From: a virus
Virus record (IMG/VR): IMGVR_UViG_3300048582_000047
Span: 1 to 53,164 of that record
DNA length: 53,164 nt
Direction: 5' to 3' (one strand)
Positions 1 through 53,164 of the stretch are shown in pieces (position 1 is the stretch's first letter; every line of letters begins with the position of its first letter). Position numbers and translations under genes: made by a program. A model generated the notes under the pieces. That model ran no database searches, had not been told where the DNA came from, and worked only from the letters and a program-made list of their open reading frames with translations.

Positions 1-480
1 ACCACCGCACCCCGAATCACCCCGTCATAATCCCAAGGGGCCCCATCACATCCTGGTTGTGTTGTCAAGGGGAAAGCGCATAGCTGCGTGCGTATTATGT
101 GATCACATGGTATTAATGCAACAGTATATGGGATCACATGAGTCCAGATAGGACTGTTGCACCAGGGTAACACAACATTAGAAACTTGCGCTAAGGTGTT
201 ATTTTACTTGACAAATTAGAAATAGGCGAGTGATTCGGTTAGCAATAACTGGCTATCTATACACTGTCAACATGGGGTATCTGGACTCATATAGTCTAGC
301 TGGACAACAGACTAACACCATTGAATCTCAAGGCTATTGCACCATAGCCCTACAGAGCCAGAGAGGGCCACCAGATGGCCACTAGCATAGGCCAGGCTAC
401 CCCCATACCCTGTAAACGTAGACCCTATCTATTGCCCCTCTTTTGATACATAGTCCCATATCGCACCATATACGATAGGG
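1..480. other. non-coding control region, copy A
   Basis: No convincing gene. The region is homologous to about 52397-52900 with many substitutions and indels. Conserved parts include a 12-base inverted pair (138-149 and 279-290), a block containing TTGACA (208-213) that continues through about 255, and a hairpin GGCTAT-TGCACC-ATAGCC near 332-349. It lies downstream of leftward genes on the circular map, so it could carry promoters for the leftward genes that end at 48.5-52.2 kb, or an operator or origin. No good -10 sits at the right distance from TTGACA on the plus strand, so I do not call a promoter here. Confidence 0.6.
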
Positions 481-506
481 AAAAGAAAAGGACGCCTAAG
501 CGTCCT
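481..506 (-). terminator. rho-independent terminator after 531-704
   Basis: Stem AGGACGC (489-495), loop CTAA, stem GCGTCCT (500-506). Read on the minus strand the hairpin is followed by TTTCTTTT (488-481). It stands about 25 bases after the stop codon of the leftward small gene. The copy at 52910-52926 has a changed stem that still pairs perfectly, which supports a real structure. Confidence 0.8.
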
Positions 507-530
507 AATCAGTAGATCAAGCTGGAAAGG

Positions 531-704
531 CTATTGCCCTAGTGTATCCAAGGCGGATACCTCACACGTCACGCCATTGCCTTCAGTCATGCCCAGCGAC
601 AGGCTATCGGCAATCTCGACACAATCGCCCCAAGACTCATAGGCGGCAATCTCTATTGGCAAGCCTTGAACGGGGTAGAATACCAGAATCCATACTTTGA
701 GCAT
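531..704 (-). CDS. small two-cysteine protein, copy A
   Basis: A 57-residue protein beginning MLKVWILVF, with two cysteines (GDC near residue 32 and TCE near 47). I chose ATG at 704 because AAGGA lies 8 bases upstream; a longer TTG start at 776 would overlap the preceding gene completely and has no comparable ribosome site. The layout, a hydrophobic opening strand then an aromatic/Cys segment and a second Cys, resembles short beta-rich proteins common in alphaproteobacterial phages, and loosely the product of 26394-26579. Function unknown. A 57-residue variant lies at 52951-53124. Confidence 0.75.
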   Translation of the reverse strand: MLKVWILVFYPVQGLPIEIAAYESWGDCVEIADSLSLGMTEGNGVTCEVSALDTLGQ

Positions 705-744
705 CTCAGAGTCCTTTCCAGTAAGAGGCAACACAGACAGACAC
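618..744. repeat. 127-bp exact direct repeat, internal copy
   Basis: Identical base for base to 53038-53164, the last 127 bases of the window. Position 617 (c) differs from 53037 (g), so the identity starts abruptly. It covers the start and upstream region of the small gene ending at 531 and the 3' end of the next gene. The length equals a common de Bruijn k-mer size, which points to an assembly-graph junction: the end of the window probably joins here to close a circle of 52,420 bp. Confidence 0.9.
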
Positions 745-852
745 AAGCAAAGCCAGACCGACAACGATAGCGCCAATCGTAACGCTATCAGGCGCAGTTA
801 GCGCAGTATCTACAAGGCAAGCTACGTTATCCCAAGCGCAGACAGTTTTCAT
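706..852 (-). CDS. small single-pass membrane protein
   Basis: A 48-residue ORF (MKTVCAWDNVAC...) with one clear membrane segment (about residues 26-43, rich in Ile, Val, Leu and Ala) and a short basic tail ending WKGL. The ATG at 852 has GAAGGGA about 8 bases upstream. The stop TGA lies one base before the ATG of the downstream gene, and the AAGGA of that gene lies inside this one, so they are probably translationally coupled. The spacing and ribosome sites make it likely to be real. Function unknown; a membrane-active or superinfection role would be a guess. Confidence 0.65.
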   Translation of the reverse strand: MKTVCAWDNVACLVDTALTAPDSVTIGAIVVGLALLVSVCVASYWKGL

Positions 853-929
853 GATTCATTCCCTTCAAGGTTAAAGCCGTTTATCAATGGCGCTAGATCA
901 CTAGAACCTAGCGCCACAGGAAACAGCCT

Positions 930-1277
930 TTAGGGTGCAAGCTGAACGGGATCAACCTTAGCCTTGCGACCACGCGGGCCAGGGATAGGACGCGGAGTCA
1001 CGCTGGCATTGCCTTCGTAGTAGAAGGCTTTGTCGCCATTGCGTTCAGCGTAGGTGACTGCCTGTGTTTGTGCGGCGATGTAGTCAACAGCACGTCCGGC
1101 CCATTGCGTAACAGTTCCATCCGCCATAATCACGGCGAAGGCGAACATGGGCAAACTGGACTCTTGGGCTTTCTTGGCCTTATCGGCTTCCCGTGCTTTC
1201 GCCAGCAAAGCTGCAAGTTCAGCGACAGACAGAGTCGAAATGTCCAGAGCGGAGGCGGTATCTTGAGTCTTAGTCAT
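930..1277 (-). CDS. hypothetical protein, basic C-terminus
   Basis: A 115-residue protein. Residues 10-38 form an Ala/Lys/Glu-rich helix (LSVAELAALLAKAREADKA), followed by a compact region with several aromatics (AFYYEG) and a basic GPRGRKAK tail near the C-terminus. The helix plus basic tail recalls small nucleoid-associated proteins, but the middle does not match H-NS, so I give no function. ATG at 1277 is preceded by AAGGA. It is the second gene upstream of the small membrane gene in a leftward accessory operon. Confidence 0.7.
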   Translation of the reverse strand: MTKTQDTASALDISTLSVAELAALLAKAREADKAKKAQESSLPMFAFAVIMADGTVTQWAGRAVDYIAAQTQAVTYAERNGDKAFYYEGNASVTPRPIPGPRGRKAKVDPVQLAP

Positions 1278-1312
1278 TGTCTTGATTCCTTGTGTTAGGG
1301 GCTAGTCATTCT

Positions 1313-1344
1313 GACTGCCTATAGACAGCCGAAGGCTAGTCAGT
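1313..1344. repeat. dispersed intergenic hairpin repeat
   Basis: Contains GCCTATAGACAGCC, loop GAA, GGCT, then AGTC pairing with the outer GACT. Close relatives lie in other leftward intergenic regions: 52829-52855 (same TATAGACAGCC followed by TTGC and GGCTAGTC) and, more diverged, 50469-50497. It could be an mRNA-stabilising or processing hairpin, or a small mobile repeat. Confidence 0.5.
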
Positions 1345-1386
1345 TGGGTTGATTCGTCTTAGTAGGATCACCCTACAGGAAAGGAC

Positions 1387-1602
1387 TCATACAGTCAACA
1401 GGGAAAACTTAGTCCAAACCTGTTGACCTTTGTTCTTTAGCGTAGGGTCAAAGCCTTCGGCCAGGTTGACAATGACAACAGGGAATCCCCCCTTTTCCAT
1501 ATCAGCTTGATAGGACTCCGCTTGTGCCAGGGTCATCATGGGACCGATATAGCGCCGATTGCCATAAGCGCCGATAACTGCCAGGCGATACGTTTTAACC
1601 AT
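1387..1602 (-). CDS. hypothetical protein
   Basis: A 71-residue protein (MVKTYRLAVIGAYGNRRY...) with alternating beta-like hydrophobic stretches and an amphipathic helix around TLAQAESYQADMEKGG. There are no cysteines or membrane segments. The ATG at 1602 has AAAGAGAG upstream. It resembles the short modifier-type proteins that crowd phage early regions, but I do not recognise a family. Confidence 0.7.
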   Translation of the reverse strand: MVKTYRLAVIGAYGNRRYIGPMMTLAQAESYQADMEKGGFPVVIVNLAEGFDPTLKNKGQQVWTKFSLLTV

Positions 1603-1635
1603 TGTTCTACTCTCTTTCTGTTGTGTTAGGTTGAT

Positions 1636-3093
1636 TTAGATGCAAGCCAATTCAGGCGTTATGTCTAGCAATTCCAGGAAATCGGGCAGTCTTTCCGGTT
1701 CCCCTTGGGCGTTAATCTGGTAGTTATCGCGCAGCGTCCTTTCTTTTGTTGTGACAAAGGCAAGATAGGGAGTCGGACTCCTTTCTTCCATCTTAATCCA
1801 TTGCAGAGTCGTTGTCGTTTTCACTTGATAAGCTATGTCAGCCTTTTCTTTAGCCTCAATAGCCTCTTTAAATTCATCGGAGTCTTCGTGATAGTATTCC
1901 CCTTCAAAATAAGTTACGTCACAATGACTCTGGTGATAGTAATCCCCATTGTAATAAACACACTCAGACTCAAGCTGATACTCGCAATCTACATCAAGGA
2001 TATATCCATTTCTGTCCAAGTATCTTTCTGTTGCAATATCACCGTTTCCAGTTGTATAAGCTTCATCCTGTCGGATATATGAGTCCATCAATTCGGAATA
2101 AATATAGTCGTTTGACAAGCAACATTGACAAACACAATTCCCAGAATCCACTTGGGTCAATTCTTCGGAAGTATACCCCTCACAAAACTCGCAATAGTTT
2201 TGTGGTTCAACATAAATAAAGCCTTCAGTTGAACGGCAGCGAATGTTACCGTCGCCTAGTATGAAATAATCCCCAATATCTTCGCAAAATTCGCAATCGT
2301 CCAAGTAGGGCATAAGATACCCTCCGGGGTGGTCAATCTTTCTGATTTTAGCGCCATCAATTCCTTTACTTGTGAATCCTTTTTCTCTAAGGTAATTCAC
2401 AAGTAACTCTGTTGCAGTATCATCCGCTGTATAAATATCAGAAAATCTTTTCTTATCGGGGTATGTAAGGACTCTAGCGCCGATAGTGTCTTTTCCTACC
2501 TGTTTAGCATATACAATTTCAATATCGCCCGCAGCATATACAATTGCCGGATGCTGGGTTGGCTTAGGGAAGTAATACCCTCTCATGCAAGATGAATCCA
2601 GTCTTTTGACGTAGCAATCAAATCCAAAACTGGAAAAGGATGGACTCCTTTTTGGCGTATGTTGTTCCTGATAAGCGAAGCGGAAAGACTCTTCATCCTT
2701 CCCCGTATGCAATTCAAACTCAACAGGTAGGAATTCTGCCTTCAGCTCAGACACACAAGACTCAATTCTGGCATCCGTCATCCAAGGAAAGATTTTCTTG
2801 AGGTATTTACCAGCTTTCATGGTTTGGGGTCGATTGCGATAAATATCAAGAATCGAAGTAAATCCCGTAATCATTCCGTCTTTATAATTTGGACGCAAAG
2901 CGTTACTAAGGGAATCAAAGACCTCAGTTGTAAAATCAGCTAATTCTACGTTATAAGGTCCAAATTGTTTTATATTGTTGTCAATTACGAAGTAGTAAAA
3001 GTCACGGCTAGCCATATAGCAATCCGATTCGGATTTAGAAAACACAAGAGCTTTATTTGCCGCTTTAATATGCTCAGGGATTTGAGACTCCAT
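1636..3093 (-). CDS. SCM-motif phage protein with cysteine-rich C-terminal region
   Basis: A 485-residue protein, the first gene of the leftward accessory arm. Residues about 110-270 are clearly related to the product of 8506-9408: both carry SCMRG/SCMRY, then HPAIVYAAGD/HPSVVYASGD, then an ARV segment, a (S/R)D/NIYTA-like motif and a MPYLD/CPYID motif. This resembles a widespread uncharacterised phage family with SCM...RA...RIY motifs. After that core it adds a cysteine-rich tail with several CxxC pairs (CEFCED, CEFCEG, CVCQCC) and tandem acidic YYNGDYYH/YFEGEYYH repeats, probably zinc-binding. GGAG lies about 9 bases before the ATG at 3093. Function unknown. Confidence 0.8.
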   Translation of the reverse strand: MESQIPEHIKAANKALVFSKSESDCYMASRDFYYFVIDNNIKQFGPYNVELADFTTEVFDSLSNALRPNYKDGMITGFTSILDIYRNRPQTMKAGKYLKKIFPWMTDARIESCVSELKAEFLPVEFELHTGKDEESFRFAYQEQHTPKRSPSFSSFGFDCYVKRLDSSCMRGYYFPKPTQHPAIVYAAGDIEIVYAKQVGKDTIGARVLTYPDKKRFSDIYTADDTATELLVNYLREKGFTSKGIDGAKIRKIDHPGGYLMPYLDDCEFCEDIGDYFILGDGNIRCRSTEGFIYVEPQNYCEFCEGYTSEELTQVDSGNCVCQCCLSNDYIYSELMDSYIRQDEAYTTGNGDIATERYLDRNGYILDVDCEYQLESECVYYNGDYYHQSHCDVTYFEGEYYHEDSDEFKEAIEAKEKADIAYQVKTTTTLQWIKMEERSPTPYLAFVTTKERTLRDNYQINAQGEPERLPDFLELLDITPELACI

Positions 3094-3841
3094 AGCGCCG
3101 ACTCCATGCTAGGGCGATTCGTTACCCATACATAAGGCACACAAGCTGGACACTCTGGCAAGTGTGATAAGTCTGCAACCTTTCCAGGATTTCTACAGAT
3201 CAATCAAGATTCCCTATTGACATTTGCAAGTGCCAGGTTCACGCGCATGTGTGATTCCTTTGGAGTCAGCTTGACGCTGTGTCAGCTAGTGACCCATCAC
3301 GAATTGTTACAGGGCTTGCATGTTCCAGGATTTGCGCTTATATTGATTCGTATGAACCCGGCGTGACCGGGCAGGGGTCGCTTCTCGACTCGCAAAAAAC
3401 AACGAGAATGGGCAAGTGCGAATCAGTCCACTTCGGTCCTAATTTACTGTTTTTCACTTAGTCAACCGATTCTTTATACTGTTTCACTCAAATCACAATC
3501 GGGTGAAGTAACAAAACTTTATACGCCTATGTTTTAGGCGCTAGTAACGCAATGTTACAATAACCAAAACAGTCTGAAATAATGTGACGCTGCATTGCGG
3601 CACAAGACACAATATCTAGTGTGTTATCCTAGCGAATCACATACGAAAAACCCGATTTGCCCGCCAACCTGTCAAGCAGATTTGTTCTGTATCAGAGTGA
3701 CCGAAAGCGCCTAACCGCTTGCTAGGGCCGTTCCAGCTTGTCTAAAGGCCATGTGTCTTAATTATCACACAAATGTTGCTCCAGGGTCACACCTGCTGCG
3801 GTGCGGCATAAAAACGCACGGTCAAAAGCTTTTACAGGCAA
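3094..3841. other. divergent intergenic control region
   Basis: About 990 bases (to 4083) separate the two divergently read arms. I find no supportable gene: the plus ORF at 3279 has no ribosome site. Visible elements include a hairpin CGCCT-ATGTTTT-AGGCG near 3523-3539 without a T tract, and several AT-rich stretches. On the circular map it is the only point from which transcription diverges, so it is the best candidate for early promoters and a replication origin. Confidence 0.6.
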
Positions 3842-3951
3842 TTACCCCACGAGGGAAATGAGCACCCCCACGAGGGAAATGTTCGCCTGCTGCCCCGCGC
3901 TATAGTTACCCCACCGAGGGGAATGAGCAGGGCCATAGGGGAAATGTTCGT
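3842..3951. repeat. iteron-like repeat array, four copies
   Basis: Four copies of a CCACGAGGGAAATG-like motif, with cores starting at 3851, 3872, 3916 and about 3937. Within each pair the cores are 21 bases apart, two helical turns. They alternate in what follows the core: AGCA, TTCG, AGCA, TTCG. So a two-motif unit of about 45 bases has been duplicated. Spacing and conservation fit a protein-binding array (replication iterons or an operator) just upstream of the rightward promoter. Confidence 0.65.
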
Positions 3952-4022
3952 CAAACTGAAACACTATGTTTCCATGTGTGTGATTGTGATAAAATTACAA
4001 CAGTTTCTCTTGTCGATTGTGT

Positions 4023-4051
4023 TTGACGAATCACCTGTGACCGTGTATACA
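4023..4051 (+). promoter_or_regulatory. sigma70-like promoter of rightward arm
   Basis: TTGACG (4023-4028), a spacer of exactly 17 bases, then TATACA (4046-4051). It lies 33 bases before the ATG of the first rightward gene and just downstream of the iteron-like array, so the array may regulate it. No other promoter this good lies in the region. Confidence 0.65.
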
Positions 4052-4083
4052 GAATACAACGAAACGCAAAAGGAATTACGCAA

Positions 4084-4284
4084 ATGCCTAAGTATTCTAA
4101 GCAGACTTACGAAATGGTTGCTGCAAGCATCTACTCTACCTTTCTGTCCGCAGAAAGCTTTGGACACCCAACTACAATCAAACACCTAGAAAACCTATCA
4201 GAAGATTTGTCAAGCAAGTTTGCAGACAATAATCCCAACTTTAAGCGTGATTTGTTTATGAAAGCTTGTGGTTTTATTGGGTAG
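4084..4284 (+). CDS. hypothetical early protein
   Basis: First gene of the rightward arm, 66 residues (MPKYSKQTYEMVAASIYSTF...), predicted mostly helical. AGGA lies 9 bases before the ATG. The pattern of a helix, a loop with HPTTIKHL, and a second helix with DNNPNFKRDLFMKACG is common in small phage proteins of unknown role. As first product of a strong promoter it may act early against the host, but nothing in the sequence says how. Confidence 0.75.
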   Translation: MPKYSKQTYEMVAASIYSTFLSAESFGHPTTIKHLENLSEDLSSKFADNNPNFKRDLFMKACGFIG

Positions 4285-4359
4285 TCAGAAAAAAGACAAA
4301 GCCAAGTTTTTGTAGGAATTTTTGTCAGTTACAACTCGTCAGAAAAAAGTCAAACCAAA
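4283..4359. repeat. pair of short direct repeats
   Basis: GTCAGAAAAAAGACAAAGCC at about 4283 recurs as GTCAGAAAAAAGTCAAACC at about 4338. They fill the 115-base gap between the first two rightward genes. A GGGGTCCCA motif follows at 4361-4369 and recurs at 4616 and 5740. Role unknown; operator or RNA element possible. Confidence 0.5.
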
Positions 4360-4398
4360 AGGGGTCCCATTTCGAGGGACGAGAAAGGGTTTACCACA

Positions 4399-4665
4399 GT
4401 GATCGAACAAACAATCCTGTTGTCTAGTGCATGGAAAGACTGGTTGGAAATCCGTCCACACTTTTCCTTGCGCTTTGGTCAATACTTCATCAATCAACAC
4501 ACGGAAGGATACACTAACGCAAGCGTCTTCTATGAAACTGACCCTGAAAAAGCTTATACAGAACTTCTGTGGGAAATTTGTTCAGGTCAACTCGACGGAA
4601 AACTTGTTGACACGAGGGGTCCCACAGGGTATAGTAGTGAAACGAATCAAACAGGAGGCGCATAA
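4399..4665 (+). CDS. hypothetical protein
   Basis: An 88-residue protein with GTG start at 4399 and AAAGGG about 9 bases upstream. It has several tryptophans and aromatics (SSAWKDWLEIRPHFSLRFGQ) and a helical DPEKAYTELLWEICSG region. The C-terminus looks disordered. No family recognised. It is followed after about 35 bases by the peptidase-like gene. Confidence 0.65.
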   Translation: MIEQTILLSSAWKDWLEIRPHFSLRFGQYFINQHTEGYTNASVFYETDPEKAYTELLWEICSGQLDGKLVDTRGPTGYSSETNQTGGA

Positions 4666-4699
4666 ACGCAAATCCACAAGAAATATAAGGAGAACTAAT

Positions 4700-5695
4700 A
4701 TGGCTGGCCGTAATTACGATCTTGCTGAAATGTTGACTTATAAGCGGCCAGATGGTTCCAAGTATCAGACTAAATTCTGCAATCGCTATCTTCGCCCCGT
4801 TATGGGTGAACCTGACCTTTTTGGTAACTATGTCAAGATCATAGGCCACAAACCTAATGTAGCCTTCATGGCTCACCACGACACAGTTCATAAGGATTCA
4901 GGTAAGCAGATTGTTGTCCGTGAAGGTAATTTCTACAAAGCACACCACACGTCTAACTGCCTAGGTGCTGACTGCACTACTGGCGTCTATATCATTCTCA
5001 AAATGATCGAGGCTAAAGTTCCAGGTGTTTATGTTGTTCACGGTGCAGAAGAAATTGGTTGTATTGGTGCTGCTGGTATGGTTGCATCTAATCCTGACTG
5101 GATTTCTCATGTAGATTTTGCCATCAGCTTTGACCGTAAAGGTTATGACTCAATTATCACTCACCAGTTGAGTGAGCGCACTTGCTCTGAGGATTTTGCA
5201 GACAGTCTTGCAAATATTCTTGACATGGATTACAAAGCAGACGCTAGTGGTGTTTACACTGACTCTAATGAGTATCGTTCTGTTATTGCAGAGTGCACTA
5301 ATCTTTCTGTTGGTTACTTTTGCCAGCACACCAAAGCAGAGACGCAAGACATCAACTTTGTCGAAATGCTGATTGACCAACTTATCAAAGCTGACTGGTC
5401 TTCTCTTGTTGTCGCTCGTGATCCGTCTGTTACTGAGAAAACCTATAGTAGTCGTAACTGGTGGCATGACAAGTGGGATTACGAGGATAACTCCAAATCT
5501 TACTACAGCGGTCCTAAAGAAGTTCACCGTATGATTGATCCAGAACACAAAGATATGGAGGATATGGTAGACCTTATCAAGAACAATCCAGTAGAGATTG
5601 CTAGGTTGCTCAAAGATATTGGTTACGATGCTTACGACCTTGTTGACGAAGTGTATAACTATAAGAGGAATCCTGACGATGAAGCCGGTTTCTGA
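4700..5695 (+). CDS. M20/M28/M42-type zinc peptidase-like protein
   Basis: A 331-residue protein; ATG at 4700 has AAGGAG upstream. It carries the ordered ligand pattern of co-catalytic zinc exopeptidases: HHDTVH (H59/H60, D61), GADCTTG (D91), HGAEEIG (E117/E118, base and ligand), SFDRKG (D145) and CQHTKAE (H210). All metal ligands seem present, so it is probably catalytically active as an aminopeptidase or amidohydrolase. The last 110 residues are acidic and lack a recognised domain. Known families of this fold trim peptides or deacylate small molecules; the substrate here is unknown. It sits among early genes, not virion or lysis genes, so an intracellular role on host peptides or a defence signal is inference. 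Confidence 0.75.
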   Translation: MAGRNYDLAEMLTYKRPDGSKYQTKFCNRYLRPVMGEPDLFGNYVKIIGHKPNVAFMAHHDTVHKDSGKQIVVREGNFYKAHHTSNCLGADCTTGVYIILKMIEAKVPGVYVVHGAEEIGCIGAAGMVASNPDWISHVDFAISFDRKGYDSIITHQLSERTCSEDFADSLANILDMDYKADASGVYTDSNEYRSVIAECTNLSVGYFCQHTKAETQDINFVEMLIDQLIKADWSSLVVARDPSVTEKTYSSRNWWHDKWDYEDNSKSYYSGPKEVHRMIDPEHKDMEDMVDLIKNNPVEIARLLKDIGYDAYDLVDEVYNYKRNPDDEAGF

Positions 5696-6056
5696 AAATT
5701 TTCGTCAGTTCCGAGGGGGGCCTAGCATCTACCGTCAGGGGGGTCCCATGTCGATTCCCCTTGACGAATCACTGATCGACATGCTAGAAGACTGTATCAA
5801 CTCAGGAGAGCAATCGATGTTCAACCCTCTGACTGTAGGCCGCAACAAGTTCACTGTCGAAGTTACCAAGCAAGACGGTAGCTTTGGCACTATTACTGGT
5901 AAACTGTTCGCTGACAACTTTACTGGTTCTGACAACGAAGTCCTGGCTTATACACTTGAACTTCTAGAGAAAGACCTTGTGCCAGTCTATACCGACAAAG
6001 GTTGGCGCTCTTTCTACCAGACTAAAGTTGTGTCGTTCAAATTCGGGGATAACTGA
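5679..6056 (+). CDS. hypothetical protein
   Basis: A 125-residue protein. I chose ATG 5679 (AGAGGA upstream, overlapping the peptidase gene by 17 bases); ATG 5748 is possible. The body has a beta-rich pattern (NPLTVGRNKFTVEVTKQDGSFGTITGKLF) and an acidic helix. The N-terminal 23 codons contain runs of G that include GGGGTCCCA, which argues that they may be leader rather than protein. Function unknown. Confidence 0.65.
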   Translation: MKPVSENFRQFRGGPSIYRQGGPMSIPLDESLIDMLEDCINSGEQSMFNPLTVGRNKFTVEVTKQDGSFGTITGKLFADNFTGSDNEVLAYTLELLEKDLVPVYTDKGWRSFYQTKVVSFKFGDN

Positions 6057-6226
6057 TGTTTCATGATGACTTTCTTATCGGCTTGGTGTTAGGTCTTGTT
6101 GTTGGTATTACAGTAATAGGTATCGTAAGTAATGCTGTGTGGCGGTCTGACTTGGTTACTCGCGGGTTGGCTATCTACTGCCCGCTTGATGGAAACTTTG
6201 CTTTTATTGGAGAATGTGACAAATGA
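6056..6226 (+). CDS. small membrane protein
   Basis: A 56-residue ORF (MFHDDFLIGLVLGLVVGITVIG...) with one membrane segment near residues 8-25 and a C-terminal cytoplasmic or periplasmic part with two cysteines (YCPLDG, GECDK). It overlaps the preceding stop (TGATG) and the next start (ATGA), which fits a real gene in a translationally coupled operon. Function unknown. Confidence 0.65.
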   Translation: MFHDDFLIGLVLGLVVGITVIGIVSNAVWRSDLVTRGLAIYCPLDGNFAFIGECDK

Positions 6227-6417
6227 TCGAAGTAGGTAAAAGCTACAAAACCCTTGAGGGTAATTTCACTTGTATTGCTGTTGATGATGAATTTGCTTAT
6301 ATGCAAAGTGAGAAAGGTCTTACGGCTTATGCTTGGTATCTTGACGGAACTGCTCGCAGCCTTCCTAGTGAATATAACTTGTTTAAGCAAACTGTATTTG
6401 TAGAGGTAGATAAATGA
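6223..6417 (+). CDS. hypothetical protein
   Basis: A 64-residue protein (MIEVGKSYKTLEGNFTCIAV...). The opening resembles small SH3-like beta barrels seen in phage proteins (VGKSYKTLEGN, then alternating strands). It overlaps both neighbours by four bases. No function assigned. Confidence 0.65.
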   Translation: MIEVGKSYKTLEGNFTCIAVDDEFAYMQSEKGLTAYAWYLDGTARSLPSEYNLFKQTVFVEVDK

Positions 6418-6650
6418 CTGTGGATATTACCCTTGAAAACGTGGCGCGGATGGCAAAAAGCCTTCGTGATCCTTTCTGCCACAATGAAGAACTGTGCGAC
6501 GAAGCCGCCGACATGCTGCCTGTGCTGACGGCGCGTCAGATCATCGAACGCCGGTTGGGCCGGTCGCTTGGACCCATTGAAACCATGCCCCGCGACGAGC
6601 GCGACGCGCTGCGGAAGCTGGGGCTGCAACTTGTGAAGGTGAGGGGATGA
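6414..6650 (+). CDS. small protein of GC-rich cassette
   Basis: A 78-residue protein. Its N-terminal ENVARMAKSL resembles ENVARMLDGV at the start of the product of 6886-7368, so the two may share a short N-terminal module. From here to about 7360 the DNA becomes clearly GC-rich with host-like codon use, unlike the AT-rich genes on both sides. The C-terminal half is Arg-rich and helical (ARQIIERRLGRSL). It is probably a recent acquisition from a Rhodobacterales prophage or host genome. Confidence 0.65.
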   Translation: MTVDITLENVARMAKSLRDPFCHNEELCDEAADMLPVLTARQIIERRLGRSLGPIETMPRDERDALRKLGLQLVKVRG

Positions 6651-6889
6651 CTAACTTTCGCTTTAAGCGCGTTATGCGCTACGACGAAATCCAGGGCCAC
6701 TATCGACTTTTCCGCGTAATGTGGGAGACCGGCACTGTGGGAGAAGGCGCTGGACACAGCAATATGGTTTCAGTCGCGTTTCAGCCCACTCTTTTCCAAT
6801 ACAATAGGTTGTCCGCGTTTTCGTGGCGTTTGGTTTTTTGCGGCATCCGCATCCACCGCAAGCGCAGCTTTGTGGGGATTTTTGCATGA
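6647..6889 (+). CDS. prophage-type small protein
   Basis: An 80-residue protein that starts in a four-base overlap. The final third (VSVAFQPTLFQYNRLSAF... ending SFVGIFA) matches the style of short proteins frequent in Rhodobacterales prophages, which usually begin a conserved VSVALRP segment and end GGIFA. Function of that family is unknown. Base composition is intermediate between the cassette and the phage backbone. Confidence 0.6.
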   Translation: MTNFRFKRVMRYDEIQGHYRLFRVMWETGTVGEGAGHSNMVSVAFQPTLFQYNRLSAFSWRLVFCGIRIHRKRSFVGIFA

Positions 6890-7368
6890 CCGACACCAGC
6901 CCCGAGAACGTGGCGCGGATGCTGGACGGCGTCACGCCGGGGCCTTGGAAGTGCTGCGAGACGACTATCCACGGCATCAAGTATGGCGGATGTTGGGTTG
7001 AGGGGCCTGCCGTTGACGAGGGCGATGGGATGCCGCGTGGCCTGCCGATCCCGATTAGCGGCAGCGGCGGGGCAATGTCCTACACCACGCGGCTTGTGGA
7101 CATTCAGGTCCACGACCACACCGACGCCAACGCCCGCTTCATCGCCTACGCCCGAGAAGCCCTGCCAGCCCTCGCCGCAGAGCGTGACGCCCTCGCCGAG
7201 GACGTGTCCACATATCAGCGCATGGTGCTGGACATGACGGCGGAGAATGAAGCCCTTGACGCCAGACTGGCCGAGGTGGAAGCGGAACGGGATTTGTTCC
7301 GTGTCCGCGAAGAACTGCGCGATCTACTTTGGCCGCCCGACACCGCCCTTGAAGGAGACAAGTCATGA
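6886..7368 (+). CDS. Ea22-like prophage protein
   Basis: A 160-residue protein; ATG 6886 has GGGGA upstream. It carries the pattern seen in Ea22-like phage proteins: TPGPW near the start, then NARFIAYAREALPALAAERD, followed by a coiled coil (about residues 100-150). GC content is high throughout. The family is widespread in alphaproteobacterial prophages and often encoded in early regions; its role is unknown. High GC and family both suggest recent transfer from a host-resident prophage. Confidence 0.7.
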   Translation: MTDTSPENVARMLDGVTPGPWKCCETTIHGIKYGGCWVEGPAVDEGDGMPRGLPIPISGSGGAMSYTTRLVDIQVHDHTDANARFIAYAREALPALAAERDALAEDVSTYQRMVLDMTAENEALDARLAEVEAERDLFRVREELRDLLWPPDTALEGDKS

Positions 7369-7607
7369 CCAATATAATTAACCTAAACGATAGACGCCCT
7401 AAACCTCCTGACCCTTGGCGACATGCACAACCTTTTCTTGTTGATAAGGGTGATAGAGAAGAACTTTGGTCACACCCTTACTTTGGCATTAGCCTTATGA
7501 TTTGGGCAACTGGTAGTAATGATGTGCCAGAACCACCAACTACAGGTGGAACACCTAGAGCGGCAAACGTGGCAACTTATCAACGATTGAGGGCTGTAGC
7601 AGCATGA
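7365..7607 (+). CDS. hypothetical protein
   Basis: An 80-residue protein with a good GAAGGAG site before ATG 7365. The N-terminus is rich in Arg/Pro (LNDRRPKPPDPWRHAQPF) and the C-terminus is flexible. Composition returns to the AT-rich phage backbone here, so the right edge of the GC-rich cassette lies just before this gene. Function unknown. Confidence 0.65.
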   Translation: MTNIINLNDRRPKPPDPWRHAQPFLVDKGDREELWSHPYFGISLMIWATGSNDVPEPPTTGGTPRAANVATYQRLRAVAA

Positions 7608-7774
7608 TTCCATATGATCCAGAAGAGGTATTCACTTGCTCTGACTGTGGCAAAGTAGCTAAAGTATACTACCAGTCTAACAACAACCAGGATATTTGTG
7701 TATCCTGTGATACAGAGGATGATTATGACGACAGTTACTACGAAGATGATTCAGATTCACCTTGGAATGAGTAA
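7604..7774 (+). CDS. small zinc-ribbon protein
   Basis: A 56-residue ORF overlapping the previous stop. It has two CxxC pairs (CSDCGK near residue 12 and CVSCDT near residue 32) spaced for one zinc ribbon, followed by a strongly acidic tail of Asp, Glu and Tyr. Such acidic zinc ribbons may act as protein-binding or DNA-mimic modulators, but nothing here decides that. The gene overlaps the next by eight bases in another frame. Confidence 0.65.
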   Translation: MIPYDPEEVFTCSDCGKVAKVYYQSNNNQDICVSCDTEDDYDDSYYEDDSDSPWNE

Positions 7775-7973
7775 AGTTGTTACTGCACTCTTTCTACTGA
7801 CTGCTCTAGCAGCTTGTCAAAGTGAGGAGTCTTGCTACAAGAATGTTGATAGTCGATTGAGTGACAGTGCCATCATTGATGGGGAAGGGCTATTTCTTAC
7901 CTCTATCTACCACAATGAAGACACTAGTGCTTGTGACTTCACTGTTGTTGGTGGAAGACTCTACAAGAAGTGA
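7767..7973 (+). CDS. predicted lipoprotein
   Basis: A 68-residue protein from ATG 7767. It has an N-terminal hydrophobic signal (KVVTALFLLTALAA) with lipobox LAAC at residues about 14-17, so cleavage before the cysteine and lipid attachment are expected. The mature part has three more cysteines (ESCYKN, SACDF). It lies in an early operon, far from the lysis genes, so it is not an Rz1-type spanin. Phage-encoded early lipoproteins such as T5 Llp block superinfection by masking receptors; that role here is inference. Confidence 0.7.
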   Translation: MSKVVTALFLLTALAACQSEESCYKNVDSRLSDSAIIDGEGLFLTSIYHNEDTSACDFTVVGGRLYKK

Positions 7974-8365
7974 TTTTGCCTATACTATAGAACCTAATAC
8001 TATAGGACTACTATAAACTACTAATAGTAAGTAGTAGTTCTATAGAACTTAATACTATAGAGTCTATAGGTAGGATGACTTCTGAGTTTGTCAAGAACCA
8101 CCCATAAAATAAAGTCTATAGTGTGTTGTAAATGTCACAGTAGGGTTGTTGTCTCCTACCTGTCTGTTGTCTATGAAGGGTGAAGCACCCTCTTGTCGCA
8201 GCAGGATGCCCGTAGAGCCGTCAAATAAGCGATTCTAGAGGGGTCTAGTGGTTTCTATAGGGCAAGGTAGCCCACAAGGTTAGATGCGCTGTAGGAGGGG
8301 CTATTGTAGCACTATAAGTTATTGTGTCATATTTAACACACTACAGGGTTATGTTGTAGAGATGC
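7974..8365. other. AT-rich intergenic region with inverted repeats
   Basis: No gene. The first part (about 7980-8065) is a cluster of repeats of CTATAG/ACTATAGA and an AACTACT...AGTAGTT inverted repeat that can fold into nested hairpins. A weak hairpin AGGGTG-AAG-CACCCT (8177-8191) followed by CTTGT may be a poor terminator for the upstream operon. Near 51540-51800 a similar AT-rich stretch with ACTAGTAGTAG motifs occurs. Confidence 0.5.
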
Positions 8366-8393
8366 TTGAAACCCCTCTGTTGTTGCCTATATA
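8366..8393 (+). promoter_or_regulatory. candidate promoter upstream of tRNA and replication genes
   Basis: TTGAAA (8366-8371), a spacer of 16 bases, TATATA (8388-8393). Transcription would start within or just before the tRNA at 8409 and continue into the replication genes. It follows a 390-base gap in an otherwise gapless operon, which supports a second transcription start here. Confidence 0.45.
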
Positions 8394-8408
8394 CGATAAT
8401 CCAGATTA

Positions 8409-8485
8409 CCGGGTGTAGCCTAACTGGTAACGGCAAGAGCCTTAAACCCTCTCAAATGCGAGTTCGAATCTCGCCACCCGGACCA
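8409..8485 (+). tRNA. tRNA, anticodon UAA (reads UUA), short variable loop
   Basis: Seven-pair acceptor CCGGGTG/CACCCGG, D arm GCC/GGC, T stem GCGAG/CTCGC with loop TTCGAAT, A73 and an encoded CCA. The anticodon loop 8441-8447 gives anticodon TAA (8443-8445), reading the Leu codon UUA. Two oddities: the variable loop has only five bases although bacterial Leu tRNAs have a long one, and the last anticodon-stem pair (8440/8448) is C-C. UUA is rare in GC-rich Rhodobacterales but common in AT-rich genes, which would explain carrying it. The amino acid actually charged is uncertain. Confidence 0.75.
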
Positions 8486-8505
8486 AAAACCAACTAGGAG
8501 TGATT

Positions 8506-9408
8506 ATGAGCCATCTTGAGTCTGTAGCAGAGTCCTTTTGGAAAATCTGGCATATGCGTAATGAGGGGCAAGTTCGCCCCATTCTTACCAAACGGGTGAA
8601 CAACAAAAAGATTGTTGACGCTCTGCTTAATGCAGCGGATATGCTCGGTGAGGATAAAGAGGCACTCAAGGTTGTGCTTAAGCTTTGGTTGCCTAAGCCT
8701 GCCACTGATCTTGAGTCTATCAGTTACTTCCCTGACTACAACAAGTATTCCCTTGGGTTAGTGAAGCATCGGACTAAGGTTTATCCAGGGAGGTTCTTCC
8801 TTAAGCTTTTTCCTACCGCACCAAATAATCTTGTGGAAGCTTTTGCATCCTACTACCAGACACAAGTGATCTTTGACCCCTCTGACTACATCATTCATAT
8901 TGGGGATACGAAAGAGGACTTCAAGAACGCTTTCACTCGTTACCACAAGACTAGGGGTAACTTCGACTACAATGAGGCCGCTTCTATTTCTGATAGTTGT
9001 ATGCGCTACGGGTTTCCTGGTCTCTCAGACCACCCCTCTGTAGTTTATGCTTCTGGTGACTTCAAGGTTATCACTGTGCGTAGTAAGTCTGGTAAGACTA
9101 GGGCTAGGGTTGTCTGTGGTTACAAGGGTGGTAAGTATTCCTCTAATCGTATCTATGCCTCTTGCAACCACTCTAAGCAACTTCTTCTGGACAAACTAAA
9201 AGAATTGAAAGATAACGATTTTGATTGGCGTGGTTTGAAGCTTCTTAAGATCAATGCTTTTGATAATCGCACTCCCGCGCAGAAGCAATACCTTTGCCCC
9301 TATATTGACCACTACCGTGAAGTATCGGTGTTTGGGGAAGATCACTTGGTTATTGGTGGGAGGGATACTGCAAGTAATTGGACGGGTGGCTATGTCACAT
9401 TTTACTGA
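8506..9408 (+). CDS. SCM-motif phage protein, short paralogue
   Basis: A 300-residue protein; ATG 8506 has TAGGAG just upstream (a GTG two codons earlier is inside that site). Residues about 160-280 are a paralogue of the product of 1636-3093 (SCMRYG, HPSVVYASGD, RARVV, RIYAS, LCPYID). It lacks the cysteine-rich tail of the other copy and stops shortly after the shared core. It is placed directly before the primase-helicase gene, so it is likely expressed with the replication module. Function unknown. Confidence 0.8.
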   Translation: MSHLESVAESFWKIWHMRNEGQVRPILTKRVNNKKIVDALLNAADMLGEDKEALKVVLKLWLPKPATDLESISYFPDYNKYSLGLVKHRTKVYPGRFFLKLFPTAPNNLVEAFASYYQTQVIFDPSDYIIHIGDTKEDFKNAFTRYHKTRGNFDYNEAASISDSCMRYGFPGLSDHPSVVYASGDFKVITVRSKSGKTRARVVCGYKGGKYSSNRIYASCNHSKQLLLDKLKELKDNDFDWRGLKLLKINAFDNRTPAQKQYLCPYIDHYREVSVFGEDHLVIGGRDTASNWTGGYVTFY

Positions 9409-9418
9409 GGGGTAACTG

Positions 9419-10990
9419 ATGACTGAAATCTCTCATAGACCCTGCCCTTACCCTAGTTGCGGCTCTAGTGATGCTTTTGGGTTTAACTTTGAGAAAGGGG
9501 TTGGCTTCTGCCATTCATGCGGTAGTGGTTACCCCTCTCGCAAACAGACTTACGATTGGGCTGCTGCTAGATATCCCACGGTGAAAAAACAATTCGAGGT
9601 GATTGAAGACGAAATGAAGAAAGAGTTTAGGGACCATCGCGGTATTACTGCTCGGACTATGCAGACTTATGACGTAGAAACTGATGTAGACGAGAACAAC
9701 AAAGAAATCCGTCACGGGTATAAGTATCCCGATGGGAAAGTTAAGTATCGCATCTTCCCGAAGTCCTTTACGGCTGATGTTGGACTTAAGACTAACGTTT
9801 TTTGGGGTATGAACAGGTTCAATGGTGGTAGTGCTAAAGCAGTTACTATTACCGAAGGTGAGCTTGATGCTATGTCAGCTTACCAAATGCTCGGTTCTAA
9901 GTATCCGGTTGTATCACTTCCTAGCGCAAACCCCTCACGGACTATCTTGGAGAGTTGCTTTGATTGGTTGAATAGCTTTGAAAAGATTTATCTCTCTGTT
10001 GACACTGACGACAAAGCAGAGGGATTTGCTCTCAATCTTATGAACCTGTTCCCCGGCAGGGTCTACAAGGTAAATCACGACAAGTTTAAGGATGCTAACG
10101 AGTTTCTGCAAGCTGGCGCTGCACAAGCATACACTAACGCTTGGTGGAACGCTAAGTTGTTTACTCCGTCAAGCATCTTGTCTGACGCCTCTGATTTTTT
10201 GTCGCTTTACGAGGATACCCCTGAGCACAACTATGTTCCTACCGGGATTCCAGAACTAGATGCTAAAATCCTTGGACTTATGCAGGGACACTTCACTGTG
10301 TTGTTGGCTGAGACAGGGATTGGTAAAACGGAGCTTATGAGGTATCTGCAATATAACTTCATCAAGAACTACCCTGACGTTAAGTTTGCTTCTTGGCACC
10401 TTGAAGAAACCCCGCTGCGTTCTCTCCTTGGTCTTGTATCTTATGACCTTGGTGACAACCTTACTCGTAAGGATTTGGTGGAAAGCAAGGGAAAAGTTCA
10501 AGAGGTTAAGGACTCCATCAAGAGGATCACAGACAACGGAAACTACCTGCAATTTAGTCTGAAAGAGTCGGACAGTATCGAGGCACTAACTGAGCAGATC
10601 AGGTTCTTGTCGGAAGCTTGCGGTTGCAAATACATCTTCTTTGAACCTATCCAAGACGTTCTATCTATTTCGGACGAGAAAGAAAAGGAAAGTAAACTTG
10701 CTTCCTTGAGTATTCAGTTGTCCAAGATGGCTTCTAAGCTTAACGTGGGTATTGTTACTATTGCTCACACTAACGAGAATGGAGACCCCAAGTATTGTCG
10801 TATGATATCCCAGAGGGCTTCTGTTCGTATTGTGTTGTCTAGAAACAAAGATGCAGACTCCCTTTTGGAGAAGAATACCACCCACCTCAAGGTGACAAAA
10901 AACAGACCCTGTGGTCTAGAAGGTGACGCGGGGGCCTTGACATTTGACGGTGCAACCTTTACATTGACTCCACGTGAACAAGGATTCTGA
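9419..10990 (+). CDS. T7 gp4-type DNA primase-helicase
   Basis: A 523-residue protein. A zinc motif (C9, C14, C31, C34) recalls primase zinc domains; a Toprim domain follows (TITEGELDAMSAYQ near residues 140-155, then SVDTDD). The C-terminal RecA/DnaB-type helicase has Walker A AETGIGKTE near residue 297 and a CKYIFFEPI Walker B-like segment. So it probably makes primers and unwinds the fork in cis, like T7 gp4. It starts ten bases after the preceding stop with GAGGGG upstream. The spacer between Zn and Toprim is short compared with cellular primases, as in T7. Confidence 0.9.
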   Translation: MTEISHRPCPYPSCGSSDAFGFNFEKGVGFCHSCGSGYPSRKQTYDWAAARYPTVKKQFEVIEDEMKKEFRDHRGITARTMQTYDVETDVDENNKEIRHGYKYPDGKVKYRIFPKSFTADVGLKTNVFWGMNRFNGGSAKAVTITEGELDAMSAYQMLGSKYPVVSLPSANPSRTILESCFDWLNSFEKIYLSVDTDDKAEGFALNLMNLFPGRVYKVNHDKFKDANEFLQAGAAQAYTNAWWNAKLFTPSSILSDASDFLSLYEDTPEHNYVPTGIPELDAKILGLMQGHFTVLLAETGIGKTELMRYLQYNFIKNYPDVKFASWHLEETPLRSLLGLVSYDLGDNLTRKDLVESKGKVQEVKDSIKRITDNGNYLQFSLKESDSIEALTEQIRFLSEACGCKYIFFEPIQDVLSISDEKEKESKLASLSIQLSKMASKLNVGIVTIAHTNENGDPKYCRMISQRASVRIVLSRNKDADSLLEKNTTHLKVTKNRPCGLEGDAGALTFDGATFTLTPREQGF

Positions 10991-10992
10991 CT

Positions 10993-11133
10993 ATGAACTT
11001 CAATCAATGGTTTAAGTATACTTTTGGTTATCCTGTGACAGAGGCCCAAAGTCCAGCTTGGGTTCGACAACTTAGGACCGCTTGGGCCGGTGGATATGCA
11101 CAGGGTTGGTTGGATTGTGAGAGTTGTAAATGA
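10993..11133 (+). CDS. hypothetical small protein
   Basis: A 46-residue ORF two bases after the helicase stop and overlapping the next start by four bases. It is rich in Trp and aromatics (WVRQLRTAWAGGYAQGWLDC) and ends with two cysteines. The AWAGGYAQGW pattern resembles AYEAGWQRRY in the product of 11741-11899, typical of small phage proteins that may form a helix-turn-helix hairpin. Function unknown. Confidence 0.55.
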   Translation: MNFNQWFKYTFGYPVTEAQSPAWVRQLRTAWAGGYAQGWLDCESCK

Positions 11134-11570
11134 AAATCCGACATTACCCTATCTTTGACACTAAAGTAGTAGAAGACCTATACACTAAGAAAGATGGTGT
11201 GCCTGTCTCCTACGTCTGCACTACAGGGCGAGAGAAGGATACTTACGCTAGAGATATCTTCTATCGTGAGACCCCTCACCCTACCTTTGGTAATCGTTAC
11301 TTTGGGTTGTATCATGATCAAGAAAGACTGTTGTATAACACGTCTCATCTTATGATATCTGCCGCTGATTGGGTGGAAGACCTAAAGTTTGACATGATTA
11401 AATCAGAAGGTTGGTATTTCTACAGTAGCCATCGTTGGGATATGGTAAATACTGCTGTAGGCTCTATTGATGGTGGCAGGGCTTATACTCGATTGGGTGG
11501 CTCTGTGATACCAAAAGTAGAAACTTTCGTGGTTCGTAATGGAAAATTTGTAGGGAAGACAGATGAATGA
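11130..11570 (+). CDS. hypothetical protein
   Basis: A 146-residue protein, mixed alpha/beta, with many aromatics (RYFGLYHDQERLLYNTSHL). No recognisable motif, cysteine cluster or membrane segment. It overlaps both neighbours, consistent with an expressed operon gene. Function unknown. Confidence 0.7.
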   Translation: MKIRHYPIFDTKVVEDLYTKKDGVPVSYVCTTGREKDTYARDIFYRETPHPTFGNRYFGLYHDQERLLYNTSHLMISAADWVEDLKFDMIKSEGWYFYSSHRWDMVNTAVGSIDGGRAYTRLGGSVIPKVETFVVRNGKFVGKTDE

Positions 11571-11748
11571 GTTGCGCGAGAAAAGGCTTCTGTTACTTGC
11601 TACAACCCCTAATGCTTGGCACAAAGCTTTCTACAGTCAATACTGTCACTTGATGCGTAGGGGTCTAGTTCGGGGCGATGACGACGAAGGGCCGGCTTTC
11701 TTGACACCGGAGGGTGAAAAACGACTTGAGGAGTTGATCGGTGAGTGA
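11563..11748 (+). CDS. small winged-helix-like protein
   Basis: A 61-residue protein. Helices around residues 3-30 are followed by MRRGLVRGDDDEGPAFLTPEGEKRLEEL, the wing and final helix pattern seen in small winged-helix DNA-binding proteins (...FLTPEGxxRL...). A transcriptional modulator is possible but not shown. Eight-base overlaps at both ends. Confidence 0.6.
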   Translation: MNELREKRLLLLATTPNAWHKAFYSQYCHLMRRGLVRGDDDEGPAFLTPEGEKRLEELIGE

Positions 11749-11899
11749 TCCTGAAAGAGAGTTTGACAAGTGGTTGGATGAAGAGTGGCTTTACGATGTG
11801 TCTGGTAGTGATTGGGAAGACCTTATCATTGCCATGCGTAAGGCTTATGAGGCTGGTTGGCAACGTAGATATGAAACTTTGACAGTGAGGGATATCTAA
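11741..11899 (+). CDS. hypothetical small protein
   Basis: A 52-residue ORF with GTG start in an eight-base overlap with the preceding gene. It is acidic at the front and basic-amphipathic at the back (EDLIIAMRKAYEAGWQRRYETL). It ends exactly where the next ATG begins (TAATG). The continuous codon frame across a gap otherwise empty of genes supports it. Function unknown. Confidence 0.55.
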   Translation: MSDPEREFDKWLDEEWLYDVSGSDWEDLIIAMRKAYEAGWQRRYETLTVRDI

Positions 11900-12063
11900 T
11901 GAAAATCTATCTGGTGTTGTCTTTTTCCGAGTATTACTCAAACGCAGATAACGTTAAAGGTGTATACGCCAACAGGGGGGATGCAGAAGAGTTTATGATC
12001 TCTCTCCGTAAGACCCGATATTGGGAATACCACTATATCGTAGAAAAGGAAATGAGGCTTTGA
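11899..12063 (+). CDS. DUF7336-like small protein
   Basis: A 54-residue ORF, MKIYLVLSFSEYYSNADNVK..., with a VYANRGDAEEFM helix and a final strand YHYIVEKEM. The pattern of strand, 'vkGVyankgdAe' helix and C-terminal I-E strand fits short phage proteins of the DUF7336 type. Overlaps neighbours by one and four bases. Role unknown. Confidence 0.55.
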   Translation: MKIYLVLSFSEYYSNADNVKGVYANRGDAEEFMISLRKTRYWEYHYIVEKEMRL

Positions 12064-12278
12064 AAACACTTGTTGATGTTTGGGTAGTTCGCTCTGGGGC
12101 ATATACAGCTTATTTTACAGATAAGACCAAGGCTCTGTTGGAAATGACTAATCCGGCAACCCTAGAGCAGTTTCCAGAGAATACTGTCTTTACCCTACAA
12201 CCAGGATATATGGTAGTTAACTATGAACCCCCAAAGAAAAGTAAAAAGCCAAAAAAACCCAAACTGCTTACCCATTGA
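12060..12278 (+). CDS. hypothetical protein with Lys-Pro tail
   Basis: A 72-residue protein if translation starts at TTG 12060, which overlaps the preceding TGA and has GAGG close upstream; the frame is open back to 12021. The first strand (KTLVDVWVVRSGAYTAYFTD) again looks like the small VWVV-type phage proteins, and the tail is PPKKSKKPKKPKL, very basic and probably disordered or nucleic-acid binding. Start uncertain. Confidence 0.5.
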   Translation: MKTLVDVWVVRSGAYTAYFTDKTKALLEMTNPATLEQFPENTVFTLQPGYMVVNYEPPKKSKKPKKPKLLTH

Positions 12279-12354
12279 GTTCACTTTCAATACCGAAATA
12301 GACGTTATCAAAGCTTCTATGTATTGGGTGTTGACATGCACACGGCAGAAATGA
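12223..12354 (+). CDS. possible small ORF
   Basis: A 43-residue ORF (MNPQRKVKSQKNPNC...) in another frame across the end of the previous gene and most of the 100-base gap before the next. The second half (IEFTFNTEIDVIKASMYWVL) looks protein-like. The ribosome site is weak (AGGA far upstream). Kept only as a candidate; without it 12279-12378 is empty. Confidence 0.3.
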   Translation: MNPQRKVKSQKNPNCLPIEFTFNTEIDVIKASMYWVLTCTRQK

Positions 12355-12378
12355 GACTTATGCGCGGGGAGAAGCCAG

Positions 12379-12606
12379 ATGACACAAAGGTATGATGTAG
12401 TTTATTACATGGACTACACCACTATTGAACCTCATTTCTGCCGTGAGTGGGATGAGTCTGGGGGCTGCTACGGGACAAACCCTGACCACGGTTATTCTCT
12501 AGAAGAAGCTTGTCGAGAAGTATCTGACTGGTATCAGAGAGAGGCGGATCAGTGGCGTAGTGGTAATCATTGGAGGTTGCCTTATTACAAACAGGAGGGT
12601 GAATGA
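12379..12606 (+). CDS. hypothetical protein
   Basis: A 75-residue acidic protein with many Tyr and Trp (YDVVYYMDYT, WYQREADQWRSGNHWRLPYY). No cysteine cluster: two isolated cysteines only. GGGGAGAAG lies upstream of ATG 12379. It overlaps the exonuclease gene by four bases, so it is co-translated with the polymerase module. Function unknown. Confidence 0.65.
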   Translation: MTQRYDVVYYMDYTTIEPHFCREWDESGGCYGTNPDHGYSLEEACREVSDWYQREADQWRSGNHWRLPYYKQEGE

Positions 12607-13067
12607 GGTTTATCGTAGTAGACAGTGAGACGGACGGCCTTCAAGACGTAGCCACCAAAATCCACGTTCTCGGTTGGACGGAAGATGGAGTAACCTTTAG
12701 TCATACTGACAACTACGACGAAATGCGTAAGGTTCTCTCTGGTTCACACAAAGATAGAAAGTTGGTTTGCCACAATGCTATCAGGTTTGATTTGGTTGTT
12801 TTCAATCGTCTTCTTGGTATGGACCTTAGTTATCTTGACTTTGTGGATACTCTACCTCTATCTTGGACCATCAACTACCAACGAGACAAGCACGGACTTG
12901 AAAGCTACGGAGAAACCTTTGGTGTTCCAAAGCCGAAGATCACCGATTGGGAAGGTCTTACGTATGAAGAATACGCACACCGTGTCACGGAAGATGTGAA
13001 GATCAACTGGTTGTTGTGGAAAGACCTAGAGCGTAAGCTTGGTGTGCTATATGGGTGGGATGACTAA
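12603..13067 (+). CDS. DnaQ-like 3'-5' exonuclease, stand-alone half of split polymerase
   Basis: A 154-residue protein with exonuclease motifs in order: Exo I DSETDG (residues 8-13), Exo II CHNAIRFD (near 58-65), Exo III HRVTED (near 131-136, Hx4D as in DEDDh enzymes). It has no polymerase domain. In T7-like phages this domain is the N-terminal third of the DNA polymerase; here the polymerase domain is encoded separately at 13797, with a methylase gene in between. Probably the proofreading subunit acting with that polymerase. Its length fits one exonuclease domain only. Confidence 0.85.
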   Translation: MRFIVVDSETDGLQDVATKIHVLGWTEDGVTFSHTDNYDEMRKVLSGSHKDRKLVCHNAIRFDLVVFNRLLGMDLSYLDFVDTLPLSWTINYQRDKHGLESYGETFGVPKPKITDWEGLTYEEYAHRVTEDVKINWLLWKDLERKLGVLYGWDD

Positions 13068-13819
13068 TGATTAACCTCTATAATGACGACTGTTTTAAAG
13101 TTATGCAGACTTTAGAGTCGGGATCTGTTGATCTGATTTTGTGTGATCTACCTTACGGTATTGTTAACTGGACAAATCCTTATGCTTGGGACAAATTTCT
13201 AGATTTAGACCTAGCCTTCTCTGAGATGTTTAGGTTGCTAAAGCCTTTGGGGTCTGCATGTCTGTTTGGCACAGAACCCTACTCTACCTACCAGAGAAGC
13301 AAGGCCATGGATAAGTTTAAGTATGATGTTTACTGGGTTAAGAACAAGCAGTCTTCTCCAATGCTCGCCAAGGTAAAACCCTTACGTTCTATGGAAATTA
13401 TCTCCGTTTTTTCTCGGGGAACTACCTCTCCCGGCAGGCAAAACAATATGACTTACAACCCGCAAGGGTTGATTAGGATTGACAAGAGGGTTTCTAACTC
13501 TAAAAAAGACAGGATGGTTATACAAGACAGGCCATCGTTAAAAGACGAGTATACCCAAGAGTTCACTAACTACCCAAAAGACTACGTTTCCTTTGACTGT
13601 GAATCTGGCTATCACCCAACACAGAAGCCCGTCGCACTAATGGAATACCTAATTCGGACCTACACCAACGAAGGTGAAACTGTTCTCGATTTTACAATGG
13701 GTTCTGGAACTACTGGTGTCGCAGCAAAACAATCTGGACGAAACTTTATTGGTATCGAACTAGACGAAAAATACTTCAAGATAGCGGAGGAACGGATTGG
13801 CAAAGCAACTACACCCTGA
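13067..13819 (+). CDS. DNA methyltransferase (N4/N6 type)
   Basis: A 250-residue protein. Near the N-terminus is catalytic motif IV DLPYG (residues about 27-31); motif I, DFTMGSGTTGVAA and GIELDEKYF, lies near the C-terminus. This order is that of beta-class amino-methyltransferases, which methylate adenine N6 or cytosine N4. It starts one base before the exonuclease stop and overlaps the polymerase start by 23 bases. Likely protects phage DNA from restriction or marks it; the target sequence cannot be told. It separates the two halves of the polymerase. Confidence 0.85.
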   Translation: MINLYNDDCFKVMQTLESGSVDLILCDLPYGIVNWTNPYAWDKFLDLDLAFSEMFRLLKPLGSACLFGTEPYSTYQRSKAMDKFKYDVYWVKNKQSSPMLAKVKPLRSMEIISVFSRGTTSPGRQNNMTYNPQGLIRIDKRVSNSKKDRMVIQDRPSLKDEYTQEFTNYPKDYVSFDCESGYHPTQKPVALMEYLIRTYTNEGETVLDFTMGSGTTGVAAKQSGRNFIGIELDEKYFKIAEERIGKATTP

Positions 13820-15236
13820 TGCTATCCGATACATCAACTACCTCAACTATAAAATGGATATGGCCCGTGAGCAAGAGGCTAACCCCATTACGGTTGATCT
13901 AGCCTCTGCCCAAAAACATCTTACTGAACTAGAAGGACAGCGTGATGAGAAATACGTTGAGTTGGCTGCTTCTATGCCTAAAGTTGCAGTTATGGAAACC
14001 AAAACCTATCCCAAAAAACCCACCCTCAAAGACGGAGGACTGAGCGCACACGGTATCAAGTGGCAAGCCCTTCTAGCGTCCCTGAACCTGCCTCTGGACA
14101 CTAAGTCAGACGTTACCTACGTTAAAGGGTATGTTGAACCTAACCCACAATCTGACGTGCAGGTTAAGGCTTGGCTTACTGATCTTGGTTGGCAATGCAA
14201 GACGTTCAAGTTTGAGCGTAACAAGGTAACGGGTGAAACTAAGCAGGTGCCACAGATCAGGTATCCCAAAGGCCACCCTAACGAGGGAGAATTGTGCGAG
14301 GAAGTTTTAGAACTGGCAGAGAAAGACCCTGCGGTGCAAGTGTTGGCTGGACTGTCCATCATCAAGCATCGGGTAGGTTTCTTCCAAGGGTTTATTGATA
14401 GCCACAAAGAAGGAAAGCTTGTTGCCTCTATTGAGGGTTTGACTAATACTCTGCGGTTCAAGCACAGGAAGCCTTTGGCGAATATTCCAGGTGTGGACAA
14501 GCCGTGGGGAAAAGAAATCCGTTCTTGCCTGACTGCACCAGAGGGTTACGTTATCTGTGGTTCAGATATGGTTAGCCTTGAGGACACAACTAAAAGGCAC
14601 TATATCCAACCGCATGATCCCGAATATGTGGAGGAAATGCAACAGCCGGGATATGACCCTCACCTCTCGCTTGCAGTCTTTGCTGGCGCTATGACTAAAG
14701 AGCAATACGTTGAACACACCACGGGGGTAAAGAAATACAACGATATCCGTAAACCCTTCAAGGTAACAAATTACTCCTCAACCTACGGGATCCGAGAGAA
14801 GAAACTTGCTAGAGACTTGAACTGTTCTGTTGCCTTTGCTAAATCCCTGCTTGACGCTTTCTGGCAGAAGAATTGGGCTGTTCAAAAGGTAGCAGAGGAT
14901 TGCGAAGTGAAACACACTGGACAGAGTATGTGGCTTAAGAATCCTGTGTCTGGCTTCTGGTATCAACTCCGTAATGAAAAAGACCGCTTTTCTACCCTTA
15001 ATCAGGGAACGGGTGTTTACTGCTTTGACAAGTGGCTTTACTATGTCCGTAAACTTAGGTGTATTGTTAACGCACAGTGGCATGATGAAAAGCTGTCTGT
15101 AGTCAAAGAGGGAAATGAGCAAGAAAGGAAAGACCTATTGGAGAAAGCAATGCAGATGACTAACTATGATCTAAAGCTTAACGTGCCTTTGGGTATTGAT
15201 GTTAAGTTCGGGAAATCCTACGATATGGTGCATTGA
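13797..15236 (+). CDS. T7-like family A DNA polymerase, polymerase domain only
   Basis: A 479-residue protein from TTG 13797, which has GGAGG six bases upstream. Family A motifs: A, SDMVSLE near residue 255 (metal Asp and SLE); B, RKPFKVTNYSSTYG near 318-331 with R, K and Tyr at the T7 spacing; C, QWHDEKL near 427-433 with the catalytic HDE. The 3'-5' exonuclease domain is absent and is encoded by 12603-13067. The two would total 633 residues, slightly less than T7 gp5. It is presumably the replicative polymerase, working with the helicase and single-strand binding protein nearby. Confidence 0.9.
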   Translation: MAKQLHPDAIRYINYLNYKMDMAREQEANPITVDLASAQKHLTELEGQRDEKYVELAASMPKVAVMETKTYPKKPTLKDGGLSAHGIKWQALLASLNLPLDTKSDVTYVKGYVEPNPQSDVQVKAWLTDLGWQCKTFKFERNKVTGETKQVPQIRYPKGHPNEGELCEEVLELAEKDPAVQVLAGLSIIKHRVGFFQGFIDSHKEGKLVASIEGLTNTLRFKHRKPLANIPGVDKPWGKEIRSCLTAPEGYVICGSDMVSLEDTTKRHYIQPHDPEYVEEMQQPGYDPHLSLAVFAGAMTKEQYVEHTTGVKKYNDIRKPFKVTNYSSTYGIREKKLARDLNCSVAFAKSLLDAFWQKNWAVQKVAEDCEVKHTGQSMWLKNPVSGFWYQLRNEKDRFSTLNQGTGVYCFDKWLYYVRKLRCIVNAQWHDEKLSVVKEGNEQERKDLLEKAMQMTNYDLKLNVPLGIDVKFGKSYDMVH

Positions 15237-15841
15237 TGCAAAAACTTACGCTAAACTTTGATGAGTTCTGTCAACATAGTGGGGCTGACCCCGCTCCGAT
15301 CTACGAAGTGCAAAGTGCTTTCTCGAACGATGGGGCTTGGATCGGCGGGGGTGCAATCCGTCGCACTCTTATTGGACAGGCCTTGGATAGTGACTTTGAC
15401 TTTTTCTTTCGTAGCGAAGAACACTTTGACAGGTGGCTAGAGAATAAACCAAAGACTATGAATGTTGTGCGAGAGACTAAACACCACGTTCAACTAGAGG
15501 GCACTGTTGGAGATAGTAAACTACCTATTGTCGTGCAGGGTATCAACTTCCAGTATTTTCCCGGTGAGGCACCTACGGTAATTGATGCTTTTGACTACAC
15601 GATCACTCAGTTTGTCTTGTTGGGGGTTTCCCTGTATACGACAGATATTGCCCTATGGGATTTAGGTAGGCGTAAGCTTTCTATCAACAAAGTTACTTAC
15701 CCCGTGGCTACTATGAGACGTATGCTCAAATACACTAAACAGGGTTTTACCGCTTGTGCTGGTTGTATGCAAACCTTGCTGACTGAGACTGCTAAATCAC
15801 CAGAGGCTTTGGCGTCAATGGATGTGGAGTATGTTGACTGA
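15236..15841 (+). CDS. nucleotidyltransferase-fold protein
   Basis: A 201-residue protein. ATG 15236 overlaps the polymerase stop. It contains GGGAIRRTL followed by DSDFDFFF, the GG...DxD signature of the nucleotidyltransferase superfamily (poly(A) polymerase and CCA-adding type heads). The C-terminal part includes CAGCMQ. Phage proteins of this kind occur near replication genes; substrate unknown. It could transfer nucleotides to RNA, protein or small molecules. Confidence 0.7.
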   Translation: MQKLTLNFDEFCQHSGADPAPIYEVQSAFSNDGAWIGGGAIRRTLIGQALDSDFDFFFRSEEHFDRWLENKPKTMNVVRETKHHVQLEGTVGDSKLPIVVQGINFQYFPGEAPTVIDAFDYTITQFVLLGVSLYTTDIALWDLGRRKLSINKVTYPVATMRRMLKYTKQGFTACAGCMQTLLTETAKSPEALASMDVEYVD

Positions 15842-16002
15842 TGGACATGACAAACGAAGACTACCAAGATTATATCAACAGTGTTTGTGACCAGATGAGT
15901 GTTCAAGAATACTTGTTTTGGTTTCAACATTTCCCCTTTGGGGGCTTGACAACTGACCCCACAATGATTACATATGACAATCCACAAGAGGAAAACAACT
16001 AA
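15841..16002 (+). CDS. hypothetical small protein
   Basis: A 53-residue acidic ORF (MDMTNEDYQDYINSVCDQMS...) that starts in the stop of the preceding gene and ends in the start of the single-strand binding gene. The tight TGATGG/TAATG junctions on both sides support it. Contains an aromatic patch EYLFWFQHFPFGG. Function unknown. Confidence 0.55.
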   Translation: MDMTNEDYQDYINSVCDQMSVQEYLFWFQHFPFGGLTTDPTMITYDNPQEENN

Positions 16003-16592
16003 TGGCTACTGAAAAGAAATCTAAAACTGTTTGGGTTACTCTGCACGATGTTACCCTTTACTACGCTCAACTGTTCGAGAACAACCGCGACAAGGGCGAT
16101 ATGCACTCCGAGACGGACGGTATCACCAAAGTAACTATCTCTCTCACTGATGAGCAAGAGAAAGAACTTCTTGGACTTGGTGTGCCTGCCTCTGCTCTTG
16201 GCTACCAGACTTTCAAAGACTACACGATTGATGGTGTTAACTTCCGGGGTATGGTTGTTAAGCGTCCTTGGGTTAGTAAGTATCTGAAAGACGACAATGG
16301 TGATCCTCAGTTTATTGGTGCACCTAAAGTCTTTGACTTCAATAAAGCTGTTGCTGCTTTCAAAGCTGATGGTGGAAACGGTCGCATTATGGATAGCCAT
16401 AAGACTGATTGGGACAACACCACTGACGGTTTGATTGGTAATGGTTCTAAGGCTAAAGTCAAACTTTCTGTCTACCGTGGCACTAATAAAGCAGGCAAAC
16501 CTACTTGTGTGGTCCAACTGGAAGAAGTGGCTGTTACTGAACACGTCAAGTATGAAGCGCCCGCCCGTGATGATGCAGAGGTTTATTTCTGA
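16002..16592 (+). CDS. gp2.5-like single-stranded DNA-binding protein
   Basis: A 196-residue protein. It has an OB-fold-like beta pattern, and its C-terminus is acidic and ends in Phe (RDDAEVYF), the signature of T7 gp2.5-type proteins whose terminal Phe contacts polymerase and helicase. It lies among replication genes. Assignment rests on these features and on context, since overall sequence similarity in this family is low. ATG 16002 follows AGAGGA. Confidence 0.75.
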   Translation: MATEKKSKTVWVTLHDVTLYYAQLFENNRDKGDMHSETDGITKVTISLTDEQEKELLGLGVPASALGYQTFKDYTIDGVNFRGMVVKRPWVSKYLKDDNGDPQFIGAPKVFDFNKAVAAFKADGGNGRIMDSHKTDWDNTTDGLIGNGSKAKVKLSVYRGTNKAGKPTCVVQLEEVAVTEHVKYEAPARDDAEVYF

Positions 16593-16840
16593 TGGATTTT
16601 AAAGTTACTTTTAAACCACCCGTTGAGCCAGAAGTTGAAACCGCGACTATCACTCTTAATAAGACAGAGGCTCTATACTTGCAGGCTATTCTAGGTAGTA
16701 TTAGTGGTTGGGATGGGGAAGGGGGTATGCGGTAGTTTACTTCTGCTCTCTGGTGTAAACTCTATTCAGTGAGTGAGGAAATTTATCCAATGGATGGTAA
16801 GTTTTTTGGGACTATCCATATTAAATCTACGGTGAACTAA
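16592..16840 (+). pseudogene. first of three tandem paralogues, interrupted by an amber codon
   Basis: Reads MDFKVTFKPPVEPEVE... for 47 codons, then TAG at 16733-16735, then the same frame continues for 34 codons to TAA at 16840. Its TLNKTEALYLQAILGSISGW aligns with TLNQDELDVIVAVLGKTGGY of the third copy, and the part after TAG (FTSALWCKLY..., DGKFFG) aligns with its C-terminal half (SLMNTIWNEL..., DGKFPN). So the amber lies inside a once complete gene. Either it is decayed, or the 47-residue N-terminal part is the functional product. No amber suppressor tRNA is visible. Confidence 0.65.
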
Positions 16841-17019
16841 TGCAAATCATTGCTTCATCGGTTCCAGTGGAACCCCCTAAGACTTATACACTGATTGTAA
16901 GTCAACAGGAACTGGACGTTATTGTAGCAGCACTGGCTAATCAAGGTGCCCAAACTCTAACGTCTGAACTTGTCAATTTTGCTACGATTGATCCCCAACA
17001 ACAAATCTTGAGCGTGTAA
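16840..17019 (+). CDS. second tandem paralogue, truncated
   Basis: A 59-residue ORF. VEPPKTYTLIVSQQELDVIV matches VEPPKEFVLTLNQDELDVIV of the next gene, but the C-terminal third differs and lacks the IWNEL segment. Starts in the preceding TAA and ends one base before the next ATG. Probably a duplicate in the process of decay or divergence. Confidence 0.6.
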   Translation: MQIIASSVPVEPPKTYTLIVSQQELDVIVAALANQGAQTLTSELVNFATIDPQQQILSV

Positions 17020-17277
17020 ATGAGAGTTGAAGTCAGAGAAGTTAAGCCGGTAGAACCCCCGAAAGAGTTTGTTCTTACCCTGAACCAAGATGAGCTTGAT
17101 GTAATTGTGGCTGTTCTGGGTAAAACTGGGGGTTACGATGGTCCTAAAGGTTGGCGCAGTCTTATGAATACCATTTGGAATGAATTGCATCGTCATGCCA
17201 CTAAGCGGGTTATTTATTCTATCCTCAATTCGGATGGTAAGTTTCCAAACCGAGATAGGGTTGTCCCCGAAGTATGA
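17020..17277 (+). CDS. third tandem paralogue, intact small phage protein
   Basis: An 85-residue protein with the pattern LTLNQDELDVIVAVLGKTGG...SLMNTIWNELHRH. This resembles a small, very widespread phage family (TLTLTxEEAxALxxVLGxVGG...IYxAL) of unknown function. It appears to be the only full-length member of the three adjacent copies. Overlaps thyX by four bases. Confidence 0.7.
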   Translation: MRVEVREVKPVEPPKEFVLTLNQDELDVIVAVLGKTGGYDGPKGWRSLMNTIWNELHRHATKRVIYSILNSDGKFPNRDRVVPEV

Positions 17278-17933
17278 CTAAACTCAGCGCAAAACTAATC
17301 GCGCTGACACAACCGCTTATTGAGCTACGGGTTCCTAATACCGAGGGACTCGTAGCTTACTGCGCTAGGGTTAGCAATCCACAACACCAAGATAAGGAAC
17401 TAGGTTCTCTACTAGACTACTGCATCAGGAATAAACATTGGTCCGTTTTTGAAATGGCAAACGCTGTTGTAGAGGTAGAAGCCCCTCGTGACATTAGCCG
17501 TCAACTTCTTCGTCATCGGTCTTTTAGTTTCCAGGAATTTAGTCAGCGTTACTCTGATGAAATTGAATTTACTGATCGAGAGTTCCGTAGGCAAGATACC
17601 AAGAACCGGCAGAATAGCGTTGATGATCTACCAGAGGCTATATATAATGAAGCCCAAGGCATCGCTACTGTCAACAAGGAAACTGTTCAAGCGAACTATG
17701 AGTGGATGCGTAAGCAAGGTGTAGCAAAAGAGTGTGCTAGGGTAATCCTTCCCGAAGGTCTTACTATGTCCCGCCTATATGTGAATGGAAATTTGAGGTC
17801 ATGGCTCACCTACCTAGAAGTTCGGGATGACCCTGGCGTTACTCAGTGGGAACACGTCCTACTGGCGAGGAAAATCAGGGAGGCACTAGAACCAGCCTTT
17901 CCTAATGTATTGAAAAGAGCGTTGGATGACTAA
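17274..17933 (+). CDS. thyX: FAD-dependent thymidylate synthase
   Basis: A 219-residue protein carrying the ThyX signature RHRSFSFQEFSQRY (residues 80-93), with the R-H-R and S...RY residues that hold dUMP and FAD. It makes dTMP from dUMP using methylene-tetrahydrofolate and NADPH. Length matches the family. It sits between replication genes and supplies thymidylate for phage DNA, with the reductase and MazG further on. Confidence 0.95.
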   Translation: MTKLSAKLIALTQPLIELRVPNTEGLVAYCARVSNPQHQDKELGSLLDYCIRNKHWSVFEMANAVVEVEAPRDISRQLLRHRSFSFQEFSQRYSDEIEFTDREFRRQDTKNRQNSVDDLPEAIYNEAQGIATVNKETVQANYEWMRKQGVAKECARVILPEGLTMSRLYVNGNLRSWLTYLEVRDDPGVTQWEHVLLARKIREALEPAFPNVLKRALDD

Positions 17934-18642
17934 GTATATTCTTTTTGACGGAGACGTTTTGTGCTACCGATCAGCTTGGGCGGAACAGGAGTCCGAGACA
18001 GAAGAGGCTCTACTTAAGCTTGACGAGTTGATCGGTGATATTTTTGAGGAAGTAGACCCTTATGGCACAAAAAGCAACAGAAAGTTCTTCCTCACTGGAA
18101 AAGGTAACTTTCGTTATGACATTGCCAAAACCGCAGTCTACAAAGGAAACAGAAAAGACACAGAGAAACCAAAGCACCTTGAAGCACTCCGACAACACTT
18201 GATCTTCAAGTATGATGCTCTAGTCACTCAGAACTGTGAAGCAGACGATGCTATCGGTATTCATGCTAACTTTTACGGTTATGATCGTTCTGTGATTGTC
18301 TCTATCGACAAAGACTTTGAACAACTACCTACCACTATCTTTAACCCTAGCAAGTGGACTTGGAAGACAATTGACCCTTGGACTGCCACTAAGAACTTCT
18401 ACAAGCAAATCCTTATGGGTGATCGAGTAGACAACATTATTGGTCTCTATGGTATTGGCCCCGTGAAAGCGGAAAAGTTTCTAGAAGGTTGCGATAGTGA
18501 GAAAGCTTTGTATTGGGCTTGTGTTGAAGCTTACGGAGAAACTGATCTAGGTGATACTACGTCAGAAGAGCGAGTGCTAGAGAACGGTAGGTTGTTGTGG
18601 ATACAGAGGTTTAACGGTGAAATATGGCAACCCCCGGAGTAA
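17926..18642 (+). CDS. 5'-3' flap exonuclease (FEN family)
   Basis: A 238-residue protein with ordered FEN motifs: an N-terminal ILFDGDVLCY (metal Asp), CEADDAIG, SIDKDFEQL, and the helix-three-turn-helix GLYGIGPVKAEKFL. These acidic residues bind two metal ions. It probably removes RNA primers and trims flaps during replication, like T7 gp6 or T5 D15. Overlaps thyX by eight bases. Confidence 0.9.
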   Translation: MTKYILFDGDVLCYRSAWAEQESETEEALLKLDELIGDIFEEVDPYGTKSNRKFFLTGKGNFRYDIAKTAVYKGNRKDTEKPKHLEALRQHLIFKYDALVTQNCEADDAIGIHANFYGYDRSVIVSIDKDFEQLPTTIFNPSKWTWKTIDPWTATKNFYKQILMGDRVDNIIGLYGIGPVKAEKFLEGCDSEKALYWACVEAYGETDLGDTTSEERVLENGRLLWIQRFNGEIWQPPE

Positions 18643-19004
18643 AACGTAACCCGACAAACATTAGTCGTAACAATAAGCAACGCGGTCGTTCAATGCAACA
18701 AGAGGTTAGGGAGGCTATCCTAACTAAGTTCCCCACGTTGCAACCTGATGACTGTAGATCAACTTCTTCCGGTGCCCAAGGTGAAGACGTTCAGTTGTCC
18801 CCCGCTGCCAGGAAACTACTACCAATCCAAATTGAGTGCAAAAGGGTTAAATCTGCCATTGGGATTTACAAGTGGTATGGGCAAGCCAAGGCACATGGGC
18901 CACACGAGCCTGTTGTCTTTATGCGGGCAGACCGTGAGATACCCCTTGTAATCCTGAGTGTAGATGCTTACTTAGAGTTATTGAAGAAAGCGAGTGAGAA
19001 ATGA
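18624..19004 (+). CDS. PD-(D/E)XK nuclease, possible junction resolvase
   Basis: A 126-residue basic protein. The nuclease core is visible as SGAQGEDVQLS then IQIECKR (E-x-K), with an upstream helix RSMQQEVREAIL. A YGQAKAHGP segment follows, similar to stand-alone resolvase or VRR-type nucleases of phages. It overlaps the exonuclease gene by 19 bases. Likely processes branched or recombining DNA; a Holliday junction target is inferred from family size and context. Confidence 0.7.
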   Translation: MATPGVKRNPTNISRNNKQRGRSMQQEVREAILTKFPTLQPDDCRSTSSGAQGEDVQLSPAARKLLPIQIECKRVKSAIGIYKWYGQAKAHGPHEPVVFMRADREIPLVILSVDAYLELLKKASEK

Positions 19005-19255
19005 AGATAGAAATCTTTACGGAACAAGATTCGTCATATTGTGAAACTTGTGGTTCTAATTACGACGAAGGTGGTTATGTTCTAGTTGATGAGATAGAGG
19101 TCTTTAGATACACCCCTGCGGCAGCTTGTTGGGGCAACGCTAATTATAGCGAGAGTGATCTTCTATTTAAAGCCCTCGAAGCTTTGGGTCACACTGTCAC
19201 CGTAGATGGTGAAACACCCTATGCTCTATATAAGCATAATGGTGGAGATAACTAA
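19001..19255 (+). CDS. hypothetical protein, one CxxC
   Basis: An 84-residue protein with CETCGSNYDEGG near residue 14 and an acidic body. One CxxC alone does not make a zinc site, but a third cysteine (AACWGN) lies downstream. Overlaps the nuclease gene by four bases and the next by one. Function unknown. Confidence 0.65.
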   Translation: MKIEIFTEQDSSYCETCGSNYDEGGYVLVDEIEVFRYTPAAACWGNANYSESDLLFKALEALGHTVTVDGETPYALYKHNGGDN

Positions 19256-19479
19256 TGAAGCCCCTTAAAGTATACCAAATTGTAGAGGGTCCAATTAGCA
19301 CCTATGATATTCCTATGTGGGACGAGCCTCACGGGTGGGTAGTTGTTGCCTTGGTTGAGCAAGAGAATGGTGCTTTGGAGGAAGAAGAGATTGTTCTAGA
19401 CACTTTCAACGAGGCTTATGATATTGTTAAGTGGTTCAAGGGGCAGATTATTCCTTATGAAGTGATTGGATACGCTTAA
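19255..19479 (+). CDS. hypothetical protein
   Basis: A 74-residue acidic protein (MKPLKVYQIVEGPISTYD...). The final helix NEAYDIVKWFKGQI follows a strand-rich part, similar in plan to the small DUF7336-like proteins upstream. Coupled to both neighbours by TAATG junctions. Function unknown. Confidence 0.6.
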   Translation: MKPLKVYQIVEGPISTYDIPMWDEPHGWVVVALVEQENGALEEEEIVLDTFNEAYDIVKWFKGQIIPYEVIGYA

Positions 19480-19715
19480 TGAAACTTACACCTAACGCTA
19501 TCGAAGACTTAGTTAAACGAGTCACTTATTTTTGGCATGGGACTTTAACCATCTGTGTCCTTGATTTGAAGAACGGTGCTCTTGTAGTGGGACAATCTAA
19601 TGTGCTTGATCCTGCAAACTACGACGCGGAAGTTGGGGAGGACGTAGCTTATAAAGACGCATTAGATAAAATCTGGCAACTAGAGGGTTATGCCCTTAAA
19701 ACTAGGGGTGCGTAG
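19479..19715 (+). CDS. phage Gp49-like protein
   Basis: A 78-residue protein with the core LKNGALVVGQSNVLDPANYD followed by EVGEDVAYKDALDKIWQLEGY. This matches the Phage_gp49_66-type family (ltlkNGf.v.GeS..vDpanfd...G...A...i..LEGYl). Function of the family is unknown; it is common in early regions. Confidence 0.7.
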   Translation: MKLTPNAIEDLVKRVTYFWHGTLTICVLDLKNGALVVGQSNVLDPANYDAEVGEDVAYKDALDKIWQLEGYALKTRGA

Positions 19716-20491
19716 TGTCAGGTAAAACAACGATTGTCTATACATGCGCCCATGCCAAGCCCGAAGTATCTAATGAACGCTTCAACTGGCTTGGTGACTT
19801 GATCGAGGATATCAAACCAGACTATGTTGTAGATTTGGGGGATGGTGCTGATATGTCATCCCTTAACTCCTATGATACCAGATACCCTAAAGCAATTACT
19901 ACCCAGTCTTATGAAAGAGATATCGACAGTTACAACGATGCTCAATCTCGCTTGTGGGATCGCTATAGCCTCAAGAAGAAGCGTAGACCTTTCCGTATTG
20001 GGTTTGAGGGGAATCACGAGAACCGTATTAAGAAAGCGGTAGCCCTTGATCCACGGCTAGAGGGGGAAAAACGCGGTATCAGTTTCAAGCACCTTCAAAC
20101 AGATCATTGGTTTGACGAGTATCACCCTTACTACAACTCTGCACCAGCCATTGCTGATTATGATGGGGTAAGTTACGCTCACTACTTTAGTGCGGGAAAC
20201 TATGGAACGGCTATCTCTGGACTTCACCACGCTTACGCCTTGCTACAACACAGACACCACAGTTCAACTTGTGGCCACAGTCATAAGCGGGGCCTTTATT
20301 TTAGGGATAGTGCTTATCCTAAACCTATTATCGGACTTGTGGCAGGAAATTTCAAGGGAAAAGAGGAAGCTTGGGCAGGGCAGAGCAACAACGAGTGGTG
20401 GTCAGGAGTAATCATCAAACGTGAGATTGACAATGGGGTTTATGACCCAGAATTTGTATCAATGGATAGATTAAGGAAAGCTTATGGCTGA
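19715..20491 (+). CDS. calcineurin-like metallophosphoesterase
   Basis: A 258-residue protein, GTG start overlapping the previous TAG. Motifs: VVDLGDGADM (GD), FEGNHENR (GNHE), and TCGHSHKRG (GHSH). The usual first motif D-x-H is seen as TCAHAKP, with the Asp changed, so metal binding may be altered. Phage members include polynucleotide phosphatases and cyclic-nucleotide phosphodiesterases; the substrate cannot be told. It overlaps the next phosphoesterase gene by eight bases. Confidence 0.8.
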   Translation: MSGKTTIVYTCAHAKPEVSNERFNWLGDLIEDIKPDYVVDLGDGADMSSLNSYDTRYPKAITTQSYERDIDSYNDAQSRLWDRYSLKKKRRPFRIGFEGNHENRIKKAVALDPRLEGEKRGISFKHLQTDHWFDEYHPYYNSAPAIADYDGVSYAHYFSAGNYGTAISGLHHAYALLQHRHHSSTCGHSHKRGLYFRDSAYPKPIIGLVAGNFKGKEEAWAGQSNNEWWSGVIIKREIDNGVYDPEFVSMDRLRKAYG

Positions 20492-21002
20492 CGTTTGGGT
20501 TATCTCAGACACTCACTTCTCACATGCAAATATCCTAAAGTTCACTGACAAAGATGGTAAACCTGTTCGCCCCTTCCAGTCGGTTGTGGATATGAATCAA
20601 ACGATGGTAGATAACTGGAATAGGGTTGTTAAACCGGGAGATAAAGTCTACCACCTTGGAGATGTGTTTTTTGGTGATAAAGAGAGGTTCAAAACGCTCT
20701 GGCCTAGGCTGATGGGGCGTAAAAGACTTGTCGTCGGTAATCACGATGATGTGAAGTTTCTGTCTGCGGGCAGCTTCTTTGAGAAAGTAATGCTCTGGCG
20801 TAAGTTTGACCACCTTCTCTTTACTCATGTCCCTGTTCATCCTTCCACCCTTAGAGAACATAGGTTCAGTGGAAAAGAGATGATTAACGTTCATGGTCAT
20901 ATCCATCAGAACAAGTCGCCTGACGGCCCATACAAGTGTGTCTGTGTTGAACAGATTAACTATACCCCTATTCACATTGAGGATTTGTTAAGTGGCAACT
21001 AG
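20484..21002 (+). CDS. calcineurin-like metallophosphoesterase
   Basis: A 172-residue protein with the full ligand set: ISDTHFSH (DTH), HLGDVFFGD (GD), VVGNHDDVK (GNHD), FTHVPVH and VHGHIHQN (GHIH). This compact form matches small phage and bacterial phosphodiesterases. It is not closely similar to the adjacent 258-residue enzyme, so the pair is probably two functions rather than a recent duplication. A role in cleaving nucleotide signals or trimming DNA ends is possible. Confidence 0.85.
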   Translation: MADVWVISDTHFSHANILKFTDKDGKPVRPFQSVVDMNQTMVDNWNRVVKPGDKVYHLGDVFFGDKERFKTLWPRLMGRKRLVVGNHDDVKFLSAGSFFEKVMLWRKFDHLLFTHVPVHPSTLREHRFSGKEMINVHGHIHQNKSPDGPYKCVCVEQINYTPIHIEDLLSGN

Positions 21003-21027
21003 ATTACAGTATGTCAAGTAGATTTTT

Positions 21028-21141
21028 ATGCTGATGGAGGGTGACACTCATCACATAGACAACATGTATAAAGCTTTGCGGGAAGACGGTTACTGTGACG
21101 AAGAGGGTTTTCCAATCTATAGTGGAGAAGAGGTTGCTTAG
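21028..21141 (+). CDS. possible small protein
   Basis: A 37-residue acidic ORF (MLMEGDTHHIDNMYKALRED...). The second Met (MEGD...) may be the real start. No strong ribosome site. It fills part of a 260-base gap between well-supported genes. Confidence 0.35.
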   Translation: MLMEGDTHHIDNMYKALREDGYCDEEGFPIYSGEEVA

Positions 21142-21268
21142 TTGGCTTTATGAAGCTTCTTTATCGAAAGAGGAAAGGTTAGAGGGTTACTTTGGGGAGA
21201 TTAAAGAGTTACCCAAGAACCCTGATCATTGGCTAGGGACTAAATCACTAGAGGGTTACAATGGGTAA
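21122..21268 (+). CDS. possible small protein
   Basis: A 48-residue ORF with GTG start (MEKRLLSWLYEASLSKEERL...), charged and helical, ending in an overlap with the HNH gene start. The amino-acid pattern looks protein-like, but there is no clear ribosome site. With the preceding ORF it accounts for the gap 21003-21260. Confidence 0.4.
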   Translation: MEKRLLSWLYEASLSKEERLEGYFGEIKELPKNPDHWLGTKSLEGYNG

Positions 21269-21743
21269 GCGAGAAGAGACTAAGAAAGACCGTCATCCGC
21301 TAACTAAACACGGTCACAGAAAATCTAACAACGGTAAGCCGACAGTAGAATATCAGATTTGGTCGGGTATCCTCAAAAGGTGTAGAAACCTCAAGTGCAA
21401 TATCTACCAATACTACGGGGGTCGGGGTATTACTTTTGACCCTCGTTGGACAGAGTTCCAAAACTTTTTAGACGATGTTGGTTTCAAACCTACGGATAAA
21501 GATGGATTGGACCGTATAAACAACTCTCTAGGTTACTACAAAGAAAATGTTAAATGGGCCACTCAAGCTGAGCAAAACAGAAACAAAAGCAATAACATTT
21601 ATCTAGACGGCGTGTGTTTAAAAGATTGGTGTATGTCAAAGGGATTTAACTACAAAACTGTTTGGCGTTGGTTTGTTCTTGAAGGTAAGACAAAAGAGTA
21701 TCTACTAGAGAGGGGCGAAGTGCTATGGGGAAAAGGGAACTAG
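21261..21743 (+). CDS. HNH homing-type endonuclease
   Basis: A 160-residue protein with the arrangement of phage HNH homing enzymes: YYGGRGITFDPRWTEFQNFL, then GLDRINNSLGYYKENVKWAT and EQNRNKSNN. The final 45 residues (LDGVCLKDWCMSKGFNYKTV...) look like a small DNA-binding helix-turn-helix. It stands free between genes, so it is probably a selfish mobile gene that cuts related phages at this locus. It overlaps the methylase start by 19 bases. Confidence 0.85.
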   Translation: MGKREETKKDRHPLTKHGHRKSNNGKPTVEYQIWSGILKRCRNLKCNIYQYYGGRGITFDPRWTEFQNFLDDVGFKPTDKDGLDRINNSLGYYKENVKWATQAEQNRNKSNNIYLDGVCLKDWCMSKGFNYKTVWRWFVLEGKTKEYLLERGEVLWGKGN

Positions 21744-22285
21744 TCAAGAGACCAAGGGTGGAAAGGGATTGGTATGGGACTAAAGACCCTGCGGCGGTAA
21801 CAGCCCTAGCACCCTTCCTATGGCCGTCAGAGGGGCGTCAGACACGCTATATTGAGCCTTGTGCTGGTGACGGTAGCTTGATTGATCTACTAGCCTCTAG
21901 TGGCCCTCCTGTGACGTGTGTAGCAGCATATGATATTGAACCTCAACGTGCTGACGTGGTGCAAAAGAATTGTCTGTTCTTGACTATGGATGATGTTGCT
22001 AGAGCAGATTGCTTTATTACTAACCCACCTTATGAGTGGAAAATGCTTCAACCTATCTTGGAGTATCTCCCCAGTCTTTTGCCCGCTTGGCTTCTGCTAC
22101 CTGCTGATATGATGCACAACAAACGGATGGGCGACTACATGTCTGTATGCTCTGATGTTGTATCTGTTGGTAGGCTTTGGTGGTTTGAGAATGAAGACGG
22201 TAAGAAAGTCAAAGGTGTTGATAACTACTGCTGGTATAAATTCGATCATGCCTACGAAGGCTTTACGAGATTCCACCCACGATGA
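21725..22285 (+). CDS. N6-adenine DNA methyltransferase-like protein
   Basis: A 186-residue protein with SAM motif I IEPCAGDGSL (about residues 43-52) and catalytic motif IV TNPPYEW (about 99-105). This order (gamma type) and NPPY indicate adenine N6 methylation. It lacks an obvious target-recognition domain, as in many small phage methylases. It probably protects the phage DNA from restriction. A second, beta-order methylase lies at 13067 and a cytosine-type one at 50490. Confidence 0.8.
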   Translation: MGKRELVKRPRVERDWYGTKDPAAVTALAPFLWPSEGRQTRYIEPCAGDGSLIDLLASSGPPVTCVAAYDIEPQRADVVQKNCLFLTMDDVARADCFITNPPYEWKMLQPILEYLPSLLPAWLLLPADMMHNKRMGDYMSVCSDVVSVGRLWWFENEDGKKVKGVDNYCWYKFDHAYEGFTRFHPR

Positions 22286-22449
22286 CTAAAATGCGTATTC
22301 TAGAAGACAAGAGTCGTATGCTGTATGTCCAGGAACTTAAGTTTGGGTTGATCTGGTGGACAGTGTTCAAGACTTACAACGTGAAAGGTGCATTGGCTAT
22401 TGCTGGTGTTGGTAGGGAGTATAATGAGAAAACTGGTTATTGGGAATGA
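22282..22449 (+). CDS. hypothetical small protein
   Basis: A 55-residue ORF, MTKMRILEDKSRMLYVQELK..., basic with FGLIWWTVFKTY. It overlaps the methylase stop and the next start by four bases each, so it is well placed to be real. No recognisable family. Confidence 0.5.
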   Translation: MTKMRILEDKSRMLYVQELKFGLIWWTVFKTYNVKGALAIAGVGREYNEKTGYWE

Positions 22450-22598
22450 GTGACTACAACAAAGAGAAGATTGTAGATTTGATTGATACCTATGGCTTTG
22501 AGGAAATCCTACTGCGGTTCAATCTAACCCCGTGGAAGGTGCTAGAAATTCTAGATGAAAACGGTTACGTCTTTTTAGAGGTGTTTGATGAGGACTAA
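22446..22598 (+). CDS. hypothetical small protein
   Basis: A 50-residue ORF (MSDYNKEKIVDLIDTYGFEE...), helical with a helix-turn-helix look: VDLIDTYGFEEILLRFNLTP then KVLEILDENG. Overlaps neighbours by four and eleven bases. It may bind DNA, but that is only a shape-based guess. Confidence 0.55.
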   Translation: MSDYNKEKIVDLIDTYGFEEILLRFNLTPWKVLEILDENGYVFLEVFDED

Positions 22599-22962
22599 AA
22601 CTAACTATGAGAAAGTTCGAGAGTTCCATAAAGCTTTTGGCGTTGCTCTTGACGTAGACCCTAGTAAAAATGCTCGTGATCTTCAAAAGCTGCGTGGCAA
22701 GCTTATCACCGAAGAATACAATGAAGTTATGGGGGTAGAAGAGGGAGATTGGGAAAATGCTTTAAAAGAACTTACTGACCTTCTGTATGTAGTTTATGGG
22801 ACGGCTGCAACCTTTGGTTGGGATATCGACACGGCTTTTAACAGGGTTCATGCAAGCAACATGAGTAAGCTTGACGACAATGGAAAGCCTATCTATCGTG
22901 CAGATGGCAAAGTGCTTAAATCTAAGAACTATCAACCGCCAGATTTGAGTGACCTAGTGTGA
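22588..22962 (+). CDS. MazG-like nucleotide pyrophosphohydrolase
   Basis: A 124-residue all-alpha protein from ATG 22588. Motifs EEYNEV and ELTDLLYVVYG give the ExxE...ExxD metal site of the MazG/HisE superfamily, and ASNMSKLDDNGKP with YRADGKVLK is a frequent tail in phage members. It probably hydrolyses NTPs or dNTPs (for example damaged or unwanted ones, or alarmones) during infection. It precedes the ribonucleotide reductase and fits the nucleotide metabolism set. Confidence 0.85.
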   Translation: MRTKTNYEKVREFHKAFGVALDVDPSKNARDLQKLRGKLITEEYNEVMGVEEGDWENALKELTDLLYVVYGTAATFGWDIDTAFNRVHASNMSKLDDNGKPIYRADGKVLKSKNYQPPDLSDLV

Positions 22963-23096
22963 CAGTAAGACAACTAATTGAACTGCTACAACAGCAACGG
23001 CCCACTAAGAAAGTGTATCTCTCTGGTGGGTCTGCACTAACTGAACTTAACAACAGCAATATCATTGATATGCCTTGGGGAATTACCTTTCGATGA
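22959..23096 (+). CDS. hypothetical small protein
   Basis: A 45-residue ORF with GTG start, MTVRQLIELLQQQRPTKKVY..., overlapping mazG-like and reductase genes by four bases each. It resembles small phage proteins with a leading helix 'TVrqLIelLq..p.d..V.l' followed by beta strands. Function unknown. Confidence 0.5.
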   Translation: MTVRQLIELLQQQRPTKKVYLSGGSALTELNNSNIIDMPWGITFR

Positions 23097-25033
23097 AAAC
23101 ACTACCAACCGACTATCAAGCTTTTATCCACACTTCAAGGTATGCTCGCTGGCTTGATACAGAGAAGCGCCGTGAGACTTGGGAAGAAACTGTAGAACGA
23201 TACATGACTAATGTGGTTCTTCCTAAATATGGACAGGCTACAGATTTTGATTATGTAGACTACGATGATATCCGAGAGGCAATTCTTAACTTAGATATTA
23301 TGCCGAGTATGCGGGCGCTAATGACGGCTGGTGCTGCACTTGATCGGGATAATACCTGTGCTTACAACTGTTCGTATCTTCCTGTAGATGACCCTCGCTC
23401 TTTTGATGAGGCTATGTTTATCCTGCTCTGCGGGACTGGTGTTGGTTTCTCTGTTGAACGCCAGTTTATTTCCCAACTACCTAGCGTCCCTAATGAAGTC
23501 TTCAAAGTAGAGGATACTATTGTTGTAGAGGATAGCAAAGAGGGTTGGGCAGATGCCTTGCGTCAACTGGTCGCTCACCTTTACAACGGTAAAATTCCTA
23601 ATTGGGACGTAAGTAAGGTTCGTAAAGCAGGGGCAAAACTTAAAACTTTTGGTGGACGTGCCTCTGGTCCTGGACCTTTGGTTGAACTCTTTAACTTCGC
23701 CATCAACACGTTTGTTAGTGCTAAGGGACGCCAGCTTAACAGCCTTGAGTGCCACGACCTTATGTGCAAGATCGGTGAGGTTGTAGTTGTTGGCGGTGTT
23801 CGTCGCTCTGCTATGATTAGTCTTTCTAATCTCTCTGACAACCGTATGCGCTATGCTAAGTCGGGCCAATGGTGGGAACAAAATGCTCACCGTGCTTTGT
23901 CTAACAACTCTGTGTCGTATACAGAGAAGCCTGATGAAGAAAGTTTTATGCGCGAGTGGCTTTCGTTGATGGAAAGCAAGTCTGGTGAGCGCGGTATCTT
24001 TAGTCGCGTAGCCTCACAAAAGCAAGCAGGTAAAAATGGGCGACGTAACCCTAACTTTGAGTTTGGAACAAATCCTTGCTCTGAAATCATTCTTCGACCC
24101 TACCAATTTTGCAATCTTACAGAGGTTGTTGTTAGAGCAGAAGATACGTTCGAGAGCCTCAAGCGGAAAGTCCGTCTTGCCACTATACTTGGCACTATCC
24201 AAGCAACCTACACGCACTTTCCATATCTGCGAGATATCTGGCGCACTAATACTGAGGAAGAAAGACTCCTTGGTGTAAGTCTTACTGGCATTATGGATAG
24301 TCAACTGTTGACAGAGTGGATTTCAGATGTAGAGGGGGGTGAATGGACCCTAGATGAAGTTCTCAGTGAACTTAAGTTTGTCGCGGTTGCCACTAATGAT
24401 GATTGGGCAGATAGGCTTGGTATTCCTCAGTCAGCAGCTATCACTTGTGTTAAACCCTCTGGAACTGTCAGTCAGTTGGTTGATAGTGCAAGTGGTATTC
24501 ATCCTCGCCATAGTGAGTATTATATCCGCACAGTCCGTGGTGACAATAAAGACCCCTTGACTAAGTTCATGGTTGCACAAGGTATTCCTGCTGAACCAGA
24601 TGTTATGAAACCTGCCACCACGACTGTCTTTAGTTTTCCTGTAAAGTCCCCTGACGGTGCAATTACTCGGACTAACCTTACTGCTATTGAGCAACTGGAA
24701 CTCTGGTTGACTTATCAGCGTTACTGGTGTGAGCATAAACCCTCTATTACTGTTAACGTTCGTGAGGGTGAGTGGATGGAAGTGGGGGCTTGGGTATATA
24801 AACACTTCGATGAAGTGTCTGGTATTTCGTTCCTGCCTTATTCGGATCACACTTATCAACAGGCACCCTACCAAGAGGTAGATAAGGAAACCTATGAGAA
24901 AGCTTTAGCACTTATGCCTGAGAAGATCGACTGGTCGCAACTGTCTGACTTTGAAAAGAAGGACAATACAGTGTCAAGCCAAACTTTTGCTTGCACTGGC
25001 GATGTGTGTGAAATTGTAGATGTAGGCGGGTGA
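23093..25033 (+). CDS. adenosylcobalamin-dependent (class II) ribonucleotide reductase
   Basis: A 646-residue protein. The active-site region NPCSEIILRPYQFCNLTEVV carries the thiyl cysteine, the Glu and neighbouring motif of class II enzymes; the N-terminal NTCAYNCSYLPV holds the redox cysteine; the C-terminal end TFACTGDVCEIVDV supplies the reducing cysteine pair. No small subunit gene is present, as expected for class II. It reduces NDPs or NTPs to the deoxy forms and needs host B12, which Rhodobacterales generally make. Start taken at ATG 23093, overlapping the preceding stop. Confidence 0.9.
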   Translation: MKTLPTDYQAFIHTSRYARWLDTEKRRETWEETVERYMTNVVLPKYGQATDFDYVDYDDIREAILNLDIMPSMRALMTAGAALDRDNTCAYNCSYLPVDDPRSFDEAMFILLCGTGVGFSVERQFISQLPSVPNEVFKVEDTIVVEDSKEGWADALRQLVAHLYNGKIPNWDVSKVRKAGAKLKTFGGRASGPGPLVELFNFAINTFVSAKGRQLNSLECHDLMCKIGEVVVVGGVRRSAMISLSNLSDNRMRYAKSGQWWEQNAHRALSNNSVSYTEKPDEESFMREWLSLMESKSGERGIFSRVASQKQAGKNGRRNPNFEFGTNPCSEIILRPYQFCNLTEVVVRAEDTFESLKRKVRLATILGTIQATYTHFPYLRDIWRTNTEEERLLGVSLTGIMDSQLLTEWISDVEGGEWTLDEVLSELKFVAVATNDDWADRLGIPQSAAITCVKPSGTVSQLVDSASGIHPRHSEYYIRTVRGDNKDPLTKFMVAQGIPAEPDVMKPATTTVFSFPVKSPDGAITRTNLTAIEQLELWLTYQRYWCEHKPSITVNVREGEWMEVGAWVYKHFDEVSGISFLPYSDHTYQQAPYQEVDKETYEKALALMPEKIDWSQLSDFEKKDNTVSSQTFACTGDVCEIVDVGG

Positions 25034-25036
25034 GTT

Positions 25037-25261
25037 ATGGTAAGCTTTAGTTATGCACTAAATTACTTGAAGCAAGGTAAAAAGGTATCTCGGGTTGGTT
25101 GGAATGGCAAAGGTATGTGGCTTAAACTACAAACACCGGACGCTTACTCCAAAATGACTTTGCCCTACATTTACATGAAAACTGTAGAGGGAAAATATGT
25201 GCCTTGGTTAGCAAGTCAAACAGATTTGTTAGCAGAAGATTGGAATGAGGTAACGGGTTGA
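25037..25261 (+). CDS. DUF2829 (Tad2-like) anti-Thoeris candidate
   Basis: A 74-residue protein with the whole DUF2829 pattern: SYALNYLKQGKKVSRVGWNG, then LPYIYMKT and VPWLASQTDLLAEDW. DUF2829 proteins are known as Tad2, which sequester the cyclic ADP-ribose isomer made by the bacterial Thoeris defence system. The key W-N-G and W-L-A-S-Q-T-D-x-L-A-x-D-W residues are conserved here, so ligand binding is plausible. No other member is present. Four bases after the reductase stop. Confidence 0.85.
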   Translation: MVSFSYALNYLKQGKKVSRVGWNGKGMWLKLQTPDAYSKMTLPYIYMKTVEGKYVPWLASQTDLLAEDWNEVTG

Positions 25262-25461
25262 TTAGTATTACAGACGCAGTTATCCTAGCAGGTCTTCTGG
25301 GTTTGCTAGGCTTCCTCTGGCACGAGAAATTCCGAATGGAAATGTTAGAGGAAGAGAATGATGAGTTGTGGGATCAGTTTGCTATGATGGTCCAGCATAT
25401 TACAGAAGTAGAAGACAAGATTGAAGGCAAAAGTAATGGCAACTCGGACTCCGAAGACTAA
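25258..25461 (+). CDS. small membrane protein with coiled coil
   Basis: A 67-residue ORF with TTG start in the Tad2-like stop. One membrane helix (VILAGLLGLLGFLW), then an acidic coiled coil of about 40 residues (EMLEEENDELWDQF...). It resembles inner-membrane spanin- or DUF2730-like proteins, but it is not in the lysis cassette. Role unknown. Confidence 0.55.
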   Translation: MISITDAVILAGLLGLLGFLWHEKFRMEMLEEENDELWDQFAMMVQHITEVEDKIEGKSNGNSDSED

Positions 25462-26116
25462 ACGGGCTACTACTCAACTCTTTGCTATGAATGAAAATCA
25501 AGACGATTACATCAAAGCTTTAGAGAAGAGCAATCAGGTTGTGGTTACTGGTTCCAGCGGCACGGGAAAAACCTATGTCGCTGCTACCTACGCTGCACAG
25601 ATGCTACAAGTGGGGTTGATTGATAAGATCATTCTCACTAGACCTAACGTATCTGTAGGGCGTGATCTGGGATACTTCCCCGGCACACTATTGGAGAAGA
25701 TTACCCCTTGGGCGCAACCCGTCCTAGAAGTTTTGTTCAAACACCTTGGCAAACAGGAGGTCGCTACCTATATCAAGGAAGGTGTGATCGAGATTGCCCC
25801 CTTGTCCACTATGCGAGGACGTAGTTTTGAGAAAGCTTTCATCCTACTGGATGAGGCACAGAACGCTACACCAGCGGAAATGAAAATGTTCCTTACTCGG
25901 ATTGGGGAAGACTGCAAACTGGTTGTTAACGGAGATATTCAACAGAACGATCTTCGTGGCAGTAGTTCTGGACTAGATCAGGTTGTGGATATGATTGATA
26001 GATACAAACTTGATATTCCGATCATTGAGTTTACTGTAGAGGATATCGTAAGGTCTAAAATCTGTAAACAGTGGATTATCTCTTACGACAAATATGAGAA
26101 AGGGCTTAGAGATTGA
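25436..26116 (+). CDS. phoH: PhoH-like ATPase
   Basis: A 226-residue protein. Start taken at ATG 25436 (AAGG upstream). Walker A GSSGTGKTY (about residues 40-48), the PhoH-type LTRPNVSVG segment, and Walker B FILLDEAQN. PhoH family ATPases are common in marine phages; their role may be RNA or stress related and is not settled. It overlaps its neighbours. Confidence 0.9.
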   Translation: MATRTPKTKRATTQLFAMNENQDDYIKALEKSNQVVVTGSSGTGKTYVAATYAAQMLQVGLIDKIILTRPNVSVGRDLGYFPGTLLEKITPWAQPVLEVLFKHLGKQEVATYIKEGVIEIAPLSTMRGRSFEKAFILLDEAQNATPAEMKMFLTRIGEDCKLVVNGDIQQNDLRGSSSGLDQVVDMIDRYKLDIPIIEFTVEDIVRSKICKQWIISYDKYEKGLRD

Positions 26117-26397
26117 ACGATGAATATTGGGCGAAGGAAGCTATTACGGATATCAGAGACAAATACAGGAAGAAACCTGTAGAGGTTGATCCAGTTAACT
26201 CTCCACCGCACTATCAAGGGGGTATCGAGTGTATTGAATATATCCGTCAGGTTCTTGGGGAAGATGGTTTCCGTGCCTATTGCCTTGGCAATGTTATTAA
26301 GTATACTCATCGGCACGAATACAAAGGTAAACCCGTTGAGGATTTGAAGAAGGCACAATACTACCTCAACTCTGCTATTTCAACATTGGAGAAATGA
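26113..26397 (+). CDS. DUF3310 protein
   Basis: A 94-residue protein with TTG start. The core SPPHYQGGIECIEYI and LGNVIKYTHRHEYK followed by DLKKAQYYL is the DUF3310 pattern, found in many phages and related to part of T7 gp1.7 nucleotide kinase. The N-terminal 40 residues are charged and variable. Function beyond the domain is not clear. Confidence 0.85.
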   Translation: MNDEYWAKEAITDIRDKYRKKPVEVDPVNSPPHYQGGIECIEYIRQVLGEDGFRAYCLGNVIKYTHRHEYKGKPVEDLKKAQYYLNSAISTLEK

Positions 26398-26579
26398 TGT
26401 ATACCCTTGTAGCTTTGTTTTGTGAAATTGCCAACCCAACCGTTTGTGTTCCTGCAACACCACCTATTGTCTTCCCTACCTCAGAGTCGTGTTATGAGTT
26501 TGCTATTGCAGAGACACCAAAGATCAACTTGGAAGTAGTTACTTACGACTACCAATGTGTTGGTTGGGATAAGATTTAG
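26394..26579 (+). CDS. small two-cysteine-type protein, last rightward gene
   Basis: A 61-residue protein (MMYTLVALFCEIANPTVC...), start overlapping the DUF3310 stop. It has a beta-like hydrophobic opening, SESCYEF with a helix, and a closing YDYQCV strand. It shares its layout with the products of 531-704 and 52951-53124, a style of short phage protein seen often in Alphaproteobacteria. Followed directly by the convergent terminator. Confidence 0.7.
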   Translation: MMYTLVALFCEIANPTVCVPATPPIVFPTSESCYEFAIAETPKINLEVVTYDYQCVGWDKI

Positions 26580-26586
26580 ATATGAA

Positions 26587-26634
26587 AAAACCCCCGTTAG
26601 AAACCTAGAGCATTGGGTTTCTAACGGGGGTTTT
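26587..26634. terminator. bidirectional convergent terminator
   Basis: A perfect 15-base-pair stem, CCCCCGTTAGAAACC (26591-26605) against GGTTTCTAACGGGGG (26616-26630), ten-base loop, with AAAA before and TTTT after (extending to 26640 as TTTTCTTTAT). It lies between the last rightward gene and the last leftward gene, so it stops both transcription units. Confidence 0.95.
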
Positions 26635-26636
26635 CT

Positions 26637-26942
26637 TTATTTAACCTTCCAGAGTTCAGATATCTGAGCCTGTAGATTGTCTACTTTCTGCTTGGTCTCT
26701 CGACTGTCTTCTTTTAACTCTATTTTCATAGCCAGTAAAATCTCTCGGTCTTCTGCCCTAACCTTCTCTCTGTTGCGGATTTCTTCTTTTAACCTGTTTT
26801 CTCGAAAAGCAATATCTTCCTTCAAGAGAGCAATCTCTTTCTGGTTGGTAAAAACCGTTCTAAATAACCAAGTTATACCGCCAATTAACATTAGGACAAT
26901 ACCTGTAATAAACTGTTCTATGTATGCCGAGACCCAATTCAT
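26637..26942 (-). CDS. membrane-anchored coiled-coil protein, spanin-like
   Basis: A 101-residue protein. The N-terminal membrane helix (FITGIVLMLIGGITWLF) is followed by a long charged coiled coil (residues about 35-95). This plan fits an inner-membrane spanin subunit or a DUF2730-type protein. It is the last gene after endolysin and holins, the usual place for spanins. No Rz1-like lipoprotein is visible within or beside it, so the spanin role is not proven. Confidence 0.65.
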   Translation of the reverse strand: MNWVSAYIEQFITGIVLMLIGGITWLFRTVFTNQKEIALLKEDIAFRENRLKEEIRNREKVRAEDREILLAMKIELKEDSRETKQKVDNLQAQISELWKVK

Positions 26943-26951
26943 TTCCGAGAC

Positions 26952-27332
26952 CTATTTTCTTCGTATTACTGTTCTGCCAACTTCCGCGATAAGAATAGCA
27001 GGGATTAATATTTTTGCCATACCATCAATCTGCGGGGGTAAAGCTAAGATATCCCAAGGCATATTGAACACACTATCTACAAAGACAGCCGCCCACCACA
27101 CACCGTAGGGTAAGACAATAAGGTAGCGACCTATGGAAGTGGCACCCCACCTGTCATTAGCCGCTATCCTACTCATTTCAACCGCAGCTTCAATCCTCTG
27201 TAGGTCTCTATCAGCGGATATCTTTTCTGCGTCAGTTTCAGCCGAAAGTTTAGCTTCGTAAGCTTTCCGTAAAGACTCTCCAAGGCCAGTTGAGCCTGTG
27301 AAGATACCAAGAATCTTATTTAGCATCCACAT
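26952..27332 (-). CDS. holin-like protein (GTA_holin_3TM type)
   Basis: A 126-residue protein. An amphipathic, charged N-terminal half (KLSAETDAEKISADRDLQRI) is followed by RWGATSIGRYLIVLPYGVWW and a second membrane segment (MAKILIPAILIAEVG). It resembles three-segment holins found in alphaproteobacterial phages and gene transfer agents, which end with a basic tail (TVIRRK). It would make holes in the inner membrane at lysis. It overlaps the neighbour upstream. Confidence 0.65.
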   Translation of the reverse strand: MWMLNKILGIFTGSTGLGESLRKAYEAKLSAETDAEKISADRDLQRIEAAVEMSRIAANDRWGATSIGRYLIVLPYGVWWAAVFVDSVFNMPWDILALPPQIDGMAKILIPAILIAEVGRTVIRRK

Positions 27333-27534
27333 TCGGCTTTACCTTCTGTTGGTCAATTACTCGCCCAAGAGCGGCTACAACAAGGAAGAAGGCGGTTACA
27401 TGTGGTTCGATAACGTCAGGCAGTAAAGCTTTAGTTTCTAGTGGAAGCATTTCCCACACAAAAGCTGCTGTTACTGCCTGCACCGAAAACCAAGTCCAAG
27501 CTTCTTTCCAGTTTTCAACAAGTTGAGGTTTCAT
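27316..27534 (-). CDS. small holin-like membrane protein
   Basis: A 72-residue protein; ATG 27534 has AGGAG. It has NWKEAWTWFSVQAVTAAFVW as first membrane segment, then PHVTAFFLVVAALGRVIDQQ as second, the layout of small phage holins (aWrw.S...GRlvdQ). A pair of holin-type proteins suggests holin plus antiholin, but which is which is unknown. Located between endolysin and the other holin-like gene. Confidence 0.7.
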   Translation of the reverse strand: MKPQLVENWKEAWTWFSVQAVTAAFVWEMLPLETKALLPDVIEPHVTAFFLVVAALGRVIDQQKVKPNVDAK

Positions 27535-27543
27535 AGGTTACTC

Positions 27544-28299
27544 CTAGAATAAAAGATAGAGGAAAGAAGCCCACTCTTTCAGGTATTCCCAAAAAGCTAC
27601 CACAGCCACAATTGCACCAGCGCCAACAGCAGTCTTACCGTCAACAAGAGGCTTAGTCTTTTGTTTAGGTTGCCAGTTAGCTTCGGTTAAGGCTTCGTAG
27701 AACTGTTTGTGGTAACCTGCAATCAGGGCAGCTTTATCACTACCGTTAACTGTGGCCCTAGCATCAGCAGCTTCCTTATTGTCCAAGAAACCATCCGAGC
27801 CTTCGTAGTGGGATAAACCTTTACGCTTACCAGACCACCTACCATCAATAAGCCCTTTGATAAGAACCCTAGCAGAGATAACAGGATCAAGCATCTTATC
27901 AGGTTCTTTAACCAGATCAACACCAGCGTCAGGGGAACTGTTCTGGTAGTTCTCTAACCAAGTGAGTTGCACATGACCCCTACCATAGTAGACATGCCCG
28001 TAGGGGCCGGCAGGTTGAGCGTAGCGGGCTACAGCAGAGTTAGGGCCGCGCTTCCTAGCCAAAGCATTAACAGCACGTCTAGCGCCCGCATCTGTAGTGG
28101 CAAAACCCTCTCTGACAGGGACCATACGAGCGCCTGTCTCATGGTAGGCTGTAGCGAGGGCGTAAGCTAGTAAGTCTTTATCCCCGTTACCTACCTGATC
28201 CATAGCAGAGAGGATACCATTGATCCCCTCCACTTGATTGGTGGACAACTTCTTGAATAAAGACTTACGTAGTGTAGAGAAGAAAAGTTCATTGTTCAT
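27544..28299 (-). CDS. GH19-like endolysin with C-terminal membrane segment
   Basis: A 251-residue protein. The catalytic domain has LAYALATAYHETGARM (the Glu of the AYHETG motif) and YYGRGHVQLTWLENY, typical of lysozyme/chitinase-type (GH19) muramidases of phages. After residue about 215 comes a hydrophobic segment (AVGAGAIVAVVAFWEYL). So the enzyme may be membrane-tethered at its C-terminus, which is less usual than an N-terminal signal-anchor. It would cut peptidoglycan at lysis. Confidence 0.85.
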   Translation of the reverse strand: MNNELFFSTLRKSLFKKLSTNQVEGINGILSAMDQVGNGDKDLLAYALATAYHETGARMVPVREGFATTDAGARRAVNALARKRGPNSAVARYAQPAGPYGHVYYGRGHVQLTWLENYQNSSPDAGVDLVKEPDKMLDPVISARVLIKGLIDGRWSGKRKGLSHYEGSDGFLDNKEAADARATVNGSDKAALIAGYHKQFYEALTEANWQPKQKTKPLVDGKTAVGAGAIVAVVAFWEYLKEWASFLYLLF

Positions 28300-28317
28300 C
28301 GGGATACTCTTAAAACA

Positions 28318-28932
28318 TTATACAATAAGACGGCGGCGCAGAAGGATCATCTGGCCCGCGTCGATGTTGCCAGAGGCATAGCTGAACCGCAGCCGCTGGA
28401 CTTTCTGTGCGGTAGCCTGCGCGTGGCCCCACGTTCCGGTTACACCGGCAATGCCTCCATTGCTTGCCCCGCCGAAGACCCCTTGGGTCGGAAAGACGTG
28501 CATCTGTTGCGAAAGTCGAACGGTCGGGCACATCATCTCGAATGAGAGGATGGTCGCTCCGCTAATGGTGTTGAAGACAGTCACGGCTGCGTTGTAAGCA
28601 GCATCGGACTCCCGCCGCCCCTCGACTTGGAAAGCCCCACCAGTGGTGCAGGACAATCCCAGTCCGCGAACCATGTATTCATAGCCGTCAGCGAAAATGG
28701 GCGACTGCACCGAGGCCAAGGCCCCGGAAACCGCGAAGTCGTAGAACACCCCGTCATTGCTGTCGCCGTTCGTCACCTTGTTATAGGGATGCCAGTTACC
28801 TTGATTTACTGGTGCAGTAGAATCAGCCTCAGCGACAGCAAGAGGATTATCCCTCCACTTCTTAGCCAACTCAGCAGTTAACGGAGCATCGGGGTCAGTC
28901 TCGGGATCACTGATTGCAATATATGTAGTCAT
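28318..28932 (-). CDS. tail fibre-like protein with GC-rich C-terminal region
   Basis: A 204-residue protein. The N-terminal third (ISDPETDPDAPLTAELAKKW, then DNPLAVAEA) is the conserved opening of a common alphaproteobacterial phage/prophage tail-associated family. From about residue 50 on, the DNA (about 28329-28790) is much richer in GC than its surroundings. The product lacks a catalytic motif and is Gly/Ala/Thr-rich beta. This looks like mosaic exchange of the distal, receptor-facing part. It lies between the tail tip gene and lysis. Confidence 0.65.
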   Translation of the reverse strand: MTTYIAISDPETDPDAPLTAELAKKWRDNPLAVAEADSTAPVNQGNWHPYNKVTNGDSNDGVFYDFAVSGALASVQSPIFADGYEYMVRGLGLSCTTGGAFQVEGRRESDAAYNAAVTVFNTISGATILSFEMMCPTVRLSQQMHVFPTQGVFGGASNGGIAGVTGTWGHAQATAQKVQRLRFSYASGNIDAGQMILLRRRLIV

Positions 28933-28948
28933 TTAAATACCTGTCGAG

Positions 28949-31279
28949 TTAGATAAAAGCGTATGGGGGAGAGCCGTCCGAGAACTTTAAACTTGTTCCT
29001 ACAAAGAAGGCCCCAAGTCTTTTTTGTTCATCCGTAGCGGAACCGTATACAGGACTACCATTAGCCATGACCTGCCCATATTTACCATCATAGCGGAAGG
29101 ACTGAGCCTCTATCTCTACCTCATGCCCAGATTTCTTTTCTGTCCTACGAATAATCTGTAGAAGTTTCTTGACAGGCAAGCCAGTCTCATCCGTGGCGAC
29201 CCTGCTATCAAGCTCTACAACATCTGCAAGATTCAGAGTCTTTAGCTCTGCGTCTAACACAATCGTATAGTGCACAGGCGGGGTGTTAAGTCTCTTGAGC
29301 AACCTTAAAGACAGGGTTCTTACAATAGCGTCCGCGCCATCATTCAACCAACGACAGAAGACTTCCCTGACTTTAGTATCATTGTAGGCATTAACAGACT
29401 CAGCCGTTGTGTCTACCAAGACGTTTAACCTATCGTAATTGTTCTTGTCTTTGTAGTCTTTTGTAGGATCAGACTGCTTAGTATAGAAATGAACTTGGGT
29501 TACCCTATCCTCGTCAAAATCTTCTTGAGAGATAGCCTTGATATCCAAGTTATCGGAGATGGGCACAACAAGTTCATCATCTACAGGGTGAGTAGCTAGA
29601 AGCCTAACCTTCTGATTAACATCGTCCCACCAAACAGAAACACCGATATCAGATAGTTCCCCAACCAATTGGGCAACACCTGTGGGTTTTGTAATCACAG
29701 TCTTTAGAAGAACAGAGTCCATCCACTTAGTAATTTCTGGTTCCCACTCTGTTACAAGGGGACAGAAACTGGTTGGAACTTTGGCGTAAGTGGTCAATAA
29801 GCTATAGATAGTATCATCCACCCTTGCCCCACTAATATAAAGAGCAACTTGGAAAGTGTCTCCCAAACTGTGAGTAGCAGCAACAGTGCCCTCTTGCCCA
29901 CGGCCAGTCAAGGTTACTACAGCCCCAGAACGGGTAAAAGTTACTAGTTCGGAACCAATAGTTCCCCAGCCAGAGGTAGGATATTCTGCTTGGATACCTG
30001 ATGGGGTCAGGCTAAAGGTCTGACCAACCGCAGCAGTAACGTTAGCCCCAAGCTTTCCTTTAGAGGGTGTGGGGGCTAATGCTTTCTTGTCGTCTGCTAA
30101 CGCAAGAACATCTTTACCCTCAAAGGTAACGTTCCCATCATTATCAGGGCCATTCATATCAGTGATAATAAAGTGCCTAGTTTGTGTTACGGTAAGAATA
30201 CCATCGTCCACATAACCATCAATAACCCTCAAGGGTCTGCCAGCGTAATAGGGCCATCTAGCTTTTAAGCGAGTAAAGAAGGTTCCAACAGAACCAGGAT
30301 CATAGCCAACACCACTGGCTTGAGCAGCCCCAGAGATACGCTCTAATTGGTATTTATCAAACCAAACATCATCGTCTACAAAATCTTTAAGTGAAACTGT
30401 GACGGAAGCCCTACGCCCAAAAGCGTTCATACGGGGGTTACTGCCCGCAACGTTAACTGTGCTAGAAAAAGCACTAACACCATTATCTTTAAGGGCAGGG
30501 TATGCAACAAGCCCTTTGGGGAGGTTAGACCTATTATTAATGAAGGTGAGTTTTTTGGTAGACTTGGTAAAAGCAGATTGAAACTGGCAAGTGCCAAAGG
30601 TATTAAAGCACTTACGTTCACCAGTTTTAGCACGAACTTCTGCTACAGTCGCTGAGGTTGTTGGCTTATAATAAGAAGCCCCTGTGCCAGTTTCTAATTG
30701 AGCGCCCCAAAGGTTGATACGAGAAGCCCCATCCCCTAAGTAACTAGTAGCCCCACCGTTGGCTGTTCCAACCCTAATAGCATAGTCTGTAGCAGAGGTT
30801 GTAGCGGCAAAGGAAACCCTCCACCAACCGTTACTCATATCCACAATAGTAGCAGGGCCGCCGCTTAAGACAGAGCCGTTTGTCAAATCAACGACCAAGG
30901 TATTGCTTGCTACAATAGGGGAACTACTTTCCCCAATTATTTGAAGAAAAGCTTGTGTCCTTGTGTTAGCTTTCAAGAATACACTTGCCGTAGGGAGACT
31001 ACCTAAAACGGTATAACCACTTTGAACATAGTGGGTATTGTTACTAGTATCTTCCCTCAAGTTGTTCGCTGTAGTGTCAAGTAAAGGGCTTGTCATACCT
31101 CCAAAGACAGCAGACCTTACTTTAGTCCAATAGGCGTTACTAAAGTCTTGAGAGTAAAGAGTGCTATTGCGTCTGCTACCAGCGGCAACCAAAGAGGCCC
31201 CGCACAACCCATCAGCGTAGGACCTAACGCAATAGTCCGTATCAATCTCTACATATTGGATAGGCTCTCTATTCGCCAT
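28949..31279 (-). CDS. tail tip hub protein with inserted carbohydrate-binding-like domain
   Basis: A 776-residue protein. Residues about 38-210 contain SQDFSNAYWTK ... WGAQLETGTGASYYKPTTS, the frame of a concanavalin-like (LamG/CBM-type) domain often found in phage tail proteins. The rest is a central hub-like protein with repeated beta modules and RVIDGYVDDGILTVTQTRHF. It overlaps the preceding gene by 11 bases. Probably the tail-tip structure that carries receptor contacts; sugar binding is inference. Confidence 0.65.
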   Translation of the reverse strand: MANREPIQYVEIDTDYCVRSYADGLCGASLVAAGSRRNSTLYSQDFSNAYWTKVRSAVFGGMTSPLLDTTANNLREDTSNNTHYVQSGYTVLGSLPTASVFLKANTRTQAFLQIIGESSSPIVASNTLVVDLTNGSVLSGGPATIVDMSNGWWRVSFAATTSATDYAIRVGTANGGATSYLGDGASRINLWGAQLETGTGASYYKPTTSATVAEVRAKTGERKCFNTFGTCQFQSAFTKSTKKLTFINNRSNLPKGLVAYPALKDNGVSAFSSTVNVAGSNPRMNAFGRRASVTVSLKDFVDDDVWFDKYQLERISGAAQASGVGYDPGSVGTFFTRLKARWPYYAGRPLRVIDGYVDDGILTVTQTRHFIITDMNGPDNDGNVTFEGKDVLALADDKKALAPTPSKGKLGANVTAAVGQTFSLTPSGIQAEYPTSGWGTIGSELVTFTRSGAVVTLTGRGQEGTVAATHSLGDTFQVALYISGARVDDTIYSLLTTYAKVPTSFCPLVTEWEPEITKWMDSVLLKTVITKPTGVAQLVGELSDIGVSVWWDDVNQKVRLLATHPVDDELVVPISDNLDIKAISQEDFDEDRVTQVHFYTKQSDPTKDYKDKNNYDRLNVLVDTTAESVNAYNDTKVREVFCRWLNDGADAIVRTLSLRLLKRLNTPPVHYTIVLDAELKTLNLADVVELDSRVATDETGLPVKKLLQIIRRTEKKSGHEVEIEAQSFRYDGKYGQVMANGSPVYGSATDEQKRLGAFFVGTSLKFSDGSPPYAFI

Positions 31280-32063
31280 AGGTATAAACTTCCATACTTG
31301 TGCTCATCCAGTTACCTGTTTCATCAAACGTAGGAGACATTACTGACCCCTCTGTTCGCCAAGCATATCCAACGTCTTTGGTGAAGGATTGTGGAGAGGA
31401 CGCAAATACAAAAGCTTTGCCTGAGTTGTAATGTTCCCGGAAAGGGATAAGCGTGGTTTCAACAAAGCCAGTCTCTAAGGATACAAGAGAGATAGTTGTT
31501 CTACCACCCTTCCTCAAAACACGGTTACCCAAGAATTGACCACCCATAGTCATACCAGTTAACAGGTCAAAATCTTGAGCCAACCACATGGGAGTATAAG
31601 GGGGCTTAACCCCAGCGGGCATATTAAATCTTTGGGTTAATAGCCATACACTGAGGGTAGGCACAGTGCCACCAGAGATAGATAATCTCCAATAGCGAGC
31701 GGAGAAACTGGTGAACAACCCTAAGATAGTTGTGTTGTCTGTCGGGACAACAGTGCAACGGGTAGTCCACACGGAGTTGTCTGGGGAAGATTCTAAAAGA
31801 ATAGTATTACCTTTAGTCCCACAGTCATGCCCTACAATAGAAAAACTATCTACTGCCGTTGAAGAACCTAGGTCCACAGAAATAGTGGCTGGTAGTGCAG
31901 TAGGACGCCAAGCTTTAACTGTATTCTCAGTTCTAATGTTCTCTTTGGGGTAGTCAGCAGCCTCCGTAGAAGCTGCCAACGTTTTACCAAGCAAGAGGTT
32001 ATTCCAAAGGATAGTGGGAAGGCTATCGGCAGAAGTCGGGGCATTTTCAATCTTGATAGTCAT
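31269..32063 (-). CDS. distal tail protein with discoidin-like domain
   Basis: A 264-residue protein. Residues about 50-150 have an F5/8-type C (discoidin) pattern: KAWRPTALPATISVDLG, then VDSFSIVGHDC and LLESSPDNSVW. The second half (PPYTPMWLAQDFDLLTGMTM...) is typical of distal tail proteins following the tape measure. It lies between tape measure and tip hub, the expected slot for a Dit-like component. Domain assignment is by pattern only. Confidence 0.65.
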   Translation of the reverse strand: MTIKIENAPTSADSLPTILWNNLLLGKTLAASTEAADYPKENIRTENTVKAWRPTALPATISVDLGSSTAVDSFSIVGHDCGTKGNTILLESSPDNSVWTTRCTVVPTDNTTILGLFTSFSARYWRLSISGGTVPTLSVWLLTQRFNMPAGVKPPYTPMWLAQDFDLLTGMTMGGQFLGNRVLRKGGRTTISLVSLETGFVETTLIPFREHYNSGKAFVFASSPQSFTKDVGYAWRTEGSVMSPTFDETGNWMSTSMEVYTYGE

Positions 32064-32064
32064 A

Positions 32065-34299
32065 TTATCCTCTCGCTACAACAAACACCTTTCCGCGTTT
32101 ATCGTTCTCATCATAGAAGGCATCAAACAAGTTAATCAGAGTTTGTCCGCTGTAAAGTCCACTCGGGTCTAAGCTATCAATGTAGACTGTCTGTGGAGTT
32201 GGGGCAGCGGCAGCGGCTGGTGTAGCAGTAGATGTTCCGCGACCACCACCTCCTGAACCCCGGCTACTAGAGCCGGATTTGATAGCTGAAACAGTTTGCA
32301 TACCAGCAGCTAATACGGAAATAGCAGCGGGAATTTTAGCAAAGAAGGGTAATGTAGGGTCAGCAAGAACTTGGTTAAAAGCCCTATAAGCGTTGATGGT
32401 GGCTTCAATACCAGCGAACACACGCCCCGCTTTAGCCATTTTATCATTACCACTTTGAAATGCAGATGCCATATCCCCAAAGAATGTTTCTGCTTTAGCT
32501 AGCCCATCCCCATAACGGTAAGCATCCAATTCATTTAGAGCTTGATAATGCTCCATTTGGAGTTGCTTTTCCATCTCGTTGTATTCTGCGATGGTAATAA
32601 GCTTACGATCAAGAGCGGTCTGTAGGGTGGACTGTTTTTCTTCGTAGGCTGCAATCTCAAGTTCTGCTTCGGATTGCAAATACTCTTGGAGTTGTTTGAA
32701 CCGATCTGTAAAGGGGTCAGAACCTCCACCACCGCCCCCACCACCAGAGCCATCAAACTGCTGGGATGTAAGAAGCATACCACTGTTGAGCCCAGCTAGC
32801 ATTGCGTCTGTAGAGTTTGGGTTTATGTTTCCACGACCACTTGATTGATAGTTCCCAACGCTACCTAAAGCGCCAAGTTTATCCCACAAACCCGTAGCAA
32901 AAGCGGGTAAGCCAGATATCTTAGCTTGGATATTTAATCCAACATTGAGTTGCATACCCCCAATAGATTCTAGAATAGATTTTACGGATTCGGCATAACG
33001 CTCACCCTCAGCAAGTCTGTCAGCCCCACGTTTGATTGCACCCTCTTGTTTAGCCATAGCCATAAGGATAGCGTCGTTTAAACCAACCATGCGGGCATTT
33101 ATAGTCTCCGCAACTTTTAACTGCGCAGCTAATTTTTCTCTAGCTTGGGCCTCTTTTTGTAGAGCATTGTATTGCTCAATAACAAGCCTAAGTTCTTCCT
33201 CAGCAGCAGCAATAGCTGGTCCGTTAATATTAACAAATAGACGCAGTTTACTGTCTATAGCCTCTTGAGTAAGTTGACGAATTTGTTCACTAAGAGCATT
33301 AGCCCTGGCTTGAAGCCTGTCTAAATCTCCACCAACAGAAGAGCCAAATTTTAAACTGTCCCAAGCTTGTTGTAAATTTTCTGTCTCTTGAATGATAGAC
33401 TTAATTTTATCTTCTATTTGTGTATTACCAGCGACCTCAGAAGAAGTCCTCATCCAGTAAGCACCAATAGCTGTAACCAAAGGGATACCAATACCAAGGG
33501 CAGTAGATAGGCCGATAGCAGCAGCAGTTGTCATACCTAGTTGACCAGCGACCAAAGGCAATGTCCCAACCAATTGGGTAGCCTGTTGCCCAAAAGCTAC
33601 CATCCAGTTAGTTCCAGATTGAACTTGGACTAAAAAGTCACCTACTTGATAACCCGCTTGTTGAGTAACAACCCCCCACTGAGACATACGACCGGATGCA
33701 AAAGCGGCCCCAGAGCCAGACATAGCAAACTCTTGATTAAGTCTCTCGACAGCAGCTTCGTGCTGTTTAGCGTTGAGAGCGCCAAGCATATGCGCACGGT
33801 TAATCTCGTTAAGAGAAGACTCATACTTTTTAGAGGCCCCGTAGATTTGATCATACTTAGAGCGGAGACGTTCAATCTCTGCACCAAAAGCATCAGCACT
33901 AGCGCCAGCGGAGATACCTACCGCACCTAACCCTAAAGTCTTACCCACTTGCGATTGATAGTTCTTGGCGGTAGACCTAGCAAGTTCCTCCATAGCGTCA
34001 CGCTGACGGAGAATAGCAGTAGTTTCCTTTTGGGCTAACCTTTCAGACTGCTCCATAAGGGAGAGCCTTTTACGCTGTGCAGCGCCCCACTGTTCCAATT
34101 CTCTTTGAGCCTTGGCCCCAACCACTTCATCTAAAGCCTTAGCCATTTGAGTAGCAGTAGCTTGTGTAGCAGCAGTCATTAGTTGGGATTCACGCTTGAT
34201 ACGCGCAACAGCACGGGCAAAAGCAGGGCCGAGTTCCCCAAGGGCGGCTTCTAACTTCTGAATATCTTTAAAGTCAGCGGTAACATTAAGATCGGCCAT
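32065..34299 (-). CDS. tape measure protein
   Basis: A 744-residue protein, the usual long helical tail length ruler. Starts MADLNVTADFKDIQKLEAAL, with helical repeats through residue 200, a membrane-like hydrophobic stretch (about 240-285), a Gly-rich linker (GSGGGGGGGGS near 515) and further helices. At roughly 0.15 nm per residue the tail would be about 110 nm. Overlaps the end of the G-T chaperone frame by 14 bases. Confidence 0.9.
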   Translation of the reverse strand: MADLNVTADFKDIQKLEAALGELGPAFARAVARIKRESQLMTAATQATATQMAKALDEVVGAKAQRELEQWGAAQRKRLSLMEQSERLAQKETTAILRQRDAMEELARSTAKNYQSQVGKTLGLGAVGISAGASADAFGAEIERLRSKYDQIYGASKKYESSLNEINRAHMLGALNAKQHEAAVERLNQEFAMSGSGAAFASGRMSQWGVVTQQAGYQVGDFLVQVQSGTNWMVAFGQQATQLVGTLPLVAGQLGMTTAAAIGLSTALGIGIPLVTAIGAYWMRTSSEVAGNTQIEDKIKSIIQETENLQQAWDSLKFGSSVGGDLDRLQARANALSEQIRQLTQEAIDSKLRLFVNINGPAIAAAEEELRLVIEQYNALQKEAQAREKLAAQLKVAETINARMVGLNDAILMAMAKQEGAIKRGADRLAEGERYAESVKSILESIGGMQLNVGLNIQAKISGLPAFATGLWDKLGALGSVGNYQSSGRGNINPNSTDAMLAGLNSGMLLTSQQFDGSGGGGGGGGSDPFTDRFKQLQEYLQSEAELEIAAYEEKQSTLQTALDRKLITIAEYNEMEKQLQMEHYQALNELDAYRYGDGLAKAETFFGDMASAFQSGNDKMAKAGRVFAGIEATINAYRAFNQVLADPTLPFFAKIPAAISVLAAGMQTVSAIKSGSSSRGSGGGGRGTSTATPAAAAAPTPQTVYIDSLDPSGLYSGQTLINLFDAFYDENDKRGKVFVVARG

Positions 34300-34641
34300 T
34301 GCTTATCACCCTAGTATAGATTCGGTCTAGCCTCTTAATAACTTCAACATCAAGAGGTGTTATTTTATTACCTGTTAACTCCGACCAAGCTTGTATCTCT
34401 TGATAAGTTATAGGTAATGGCCCAGAATAACCTTGTGGCCTTGTAGAAGATAACTCTAGAAAGTAAGACCACAGGTAGTCTAACTCTACAGGAAACTCGG
34501 GGCTGATTAAAGCCAAGGGGGTTTTGCCTGTTTGTTTTTCTACCTGCTTTAAGTGTTCTCTCTCAGCAACGCCCTCTTTATCCGGTATTGCCAACTTGAA
34601 ATCCCACTCGGCATACTTTTCTAGTTGAGAGGCTAGACCTT
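34286..34641 (-). CDS. tail assembly chaperone, T part of frameshifted G-T product
   Basis: This frame has no own start worth the name (only TTG near 34594 without ribosome site) and is open across the end of the G gene. A -1 shift at 34642-34648 joins it to the upstream frame (…FLKV becomes …FFEGLASQLEKYAEWDFKLA…), giving a G-T fusion of about 247 residues ending at 34286. The T part binds the tape measure in lambda-like phages. It directly precedes and overlaps the tape measure gene, the expected position. Confidence 0.85.
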
Positions 34642-35028
34642 CAAAAAACTAGTGAAATCCTCTTGGGCTTGTAACACCTGTGCCCTAACCCAAGGAAGCT
34701 TATCATAAATATCTCGGCAAGCCTCTGCACTGAACTTGGGTGTAGTTTTGTTGAACTGCACATTCCAGTCTTTTGTAGTGTTAACAATCAGGTCAATAGT
34801 AGCCTGCTCGATTTCTTCCGAGGTATAAACACCTTTAGTCTTTTGTGCCCTTTGAATACGAGCGTTAGTCTGAGAGTGCACAACAGCCCTATACTCTTTA
34901 CTGTGAGGCAGATAGACTGTGATAGCCATAGTCTCACCCTCGTCAGTCTTCAAAACTTCCCCCGTGATAGGGTGTTTAATCTCTACAACTGTAACGTCTT
35001 CTTTAGGGATAAAGTTACTTAAGTCCAT
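34633..35028 (-). CDS. tail assembly chaperone G
   Basis: A 131-residue protein (MDLSNFIPKEDVTVVEIKHP...), two beta strands and helical C-terminal half. Located between the tail tube gene and the tape measure, where lambda-like phages place G. Its end carries the slippery heptamer T TTT TTG in frame at codons 128-129, so some ribosomes shift -1 and make G-T. The 0-frame ends three codons later at TAG 34633-34635. Confidence 0.85.
   Translation of the reverse strand: MDLSNFIPKEDVTVVEIKHPITGEVLKTDEGETMAITVYLPHSKEYRAVVHSQTNARIQRAQKTKGVYTSEEIEQATIDLIVNTTKDWNVQFNKTTPKFSAEACRDIYDKLPWVRAQVLQAQEDFTSFLKV
34642..34648 (-). promoter_or_regulatory. -1 ribosomal frameshift site
   Basis: Minus-strand sequence T TTT TTG, aligned exactly as X XXY YYZ to the G reading frame (AGT|TTT|TTG). 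It is a canonical slippery heptamer near the end of a tail chaperone gene, and the -1 frame is open for 118 codons from there. Presumably the G to G-T ratio is set here, as in lambda. I did not find a strong pseudoknot downstream by eye. Confidence 0.85.
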
Positions 35029-35107
35029 GTCGGGGATTCCTTATTGTGTCGGGAAAAATAAAACGGGTGAGCCTAGCCCCGACAACCAAGCCCACCCTGC
35101 CAACCTA

Positions 35108-36265
35108 TTAGGTCGGGTTCCGAATAATTTCGATGTTAGTATTTTCCACCGTGTCATATAGAGCAACAAACGGGAGTGTCACAATACGAGAACCAGTGGG
35201 TCCATCAACAGGAACATCTGCACCGTTGATCTTTACACGAGGAAAGTGGAACGTGTAGTTAGATGCTCCACTAGGGTCATTCACTGTGACTTGGAAAGCC
35301 GTAGCAGTCTCGTTAATGAAACGGTTAATCAAACTGGAGTCTTCAAAGTAAGCGGTGATAGTCCCTTCAACAGCAGCCATACCAAACTCAAGTTGGGGTG
35401 TCGAAGAAGAGCCAACAACAAAAGTGGGAGTGACGGAGTTGGAAACAGAGAAGTCGATACCCGTGATAATAGCAATGGTAGTCATTGCAGCACCCGCGTT
35501 ACCAACAGACAGAGCACCGGAGTAACTATCGAAGGGTTGGTTAGAGCTTGTGGGCGTCTTTGTAGGATCAAGGGACGTGCCGGAAATAGTCATGTCTTTA
35601 CCAACCATAGAGAAGGTGGCGGTGACCATTTCGTTAGGCTTAATGGAGACAGCAACTGTATCAACGGTCATACCTGTGAACAGGCGATACTGCGCAATAT
35701 CAGCAGCTTCATCTTCAATGCTAAAAGACTTAGGAGTTGTCCCAACCTTAAGAGAGCGATTGACAATAGTTCCCGCAACAGTTTGAGCACCTGTGGCAGC
35801 ACTAAGGAAAGAAACCGTAGTGGTAGTGCAAGCCGTAACAGTCCAAGTTCCATTATACCCAGCAGGTGTTACACCCGCAACAGTAATAGCAGAGCCTACA
35901 GGGAACGGAGGGACTGTTTGCACAGCGAAAGTAAGAGTAGCGGTTCCAGCAGAACCAGCAGCCGCCGTGGTGGCAATGGAAGCAGAGGTAGCGAAAGAAC
36001 TCATGAGAGCACTTTCAAACAAAGGGTCAAAATCTGCTTTACGAAGATCAACAACGATATCACCACCAACTTGACGGTTACCGTGACGATCAACCCTAAC
36101 CATACGATCAGGTTGGATTTCGTTACCTTGAACACGGTCCTTAGTCAGACTAAGGGAGTGAGTGTTGAGTGGTAACTGAACTAAAGCGGGGCTACCCGGT
36201 GTAACACCAAAGGTAACTTCCGGGACATAAGAAAGACCAGAGCGGGCATTTTGTGCAAAAGGCAT
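35108..36265 (-). CDS. major tail tube protein with inserted beta domain
   Basis: A 385-residue protein. The ends (ARSGLSYVPEVTFGVTPGSP; VENTNIEIIRNPT) match phage tail tube proteins, and the RMVRVDRHGNRQVGGDIVV region is typical. An inserted domain of about residues 105-165 (VGSAITVAGVTPAGYNGTWT... GAQTVAGTI) has an Ig-like or small beta-sandwich pattern that may decorate the tube. Larger than simple tube proteins of about 200 residues, as expected from the insertion. Followed downstream by the G chaperone. Confidence 0.85.
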   Translation of the reverse strand: MPFAQNARSGLSYVPEVTFGVTPGSPALVQLPLNTHSLSLTKDRVQGNEIQPDRMVRVDRHGNRQVGGDIVVDLRKADFDPLFESALMSSFATSASIATTAAAGSAGTATLTFAVQTVPPFPVGSAITVAGVTPAGYNGTWTVTACTTTTVSFLSAATGAQTVAGTIVNRSLKVGTTPKSFSIEDEAADIAQYRLFTGMTVDTVAVSIKPNEMVTATFSMVGKDMTISGTSLDPTKTPTSSNQPFDSYSGALSVGNAGAAMTTIAIITGIDFSVSNSVTPTFVVGSSSTPQLEFGMAAVEGTITAYFEDSSLINRFINETATAFQVTVNDPSGASNYTFHFPRVKINGADVPVDGPTGSRIVTLPFVALYDTVENTNIEIIRNPT

Positions 36266-36276
36266 TTAGATTATCC

Positions 36277-36687
36277 TTAATTTTGGGAGTAAATATACCA
36301 GTTGACAGTCACCGGCAGACAGTTGAATGGGGGGGAGTAGTAGTCATTATTCGTGGTGGCATCCTCAACAGAGAGAATAATACCGGAGTATGAAATGTCT
36401 GTTGTTGGCCTAAATCTGTCTAGGAGAGCTTCCGCTTGAGACATAGCAGCACCTAAGCCACTACCTTCTGGTGTGCAGATCAACATAGTGAAAAAACCAG
36501 AGTATCTTAACGAAGGGTTTAATCCTCGAACAGCCGGTTGGATATTGGTTGTTACAAACGTAGATCGGATGAAGTTTGTGTTAGGGTCGGGGTCATAAGA
36601 TACGTTCTGTGGGTGAACAGTGAACACCCCCGGCATCGTAATTAAGTGGTTTTCTAGGGCAGCTTTGATAGTGTTAAGTATACTCAT
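36277..36687 (-). CDS. tail terminator-like protein
   Basis: A 136-residue protein (LNTIKAALENHLITMPGVFTV..., ending SPPFNCLPVTVNWYIY). The beta pattern and place just before the tail tube gene fit DUF4128/U-type tail terminators, which cap the tube at the head side. No catalytic motif. Overlaps the preceding gene by four bases. Confidence 0.75.
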   Translation of the reverse strand: MSILNTIKAALENHLITMPGVFTVHPQNVSYDPDPNTNFIRSTFVTTNIQPAVRGLNPSLRYSGFFTMLICTPEGSGLGAAMSQAEALLDRFRPTTDISYSGIILSVEDATTNNDYYSPPFNCLPVTVNWYIYSQN

Positions 36688-37118
36688 TTTAATCTTAACT
36701 CCGAGATAGCCTTAGCCACCATAGACGGAAAACGGGAACGTAGGTTTGTATACACGAAATAACCAGACCTTTTCCAACGTCCAGGCTCTCCAAACTCAAC
36801 AGCGTTAACGTGAGGGGAGTTGTTACCTATCCAAACTCTAGTTGATGTATTGGGGATATTTGCCACTTGAGAGAGTAAACCAGATAGGGCACTTTCTCTG
36901 TGCGTATCTCTAGCAGAAACTCTGCCGTGTGAAGAGATACCCCTACCAACATTACCAGAGCGACCTATAGAATGAGACAGGATATATGCACCAGTGTCAT
37001 CTGGGGAATACTGTGGATCAACTAAAAAGTAAGCGGCTTTCTCAAGTATTCTAGGTTGAACCTCTTTAACCCTGTCTTCTAAATCTTTTAACTGCCTCAA
37101 GAAAGTCCTTTGTGCCAT
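36684..37118 (-). CDS. HK97 gp10-like tail completion or neck protein
   Basis: A 144-residue protein with ILEKAAYFLVDPQYSPDDTG then SHGRVSAR and HVNAVEFGEPGRWKRSG; the 'VEFGtp..' segment is the hallmark of gp10-like neck proteins. Follows the stopper-like gene and precedes the tail terminator. Probably forms the head-tail interface. Confidence 0.75.
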   Translation of the reverse strand: MAQRTFLRQLKDLEDRVKEVQPRILEKAAYFLVDPQYSPDDTGAYILSHSIGRSGNVGRGISSHGRVSARDTHRESALSGLLSQVANIPNTSTRVWIGNNSPHVNAVEFGEPGRWKRSGYFVYTNLRSRFPSMVAKAISELRLK

Positions 37119-37119
37119 G

Positions 37120-37479
37120 TTAGTCTCTCAAGTAACACATCTGACACATAGTAGATGTAGAGGAAGAAATCTGGGTAACTCGAATAACAGTTGTAGTCTT
37201 AGACCCAAAGACAATCTCATCTGTAGTATCAACGTCAGGAGTGTTTGATCCGTTTTCTAATTTGTCCGAGAGGACAACACGTCTCTCTCCAGTTTGCTGG
37301 ATTTGAAACTCCGATACGGACGGGTCATTATTGAAGAAAAAACCTTTAAGGGTGTAGTCTGTGTTTGTTTGACTGACTGTCCCCGTGGCTACATCGTATG
37401 CACCTTGAGTTTTCTTACGAAGTGTTATCGTAATACCGTGCTCATTGATTAACTGTCTAAGGGAGGAAGGATCAAACAT
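37120..37479 (-). CDS. head-tail stopper-like protein
   Basis: A 119-residue beta-rich protein (ITITLRKKTQGAYDVATGT, then VVLSDKL, TTTVIRVTQI). The pattern matches head-completion/stopper proteins that close the portal after packaging. It ends with CQMC. One-base overlap with the adaptor gene and one base before the next. Confidence 0.7.
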   Translation of the reverse strand: MFDPSSLRQLINEHGITITLRKKTQGAYDVATGTVSQTNTDYTLKGFFFNNDPSVSEFQIQQTGERRVVLSDKLENGSNTPDVDTTDEIVFGSKTTTVIRVTQISSSTSTMCQMCYLRD

Positions 37480-37940
37480 TAGTCTTCTCCCGACAAGTAA
37501 CCTGCTGAACTAGGATTATCGAATTGTCCCACATTAAACTCTGGTTTTACTCTATCTGTAAGTTGATTTGCCGCAGCCATAGCCGCTTTGGAAATACCAC
37601 CAGCGGCAAGGCCAACTGTCTTTCCGCCTTGGCGTTTCCCTAATTCAGATAACTGAACAGCGAGGATTGTGTATTGCTTAATACGGTCGCTATACTCTGC
37701 CTCTAATGCCCCATCAAGTTGGGTGTTAACCATCCTAGCGTATTTACTAGCCAGAAGTCTTGCGCAGAAAGCAGCAGAAAAGTATACGTTGTCGTTGTTC
37801 TCAGCAAGTGCGAAGTAGACTTCTTCATCTTGCATCTGGGGTTGTGTAGAGTCATTATCTCCAACAAGAAGCCTAACGACATTAAGTCTTCCAGAAGGGG
37901 TAGTGGTTACTAGATCAACAGGGTCATAAGTATATGTCAT
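37479..37940 (-). CDS. head-tail adaptor-like protein
   Basis: A 153-residue mainly helical protein: LNVVRLLVGDNDSTQPQMQDEEVYFAL is the typical opening of phage gp6-like head-tail connectors, followed by a helical bundle. It probably binds the portal in the neck. Order capsid, unknown, adaptor, stopper, completion, terminator, tube is canonical for siphoviruses. Confidence 0.75.
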   Translation of the reverse strand: MTYTYDPVDLVTTTPSGRLNVVRLLVGDNDSTQPQMQDEEVYFALAENNDNVYFSAAFCARLLASKYARMVNTQLDGALEAEYSDRIKQYTILAVQLSELGKRQGGKTVGLAAGGISKAAMAAANQLTDRVKPEFNVGQFDNPSSAGYLSGED

Positions 37941-37955
37941 CTACCCCTCCGGTAG

Positions 37956-38366
37956 TTAATGTTCCATGTGCCCGTAGGCAGCGCGCCAACTTCTGATCTT
38001 ACCTATCTGCTTCCACCTAACCTTAGAGAAAGCACAAGACTTCTTTTGTATCTCTCTGGCGTTAGCAGCCTTGGCTTTAACTTGCTTGTTGATAGTATTT
38101 CGCAAGTCATGTAGAGCCTCTAGAGTCATAGCATCTAAGCCATCCCCTCTAGCCCCAACAAAATCTGCCATAGAACCCTCTAGATCGGGCCTGTGGTTCA
38201 GGTAAAAGTTGTCGTAGTAGAAGTGTATCTCGCTTCCTTGGTAGTCCCAACCAAAGGTTTCCCAAGGGAAGTGTGAGTCAACCGTCCAAATCTTATTGCT
38301 AAGTTGAAACGGTTGACTCACAAAGACAGGGCGGCGAGGATCAAAACGTAGTCGGGACACGATCAA
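37956..38366 (-). CDS. hypothetical head-region protein
   Basis: A 136-residue protein between capsid and adaptor. Start may be TTG 38366 or GTG 38360. It has an aromatic beta first half (WETFGWDYQGSEIHFYYDNF) and a basic helical second half. Function unknown; position suggests a head-associated protein or an insertion into the module. Confidence 0.6.
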   Translation of the reverse strand: MIVSRLRFDPRRPVFVSQPFQLSNKIWTVDSHFPWETFGWDYQGSEIHFYYDNFYLNHRPDLEGSMADFVGARGDGLDAMTLEALHDLRNTINKQVKAKAANAREIQKKSCAFSKVRWKQIGKIRSWRAAYGHMEH

Positions 38367-38378
38367 CCCTCCCCAATA

Positions 38379-39386
38379 TTAGGCAACAACAGTGGTAATA
38401 AAGCCACCAAGGTCAGAAGCCACAACCTTCTGGTCATAAGCCATGTTAACCTCGATCTTTTCAGCGATGCCACGCTCTGCCAGCCAGTCACCAGTATACG
38501 ATTTGATCGTGATACCGTAGCCCGAGGCGTGATCCAGTTCATCCCATGTGAAGGTCATACCAGCCGAGGCAACCATGAGGCCAGCAGCAGGCGGGACATA
38601 GTAGAAGGCAACAGCCTTACCACCGATGAAGGCGTTAGATTCAGCCAGACCTTCTTTAGCGGTGTTACGGACAGCCTCCATAACGAGCACTTTTTCCATA
38701 CCGAAGATTTCGGCAAGTTTAGCGTCCGTGACAAGGGCGGTGTTAGTAACAGTCGCACCACCATTCAGGCGGTTCAGGATTGTCGGATGGTTAATGAGGA
38801 TATCGCGAACTTCTTTACCCATAACCATGACGTTGGGTTTAAATCCGCCCGAGCGCAGTTGCATGGTGCGCGAGATATTCAGCACATCAACAATGGGGGT
38901 CGAGTTGACGTAATCCGACCACTGACGAACTTGGTTAGCAGCAGGGGCACCCGAGACACCGGCCCAATCAGTTGCCCAAACACCTGTGGTGAAGAAGCGG
39001 TCAGCCCAAGTCTGTTCACGGTGGATCAGGAAACGCTGAGTCTTCTGCGCAGCAAGAGCGGCTTTGACGTTGAGAACGGCATCTTCGTTAGCGGCAGTCT
39101 CGAAGTCAATCGGAGCAGCTTCCGAATAAACGCGGCACAGATAGCTATCCGAGGAAACCGTCAGACCGACTTCCGGGGCCATGGTGTAGGGCGCACGTTC
39201 TTTAATGTCGTCCATTTGGTTAAACTGACCACGGGGCCAGATGTAATAACGATCACTCTTTTTAGCAACCGAAACACGAGGGAACACTTGGTCAGCAACA
39301 AAACCTGTAGTATTTTGCAGGAACGCAATAGTAAGGTTAGTCAGCGGCTGGTCAATGTGGACCTGAGAAGCAGTAAGTAAAGCCAT
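38379..39386 (-). CDS. major capsid protein
   Basis: A 335-residue protein with MALLTASQVHIDQPLTNLTI..., then KKSDRYYIWPRGQ and FKPNVMVMGKEVRDILINHP (typical of phage capsid proteins of the E-like group), ending DLGGFITTVVA. Located between cement and connector genes. DNA here is slightly richer in GC and codon use more biased, as expected for the most abundant protein. Confidence 0.9.
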   Translation of the reverse strand: MALLTASQVHIDQPLTNLTIAFLQNTTGFVADQVFPRVSVAKKSDRYYIWPRGQFNQMDDIKERAPYTMAPEVGLTVSSDSYLCRVYSEAAPIDFETAANEDAVLNVKAALAAQKTQRFLIHREQTWADRFFTTGVWATDWAGVSGAPAANQVRQWSDYVNSTPIVDVLNISRTMQLRSGGFKPNVMVMGKEVRDILINHPTILNRLNGGATVTNTALVTDAKLAEIFGMEKVLVMEAVRNTAKEGLAESNAFIGGKAVAFYYVPPAAGLMVASAGMTFTWDELDHASGYGITIKSYTGDWLAERGIAEKIEVNMAYDQKVVASDLGGFITTVVA

Positions 39387-39411
39387 TTTAGTATCCTTTT
39401 AATGACTAAGA

Positions 39412-39777
39412 TTAGGCCACACGTTCCGAACGTGCAAGTTCGATAGTGATGACTTGGTTGTTAGCGCCACCCTCAAGGGCATAGCCCAGCACAGTGTTGG
39501 TCGAGGTAGCTGTGATAGCGCGGCCAGTAGCGTTAGACATGACGGCAGCACCAGCAGTAATGGAAGCCCCAGCGATCACCTGCACACGACCGTCATAGGC
39601 CACAGCAAGCGATTGAAGGGAAGCCGTAGTGGGTTGAAGGGCGACACCAGCCGAACGGGTGGAGGTAGTCAGGGGGCCAACACGACCGTTAGAATCGGGC
39701 ATAGTGACAAAGGTGAATTGCGGGATAGCGGCGTTAGCAATGTAAGTGCGCGCTGCAATTTGTTCCTGAAAGGCCAA
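39412..39777 (-). CDS. capsid decoration (cement) protein, DUF2190-like
   Basis: A 121-residue protein with the Thr/Ala/Gly-rich beta pattern of DUF2190-type cement proteins (AANAAIPQFTF, VQVIAGASITAGAAVM..., GRAITATSTN). It is directly upstream of the capsid gene. It would bind the assembled capsid and stabilise it. Confidence 0.8.
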   Translation of the reverse strand: MAFQEQIAARTYIANAAIPQFTFVTMPDSNGRVGPLTTSTRSAGVALQPTTASLQSLAVAYDGRVQVIAGASITAGAAVMSNATGRAITATSTNTVLGYALEGGANNQVITIELARSERVA

Positions 39778-39787
39778 TTTTTTTCTC

Positions 39788-40315
39788 CTAAATTGGGTAT
39801 CTGTTGTTTTTTGATACGTTTAAGTCACCGGGTAACACTTGTAAGTTCCACGGGACATGGAGTCCACAAACGTTCTTTCCTCGTAAGGGGACAATGTGGT
39901 CTACGTGGTAAACCTCCCCCGTAACAGCCTTTAAATCTGCGCAAAGCCAATAAAAGTTCTCTATAAGCTTTAGATGCTCTTCTGTAAGCCATCTCGGGGT
40001 TGCTTTTAGTTTTTGCGATCTACGTGAAGCCTCTCTACAAGCTTTTTTATGTTTGTAGTTTTTAGTATCTTTATCCTCAGCGTAACTGTTTTTAGCGGTG
40101 TTAAGCCTATATAGCCTAAAACTCTCGTCACTTTTATAGCGAGCATTTTCGTAAGACTTAACCCTTTCTTTGTTACGTAAAGACCAAAGTTTTTTATATT
40201 CCCTATTACAAGAGATACATCTAGAGCTAAGTTTACCTTTTACGAGGTAAAAACAATTAGCCCCTTTTTGTTCTTTGCATAGGGAACAGTGTCTAGAGAC
40301 CACCACGTTAATCAA
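39788..40315 (-). CDS. HNH endonuclease inserted in the head module
   Basis: About 175 residues; the frame is open from 40348 but the first codons lie inside the scaffold gene, so the start is uncertain (TTG 40315 or GTG 40306). Two zinc-like pairs (CSLCKE and CISCNR) come first, then the HNH core VYHVDHIVPLRG, HVPWNLQVLP and NVSKNN. It is between cement and scaffold genes, where free-standing homing nucleases often sit. Base composition is more AT-rich than its neighbours. Confidence 0.75.
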   Translation of the reverse strand: MINVVVSRHCSLCKEQKGANCFYLVKGKLSSRCISCNREYKKLWSLRNKERVKSYENARYKSDESFRLYRLNTAKNSYAEDKDTKNYKHKKACREASRRSQKLKATPRWLTEEHLKLIENFYWLCADLKAVTGEVYHVDHIVPLRGKNVCGLHVPWNLQVLPGDLNVSKNNRYPI

Positions 40316-40316
40316 A

Positions 40317-41012
40317 CTACTTTTTGTAGGTTTTGTTGATGAGGGCAAGACCTTCTTTAGTCTTGGCTACCTCTGCATAAGCTTGTTGGTAGGTAACTTT
40401 GTGGGTTTCTTGGAAAGTTTTAACCAACTCGTCAAGCTTGCCCGATGCGTCCTTAAGTTCTTCGGTAGCGTCAGTCTTACCTTTCTCTGTGAGAAGCATT
40501 GCAAACAGAGCATCGGCAGCAATGAGCATTTCCAGGAGTTCGGCGTCGTCACCAATCGACTTAAGCAGTTTACCACGTTGGTCAGCACTACCCTTAAAAT
40601 TAGGAAGCTTTTCATCAGCGCGTTTACGGAGTTCTTCGGCTTCTTTAGCCTTTTCCAACTCTTCTAGTTGTTTGAGGACTGGTGCGGGGATAGCTGACTT
40701 AGCAACCTTTTCACCGTCAAAGTCCATCATTTCTTCTTTTGGCCTCGACTTTTCAATCTCAGCAGCTTCAAACTCTTCCACCTTAGCTTTAAGCGTTTCC
40801 ACTTCGGCAGCAACAGTCTCAAGTTCTACAATCTTGGTTTTCAGCGTTTCAACTTCTTGAGCAGCGTCGGCAAGTTGTTTTTCCATTTGTTCCTTAGTCT
40901 CATCGGACATTTCGGAATTTCCTTTTCGTTTAAGTAAAGTGACCTTTGCGAGAGGATCGTCCCCCGCGTCTACGAGAGAAACCTCAAAAAGATCAAGTTG
41001 AGTGAGTTCCAT
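40317..41012 (-). CDS. scaffold-like protein with C-terminal part of XkdF-like protease
   Basis: A 231-residue protein. The first residues MELTQLDLFEVSLVDAGDDP are the usual C-terminal strand of XkdF-type prohead proteases (l..l.EvSLVd), followed by a Glu/Lys-rich coiled coil (about residues 35-100) and helices typical of scaffolds. It starts in the stop of the protease gene (TAATG). So the protease end and scaffold are one polypeptide here, separated from the protease core. Confidence 0.75.
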   Translation of the reverse strand: MELTQLDLFEVSLVDAGDDPLAKVTLLKRKGNSEMSDETKEQMEKQLADAAQEVETLKTKIVELETVAAEVETLKAKVEEFEAAEIEKSRPKEEMMDFDGEKVAKSAIPAPVLKQLEELEKAKEAEELRKRADEKLPNFKGSADQRGKLLKSIGDDAELLEMLIAADALFAMLLTEKGKTDATEELKDASGKLDELVKTFQETHKVTYQQAYAEVAKTKEGLALINKTYKK

Positions 41013-41410
41013 TATTCAGTTCCTCTCAAAGCACGTCCGCCTATCGAAAAGGCTGACAACTTGCCGCTCTTAACTTGATCCCACACAGCATCATCGTGCA
41101 CCTTGATACAAATGATCCAACCTTCACGGTCAGTGGTTAATCCTAAAGAACTAGCAATCTCTTTAGTAACGGGTAACGAGTGCACAATTTCTCCAATTTG
41201 AGAACCAGTGTGCATAGCTTTTGCTACCCGAACATCTAACATAAAGTTAGTGGCTGCTTTAACCAACTCTTCTGGGCGAATATATTCACCAGAATGATCT
41301 AGGCTAATCTCACCATTAACAGTAGAAACATAAGCCCAACCATAAACAAGACGTTGTTCATTGTCAAACTTAAAAACTTCGCTCTTAAGCGTGGTGTTAA
41401 TATCCGTCAT
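41012..41410 (-). CDS. XkdF-like prohead protease core
   Basis: A 132-residue protein with VYGWAYVSTVNGEISLDHSG, a central VAKAMHTGSQIGEIVHS segment and a closing SGKLSAFSIGGRALRG, which matches XkdF-type putative serine proteases. In relatives the chain continues into the EVSLVD strand; here a stop codon ends it and the next gene restarts with that strand. Probably cleaves scaffold during capsid maturation. Confidence 0.75.
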   Translation of the reverse strand: MTDINTTLKSEVFKFDNEQRLVYGWAYVSTVNGEISLDHSGEYIRPEELVKAATNFMLDVRVAKAMHTGSQIGEIVHSLPVTKEIASSLGLTTDREGWIICIKVHDDAVWDQVKSGKLSAFSIGGRALRGTE

Positions 41411-41424
41411 AACATTAGGCTTTC

Positions 41425-42096
41425 CTAAGCTGCCAGTAACTCTACTTGCATAGCATTCCAGTTACCCGAAACTGTTGAAGAGGCTGTTCTACCTGTGGTA
41501 GTTCCTGCACTAACTCCAAATTGGTTTTCAGCACCGAGGAACCAAGCACCATTGGGGATAGTTCCAGACTGAACTAAATCCCCTGCATTTGGGAGTGTCA
41601 CTACATTCCCAGCCGCAGCAAGTGTCCAGATGTGAAGAATACAGCTTCCAGCACTTGCGGTTAGTGTTGGTGTTGCTCTAGAAGGAGCACCAAAAGAGGC
41701 TACAGTGCTCTCCGCGCCATTTCCTGCAACATTGGTATAAGCTGCCATAAAACCTAAGATATAAGCTGCGGCGGGTGTTGTGATAGTCAAGGTAGAACCC
41801 TCTGTCCCGTCACGGACCCTACCGAAAACAGATATAGCAGGCTCACCCGTAGACCAACCCGCGCCAGTCCCTATTTTAATCCAACCAGAGGGTGTTGTGG
41901 GAATACGGTCGCCAGTTCTTGTCACCACAATTGTAACAAGGTATTCCCCGTTGCTACCTGCCGGAACATCTACTGTCAGGTTTGCGCTGCTGTTTGATCC
42001 CACCAGGGCAGATACACCGGCCCTAGAAATTCCTACAGGCGCAGTATATAGGAAAGGGGATACAATACCCATACCAATTCTTGAGGATAATCCCAT
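41425..42096 (-). CDS. virion surface protein, Ser/Thr-rich
   Basis: A 223-residue protein. The sequence is Ala, Gly, Ser and Thr rich with repeated short beta strands (GSNGEYLVTIVVTRTGDRIP, ITTPAAAYILGFMAAYTNVA), typical of phage head fibres and decoration proteins. No enzyme motif. Position between portal and protease groups suggests a structural role. Confidence 0.6.
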   Translation of the reverse strand: MGLSSRIGMGIVSPFLYTAPVGISRAGVSALVGSNSSANLTVDVPAGSNGEYLVTIVVTRTGDRIPTTPSGWIKIGTGAGWSTGEPAISVFGRVRDGTEGSTLTITTPAAAYILGFMAAYTNVAGNGAESTVASFGAPSRATPTLTASAGSCILHIWTLAAAGNVVTLPNAGDLVQSGTIPNGAWFLGAENQFGVSAGTTTGRTASSTVSGNWNAMQVELLAA

Positions 42097-42110
42097 TGAA
42101 AATACCCTAA

Positions 42111-42470
42111 TTATGGTGGGGAAATGGAGTTTTGTAAGATAAACTTGCCTTGAGCTTGTAAGGTTTTAGAGGAAGCACTCTGCCAAGTCCAAATATTATA
42201 GTGGTAGATTTTACCCTCTGTTAGGCTAGCTAGTTTGGTAGTGTCCAATAAGATTCTAAAAGAACCCGCTGGTGCAGAGATTAAACTAATTTCACCAGTA
42301 ACAGTAGTAAACTCAAGTAAAGGGTCACCTTTTGGGGTTAGCCCGATAGTAATAGAGACAGTTGCTGTTGCCGCAGAGGACAAGATAGAACCGTCCCTAT
42401 TCTTGGCTAGAAAGGTAATGTCAACAACTTCCCCCTTGAAGAAGCCTGTGATATCTGTATTAGCGGCCAT
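42111..42470 (-). CDS. hypothetical structural protein
   Basis: A 119-residue beta-rich protein (FFKGEVVDITFLAKNRDGSI, then TATVSITIG and GKFILQNS). Pattern like an Ig-type or BppU-like small domain of phage structural proteins. No catalytic residues. Function unknown. Confidence 0.6.
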   Translation of the reverse strand: MAANTDITGFFKGEVVDITFLAKNRDGSILSSAATATVSITIGLTPKGDPLLEFTTVTGEISLISAPAGSFRILLDTTKLASLTEGKIYHYNIWTWQSASSKTLQAQGKFILQNSISPP

Positions 42471-42477
42471 TTTAACC

Positions 42478-43698
42478 TCAATAGAATGGAGAACCTGTTA
42501 ATACAGGGGAGTTATCGGGGGAACCAGAAACAACTTGTGGATCAGGGTCACCAATCAAGTCAAATAAACCGTTAGGTAACCCTTCAAAGGGTGTATTGTT
42601 AAATTGAGCATCAAGGACAAGTCCAGCAAAAGGACTACCCTCTATCGTAATAGATGTTCCTACGCTAACCGTCTGTGCAAGAGCAGCAAGAGAAGAGACA
42701 GAAGAAATTAATGCTGATCTGTTACGACGAACCCCTGCAATAAGGTTAGCAAGGCTATTAGAAGTTATTGCTACTTGTCTAGTGGAGGATTTTGTCCTTA
42801 CTGCTGCAACAGTGCTGGCGGAAGTTATACCCACTACTCTGGGACGAGTAATTGTCCTATTTACCGCAAGAGAAGAGACAGAAGAGATTACCGCTGCTCT
42901 ATTTTGAGAACCAGGTGTGGTATATGCAGCCGTCAGAATAGAAACAGAGTTTATAGCAGAGGTTCTATTTCTTGTTACCGTATACGCAGCGGAAACTGTG
43001 CTGGTAGAAGCAGCAAGAGTCTGCCTGTTACGAGTAATCTGACGAAGAGCAGCAACCGTGCTACTAGAGTTAACTACAACAGCGGCACGTCTAGTAATAG
43101 TCCTGTTAACAATAACAGTGGAAGAGGAGTCTATCGCAACTACTCTACTCTGTGCACCAGAGGTGGTATACGCAGCCGTTAAACTAGAGGCAGAGGATAT
43201 TGCAACCGCTCTGCTCTTAACAGTTTGAGACAGGACAGCAAGGGTGCTAGTGGAGGACACAAGTGCCTGTCTAGTTCTTGTGACTTGTCTTAAGGCAGAA
43301 AGTGTGCTGACAGAAGTTACAGCGGTTTGTCTGTTGAGAGTTGATCTTGGTAATACAGCAAGAGTGCTAATCGAAGCAGCAAGGGCTTGACGATTACGAA
43401 TAACCCCCGCTAAGACAGAAAGTGTGCTTGTCGAGTTAACAGCAGCTTGTCTATCCTTTAGCACCTGCCTTTCGACAGTAACTGTGCTATTAGAGGTTGC
43501 TGCCACTTGCCTGTTAGAAGTTATTCTCCTAGAGACAACCACACCAGAGGTAGAGGCTATTGCAGCGGAACGATCAACAGAACCGGCTACAGGTGGCCCA
43601 AAGAAAGCATCTAGTATTAATTGACTTGCGAGTGTTTCATTGGACCATAGAGCCGCCGCACCTATGCCCCCAGGAAACTGACGAAAATCACTAGCCAT
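42478..43698 (-). CDS. 15-repeat beta-type structural protein
   Basis: A 406-residue protein. Residues about 46-345 consist of roughly 15 tandem repeats of about 20 residues, consensus RxRQxAxxSxSTLxxLxxxx (for example NRQTAVTSVSTLSALRQVTR). Two classes alternate in the second half: one ending AAYTT and one ending VNRTIT. The regular Ser/Thr ladder suggests a beta-solenoid or fibrous rod. The unique ends (GGIGAAALWSNE; FDLIGDPDPQVV) could anchor it to the head. Repeat diversity argues for old duplication. Confidence 0.75.
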   Translation of the reverse strand: MASDFRQFPGGIGAAALWSNETLASQLILDAFFGPPVAGSVDRSAAIASTSGVVVSRRITSNRQVAATSNSTVTVERQVLKDRQAAVNSTSTLSVLAGVIRNRQALAASISTLAVLPRSTLNRQTAVTSVSTLSALRQVTRTRQALVSSTSTLAVLSQTVKSRAVAISSASSLTAAYTTSGAQSRVVAIDSSSTVIVNRTITRRAAVVVNSSSTVAALRQITRNRQTLAASTSTVSAAYTVTRNRTSAINSVSILTAAYTTPGSQNRAAVISSVSSLAVNRTITRPRVVGITSASTVAAVRTKSSTRQVAITSNSLANLIAGVRRNRSALISSVSSLAALAQTVSVGTSITIEGSPFAGLVLDAQFNNTPFEGLPNGLFDLIGDPDPQVVSGSPDNSPVLTGSPFY

Positions 43699-44530
43699 GG
43701 ATTACCTTGCCGGTAACTCTAACTGCACCTGTAGATGTAGTTCCGGCAATTTGAATGGGGAAGAGGCAACTCTCATTGGGAACTTCGGGAAGACCCAAAG
43801 CGGCCCAATCCGCAATCCAACGAGTATTAGCTAGGGGTTTATAGAGACCACCACGATATCTCGTAGCAGTAAAACCAAAACTACCCGCTGTTCCTGTTGA
43901 TGCTGAGAGAATAACGGTGTTGATATCCCTAATAAACTTACCCGATGCAGCGGAAGGGATTAAGCCATTGAGGGGGATCATACGACTTGCCCTGACCGTT
44001 CCGCCGACAGCAACAACAGTTAGGTCCCCGGAGGTAGCGTCGTTATAGGTAACGTTGATAGTGGCGTTAGAGGCTGTAGCGCCCGTATCCGTATACCACT
44101 CCAACCACCACTGAACATCGGAGTAGTTAGAGTCACCAATACGAGCAGTTAAGTTGTCGCTGGCAATGTTTGCGTGGAGGTCTAGGTTAACAGTTTGAGA
44201 GGTTGTGACGTTACCAACAAGACCCCCCATGTGCATTAGGCGGTCATGGATTTCTAACGTAGAACCTGCGTTACTACAGACCCCATCAAGGATGCCTAAG
44301 TAAGATGTTGCAGGTGCAGTTTGTTGAGTAAAACCGATAGAGCCTAAAAGGGTGTTATCACAAGTGGCCGCTGTGGAGGGGATAGCTGCTTGTCCCGGCT
44401 GACCTGTGGCCCTCCAAAGACTGTGCCATTGCCCCGCAACAGTGTTCGAGATACTAGCTTTATCAATGATAATACGCGAAGAGTTATTACCCATTGCGTT
44501 AACAAGATCGTTCATATTTGCAATGGTCAT
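43691..44530 (-). CDS. structural protein
   Basis: A 279-residue protein (MTIANMNDLVNAMGNNSSRI...) with RLMHMGGLVGNVTTSQTVNL and IADWAALGLPEVPNESC, which resemble a phage structural family seen in alphaproteobacterial phages. Overlaps the repeat protein by eight bases. Role unknown, probably exposed. Confidence 0.65.
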   Translation of the reverse strand: MTIANMNDLVNAMGNNSSRIIIDKASISNTVAGQWHSLWRATGQPGQAAIPSTAATCDNTLLGSIGFTQQTAPATSYLGILDGVCSNAGSTLEIHDRLMHMGGLVGNVTTSQTVNLDLHANIASDNLTARIGDSNYSDVQWWLEWYTDTGATASNATINVTYNDATSGDLTVVAVGGTVRASRMIPLNGLIPSAASGKFIRDINTVILSASTGTAGSFGFTATRYRGGLYKPLANTRWIADWAALGLPEVPNESCLFPIQIAGTTSTGAVRVTGKVIHG

Positions 44531-44542
44531 GTCTTTAAACCT

Positions 44543-44926
44543 TTAGGTTAACGTAATATCAATATCACCAATCGGGAAGTTTAGAGTATCGCCATCATTG
44601 ATAACAGCAGATGTGATATCGTCCCAAGCAAGCAAGTTACCAGCAGTAGAGGCATCAAAGATACCTACAGCAACGACCGTTCCGTAGTTACCCCCAGAGG
44701 CAGTAAAAGAGACAGCACTGGTATTGCTGATAGCACCCCCCGATGGGGCACCAAAGGTAATAGCTTGACGAGCATACCCCGCACCAGAAACTTGGGTTCC
44801 ACCCCCAGCATCCGTAGGAGAGGCTGTATAAAGAGCCAAGTAAGTTGTAGTTGGGGATGTTAGAGTTGTATTACGAAAGACGTGGTTTAAGACCGCGTTC
44901 TCAAGGTAGTCAGAAAAACTAGACAT
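44543..44926 (-). CDS. phage structural protein (LYTASP family)
   Basis: A 127-residue protein with LNHVFRNTTLTSPTTTYLAL followed by YTASPTDAGGGTQVSGAGYA and WDDITSAVINDGDTLNFP. This matches a very common small phage virion protein. Encoded one base from the portal gene. Exact place in the virion not known. Confidence 0.7.
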   Translation of the reverse strand: MSSFSDYLENAVLNHVFRNTTLTSPTTTYLALYTASPTDAGGGTQVSGAGYARQAITFGAPSGGAISNTSAVSFTASGGNYGTVVAVGIFDASTAGNLLAWDDITSAVINDGDTLNFPIGDIDITLT

Positions 44927-46386
44927 TAGGTTTTACCTTTTGGTTTCCGAGGTGGGGCCTCTTGAGGTTGTGTTTTTGACTGCATAGCTTGAGATTGGAG
45001 TTCAAACTCTCGATCTTTAGCCGCTTGCTCTTCCAACTTTTGCTTCTCTTTATTCTCAACGTAAGCTTCGCTATCGAAGTCCAGTTCAGCAATTTCCATA
45101 AGATCAGTCACTACCTCTACGTTGTCCGCTACACTGATATTAGCCCCGTTAAGGTTACGAAGGAAAGAGGCAATCTCTTTCAAGTCATGTGGAGCAACAT
45201 CGCCAGCTTCAAGCTTAGGCATTGTTTCAAACGGCAACCCGTTAATCCTCCACAGAGGTTCAACCAGTTGTTTGTTAAGCACGTCAACAATAGTGTTGAT
45301 ATAGCTCTCCAAGGAACGGAGGAAAAGGTCAGTTTTAGATTTAGAGAGGGCATAAGAGCCGCTACCACTACCAAGCATCATAAACTCAGCCATAACCGAG
45401 CGGGCAATGTCATGCTGATAACGGCGAACGACTGGATCAATGTCAATAGAACGACTACCGTTGGCAGTAATCAGTTCAAGATCCATCAAGCGTTGATTGG
45501 TAGGTTTACCGTCTGCATCAACATAAAGATCAGAGGGGAGCAGGGCATATCCTTGTTCGTTCTTCTTTAGATCACGAAGGATAGTCTCGAACATGTAGCG
45601 GATTTGCTTCTGTTCATCTGTAGCATCTGTGCCAAGATATTCAGCAGGCATACGACCAACAGGAACACCGTGGAGTTCACGTTCAATAGCAATAGCTTCA
45701 TAGTCTTGAATTTTGTTCAGATAAGTATAAGCTACGAAAGCATTACGCAGAACAGATCGTCCAGATGGATCATTGTTCAGAGTAGTTGTGCGGTAGTAAA
45801 GAGATTTATTGGTGGGGATCATTACTTGAGGTTTACCCCAAGACGTTTCCTGCCACATACCGAGGATATCCCCAGTTTCCTGATCCACCTCGAACCTATC
45901 TACTGTCCAAGGGGCACGAATAGCAAGTTTCTTTACTCCAATCCGACCATCTGTATACTTAGACTTCTTTTTGGGGTTGGTAGTGTCACCACCACGGACT
46001 TTATAGACAACCTCAAACCAAGCAAACCCGTAAGTCAAGTGAGAGAGAGCCTCAGAGATATGGTCATCAAGACTACACTCCATATCCCCAAGGACTTCCT
46101 CAAGGAAAGTGGCTTCTTTCTTAGCACCCTCTGACTCATCTGCGGGTTTGACTTTGATTTTAACATCGCGAAGAGTTTGTTCAATCGCATAGAGGACAGC
46201 ACCAATAACACTGTTGTTATCACGCATTTCCTGATATTTGCGAATAGCCTTCTTACCCTTAAGTTCCTGTAGGAACTCATCTGCTCGGATTGTTCCAGTA
46301 TAAGTAGACCTACCAGCAACACCAAGTTCCATCTTAGCTTTGGGGGCACTTAACTCTGGGCTTTTCTTGAAAAACCTTTCAAACAT
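44926..46386 (-). CDS. portal protein
   Basis: A 486-residue protein with a DUF935-like portal plan: IGAVLYAIEQTLRDVKIKVK, WFEVVYKVRGG, DRFEVDQETGDILGMWQ, SGRSVLRNAFVAY and a helical C-terminus with charged tail. It follows TerL by eight bases. It forms the DNA-entry ring of the capsid. Confidence 0.85.
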   Translation of the reverse strand: MFERFFKKSPELSAPKAKMELGVAGRSTYTGTIRADEFLQELKGKKAIRKYQEMRDNNSVIGAVLYAIEQTLRDVKIKVKPADESEGAKKEATFLEEVLGDMECSLDDHISEALSHLTYGFAWFEVVYKVRGGDTTNPKKKSKYTDGRIGVKKLAIRAPWTVDRFEVDQETGDILGMWQETSWGKPQVMIPTNKSLYYRTTTLNNDPSGRSVLRNAFVAYTYLNKIQDYEAIAIERELHGVPVGRMPAEYLGTDATDEQKQIRYMFETILRDLKKNEQGYALLPSDLYVDADGKPTNQRLMDLELITANGSRSIDIDPVVRRYQHDIARSVMAEFMMLGSGSGSYALSKSKTDLFLRSLESYINTIVDVLNKQLVEPLWRINGLPFETMPKLEAGDVAPHDLKEIASFLRNLNGANISVADNVEVVTDLMEIAELDFDSEAYVENKEKQKLEEQAAKDREFELQSQAMQSKTQPQEAPPRKPKGKT

Positions 46387-46394
46387 GGTTGTTC

Positions 46395-47804
46395 CTATCT
46401 GTGCGACAAACCTTTATTATCAGAGTATGCCAAATTAAGATCGGGCCTTGCGACCCCTTTTAAAGCTAATTCTGTGATAGCCCAAACAAGTGCATCTAGC
46501 CTATCTGGGGAACCAATAGACCCTAAAGGCTCCCACTGGACTAACTGATCCTCTAGGGCATCAAGACCCCTTGCGTGTTTAACTCTACCCCTCTCATAGA
46601 GGGATGAAACAGGTTCAGCACGAGCAAACTTACCACGGGAGGCATGAACCAACTTAACAGGGATAGTTTCATCTACTGTCTTGAAAGTAGAGCGCACCAT
46701 ATCTCCACCTTGGTTCCTTTCGGCGACCAAACGATCAGCGGAATACTTGTGGTATAATTCTACAGCCTTTGTAGCCCATTGTTCAGGGGTAAAGCGATCT
46801 GTAGCGTCCTCAAGGACGTAGCAGACACCGTTGATATCAATACCAGCAACAACAATACCTGTCATGTCTGATTCCTCGTTAGAGGTGACCGCAGGGTCAA
46901 CAGATACAACAACACGGTTGAGGGTTTCTGCAAACTCTACTGTATTAGGGATATCTACTTCACAACGGGCAAGTAAATCTCTTGTCCACAACGCACCAGA
47001 GGCTTCATCAAGAATTTCAGCATAAAGCTCTTGACGGCCAATCCTGGAACCTTCATAGGTGGTTCTAACGGACTCAATATAGGTTTCAGCTAAGTTAGCG
47101 GAGTTGTCAAAGGTAGAACCCGTAGTAACGGTTGTTTTGGGGTTCTTTAGGATATCACGAATAAGTTTAGTGGGTTTGGGGGTTGTTGTGATACAGACTT
47201 GTGGGTGTTTACCCAAGCGCAAACAGAATTGCAGCATGTCCCAAGTATCACGGTCTCTGTTCCAAGCACAGAGTTCATCACACCAAGCAAAGTCGCCTTG
47301 CGGTCCTCTGAGGCGTTCTGGTTCTTCTGCGGAAAAGAAGGTAATAGTAGCACCATTGGCCCAAGTGAGAGTCCTTTTAGTAGGAGACCACTCAGGCGCA
47401 CCAATTTCTTTTCCGTTAATGTCTTTGTCACCTTTCCAACAAGAAGCTAGAAAACCTGACTCACCCTTAATCATAACACGTTCAATATCAGAGTTTGTGG
47501 CTGCTACAGCCATCCCCCTACGATAACCACGCTTAATCTTTTCACGACACCACTCAACACCAGCCCTAGTCTTACCGAAACCTCTTCCAGCGTTGATTAA
47601 CCAAATATTCCACGGCTCACCGTTTTCATTTAGTTTAGGGGGTAGTTGCTCAGGTCTAGCCCAAAATCTCCAAGTATAGAGGAGTTCCTCTGCTTTGACA
47701 GGCCCAAGCTCTAGCAGTATTTTCTTAACGTCCACACCCATAGCCCGAAGGTCATCAGCGTGTAAGTTTAGACCGTTCTTGCCTAATTTACTCTGCATCA
47801 CCAT
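46395..47804 (-). CDS. terL: large terminase subunit
   Basis: A 469-residue protein. ATPase: Walker A INAGRGFGKTR near residue 70, DFAWCDEL Walker B. Nuclease: SVDPAVTSNEESD with acid metal ligands. Starts in the end of TerS (17-base overlap). It packages DNA and cuts concatemers; whether ends are cos or headful cannot be told from the protein by eye. Confidence 0.95.
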   Translation of the reverse strand: MVMQSKLGKNGLNLHADDLRAMGVDVKKILLELGPVKAEELLYTWRFWARPEQLPPKLNENGEPWNIWLINAGRGFGKTRAGVEWCREKIKRGYRRGMAVAATNSDIERVMIKGESGFLASCWKGDKDINGKEIGAPEWSPTKRTLTWANGATITFFSAEEPERLRGPQGDFAWCDELCAWNRDRDTWDMLQFCLRLGKHPQVCITTTPKPTKLIRDILKNPKTTVTTGSTFDNSANLAETYIESVRTTYEGSRIGRQELYAEILDEASGALWTRDLLARCEVDIPNTVEFAETLNRVVVSVDPAVTSNEESDMTGIVVAGIDINGVCYVLEDATDRFTPEQWATKAVELYHKYSADRLVAERNQGGDMVRSTFKTVDETIPVKLVHASRGKFARAEPVSSLYERGRVKHARGLDALEDQLVQWEPLGSIGSPDRLDALVWAITELALKGVARPDLNLAYSDNKGLSHR

Positions 47805-48183
47805 TAGACTGACCCTTCAAGTTCAACTTGGCGAGCAGGTCATCAATAGCACTGGTGTTCTCGTCAAGGCTATTCGGGTCTTGCTCTTCAACGATAAGTT
47901 TCTCACTCCAACCAAGTTTAGTCTTGGCAACAAGTTCTAAAGCCTTCATGTCACGGTCAGCAAGAGCTTTCTCCATGATAGCAGAACCAATAGCTTGATG
48001 GAGTTGTGCCCTTGCTGCAACAATATCTTTACGGTAGAGTTTATAGAAAGTTGTGAGAGATTGGGGGCCATTGCGCATATCTTTGGTTTTATCAAAGATA
48101 ACGGAAACAGCAACACCGGCCAGAACCATGCTCTGCACAGTCTCACCAATTTTCATATCATATGGGAGGGAGAGTTGGTTCAT
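47788..48183 (-). CDS. terS: probable small terminase subunit
   Basis: A 131-residue protein with a helix-rich N-terminus (YDMKIGETVQSMVLAGVAVS; LYRKDIVAARAQL) and an acidic C-terminal tail. Position immediately before TerL and length fit TerS. The helix-turn-helix is not unmistakable, so the call rests mainly on position. Confidence 0.75.
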   Translation of the reverse strand: MNQLSLPYDMKIGETVQSMVLAGVAVSVIFDKTKDMRNGPQSLTTFYKLYRKDIVAARAQLHQAIGSAIMEKALADRDMKALELVAKTKLGWSEKLIVEEQDPNSLDENTSAIDDLLAKLNLKGQSNGDAE

Positions 48184-48433
48184 GATAACCTGTTATGTTA
48201 TACAGTAACGCCTGTAGGACAGGAGAGGTTTTCCTGCCACGACGCAATTATAATTCTACGGTAAAAAGAGATAATTAGCCGTTTCCGCTTGAGAAAGCCA
48301 ACAAAACAAAGCGGCGTGACTTATTAGGTCTACTCCAAACTTCCCACGGCAAACAGGAAGAGGGAATTAGTTTATAGGGAGTGAGGATTTTACCCTTACA
48401 GCAACATGCCCTATATCAGAGGTTGCCTAACGA
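48184..48433. other. intergenic region before TerS
   Basis: About 250 bases with no gene. On the minus strand a perfect TATAAT (48252-48247) occurs 70 bases before the TerS start, without a recognisable -35. It could be the late promoter's -10. I see no further tRNA in the region. Confidence 0.4.
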
Positions 48434-48510
48434 TGGTGCTCCTGTCAGGAATTGAACCTGCTTAACCGCGTTACAAAGGCGGGCCTCATCCGGCTAAAGG
48501 TGTCAAGAGC
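48434..48510 (-). tRNA. tRNA-Thr (UGU), with stem mismatches
   Basis: Acceptor GCTCTTG/CAGGAGC (one T-G), D arm CCT/AGG, T loop TTCAATT, A73, encoded CCA. Anticodon loop TTTGTAA gives UGU, reading ACA. Two mismatches: C-C at the last anticodon-stem pair (31/39) and G-A at the first T-stem pair (49/65). It lies one base after the stop of the beta-helix gene, so it may be released from the same transcript. Function likely but weaker than for a perfect tRNA. Confidence 0.75.
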
Positions 48511-48511
48511 A

Positions 48512-49747
48512 TTACTTAGGGTTGATTCTCGCTGCATGTAACTCAAGAAGAGTTTGTGTCTCAGCGGGGGTCAAGATAGTGTTGTCTGTAACGGTAATAT
48601 TAGTATTCTTAGGGTCGCTGTAGATGGAGAAAGCTTTATTACCCTTAACAATAACGTTATTAGAGGGCCTACCATCCTTGTGAGTGAGTAAGTGAATCCA
48701 AGGGCGACCTAAATGTGGGGCACTCTTACCGTAAATGTTTAACACCAAGTTGTTTTCGACCACAGAGTTGGTTGCACCGTTAATAGTGATACCGTGCCAG
48801 TGGTCTGTTACAATCAGGTTGTCCTTAACAACCAGGTTATTCCAGAAACCATCAAAGAAACCTAAACCTTGACACTGAATACTGTCAGTAATCAACGGAT
48901 GATCTTTCGGTCCTGTCCATGAAACCAGAGTATTACCTACAATCTCAAGACCCTCAAATGGGGTAGTTCCCAGGTTAAACGACTGCAACATGTCATTGTG
49001 GTTATCGTTTACTTGAAAATTGTCGGCGGCGTAGTTATTATACACCTTAGCACTTGAGAAGGCTCTATAGGCGTCTCCACAGAAGCCCCTAAGCTTGTTA
49101 CCCTCTAAGACAACATTGCTACCTACAGTGAAACCAAATCCAACACCAGTAGCAAGGCAGTTCTTGATGGAACCTCCAATAGAACCATTATCCCCAACAG
49201 AACCAGCGTTATTCCACTTAGCTTTGTCCCAAGCGAAGTAGTCTGTATCTGGATGACCCCTAAATTCACAATCTAGAACGTGAAACCTACGATTGTCTTG
49301 ATAACCTACAAGAGCAGTCCATTGTTTATTGCGGTCTACAGAAAGATCGTCCCAAATGGACAGTTGTTCAACAGTAATGTCCGAGGCGTTCTGCAACAGA
49401 ACTTGTTGGATTCTAGCTTTACGCCTATTAACAGCCTTTACTGTAATCTTGCCGGGGGGCCTAAAGCCATCAAAACGTAAACGACCATAAGCACCATCTC
49501 TAAGATAAAGAATAGTGTCTTTGGTCGCTTTTCTAGCTGCCCCTACAACATCATCACCGGGGTTCAAGAAAACCTCATTGGGCGCTGACTCAGGTGGGGT
49601 GATAATAGGTGGCGAAACTACTGGGGGTGGGGAAACTACAGAAGGCTGTTCCTCCACTGTAGGATAACTGACGGTAATCTTGTGTTCAAAGGTGGCACCA
49701 TCAGCCAATGTCCACTTAGTTGTTCGACTTGTAGTTTTCATTGCCAT
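48512..49747 (-). CDS. right-handed beta-helix protein, possible tailspike or depolymerase
   Basis: A 411-residue protein, start at ATG 49747 with GAGGTGG upstream (the open frame extends into the tRNA upstream and should be ignored there). After a Pro-rich linker (residues about 35-60) come parallel beta-helix turns (PGDDVVGAARKATKDTILYL, VVLEGNKLRGF, NLVVKDNLIV, NSVVENNLVLN, NVIVKGNKAF). This is the pectate-lyase/chondroitinase-B-like scaffold. It may bind or cut exopolysaccharide; no catalytic set can be confirmed by eye. It stands between two tRNAs, away from other tail genes. Confidence 0.7.
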   Translation of the reverse strand: MAMKTTSRTTKWTLADGATFEHKITVSYPTVEEQPSVVSPPPVVSPPIITPPESAPNEVFLNPGDDVVGAARKATKDTILYLRDGAYGRLRFDGFRPPGKITVKAVNRRKARIQQVLLQNASDITVEQLSIWDDLSVDRNKQWTALVGYQDNRRFHVLDCEFRGHPDTDYFAWDKAKWNNAGSVGDNGSIGGSIKNCLATGVGFGFTVGSNVVLEGNKLRGFCGDAYRAFSSAKVYNNYAADNFQVNDNHNDMLQSFNLGTTPFEGLEIVGNTLVSWTGPKDHPLITDSIQCQGLGFFDGFWNNLVVKDNLIVTDHWHGITINGATNSVVENNLVLNIYGKSAPHLGRPWIHLLTHKDGRPSNNVIVKGNKAFSIYSDPKNTNITVTDNTILTPAETQTLLELHAARINPK

Positions 49748-49765
49748 ATTCAATACCACCTCTAT

Positions 49766-49841
49766 TGGCGAGGGTGGCTGGAATCGAACCAACGCTGACG
49801 CGGTTTTGGAGACCGCCGCTCTACCTCTGAGCTACACCGAC
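49766..49841 (-). tRNA. tRNA-Trp (CCA), acceptor mismatches
   Basis: Perfect D stem GCTC/GAGC, anticodon stem GCGGT/ACCGC with loop CTCCAAA (anticodon CCA), T arm GTTGG/CCAGC with TTCGATT, G73 and encoded CCA. The acceptor 5' strand GTCGGTG faces CACCCTC, so pairs 2/71 (T-T) and 3/70 (C-C) are mismatched. Either the tRNA is decaying, or it is repaired or tolerated. It precedes the beta-helix gene on the same strand. Confidence 0.8.
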
Positions 49842-49959
49842 AAATATACTATAACCTACTTACTGACTCGCCCCACTCTAAAGCTAAAGCGCGCGGCTAA
49901 AGTTAGAGGCCAGTTAGAAAATAGGGTGGCGGTTTATGCTTCCGCCAAAGCTTAGTCTA

Positions 49960-50187
49960 TTAGTTGTCGCGCTGTTCAATCAGGTCGATGAGGGCAGCAG
50001 CACCAACAGCACCAACCATGTTTTGACCATCCGGTTGGTCATTCGACAGAGCACAAGTTACATCTGCACGAACGGTATAGTTAGAACCATCAACAGGGAT
50101 GGTTTCACATCCATTGACGTTACCAGCAAAAGCAGCACCAGCAAACAGAGCGAAGGTAGCTGCGGTAGCAAGGAAGAACTTTTTCAT
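49960..50187 (-). CDS. secreted small protein with signal peptide
   Basis: A 75-residue protein. KKFFLATAATFALFAGAAFA is a textbook Sec signal with AFA cleavage before GNVNG. The mature 54 residues contain two cysteines (GCETIP, TCALSN) that probably form a disulfide in the periplasm. It has its own sigma70-like promoter about 170 bases upstream and a long 5' leader able to fold. Phages seldom encode exported proteins other than lysis ones, so a role in the envelope or exclusion of other phages is possible but unproven. Confidence 0.75.
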   Translation of the reverse strand: MKKFFLATAATFALFAGAAFAGNVNGCETIPVDGSNYTVRADVTCALSNDQPDGQNMVGAVGAAALIDLIEQRDN

Positions 50188-50363
50188 TTGTTAAGCTTTC
50201 TTTATCGGGGGTCTAATCGCAGGGCGATTGACTTAAGCAAACTTTCGCTTGCGGGTTAAATTGTTAGTTGACTTTAGAATAGGTGAAACAAAGAGCATCG
50301 GCTACGAAGCAACCTGAGTCAATCAAAGTATTGGGGTCTTGCGTAGGTTGCTCTTTGTTTAAT
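50188..50363 (-). other. structured 5' leader of secreted-protein gene
   Basis: About 170 bases between promoter and start codon. In the RNA, inverted repeats pair AAACAAAGAGC (50286-50296) with GCTCTTTGTTT (50350-50360), and the inner GCAACCT (50309-50315) with AGGTTGC (50345-50351), to form a long hairpin at the very 5' end. A separate hairpin AATCGC-AGG-GCGATT lies near 50214-50229. These may affect stability or translation. Confidence 0.5.
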
Positions 50364-50393
50364 AGTATATAGTGCAGAAAAGTCATTTGTCAA
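50364..50393 (-). promoter_or_regulatory. sigma70-like promoter, leftward
   Basis: On the minus strand: TTGACA (50393-50388), 18-base spacer, TATACT (50369-50364). A perfect -35 with a good -10. It should drive the secreted-protein gene and perhaps the tRNA-beta-helix-tRNA group downstream. Confidence 0.7.
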
Positions 50394-50464
50394 GTAGCTG
50401 GCAAAAATAAATTTTGTGTAGGGTGCTTTTTTTCGATAATCACCCCCAGATCAGTTTAAGTAAA

Positions 50465-50505
50465 CTGTCTATAGGCAGCGGCCTTGCCGCTAGCCCCACT
50501 GTTCT
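50465..50505. repeat. dispersed intergenic hairpin repeat, diverged copy
   Basis: CTATAGGCAGCGGCCTTGCCGCTAGCCCC contains AGCGGC-CTT-GCCGCT (50477-50491). It resembles the hairpin repeat near 1313 and 52829 (TATAG(A/G)CAGC...GCTAG). It overlaps the 3' end of the methylase-like gene, so it may belong to its transcript end, but no T tract follows on the minus strand. Confidence 0.4.
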
Positions 50506-51050
50506 GCCATAGCCTCGGCAATTCCTTGATATGTTCTACTACGTTCTTTCCACCTATCGGGTGAGGGGGCCATCTTATGCACCCTAGCTTCTCTACCCTC
50601 AACGATATTAGTTGGGACAAGTTTAGGTAGGCCCTTTAGCCACAAGCAGGTAGCCTTGGTTTCTCCATGTCCAAACTGCCAAGGTTGAATAATCTGATCT
50701 GGTTTACGAATACGAGAACTGATAATGGAAATAGGGTTTTCCAGAGCAATCTTGGCAACAGGAGCATTAAGCAGTAAACGAACGAACTCTAAGGCTTCCT
50801 CTTGAACACCGGAGGCTTGTTTAGCAGCAAAGTGTCTAGCACCACTAACAGCAAGGTGAGTGCAAGGGGGGTGAGCAATCATAAAATCCCAACCATGCAA
50901 TTCATCGAGAATACCTAAAATATCCCCTTTGTAGTGGTAAGGGCTGTTATCTTCACTATCCAGAAGGTCACAAGACCAAGCGTCATGTCCCTTAGACCTA
51001 AAGGCTTCCCTAACTCGTCCTGAATACTCACAGGCAACTAATACTTTCAT
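50490..51050 (-). CDS. C5-cytosine methylase-like DNA methyltransferase
   Basis: A 186-residue protein. VACEYSGRVREAFRSKGHDAWSCDLL is a SAM-binding motif I region, HPPCTHLA takes the place of the catalytic PC motif, and IALENPIS is the ENP motif. This small form is common in phages and annotated as DNA cytosine methylase, though the PCTH instead of PCQ means activity is not certain. Would modify phage DNA or act as decoy. Confidence 0.7.
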   Translation of the reverse strand: MKVLVACEYSGRVREAFRSKGHDAWSCDLLDSEDNSPYHYKGDILGILDELHGWDFMIAHPPCTHLAVSGARHFAAKQASGVQEEALEFVRLLLNAPVAKIALENPISIISSRIRKPDQIIQPWQFGHGETKATCLWLKGLPKLVPTNIVEGREARVHKMAPSPDRWKERSRTYQGIAEAMAEQWG

Positions 51051-51123
51051 CTTTGGCTTTCTTTAACTTTGTTGGTTTTTTCTGTAGTATAGACGCTCTA
51101 ACTAAGAGTTAACTAAAGAGCAT

Positions 51124-51384
51124 TTAACAAATAGTAATGAACCCTTTAGCCCACTCCTCAACAAGAATAGGGTTAGGAGTAATAACTTCCCAACCAGCAT
51201 CAGGTAACACCCTAAAGCGGTCTGGTGCATCTACAAAAGACATAACAACCAAACTGTGACCTTCAAAGTCAAAAGCATAAGGTGGGGTGCCAGGGCCTTC
51301 GATATTAGAGTAAGTAAAGGTTAGACACTGGCCTTGAGTCTCTAGATCAATGGTTCCTTGGTCAAACTCGAAGAGAGTTGTCAA
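51124..51384 (-). CDS. hypothetical protein
   Basis: An 86-residue protein from TTG 51384, which has AGGAG eight bases upstream. Acidic and beta-rich (TIDLETQGQCLTFTYSNIEG; DAGWEVITPNPILVEEWAKG). No family recognised. The downstream methylase gene starts 74 bases further. Confidence 0.6.
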   Translation of the reverse strand: MTTLFEFDQGTIDLETQGQCLTFTYSNIEGPGTPPYAFDFEGHSLVVMSFVDAPDRFRVLPDAGWEVITPNPILVEEWAKGFITIC

Positions 51385-51521
51385 AAGGGTGGCTCCTGAT
51401 TAGGGAAGGTTGGCTTCCATGCTACATAAGGTATTGGTTCGATAGTCTTGTGTGCAGCAGGTGATTCTTTGATACCCATCTGATTTAGGAACAGGTGTAG
51501 GTCTACAGGAAGGCTTTCCAT
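51381..51521 (-). CDS. small hypothetical protein
   Basis: A 46-residue ORF (MESLPVDLHLFLNQMGIKES...), Pro-rich at the C-terminus, ending in an overlap with the next start (TTTTGA). Its tail contains the AGGAG used by the next gene. Weak own ribosome site (GGA). Probably real because of the coupling, function unknown. Confidence 0.5.
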   Translation of the reverse strand: MESLPVDLHLFLNQMGIKESPAAHKTIEPIPYVAWKPTFPNQEPPF

Positions 51522-51792
51522 AGAGAATCCGTTACTATTGCGTTAAAAACAGAAGTATTGACGAAAACTTATCAGTTTTCTTGGACAACAAGAAGATTAA
51601 GAGTATTCTAGTAGATTTTCCTACTATAATTGACTAAAACTACTAGTTATGAGTAAACTTATAGTTGCTGACTCAGATTCTAGAACAAACTATAAGTGAC
51701 TAACCTACTAGGTGCTGATTCAGATTGGAGTTATCCTTAATACGAGAGTCTTTAATACTATATGTATTGTTATTACTAGTAGTAGTTAGTAG
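51522..51792. other. AT-rich intergenic region with repeats
   Basis: About 270 bases with no gene. Contains two related stretches (GCTGACTCAGATTCTAG near 51667 and GCTGATTCAGATTGGAG near 51714), and a string of TACTAGTAGTAGTTAGTAG near 51774-51793, similar to the repeat-rich gap at 7980-8065. May hold a promoter or a protein-binding cluster. Confidence 0.45.
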
Positions 51793-52233
51793 TTAACTTA
51801 TGAGTTGTAGGTTTTCTATTCTTGTATTCATCTTATCACCGTCAATACAGATGATCCTGCTAGTGGGTCTATCACCTTTATGATAAATCCACACTAATGT
51901 TTTAGTAGTATAAACTTTACCAGATAATACTATTGAAGGGACACCCTCTTTAATACTCGTCTGAGCGACTTTACCCCCAAGCCTCTTAGCAAAGGAGTGC
52001 ATAGCTGCTGGACTAGAAAAAGAACTCTTTGTTCTAAATTTCCAATGCAACTTACCTGTGTCTTTATTGTAAGCAAATATGTTCTTTAGTTCTTCTTGTG
52101 TAGGGTAGTCCCCAGACACCAGAGGGATATTTCTATATGGGGTGTTGGGTTCTTTTCCAAACCTGTTCCACACGATGGCTTTTTTCACTGTTGCTCCATA
52201 AACTTTAAGCTTTGTTCCGGTTAACATAAGCAT
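51793..52233 (-). CDS. HNH endonuclease, altered active site
   Basis: A 146-residue protein. N-terminal LKNIFAYNKDTGKLHWKFRT and C-terminal YTTKTLVWIYHKGDRPTSRI followed by CIDGDKMNTRIENLQLIS fit the HNH_3 homing family. The usual DHIDGD is CIDGD here, so the first catalytic His is missing; activity may be lost. It lies among small accessory genes next to repeat-rich DNA. Confidence 0.65.
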   Translation of the reverse strand: MLMLTGTKLKVYGATVKKAIVWNRFGKEPNTPYRNIPLVSGDYPTQEELKNIFAYNKDTGKLHWKFRTKSSFSSPAAMHSFAKRLGGKVAQTSIKEGVPSIVLSGKVYTTKTLVWIYHKGDRPTSRIICIDGDKMNTRIENLQLIS

Positions 52234-52909
52234 GATTTTCAGAATTTCAAGGGGTAGATGACAAGAATATTATTCTTTTTTTTAGCCCAAGGTTGGAACG
52301 TTGTTCTTCCGTTATCGGTGCATCTTTGCTAAGTTACTGATTCTTTTACACCTTGTCAAATTTTCCTTGGATATATAGCTGCCAACCACCCGCCAACGAA
52401 TCACCCCGTCAGAATCTCAAGGGTCCCAGGCACATCCAAGCTGCGTTGTCAATAGGCAATCGCATCTGGACCTATCAAATATCAATCGAGTGTGTCATAT
52501 ATGCATCAGTATGAGTCCAGATGGGACTGTTGCACCAGGGTCACACTACATGAGATACTTGCGATAAGGTATTATAATGCTTGACAAATTAGAAACAGGC
52601 GAGTGATTCGGTTAGCAATAACTGGCTATGTATACACCTTTAACATAGGGTATCTGGACTCATATGGTATAGCTGGACAACAGGCTAACACCATTGAATC
52701 CCCTTGCTATTGCACCATAGTCCTACAGCACCAGAGAGGACCGCCAAGGGGTCACTAGCATAGGCCAGGCTATGGGGGTAGCCTGTAAGGTTAGCACCTC
52801 TGTAGCAGGGGCTAATCGCAAGGCGATTGCCTATAGACAGCCTTGCGGCTAGTCCGCTGTTTCAGAAGATAGGTAATAGGTATTGACCTAGTAATCTGAA
52901 CAAAAGAAA
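52234..52909. other. non-coding control region, copy B
   Basis: No gene. Homologous to 1-480 from about 52397 on. Conserved with copy A: the 12-base inverted pair (52511-52522, 52652-52663) at the same 141-base offset, the TTGACAAATTAGAAA block and downstream sequence to AACTGGCTAT, and the TGCACCATAG motif. On the minus strand TATAAT (52576-52571) lies in this block where copy A has TAAAAT, so a leftward promoter with a poor -35 is possible. A 50-base stretch (52811-52860) carries the dispersed hairpin repeats. Confidence 0.55.
52811..52860. repeat. dispersed intergenic hairpin repeats, two adjacent
   Basis: AATCGC-AAG-GCGATT (about 52814-52828) then TATAGACAGCC-TTGC-GGCTAGTC. The first matches a hairpin at 50214-50229; the second matches 1316-1343. 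Positions in non-coding DNA of leftward genes only. Confidence 0.5.
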
Positions 52910-52926
52910 AGGGCGCTATGCGCCCT
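52910..52926 (-). terminator. rho-independent terminator, copy B
   Basis: AGGGCGC (52910-52916), loop TAT, GCGCCCT (52920-52926); minus-strand T-rich tail TTTTCTTTTG follows. Compared with copy A two stem pairs changed on both sides together (A-T to G-C class changes), so pairing was kept. Confidence 0.8.
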
Positions 52927-52950
52927 AGTCAGTAGATCAAGCTGGAAAGG

Positions 52951-53124
52951 CTATTGCCCTAGGTCATCAAGGCTGGATGGTTCACACATAACGCCATTGC
53001 CTTCGGTCATGCCTAGCAACAGGTTATCGGCGATCTGGACACAATCGCCCCAAGACTCATAGGCGGCAATCTCTATTGGCAAGCCTTGAACGGGGTAGAA
53101 TACCAGAATCCATACTTTGAGCAT
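52951..53124 (-). CDS. small two-cysteine protein, copy B
   Basis: A complete 57-residue protein; start ATG at 53124 corresponds to 704 in copy A and has the same AAGGA. The first 30 residues are identical to copy A, the rest differs at about ten positions (for example GDCVQIADNLLL versus GDCVEIADSLSL; VMCEPSS versus VTCEVSA). Either strain variants at one locus or two real copies. Confidence 0.75.
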   Translation of the reverse strand: MLKVWILVFYPVQGLPIEIAAYESWGDCVQIADNLLLGMTEGNGVMCEPSSLDDLGQ

Positions 53125-53164
53125 CTCAGAGTCCTTTCCAGTAAGAGGCAACACAGACAGACAC
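53038..53164. repeat. 127-bp exact direct repeat, terminal copy
   Basis: Identical to 618-744. The window ends exactly where the identity ends, so it most likely overlaps the inside of the window and closes a circle. Confidence 0.9.
53126..53164 (-). CDS. partial small membrane protein gene (3' end)
   Basis: Last 12 codons and stop (VSVCVASYWKGL) of the gene seen whole at 706-852, cut by the window edge. On a circular map this is the same gene. Confidence 0.65.
   Translation of the reverse strand: MSVCVASYWKGL

Follow-up and report, generated by a model that had tools for sequence, protein, structure and literature searches.

The locus described here raises the question of what a compact protein with a co-catalytic metal site does in the early region of a phage genome. 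The gene lies in the window, by which we mean the whole 53,164-nt stretch analyzed (positions 1 to 53,164 of IMG/VR record IMGVR_UViG_3300048582_000047). We favor, at a probability of about 0.6, an active two-metal clan MH exopeptidase of PHROG 4191 that works early and in the cytoplasm, in one pathway with a partner protein termed "SCMR". The enzyme is most likely an aminopeptidase or tripeptidase-like, and we infer that its specificity is that of an aminopeptidase, not of a carboxypeptidase or deacylase. The strongest functional clue is a conserved partner gene, which an earlier note on this DNA had missed.

Gene, Product, and Genome Context

The open reading frame and all five motif contexts described in the earlier note are present in the translation of 4700-5695. 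A Shine-Dalgarno-like AAGGAG lies directly 5' of the ATG, and a promoter candidate is located further upstream.

4700..5695, plus strand: peptidase gene, 331 aa; ATG at 4700, stop codon at 5693-5695
4607..4635, plus strand: sigma-70-like promoter candidate, TTGACA-17-TATAGT, 65 bp before the start codon

The promoter candidate is the best match (11/12) within 2900-9500, and occurs at the equivalent place in locus L002 while being absent there in L003. Its -35 and -10 are overlapped by the C-terminal part, conserved in L002, of a small ORF that precedes the peptidase gene (4399-4665, 88 aa, initiated by GTG). Because the -35 falls inside this ORF, conservation of the promoter may reflect coding sequence, and we regard the promoter as suggestive. 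By position, the earlier note was right to assign the gene to the early region, apart from capsid and lysis genes: it precedes the primase-helicase gene at 9419, and early expression is probable. The window also encodes a T7-like primase-helicase and DNA polymerase, a ribonucleotide reductase, and, on the strand opposite the T7-like replication genes, siphophage-type genes for head and tail. Two ORFs that, by eye, resemble HNH-type or homing endonucleases are inserted in the head-gene (39788-40348) and nucleotide-metabolism (21261-21743) regions.

The protein comprises a catalytic domain (approximately residues 8-240), a low-confidence linker (249-283), and a helical C-terminal tail. The PHROG profile phrog_4191, annotated "peptidase", matches residues 8-261 with E 3.3e-74 and most of the model covered. 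Pfam M28 (PF04389) falls just below its curated cut-off (E 4e-4, 20.6 vs 21.3 bits), which the homologue from phage KpV41 clears at 22.7 bits. M20 (PF01546, E 0.05) and M42 (PF05343, E 0.04, 13.5 vs 23.2 bits) are also below cut-off. With no Pfam family cut-off passed outright, the protein is best called a compact clan MH exopeptidase, unclassified. PADLOC defence models returned just a 25-residue partial DpdK match for the peptidase (E 0.0017) and none for the partner or its paralogue.

Predicted Metal Site

The earlier note had proposed a co-catalytic zinc exopeptidase site beginning at H60. Its other members, D91, E117/E118, D145, and H210, are borne out by alignment, while the first ligand moves by one residue to H59.

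4874..4882, plus strand: HxD motif, H59-H60-D61; H59 predicted metal ligand, D61 predicted orienting residue, both invariant
4970..4972, plus strand: D91, predicted bridging metal ligand (LGADC); invariant, aligned with LGADD of peptidase T
5048..5053, plus strand: E117, predicted general base, and E118, predicted metal ligand; both invariant
5132..5134, plus strand: D145, predicted metal ligand (SFDRKG); invariant, aligned with the Asp of leucyl aminopeptidase 6esl
5327..5329, plus strand: H210, predicted metal ligand (QHTKAE); invariant, aligned with IHTTNE of peptidase T

All seven residues (H59, D61, D91, E117, E118, D145, and H210) are invariant among 44 non-redundant close relatives. The same holds for 15 highly divergent phage homologues with 20-48% identity. 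The invariance thus extends over podophages and siphophages, phages of Thermus and Brevibacillus, a crAss-like phage, and the 630-735-kb phages. Position 60, in contrast, is occupied by H, L, I, M, or T among aligned relatives, and profile alignment to peptidase T (3gb0) sets H59-H60-D61 opposite H-M-D. H60 is thereby ruled out as a metal ligand, with the invariant H59 pairing with the His of peptidase T. The clan MH ligand order (H, D, E-E, D/E, H) is complete in the window peptidase. Since the invariance of seven residues across 44 and 15 homologues exceeds chance, we consider the predicted metal site real and the gene product probably an active zinc peptidase.

The open-access literature searched yielded no functional study and no activity, metal-binding, or expression data for any family member, which would suit a catalytically dead clan MH protein that acts as a binding scaffold. 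A scaffold would not need the metal ligands and general base, however, and all of these are invariant at 20% identity, making this explanation extremely improbable.

Comparison with Solved Enzymes

The AF2 model has a mean pLDDT of 86.5, with most catalytic-domain blocks at 92-98. Together with its Foldseek matches, it displays the phosphorylase/hydrolase-like α/β fold of clan MH. The earlier note had looked to M20, M28, and M42 for structural kin, and against the PDB the model is indeed nearest to peptidase T (3gb0, E 1e-9), M42 aminopeptidases, and M28 aminopeptidases. A profile built from the diverse family retrieved PepT-like 3gb0 (E 7e-22), tripeptidase SAV1512 (E 2e-20), and TET1 (E 2e-11) from the PDB; such family profiles were needed, as a single-sequence phmmer search of the PDB with the window peptidase gave no match.

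Each of the three groups resembles the window peptidase in part. Peptidase T-like enzymes and tripeptidases (MEROPS M20B; 3gb0, 3rza) provide the best profile and fold matches and have the HxD, LGAD, EE, and GYxxxHT motifs in common with it, but the M20 dimerisation domain is missing: E118 and H210 are separated by 92 residues, compared with about 200 in the aligned 3gb0. M28 enzymes, such as the Vibrio proteolyticus aminopeptidase (1amp), are likewise compact and single-domain with an identical ligand order, in which D145 corresponds to the M28 Asp ligand; they are secreted, whereas the window peptidase is encoded in a phage early region. The M42 (TET) aminopeptidases match in fold and ligands, yet the inserted domain that separates the first His from the bridging Asp in these enzymes is absent from the window peptidase (H59-D91, 32 residues).

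Clan MH contains many non-peptidases, and deacetylases, glutaminyl cyclase, and carboxypeptidase G2 are among the Foldseek matches. The protein might accordingly be a deacylase, aminoacylase, or other non-peptidase hydrolase of this fold (cf. aminoacylases, DapE, glutaminyl cyclase) with a small metabolite or a defence signal as its substrate, and an acyl writer/eraser pair would make sense if the partner were GNAT-like. The best profile matches are nevertheless peptidases (PepT, tripeptidase, TET, PepD), and residues 145-210 are too short for the M20 dimerisation domain that most clan deacylases carry. We therefore view a non-peptidase activity as doubtful and retain the exopeptidase assignment.

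A Common Phage Family

The earlier note described such enzymes as rare in phages and implied an undescribed family. Neither description holds. The PHROG 4191 peptidase was found by tblastn in 367-397 GenBank phage records (Klebsiella, Pectobacterium, Vibrio, Thermus, and others), and one pattern scan of IMG/VR gave 188 loci with relatives, so that rarity among phages is ruled out. Among 84,980 bacterial and archaeal species genomes, a pattern scan detected the family in four; two of these matches are short MAG contigs, and one is a chromosomal copy near an integrase. The contrast between roughly 400 GenBank phages plus 188 IMG/VR loci and 4 of 84,980 cellular genomes marks this as a phage family, and a common one.

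The family is also already in print as a conserved early "putative peptidase". In PhiM1-like phages, it is the sole one of six conserved early ORFs with a predicted function (PMC6115819), and the "putative peptidase" KP34p11 has been counted as core, adjoining the hypothetical KP34p10 (PMC4411677). KP34p11, PhiM1_10, VP93 gp7, and KpV41 gp11 belong to PHROG 4191, as does the window peptidase, which is about 32-38% identical to them; they also have in common with it an early position before the primase and an upstream partner. The partner is directly upstream of the peptidase in these four phages but divergent in the window, and the siphophage-type head and tail genes of the window genome set it apart from them. 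Taken alone, the window gene adds a further member to a phage peptidase family that is known but lacks functional characterization.

A Conserved Partner Gene

Two genes in the window encode homologues of the partner protein.

1636..3093, minus strand: partner protein, 485 aa; homologues lie beside the peptidase in most non-redundant loci
8500..9408, plus strand: shorter partner paralogue, 302 aa, with the core but without the zinc-ribbon tail; identified by blastp and HMM matches

The paralogue adjoins the primase-helicase gene and has a homologue at the equivalent place in both L002 and L003. A partner homologue adjoins the peptidase at 41 out of 50 non-redundant loci. Of the nine others, six have less than 1 kb of upstream sequence, and one of the remaining three, Thermus phage TSP4, turned out to have adjacent partners as well, which brings the proportion to 42 of 44 where flanking sequence suffices. 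This pairing, unreported in the open-access literature searched, extends across podophages and siphophages to a Thermus phage and, separately, to a crAss-like phage (phi40:1), in which peptidase and partner are 31 bp apart. Small-phage partners align with those from megaphages, Thermus phages, and crAss-like phages by hhalign at a probability of 99 (E 5e-18); used as the sole query, the window partner retrieved no IMG/VR relatives by pattern.

The arrangement of the pair varies, with the partner upstream and overlapping, downstream, or divergent. In TSP4, the peptidase is flanked on either side by divergent partners, and one of these ends 3 bp before the peptidase. Two tandem pairs occur in L006 (1535-5906), and two pairs about 2 kb apart are present in a Mesorhizobium genome (L099, 4625-11374), indicating that the pair duplicates as a unit. 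In the last two loci with room, the partner is encoded elsewhere in the genome (Thermus P23-45_stolb1) or was not detected (Brevibacillus SecTim467), suggesting that an adjacent partner is dispensable for the peptidase to work. Although adjacency could partly stem from shared ancestry of early regions, its presence in most phages argues that the two proteins probably cooperate early in infection.

The largest genomes show a looser association. Four uncultured phages of 630-735 kb (LR756501, LR756502, LR745206, and LR756504) each encode 4-8 peptidases and 7-19 partner proteins, for a total of 22 peptidases and 48 partner genes that are mostly unlinked. Strong linkage was expected inside these genomes, but just 4 of the 22 peptidases lie within 1 kb of a partner against 1.4 expected, a marginal excess (p about 0.05). 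Judging from the megaphage and small-genome counts, co-occurrence is general and tight linkage is mainly a property of small genomes. The 735-kb phage contains a partner cluster and two peptidases side by side.

These distributions bear on two further explanations. The partner could be the substrate or regulated component, with the peptidase trimming it or its Cys-rich tail, so that the pair forms a self-processing host-takeover factor. Tight pairing in a changing gene order and the duplication of complete pairs are in keeping with this idea, as are partner N-termini and tails that vary around a conserved core. However, those clan MH enzymes whose function is known are exopeptidases and a poor fit to a single maturation cut, the megaphage copies are unequal in number and mostly unlinked, and P23-45 and SecTim467 have no adjacent partner; we judge this unlikely. 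Less probable still is a nutritional role, in which a general aminopeptidase would convert peptides of degraded host protein to amino acids for phage synthesis. Its nearest solved relatives are cytoplasmic tripeptidases, but hosts already possess many such enzymes, the gene is positioned early and upstream of replication, and bulk recycling would not call for a dedicated conserved partner.

Nature of the Partner

Alignment of the partners reveals a core with an invariant S-C-M, Arg, Tyr, and Pro-Tyr-x-Asp, suggesting that the partner is an enzyme, followed by a Cys-rich, zinc-ribbon-like C-terminal region. Searches of Pfam and PHROG assigned the window partner to no family; its relatives in Pasto and KpV41 belong by profile to phrog_6980, for which no function is annotated. 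An AF2 model (pLDDT 82) gave no significant match in a fold search of the PDB (best E 0.07), with 37 of the best 50 matches being GNAT-fold by description. FemX, Leu/Phe-tRNA-protein transferase, and ATE1, which we take to be GNAT-fold proteins, are among the matches. Comparison of the partner with GNAT/FemAB by hhalign gave less than 1% probability, and the positive control (GNAT vs FemAB) failed as well, which makes this a blunt test. The predicted partner fold is only weakly GNAT-like, and we treat GNAT as a lead.

Two other comparisons were set aside. Kinship with PcfJ (PF14284), suspected from layout and a weak viral fold match, found no support when profiles were compared. Rac, an acetyltransferase of phiKMV that sets off cleavage of RNA polymerase alpha, might appear analogous to a partner-peptidase pair; we claim no link, since Phikmvvirus genomes have no predicted protease (PMC7552054).

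A Proposed Two-Protein Pathway

For the favored pathway, in which exopeptidase and partner act together, we envisage the following order of events. The peptidase would be made early in infection and remain in the cytoplasm. The partner (1636-3093, minus strand, or its paralogue at 8500-9408), whose invariant S-C-M, Arg, Tyr, and Pro-Tyr-x-Asp look active-site-like, would modify or present a polypeptide N-terminus or a small aminoacyl or peptidyl compound, and the peptidase would then remove the terminal residue from this target. The module is shared among very different phages and hosts, so its target is probably common to most bacteria; in the proposed scheme it would be one found in many.

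A more specific version can be offered tentatively, with the odds against it. The pair may constitute a two-component system that is so far undescribed and widespread among tailed phages, crAss-like and 630-735-kb phages included. Its two enzymes, a PepT-like aminopeptidase of reduced form and a partner that is possibly GNAT-like and would add an acyl or aminoacyl group, would together rewrite polypeptide N-termini of the host or the phage at an early stage of infection. The missing M20 dimerisation or lid domain may also have its place taken by the partner. The conserved pairing converts a vague "putative peptidase" into a testable two-gene module, present in the laboratory-accessible phages KP34, VP93, and PhiM1 as well as in one phage of Thermus and one of Cellulophaga.

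Some megaphage peptidases carry long additional C-terminal regions, in frames of up to 868 aa. One peptidase has a DnaJ-type CxxCxGxG repeat region (below the Pfam cut-off), and a 51-aa stretch in the tail of one resembles the tail of an adjacent partner (E 6e-5). The DnaJ-type region and the common tail segment fit a polypeptide target and shared recognition.
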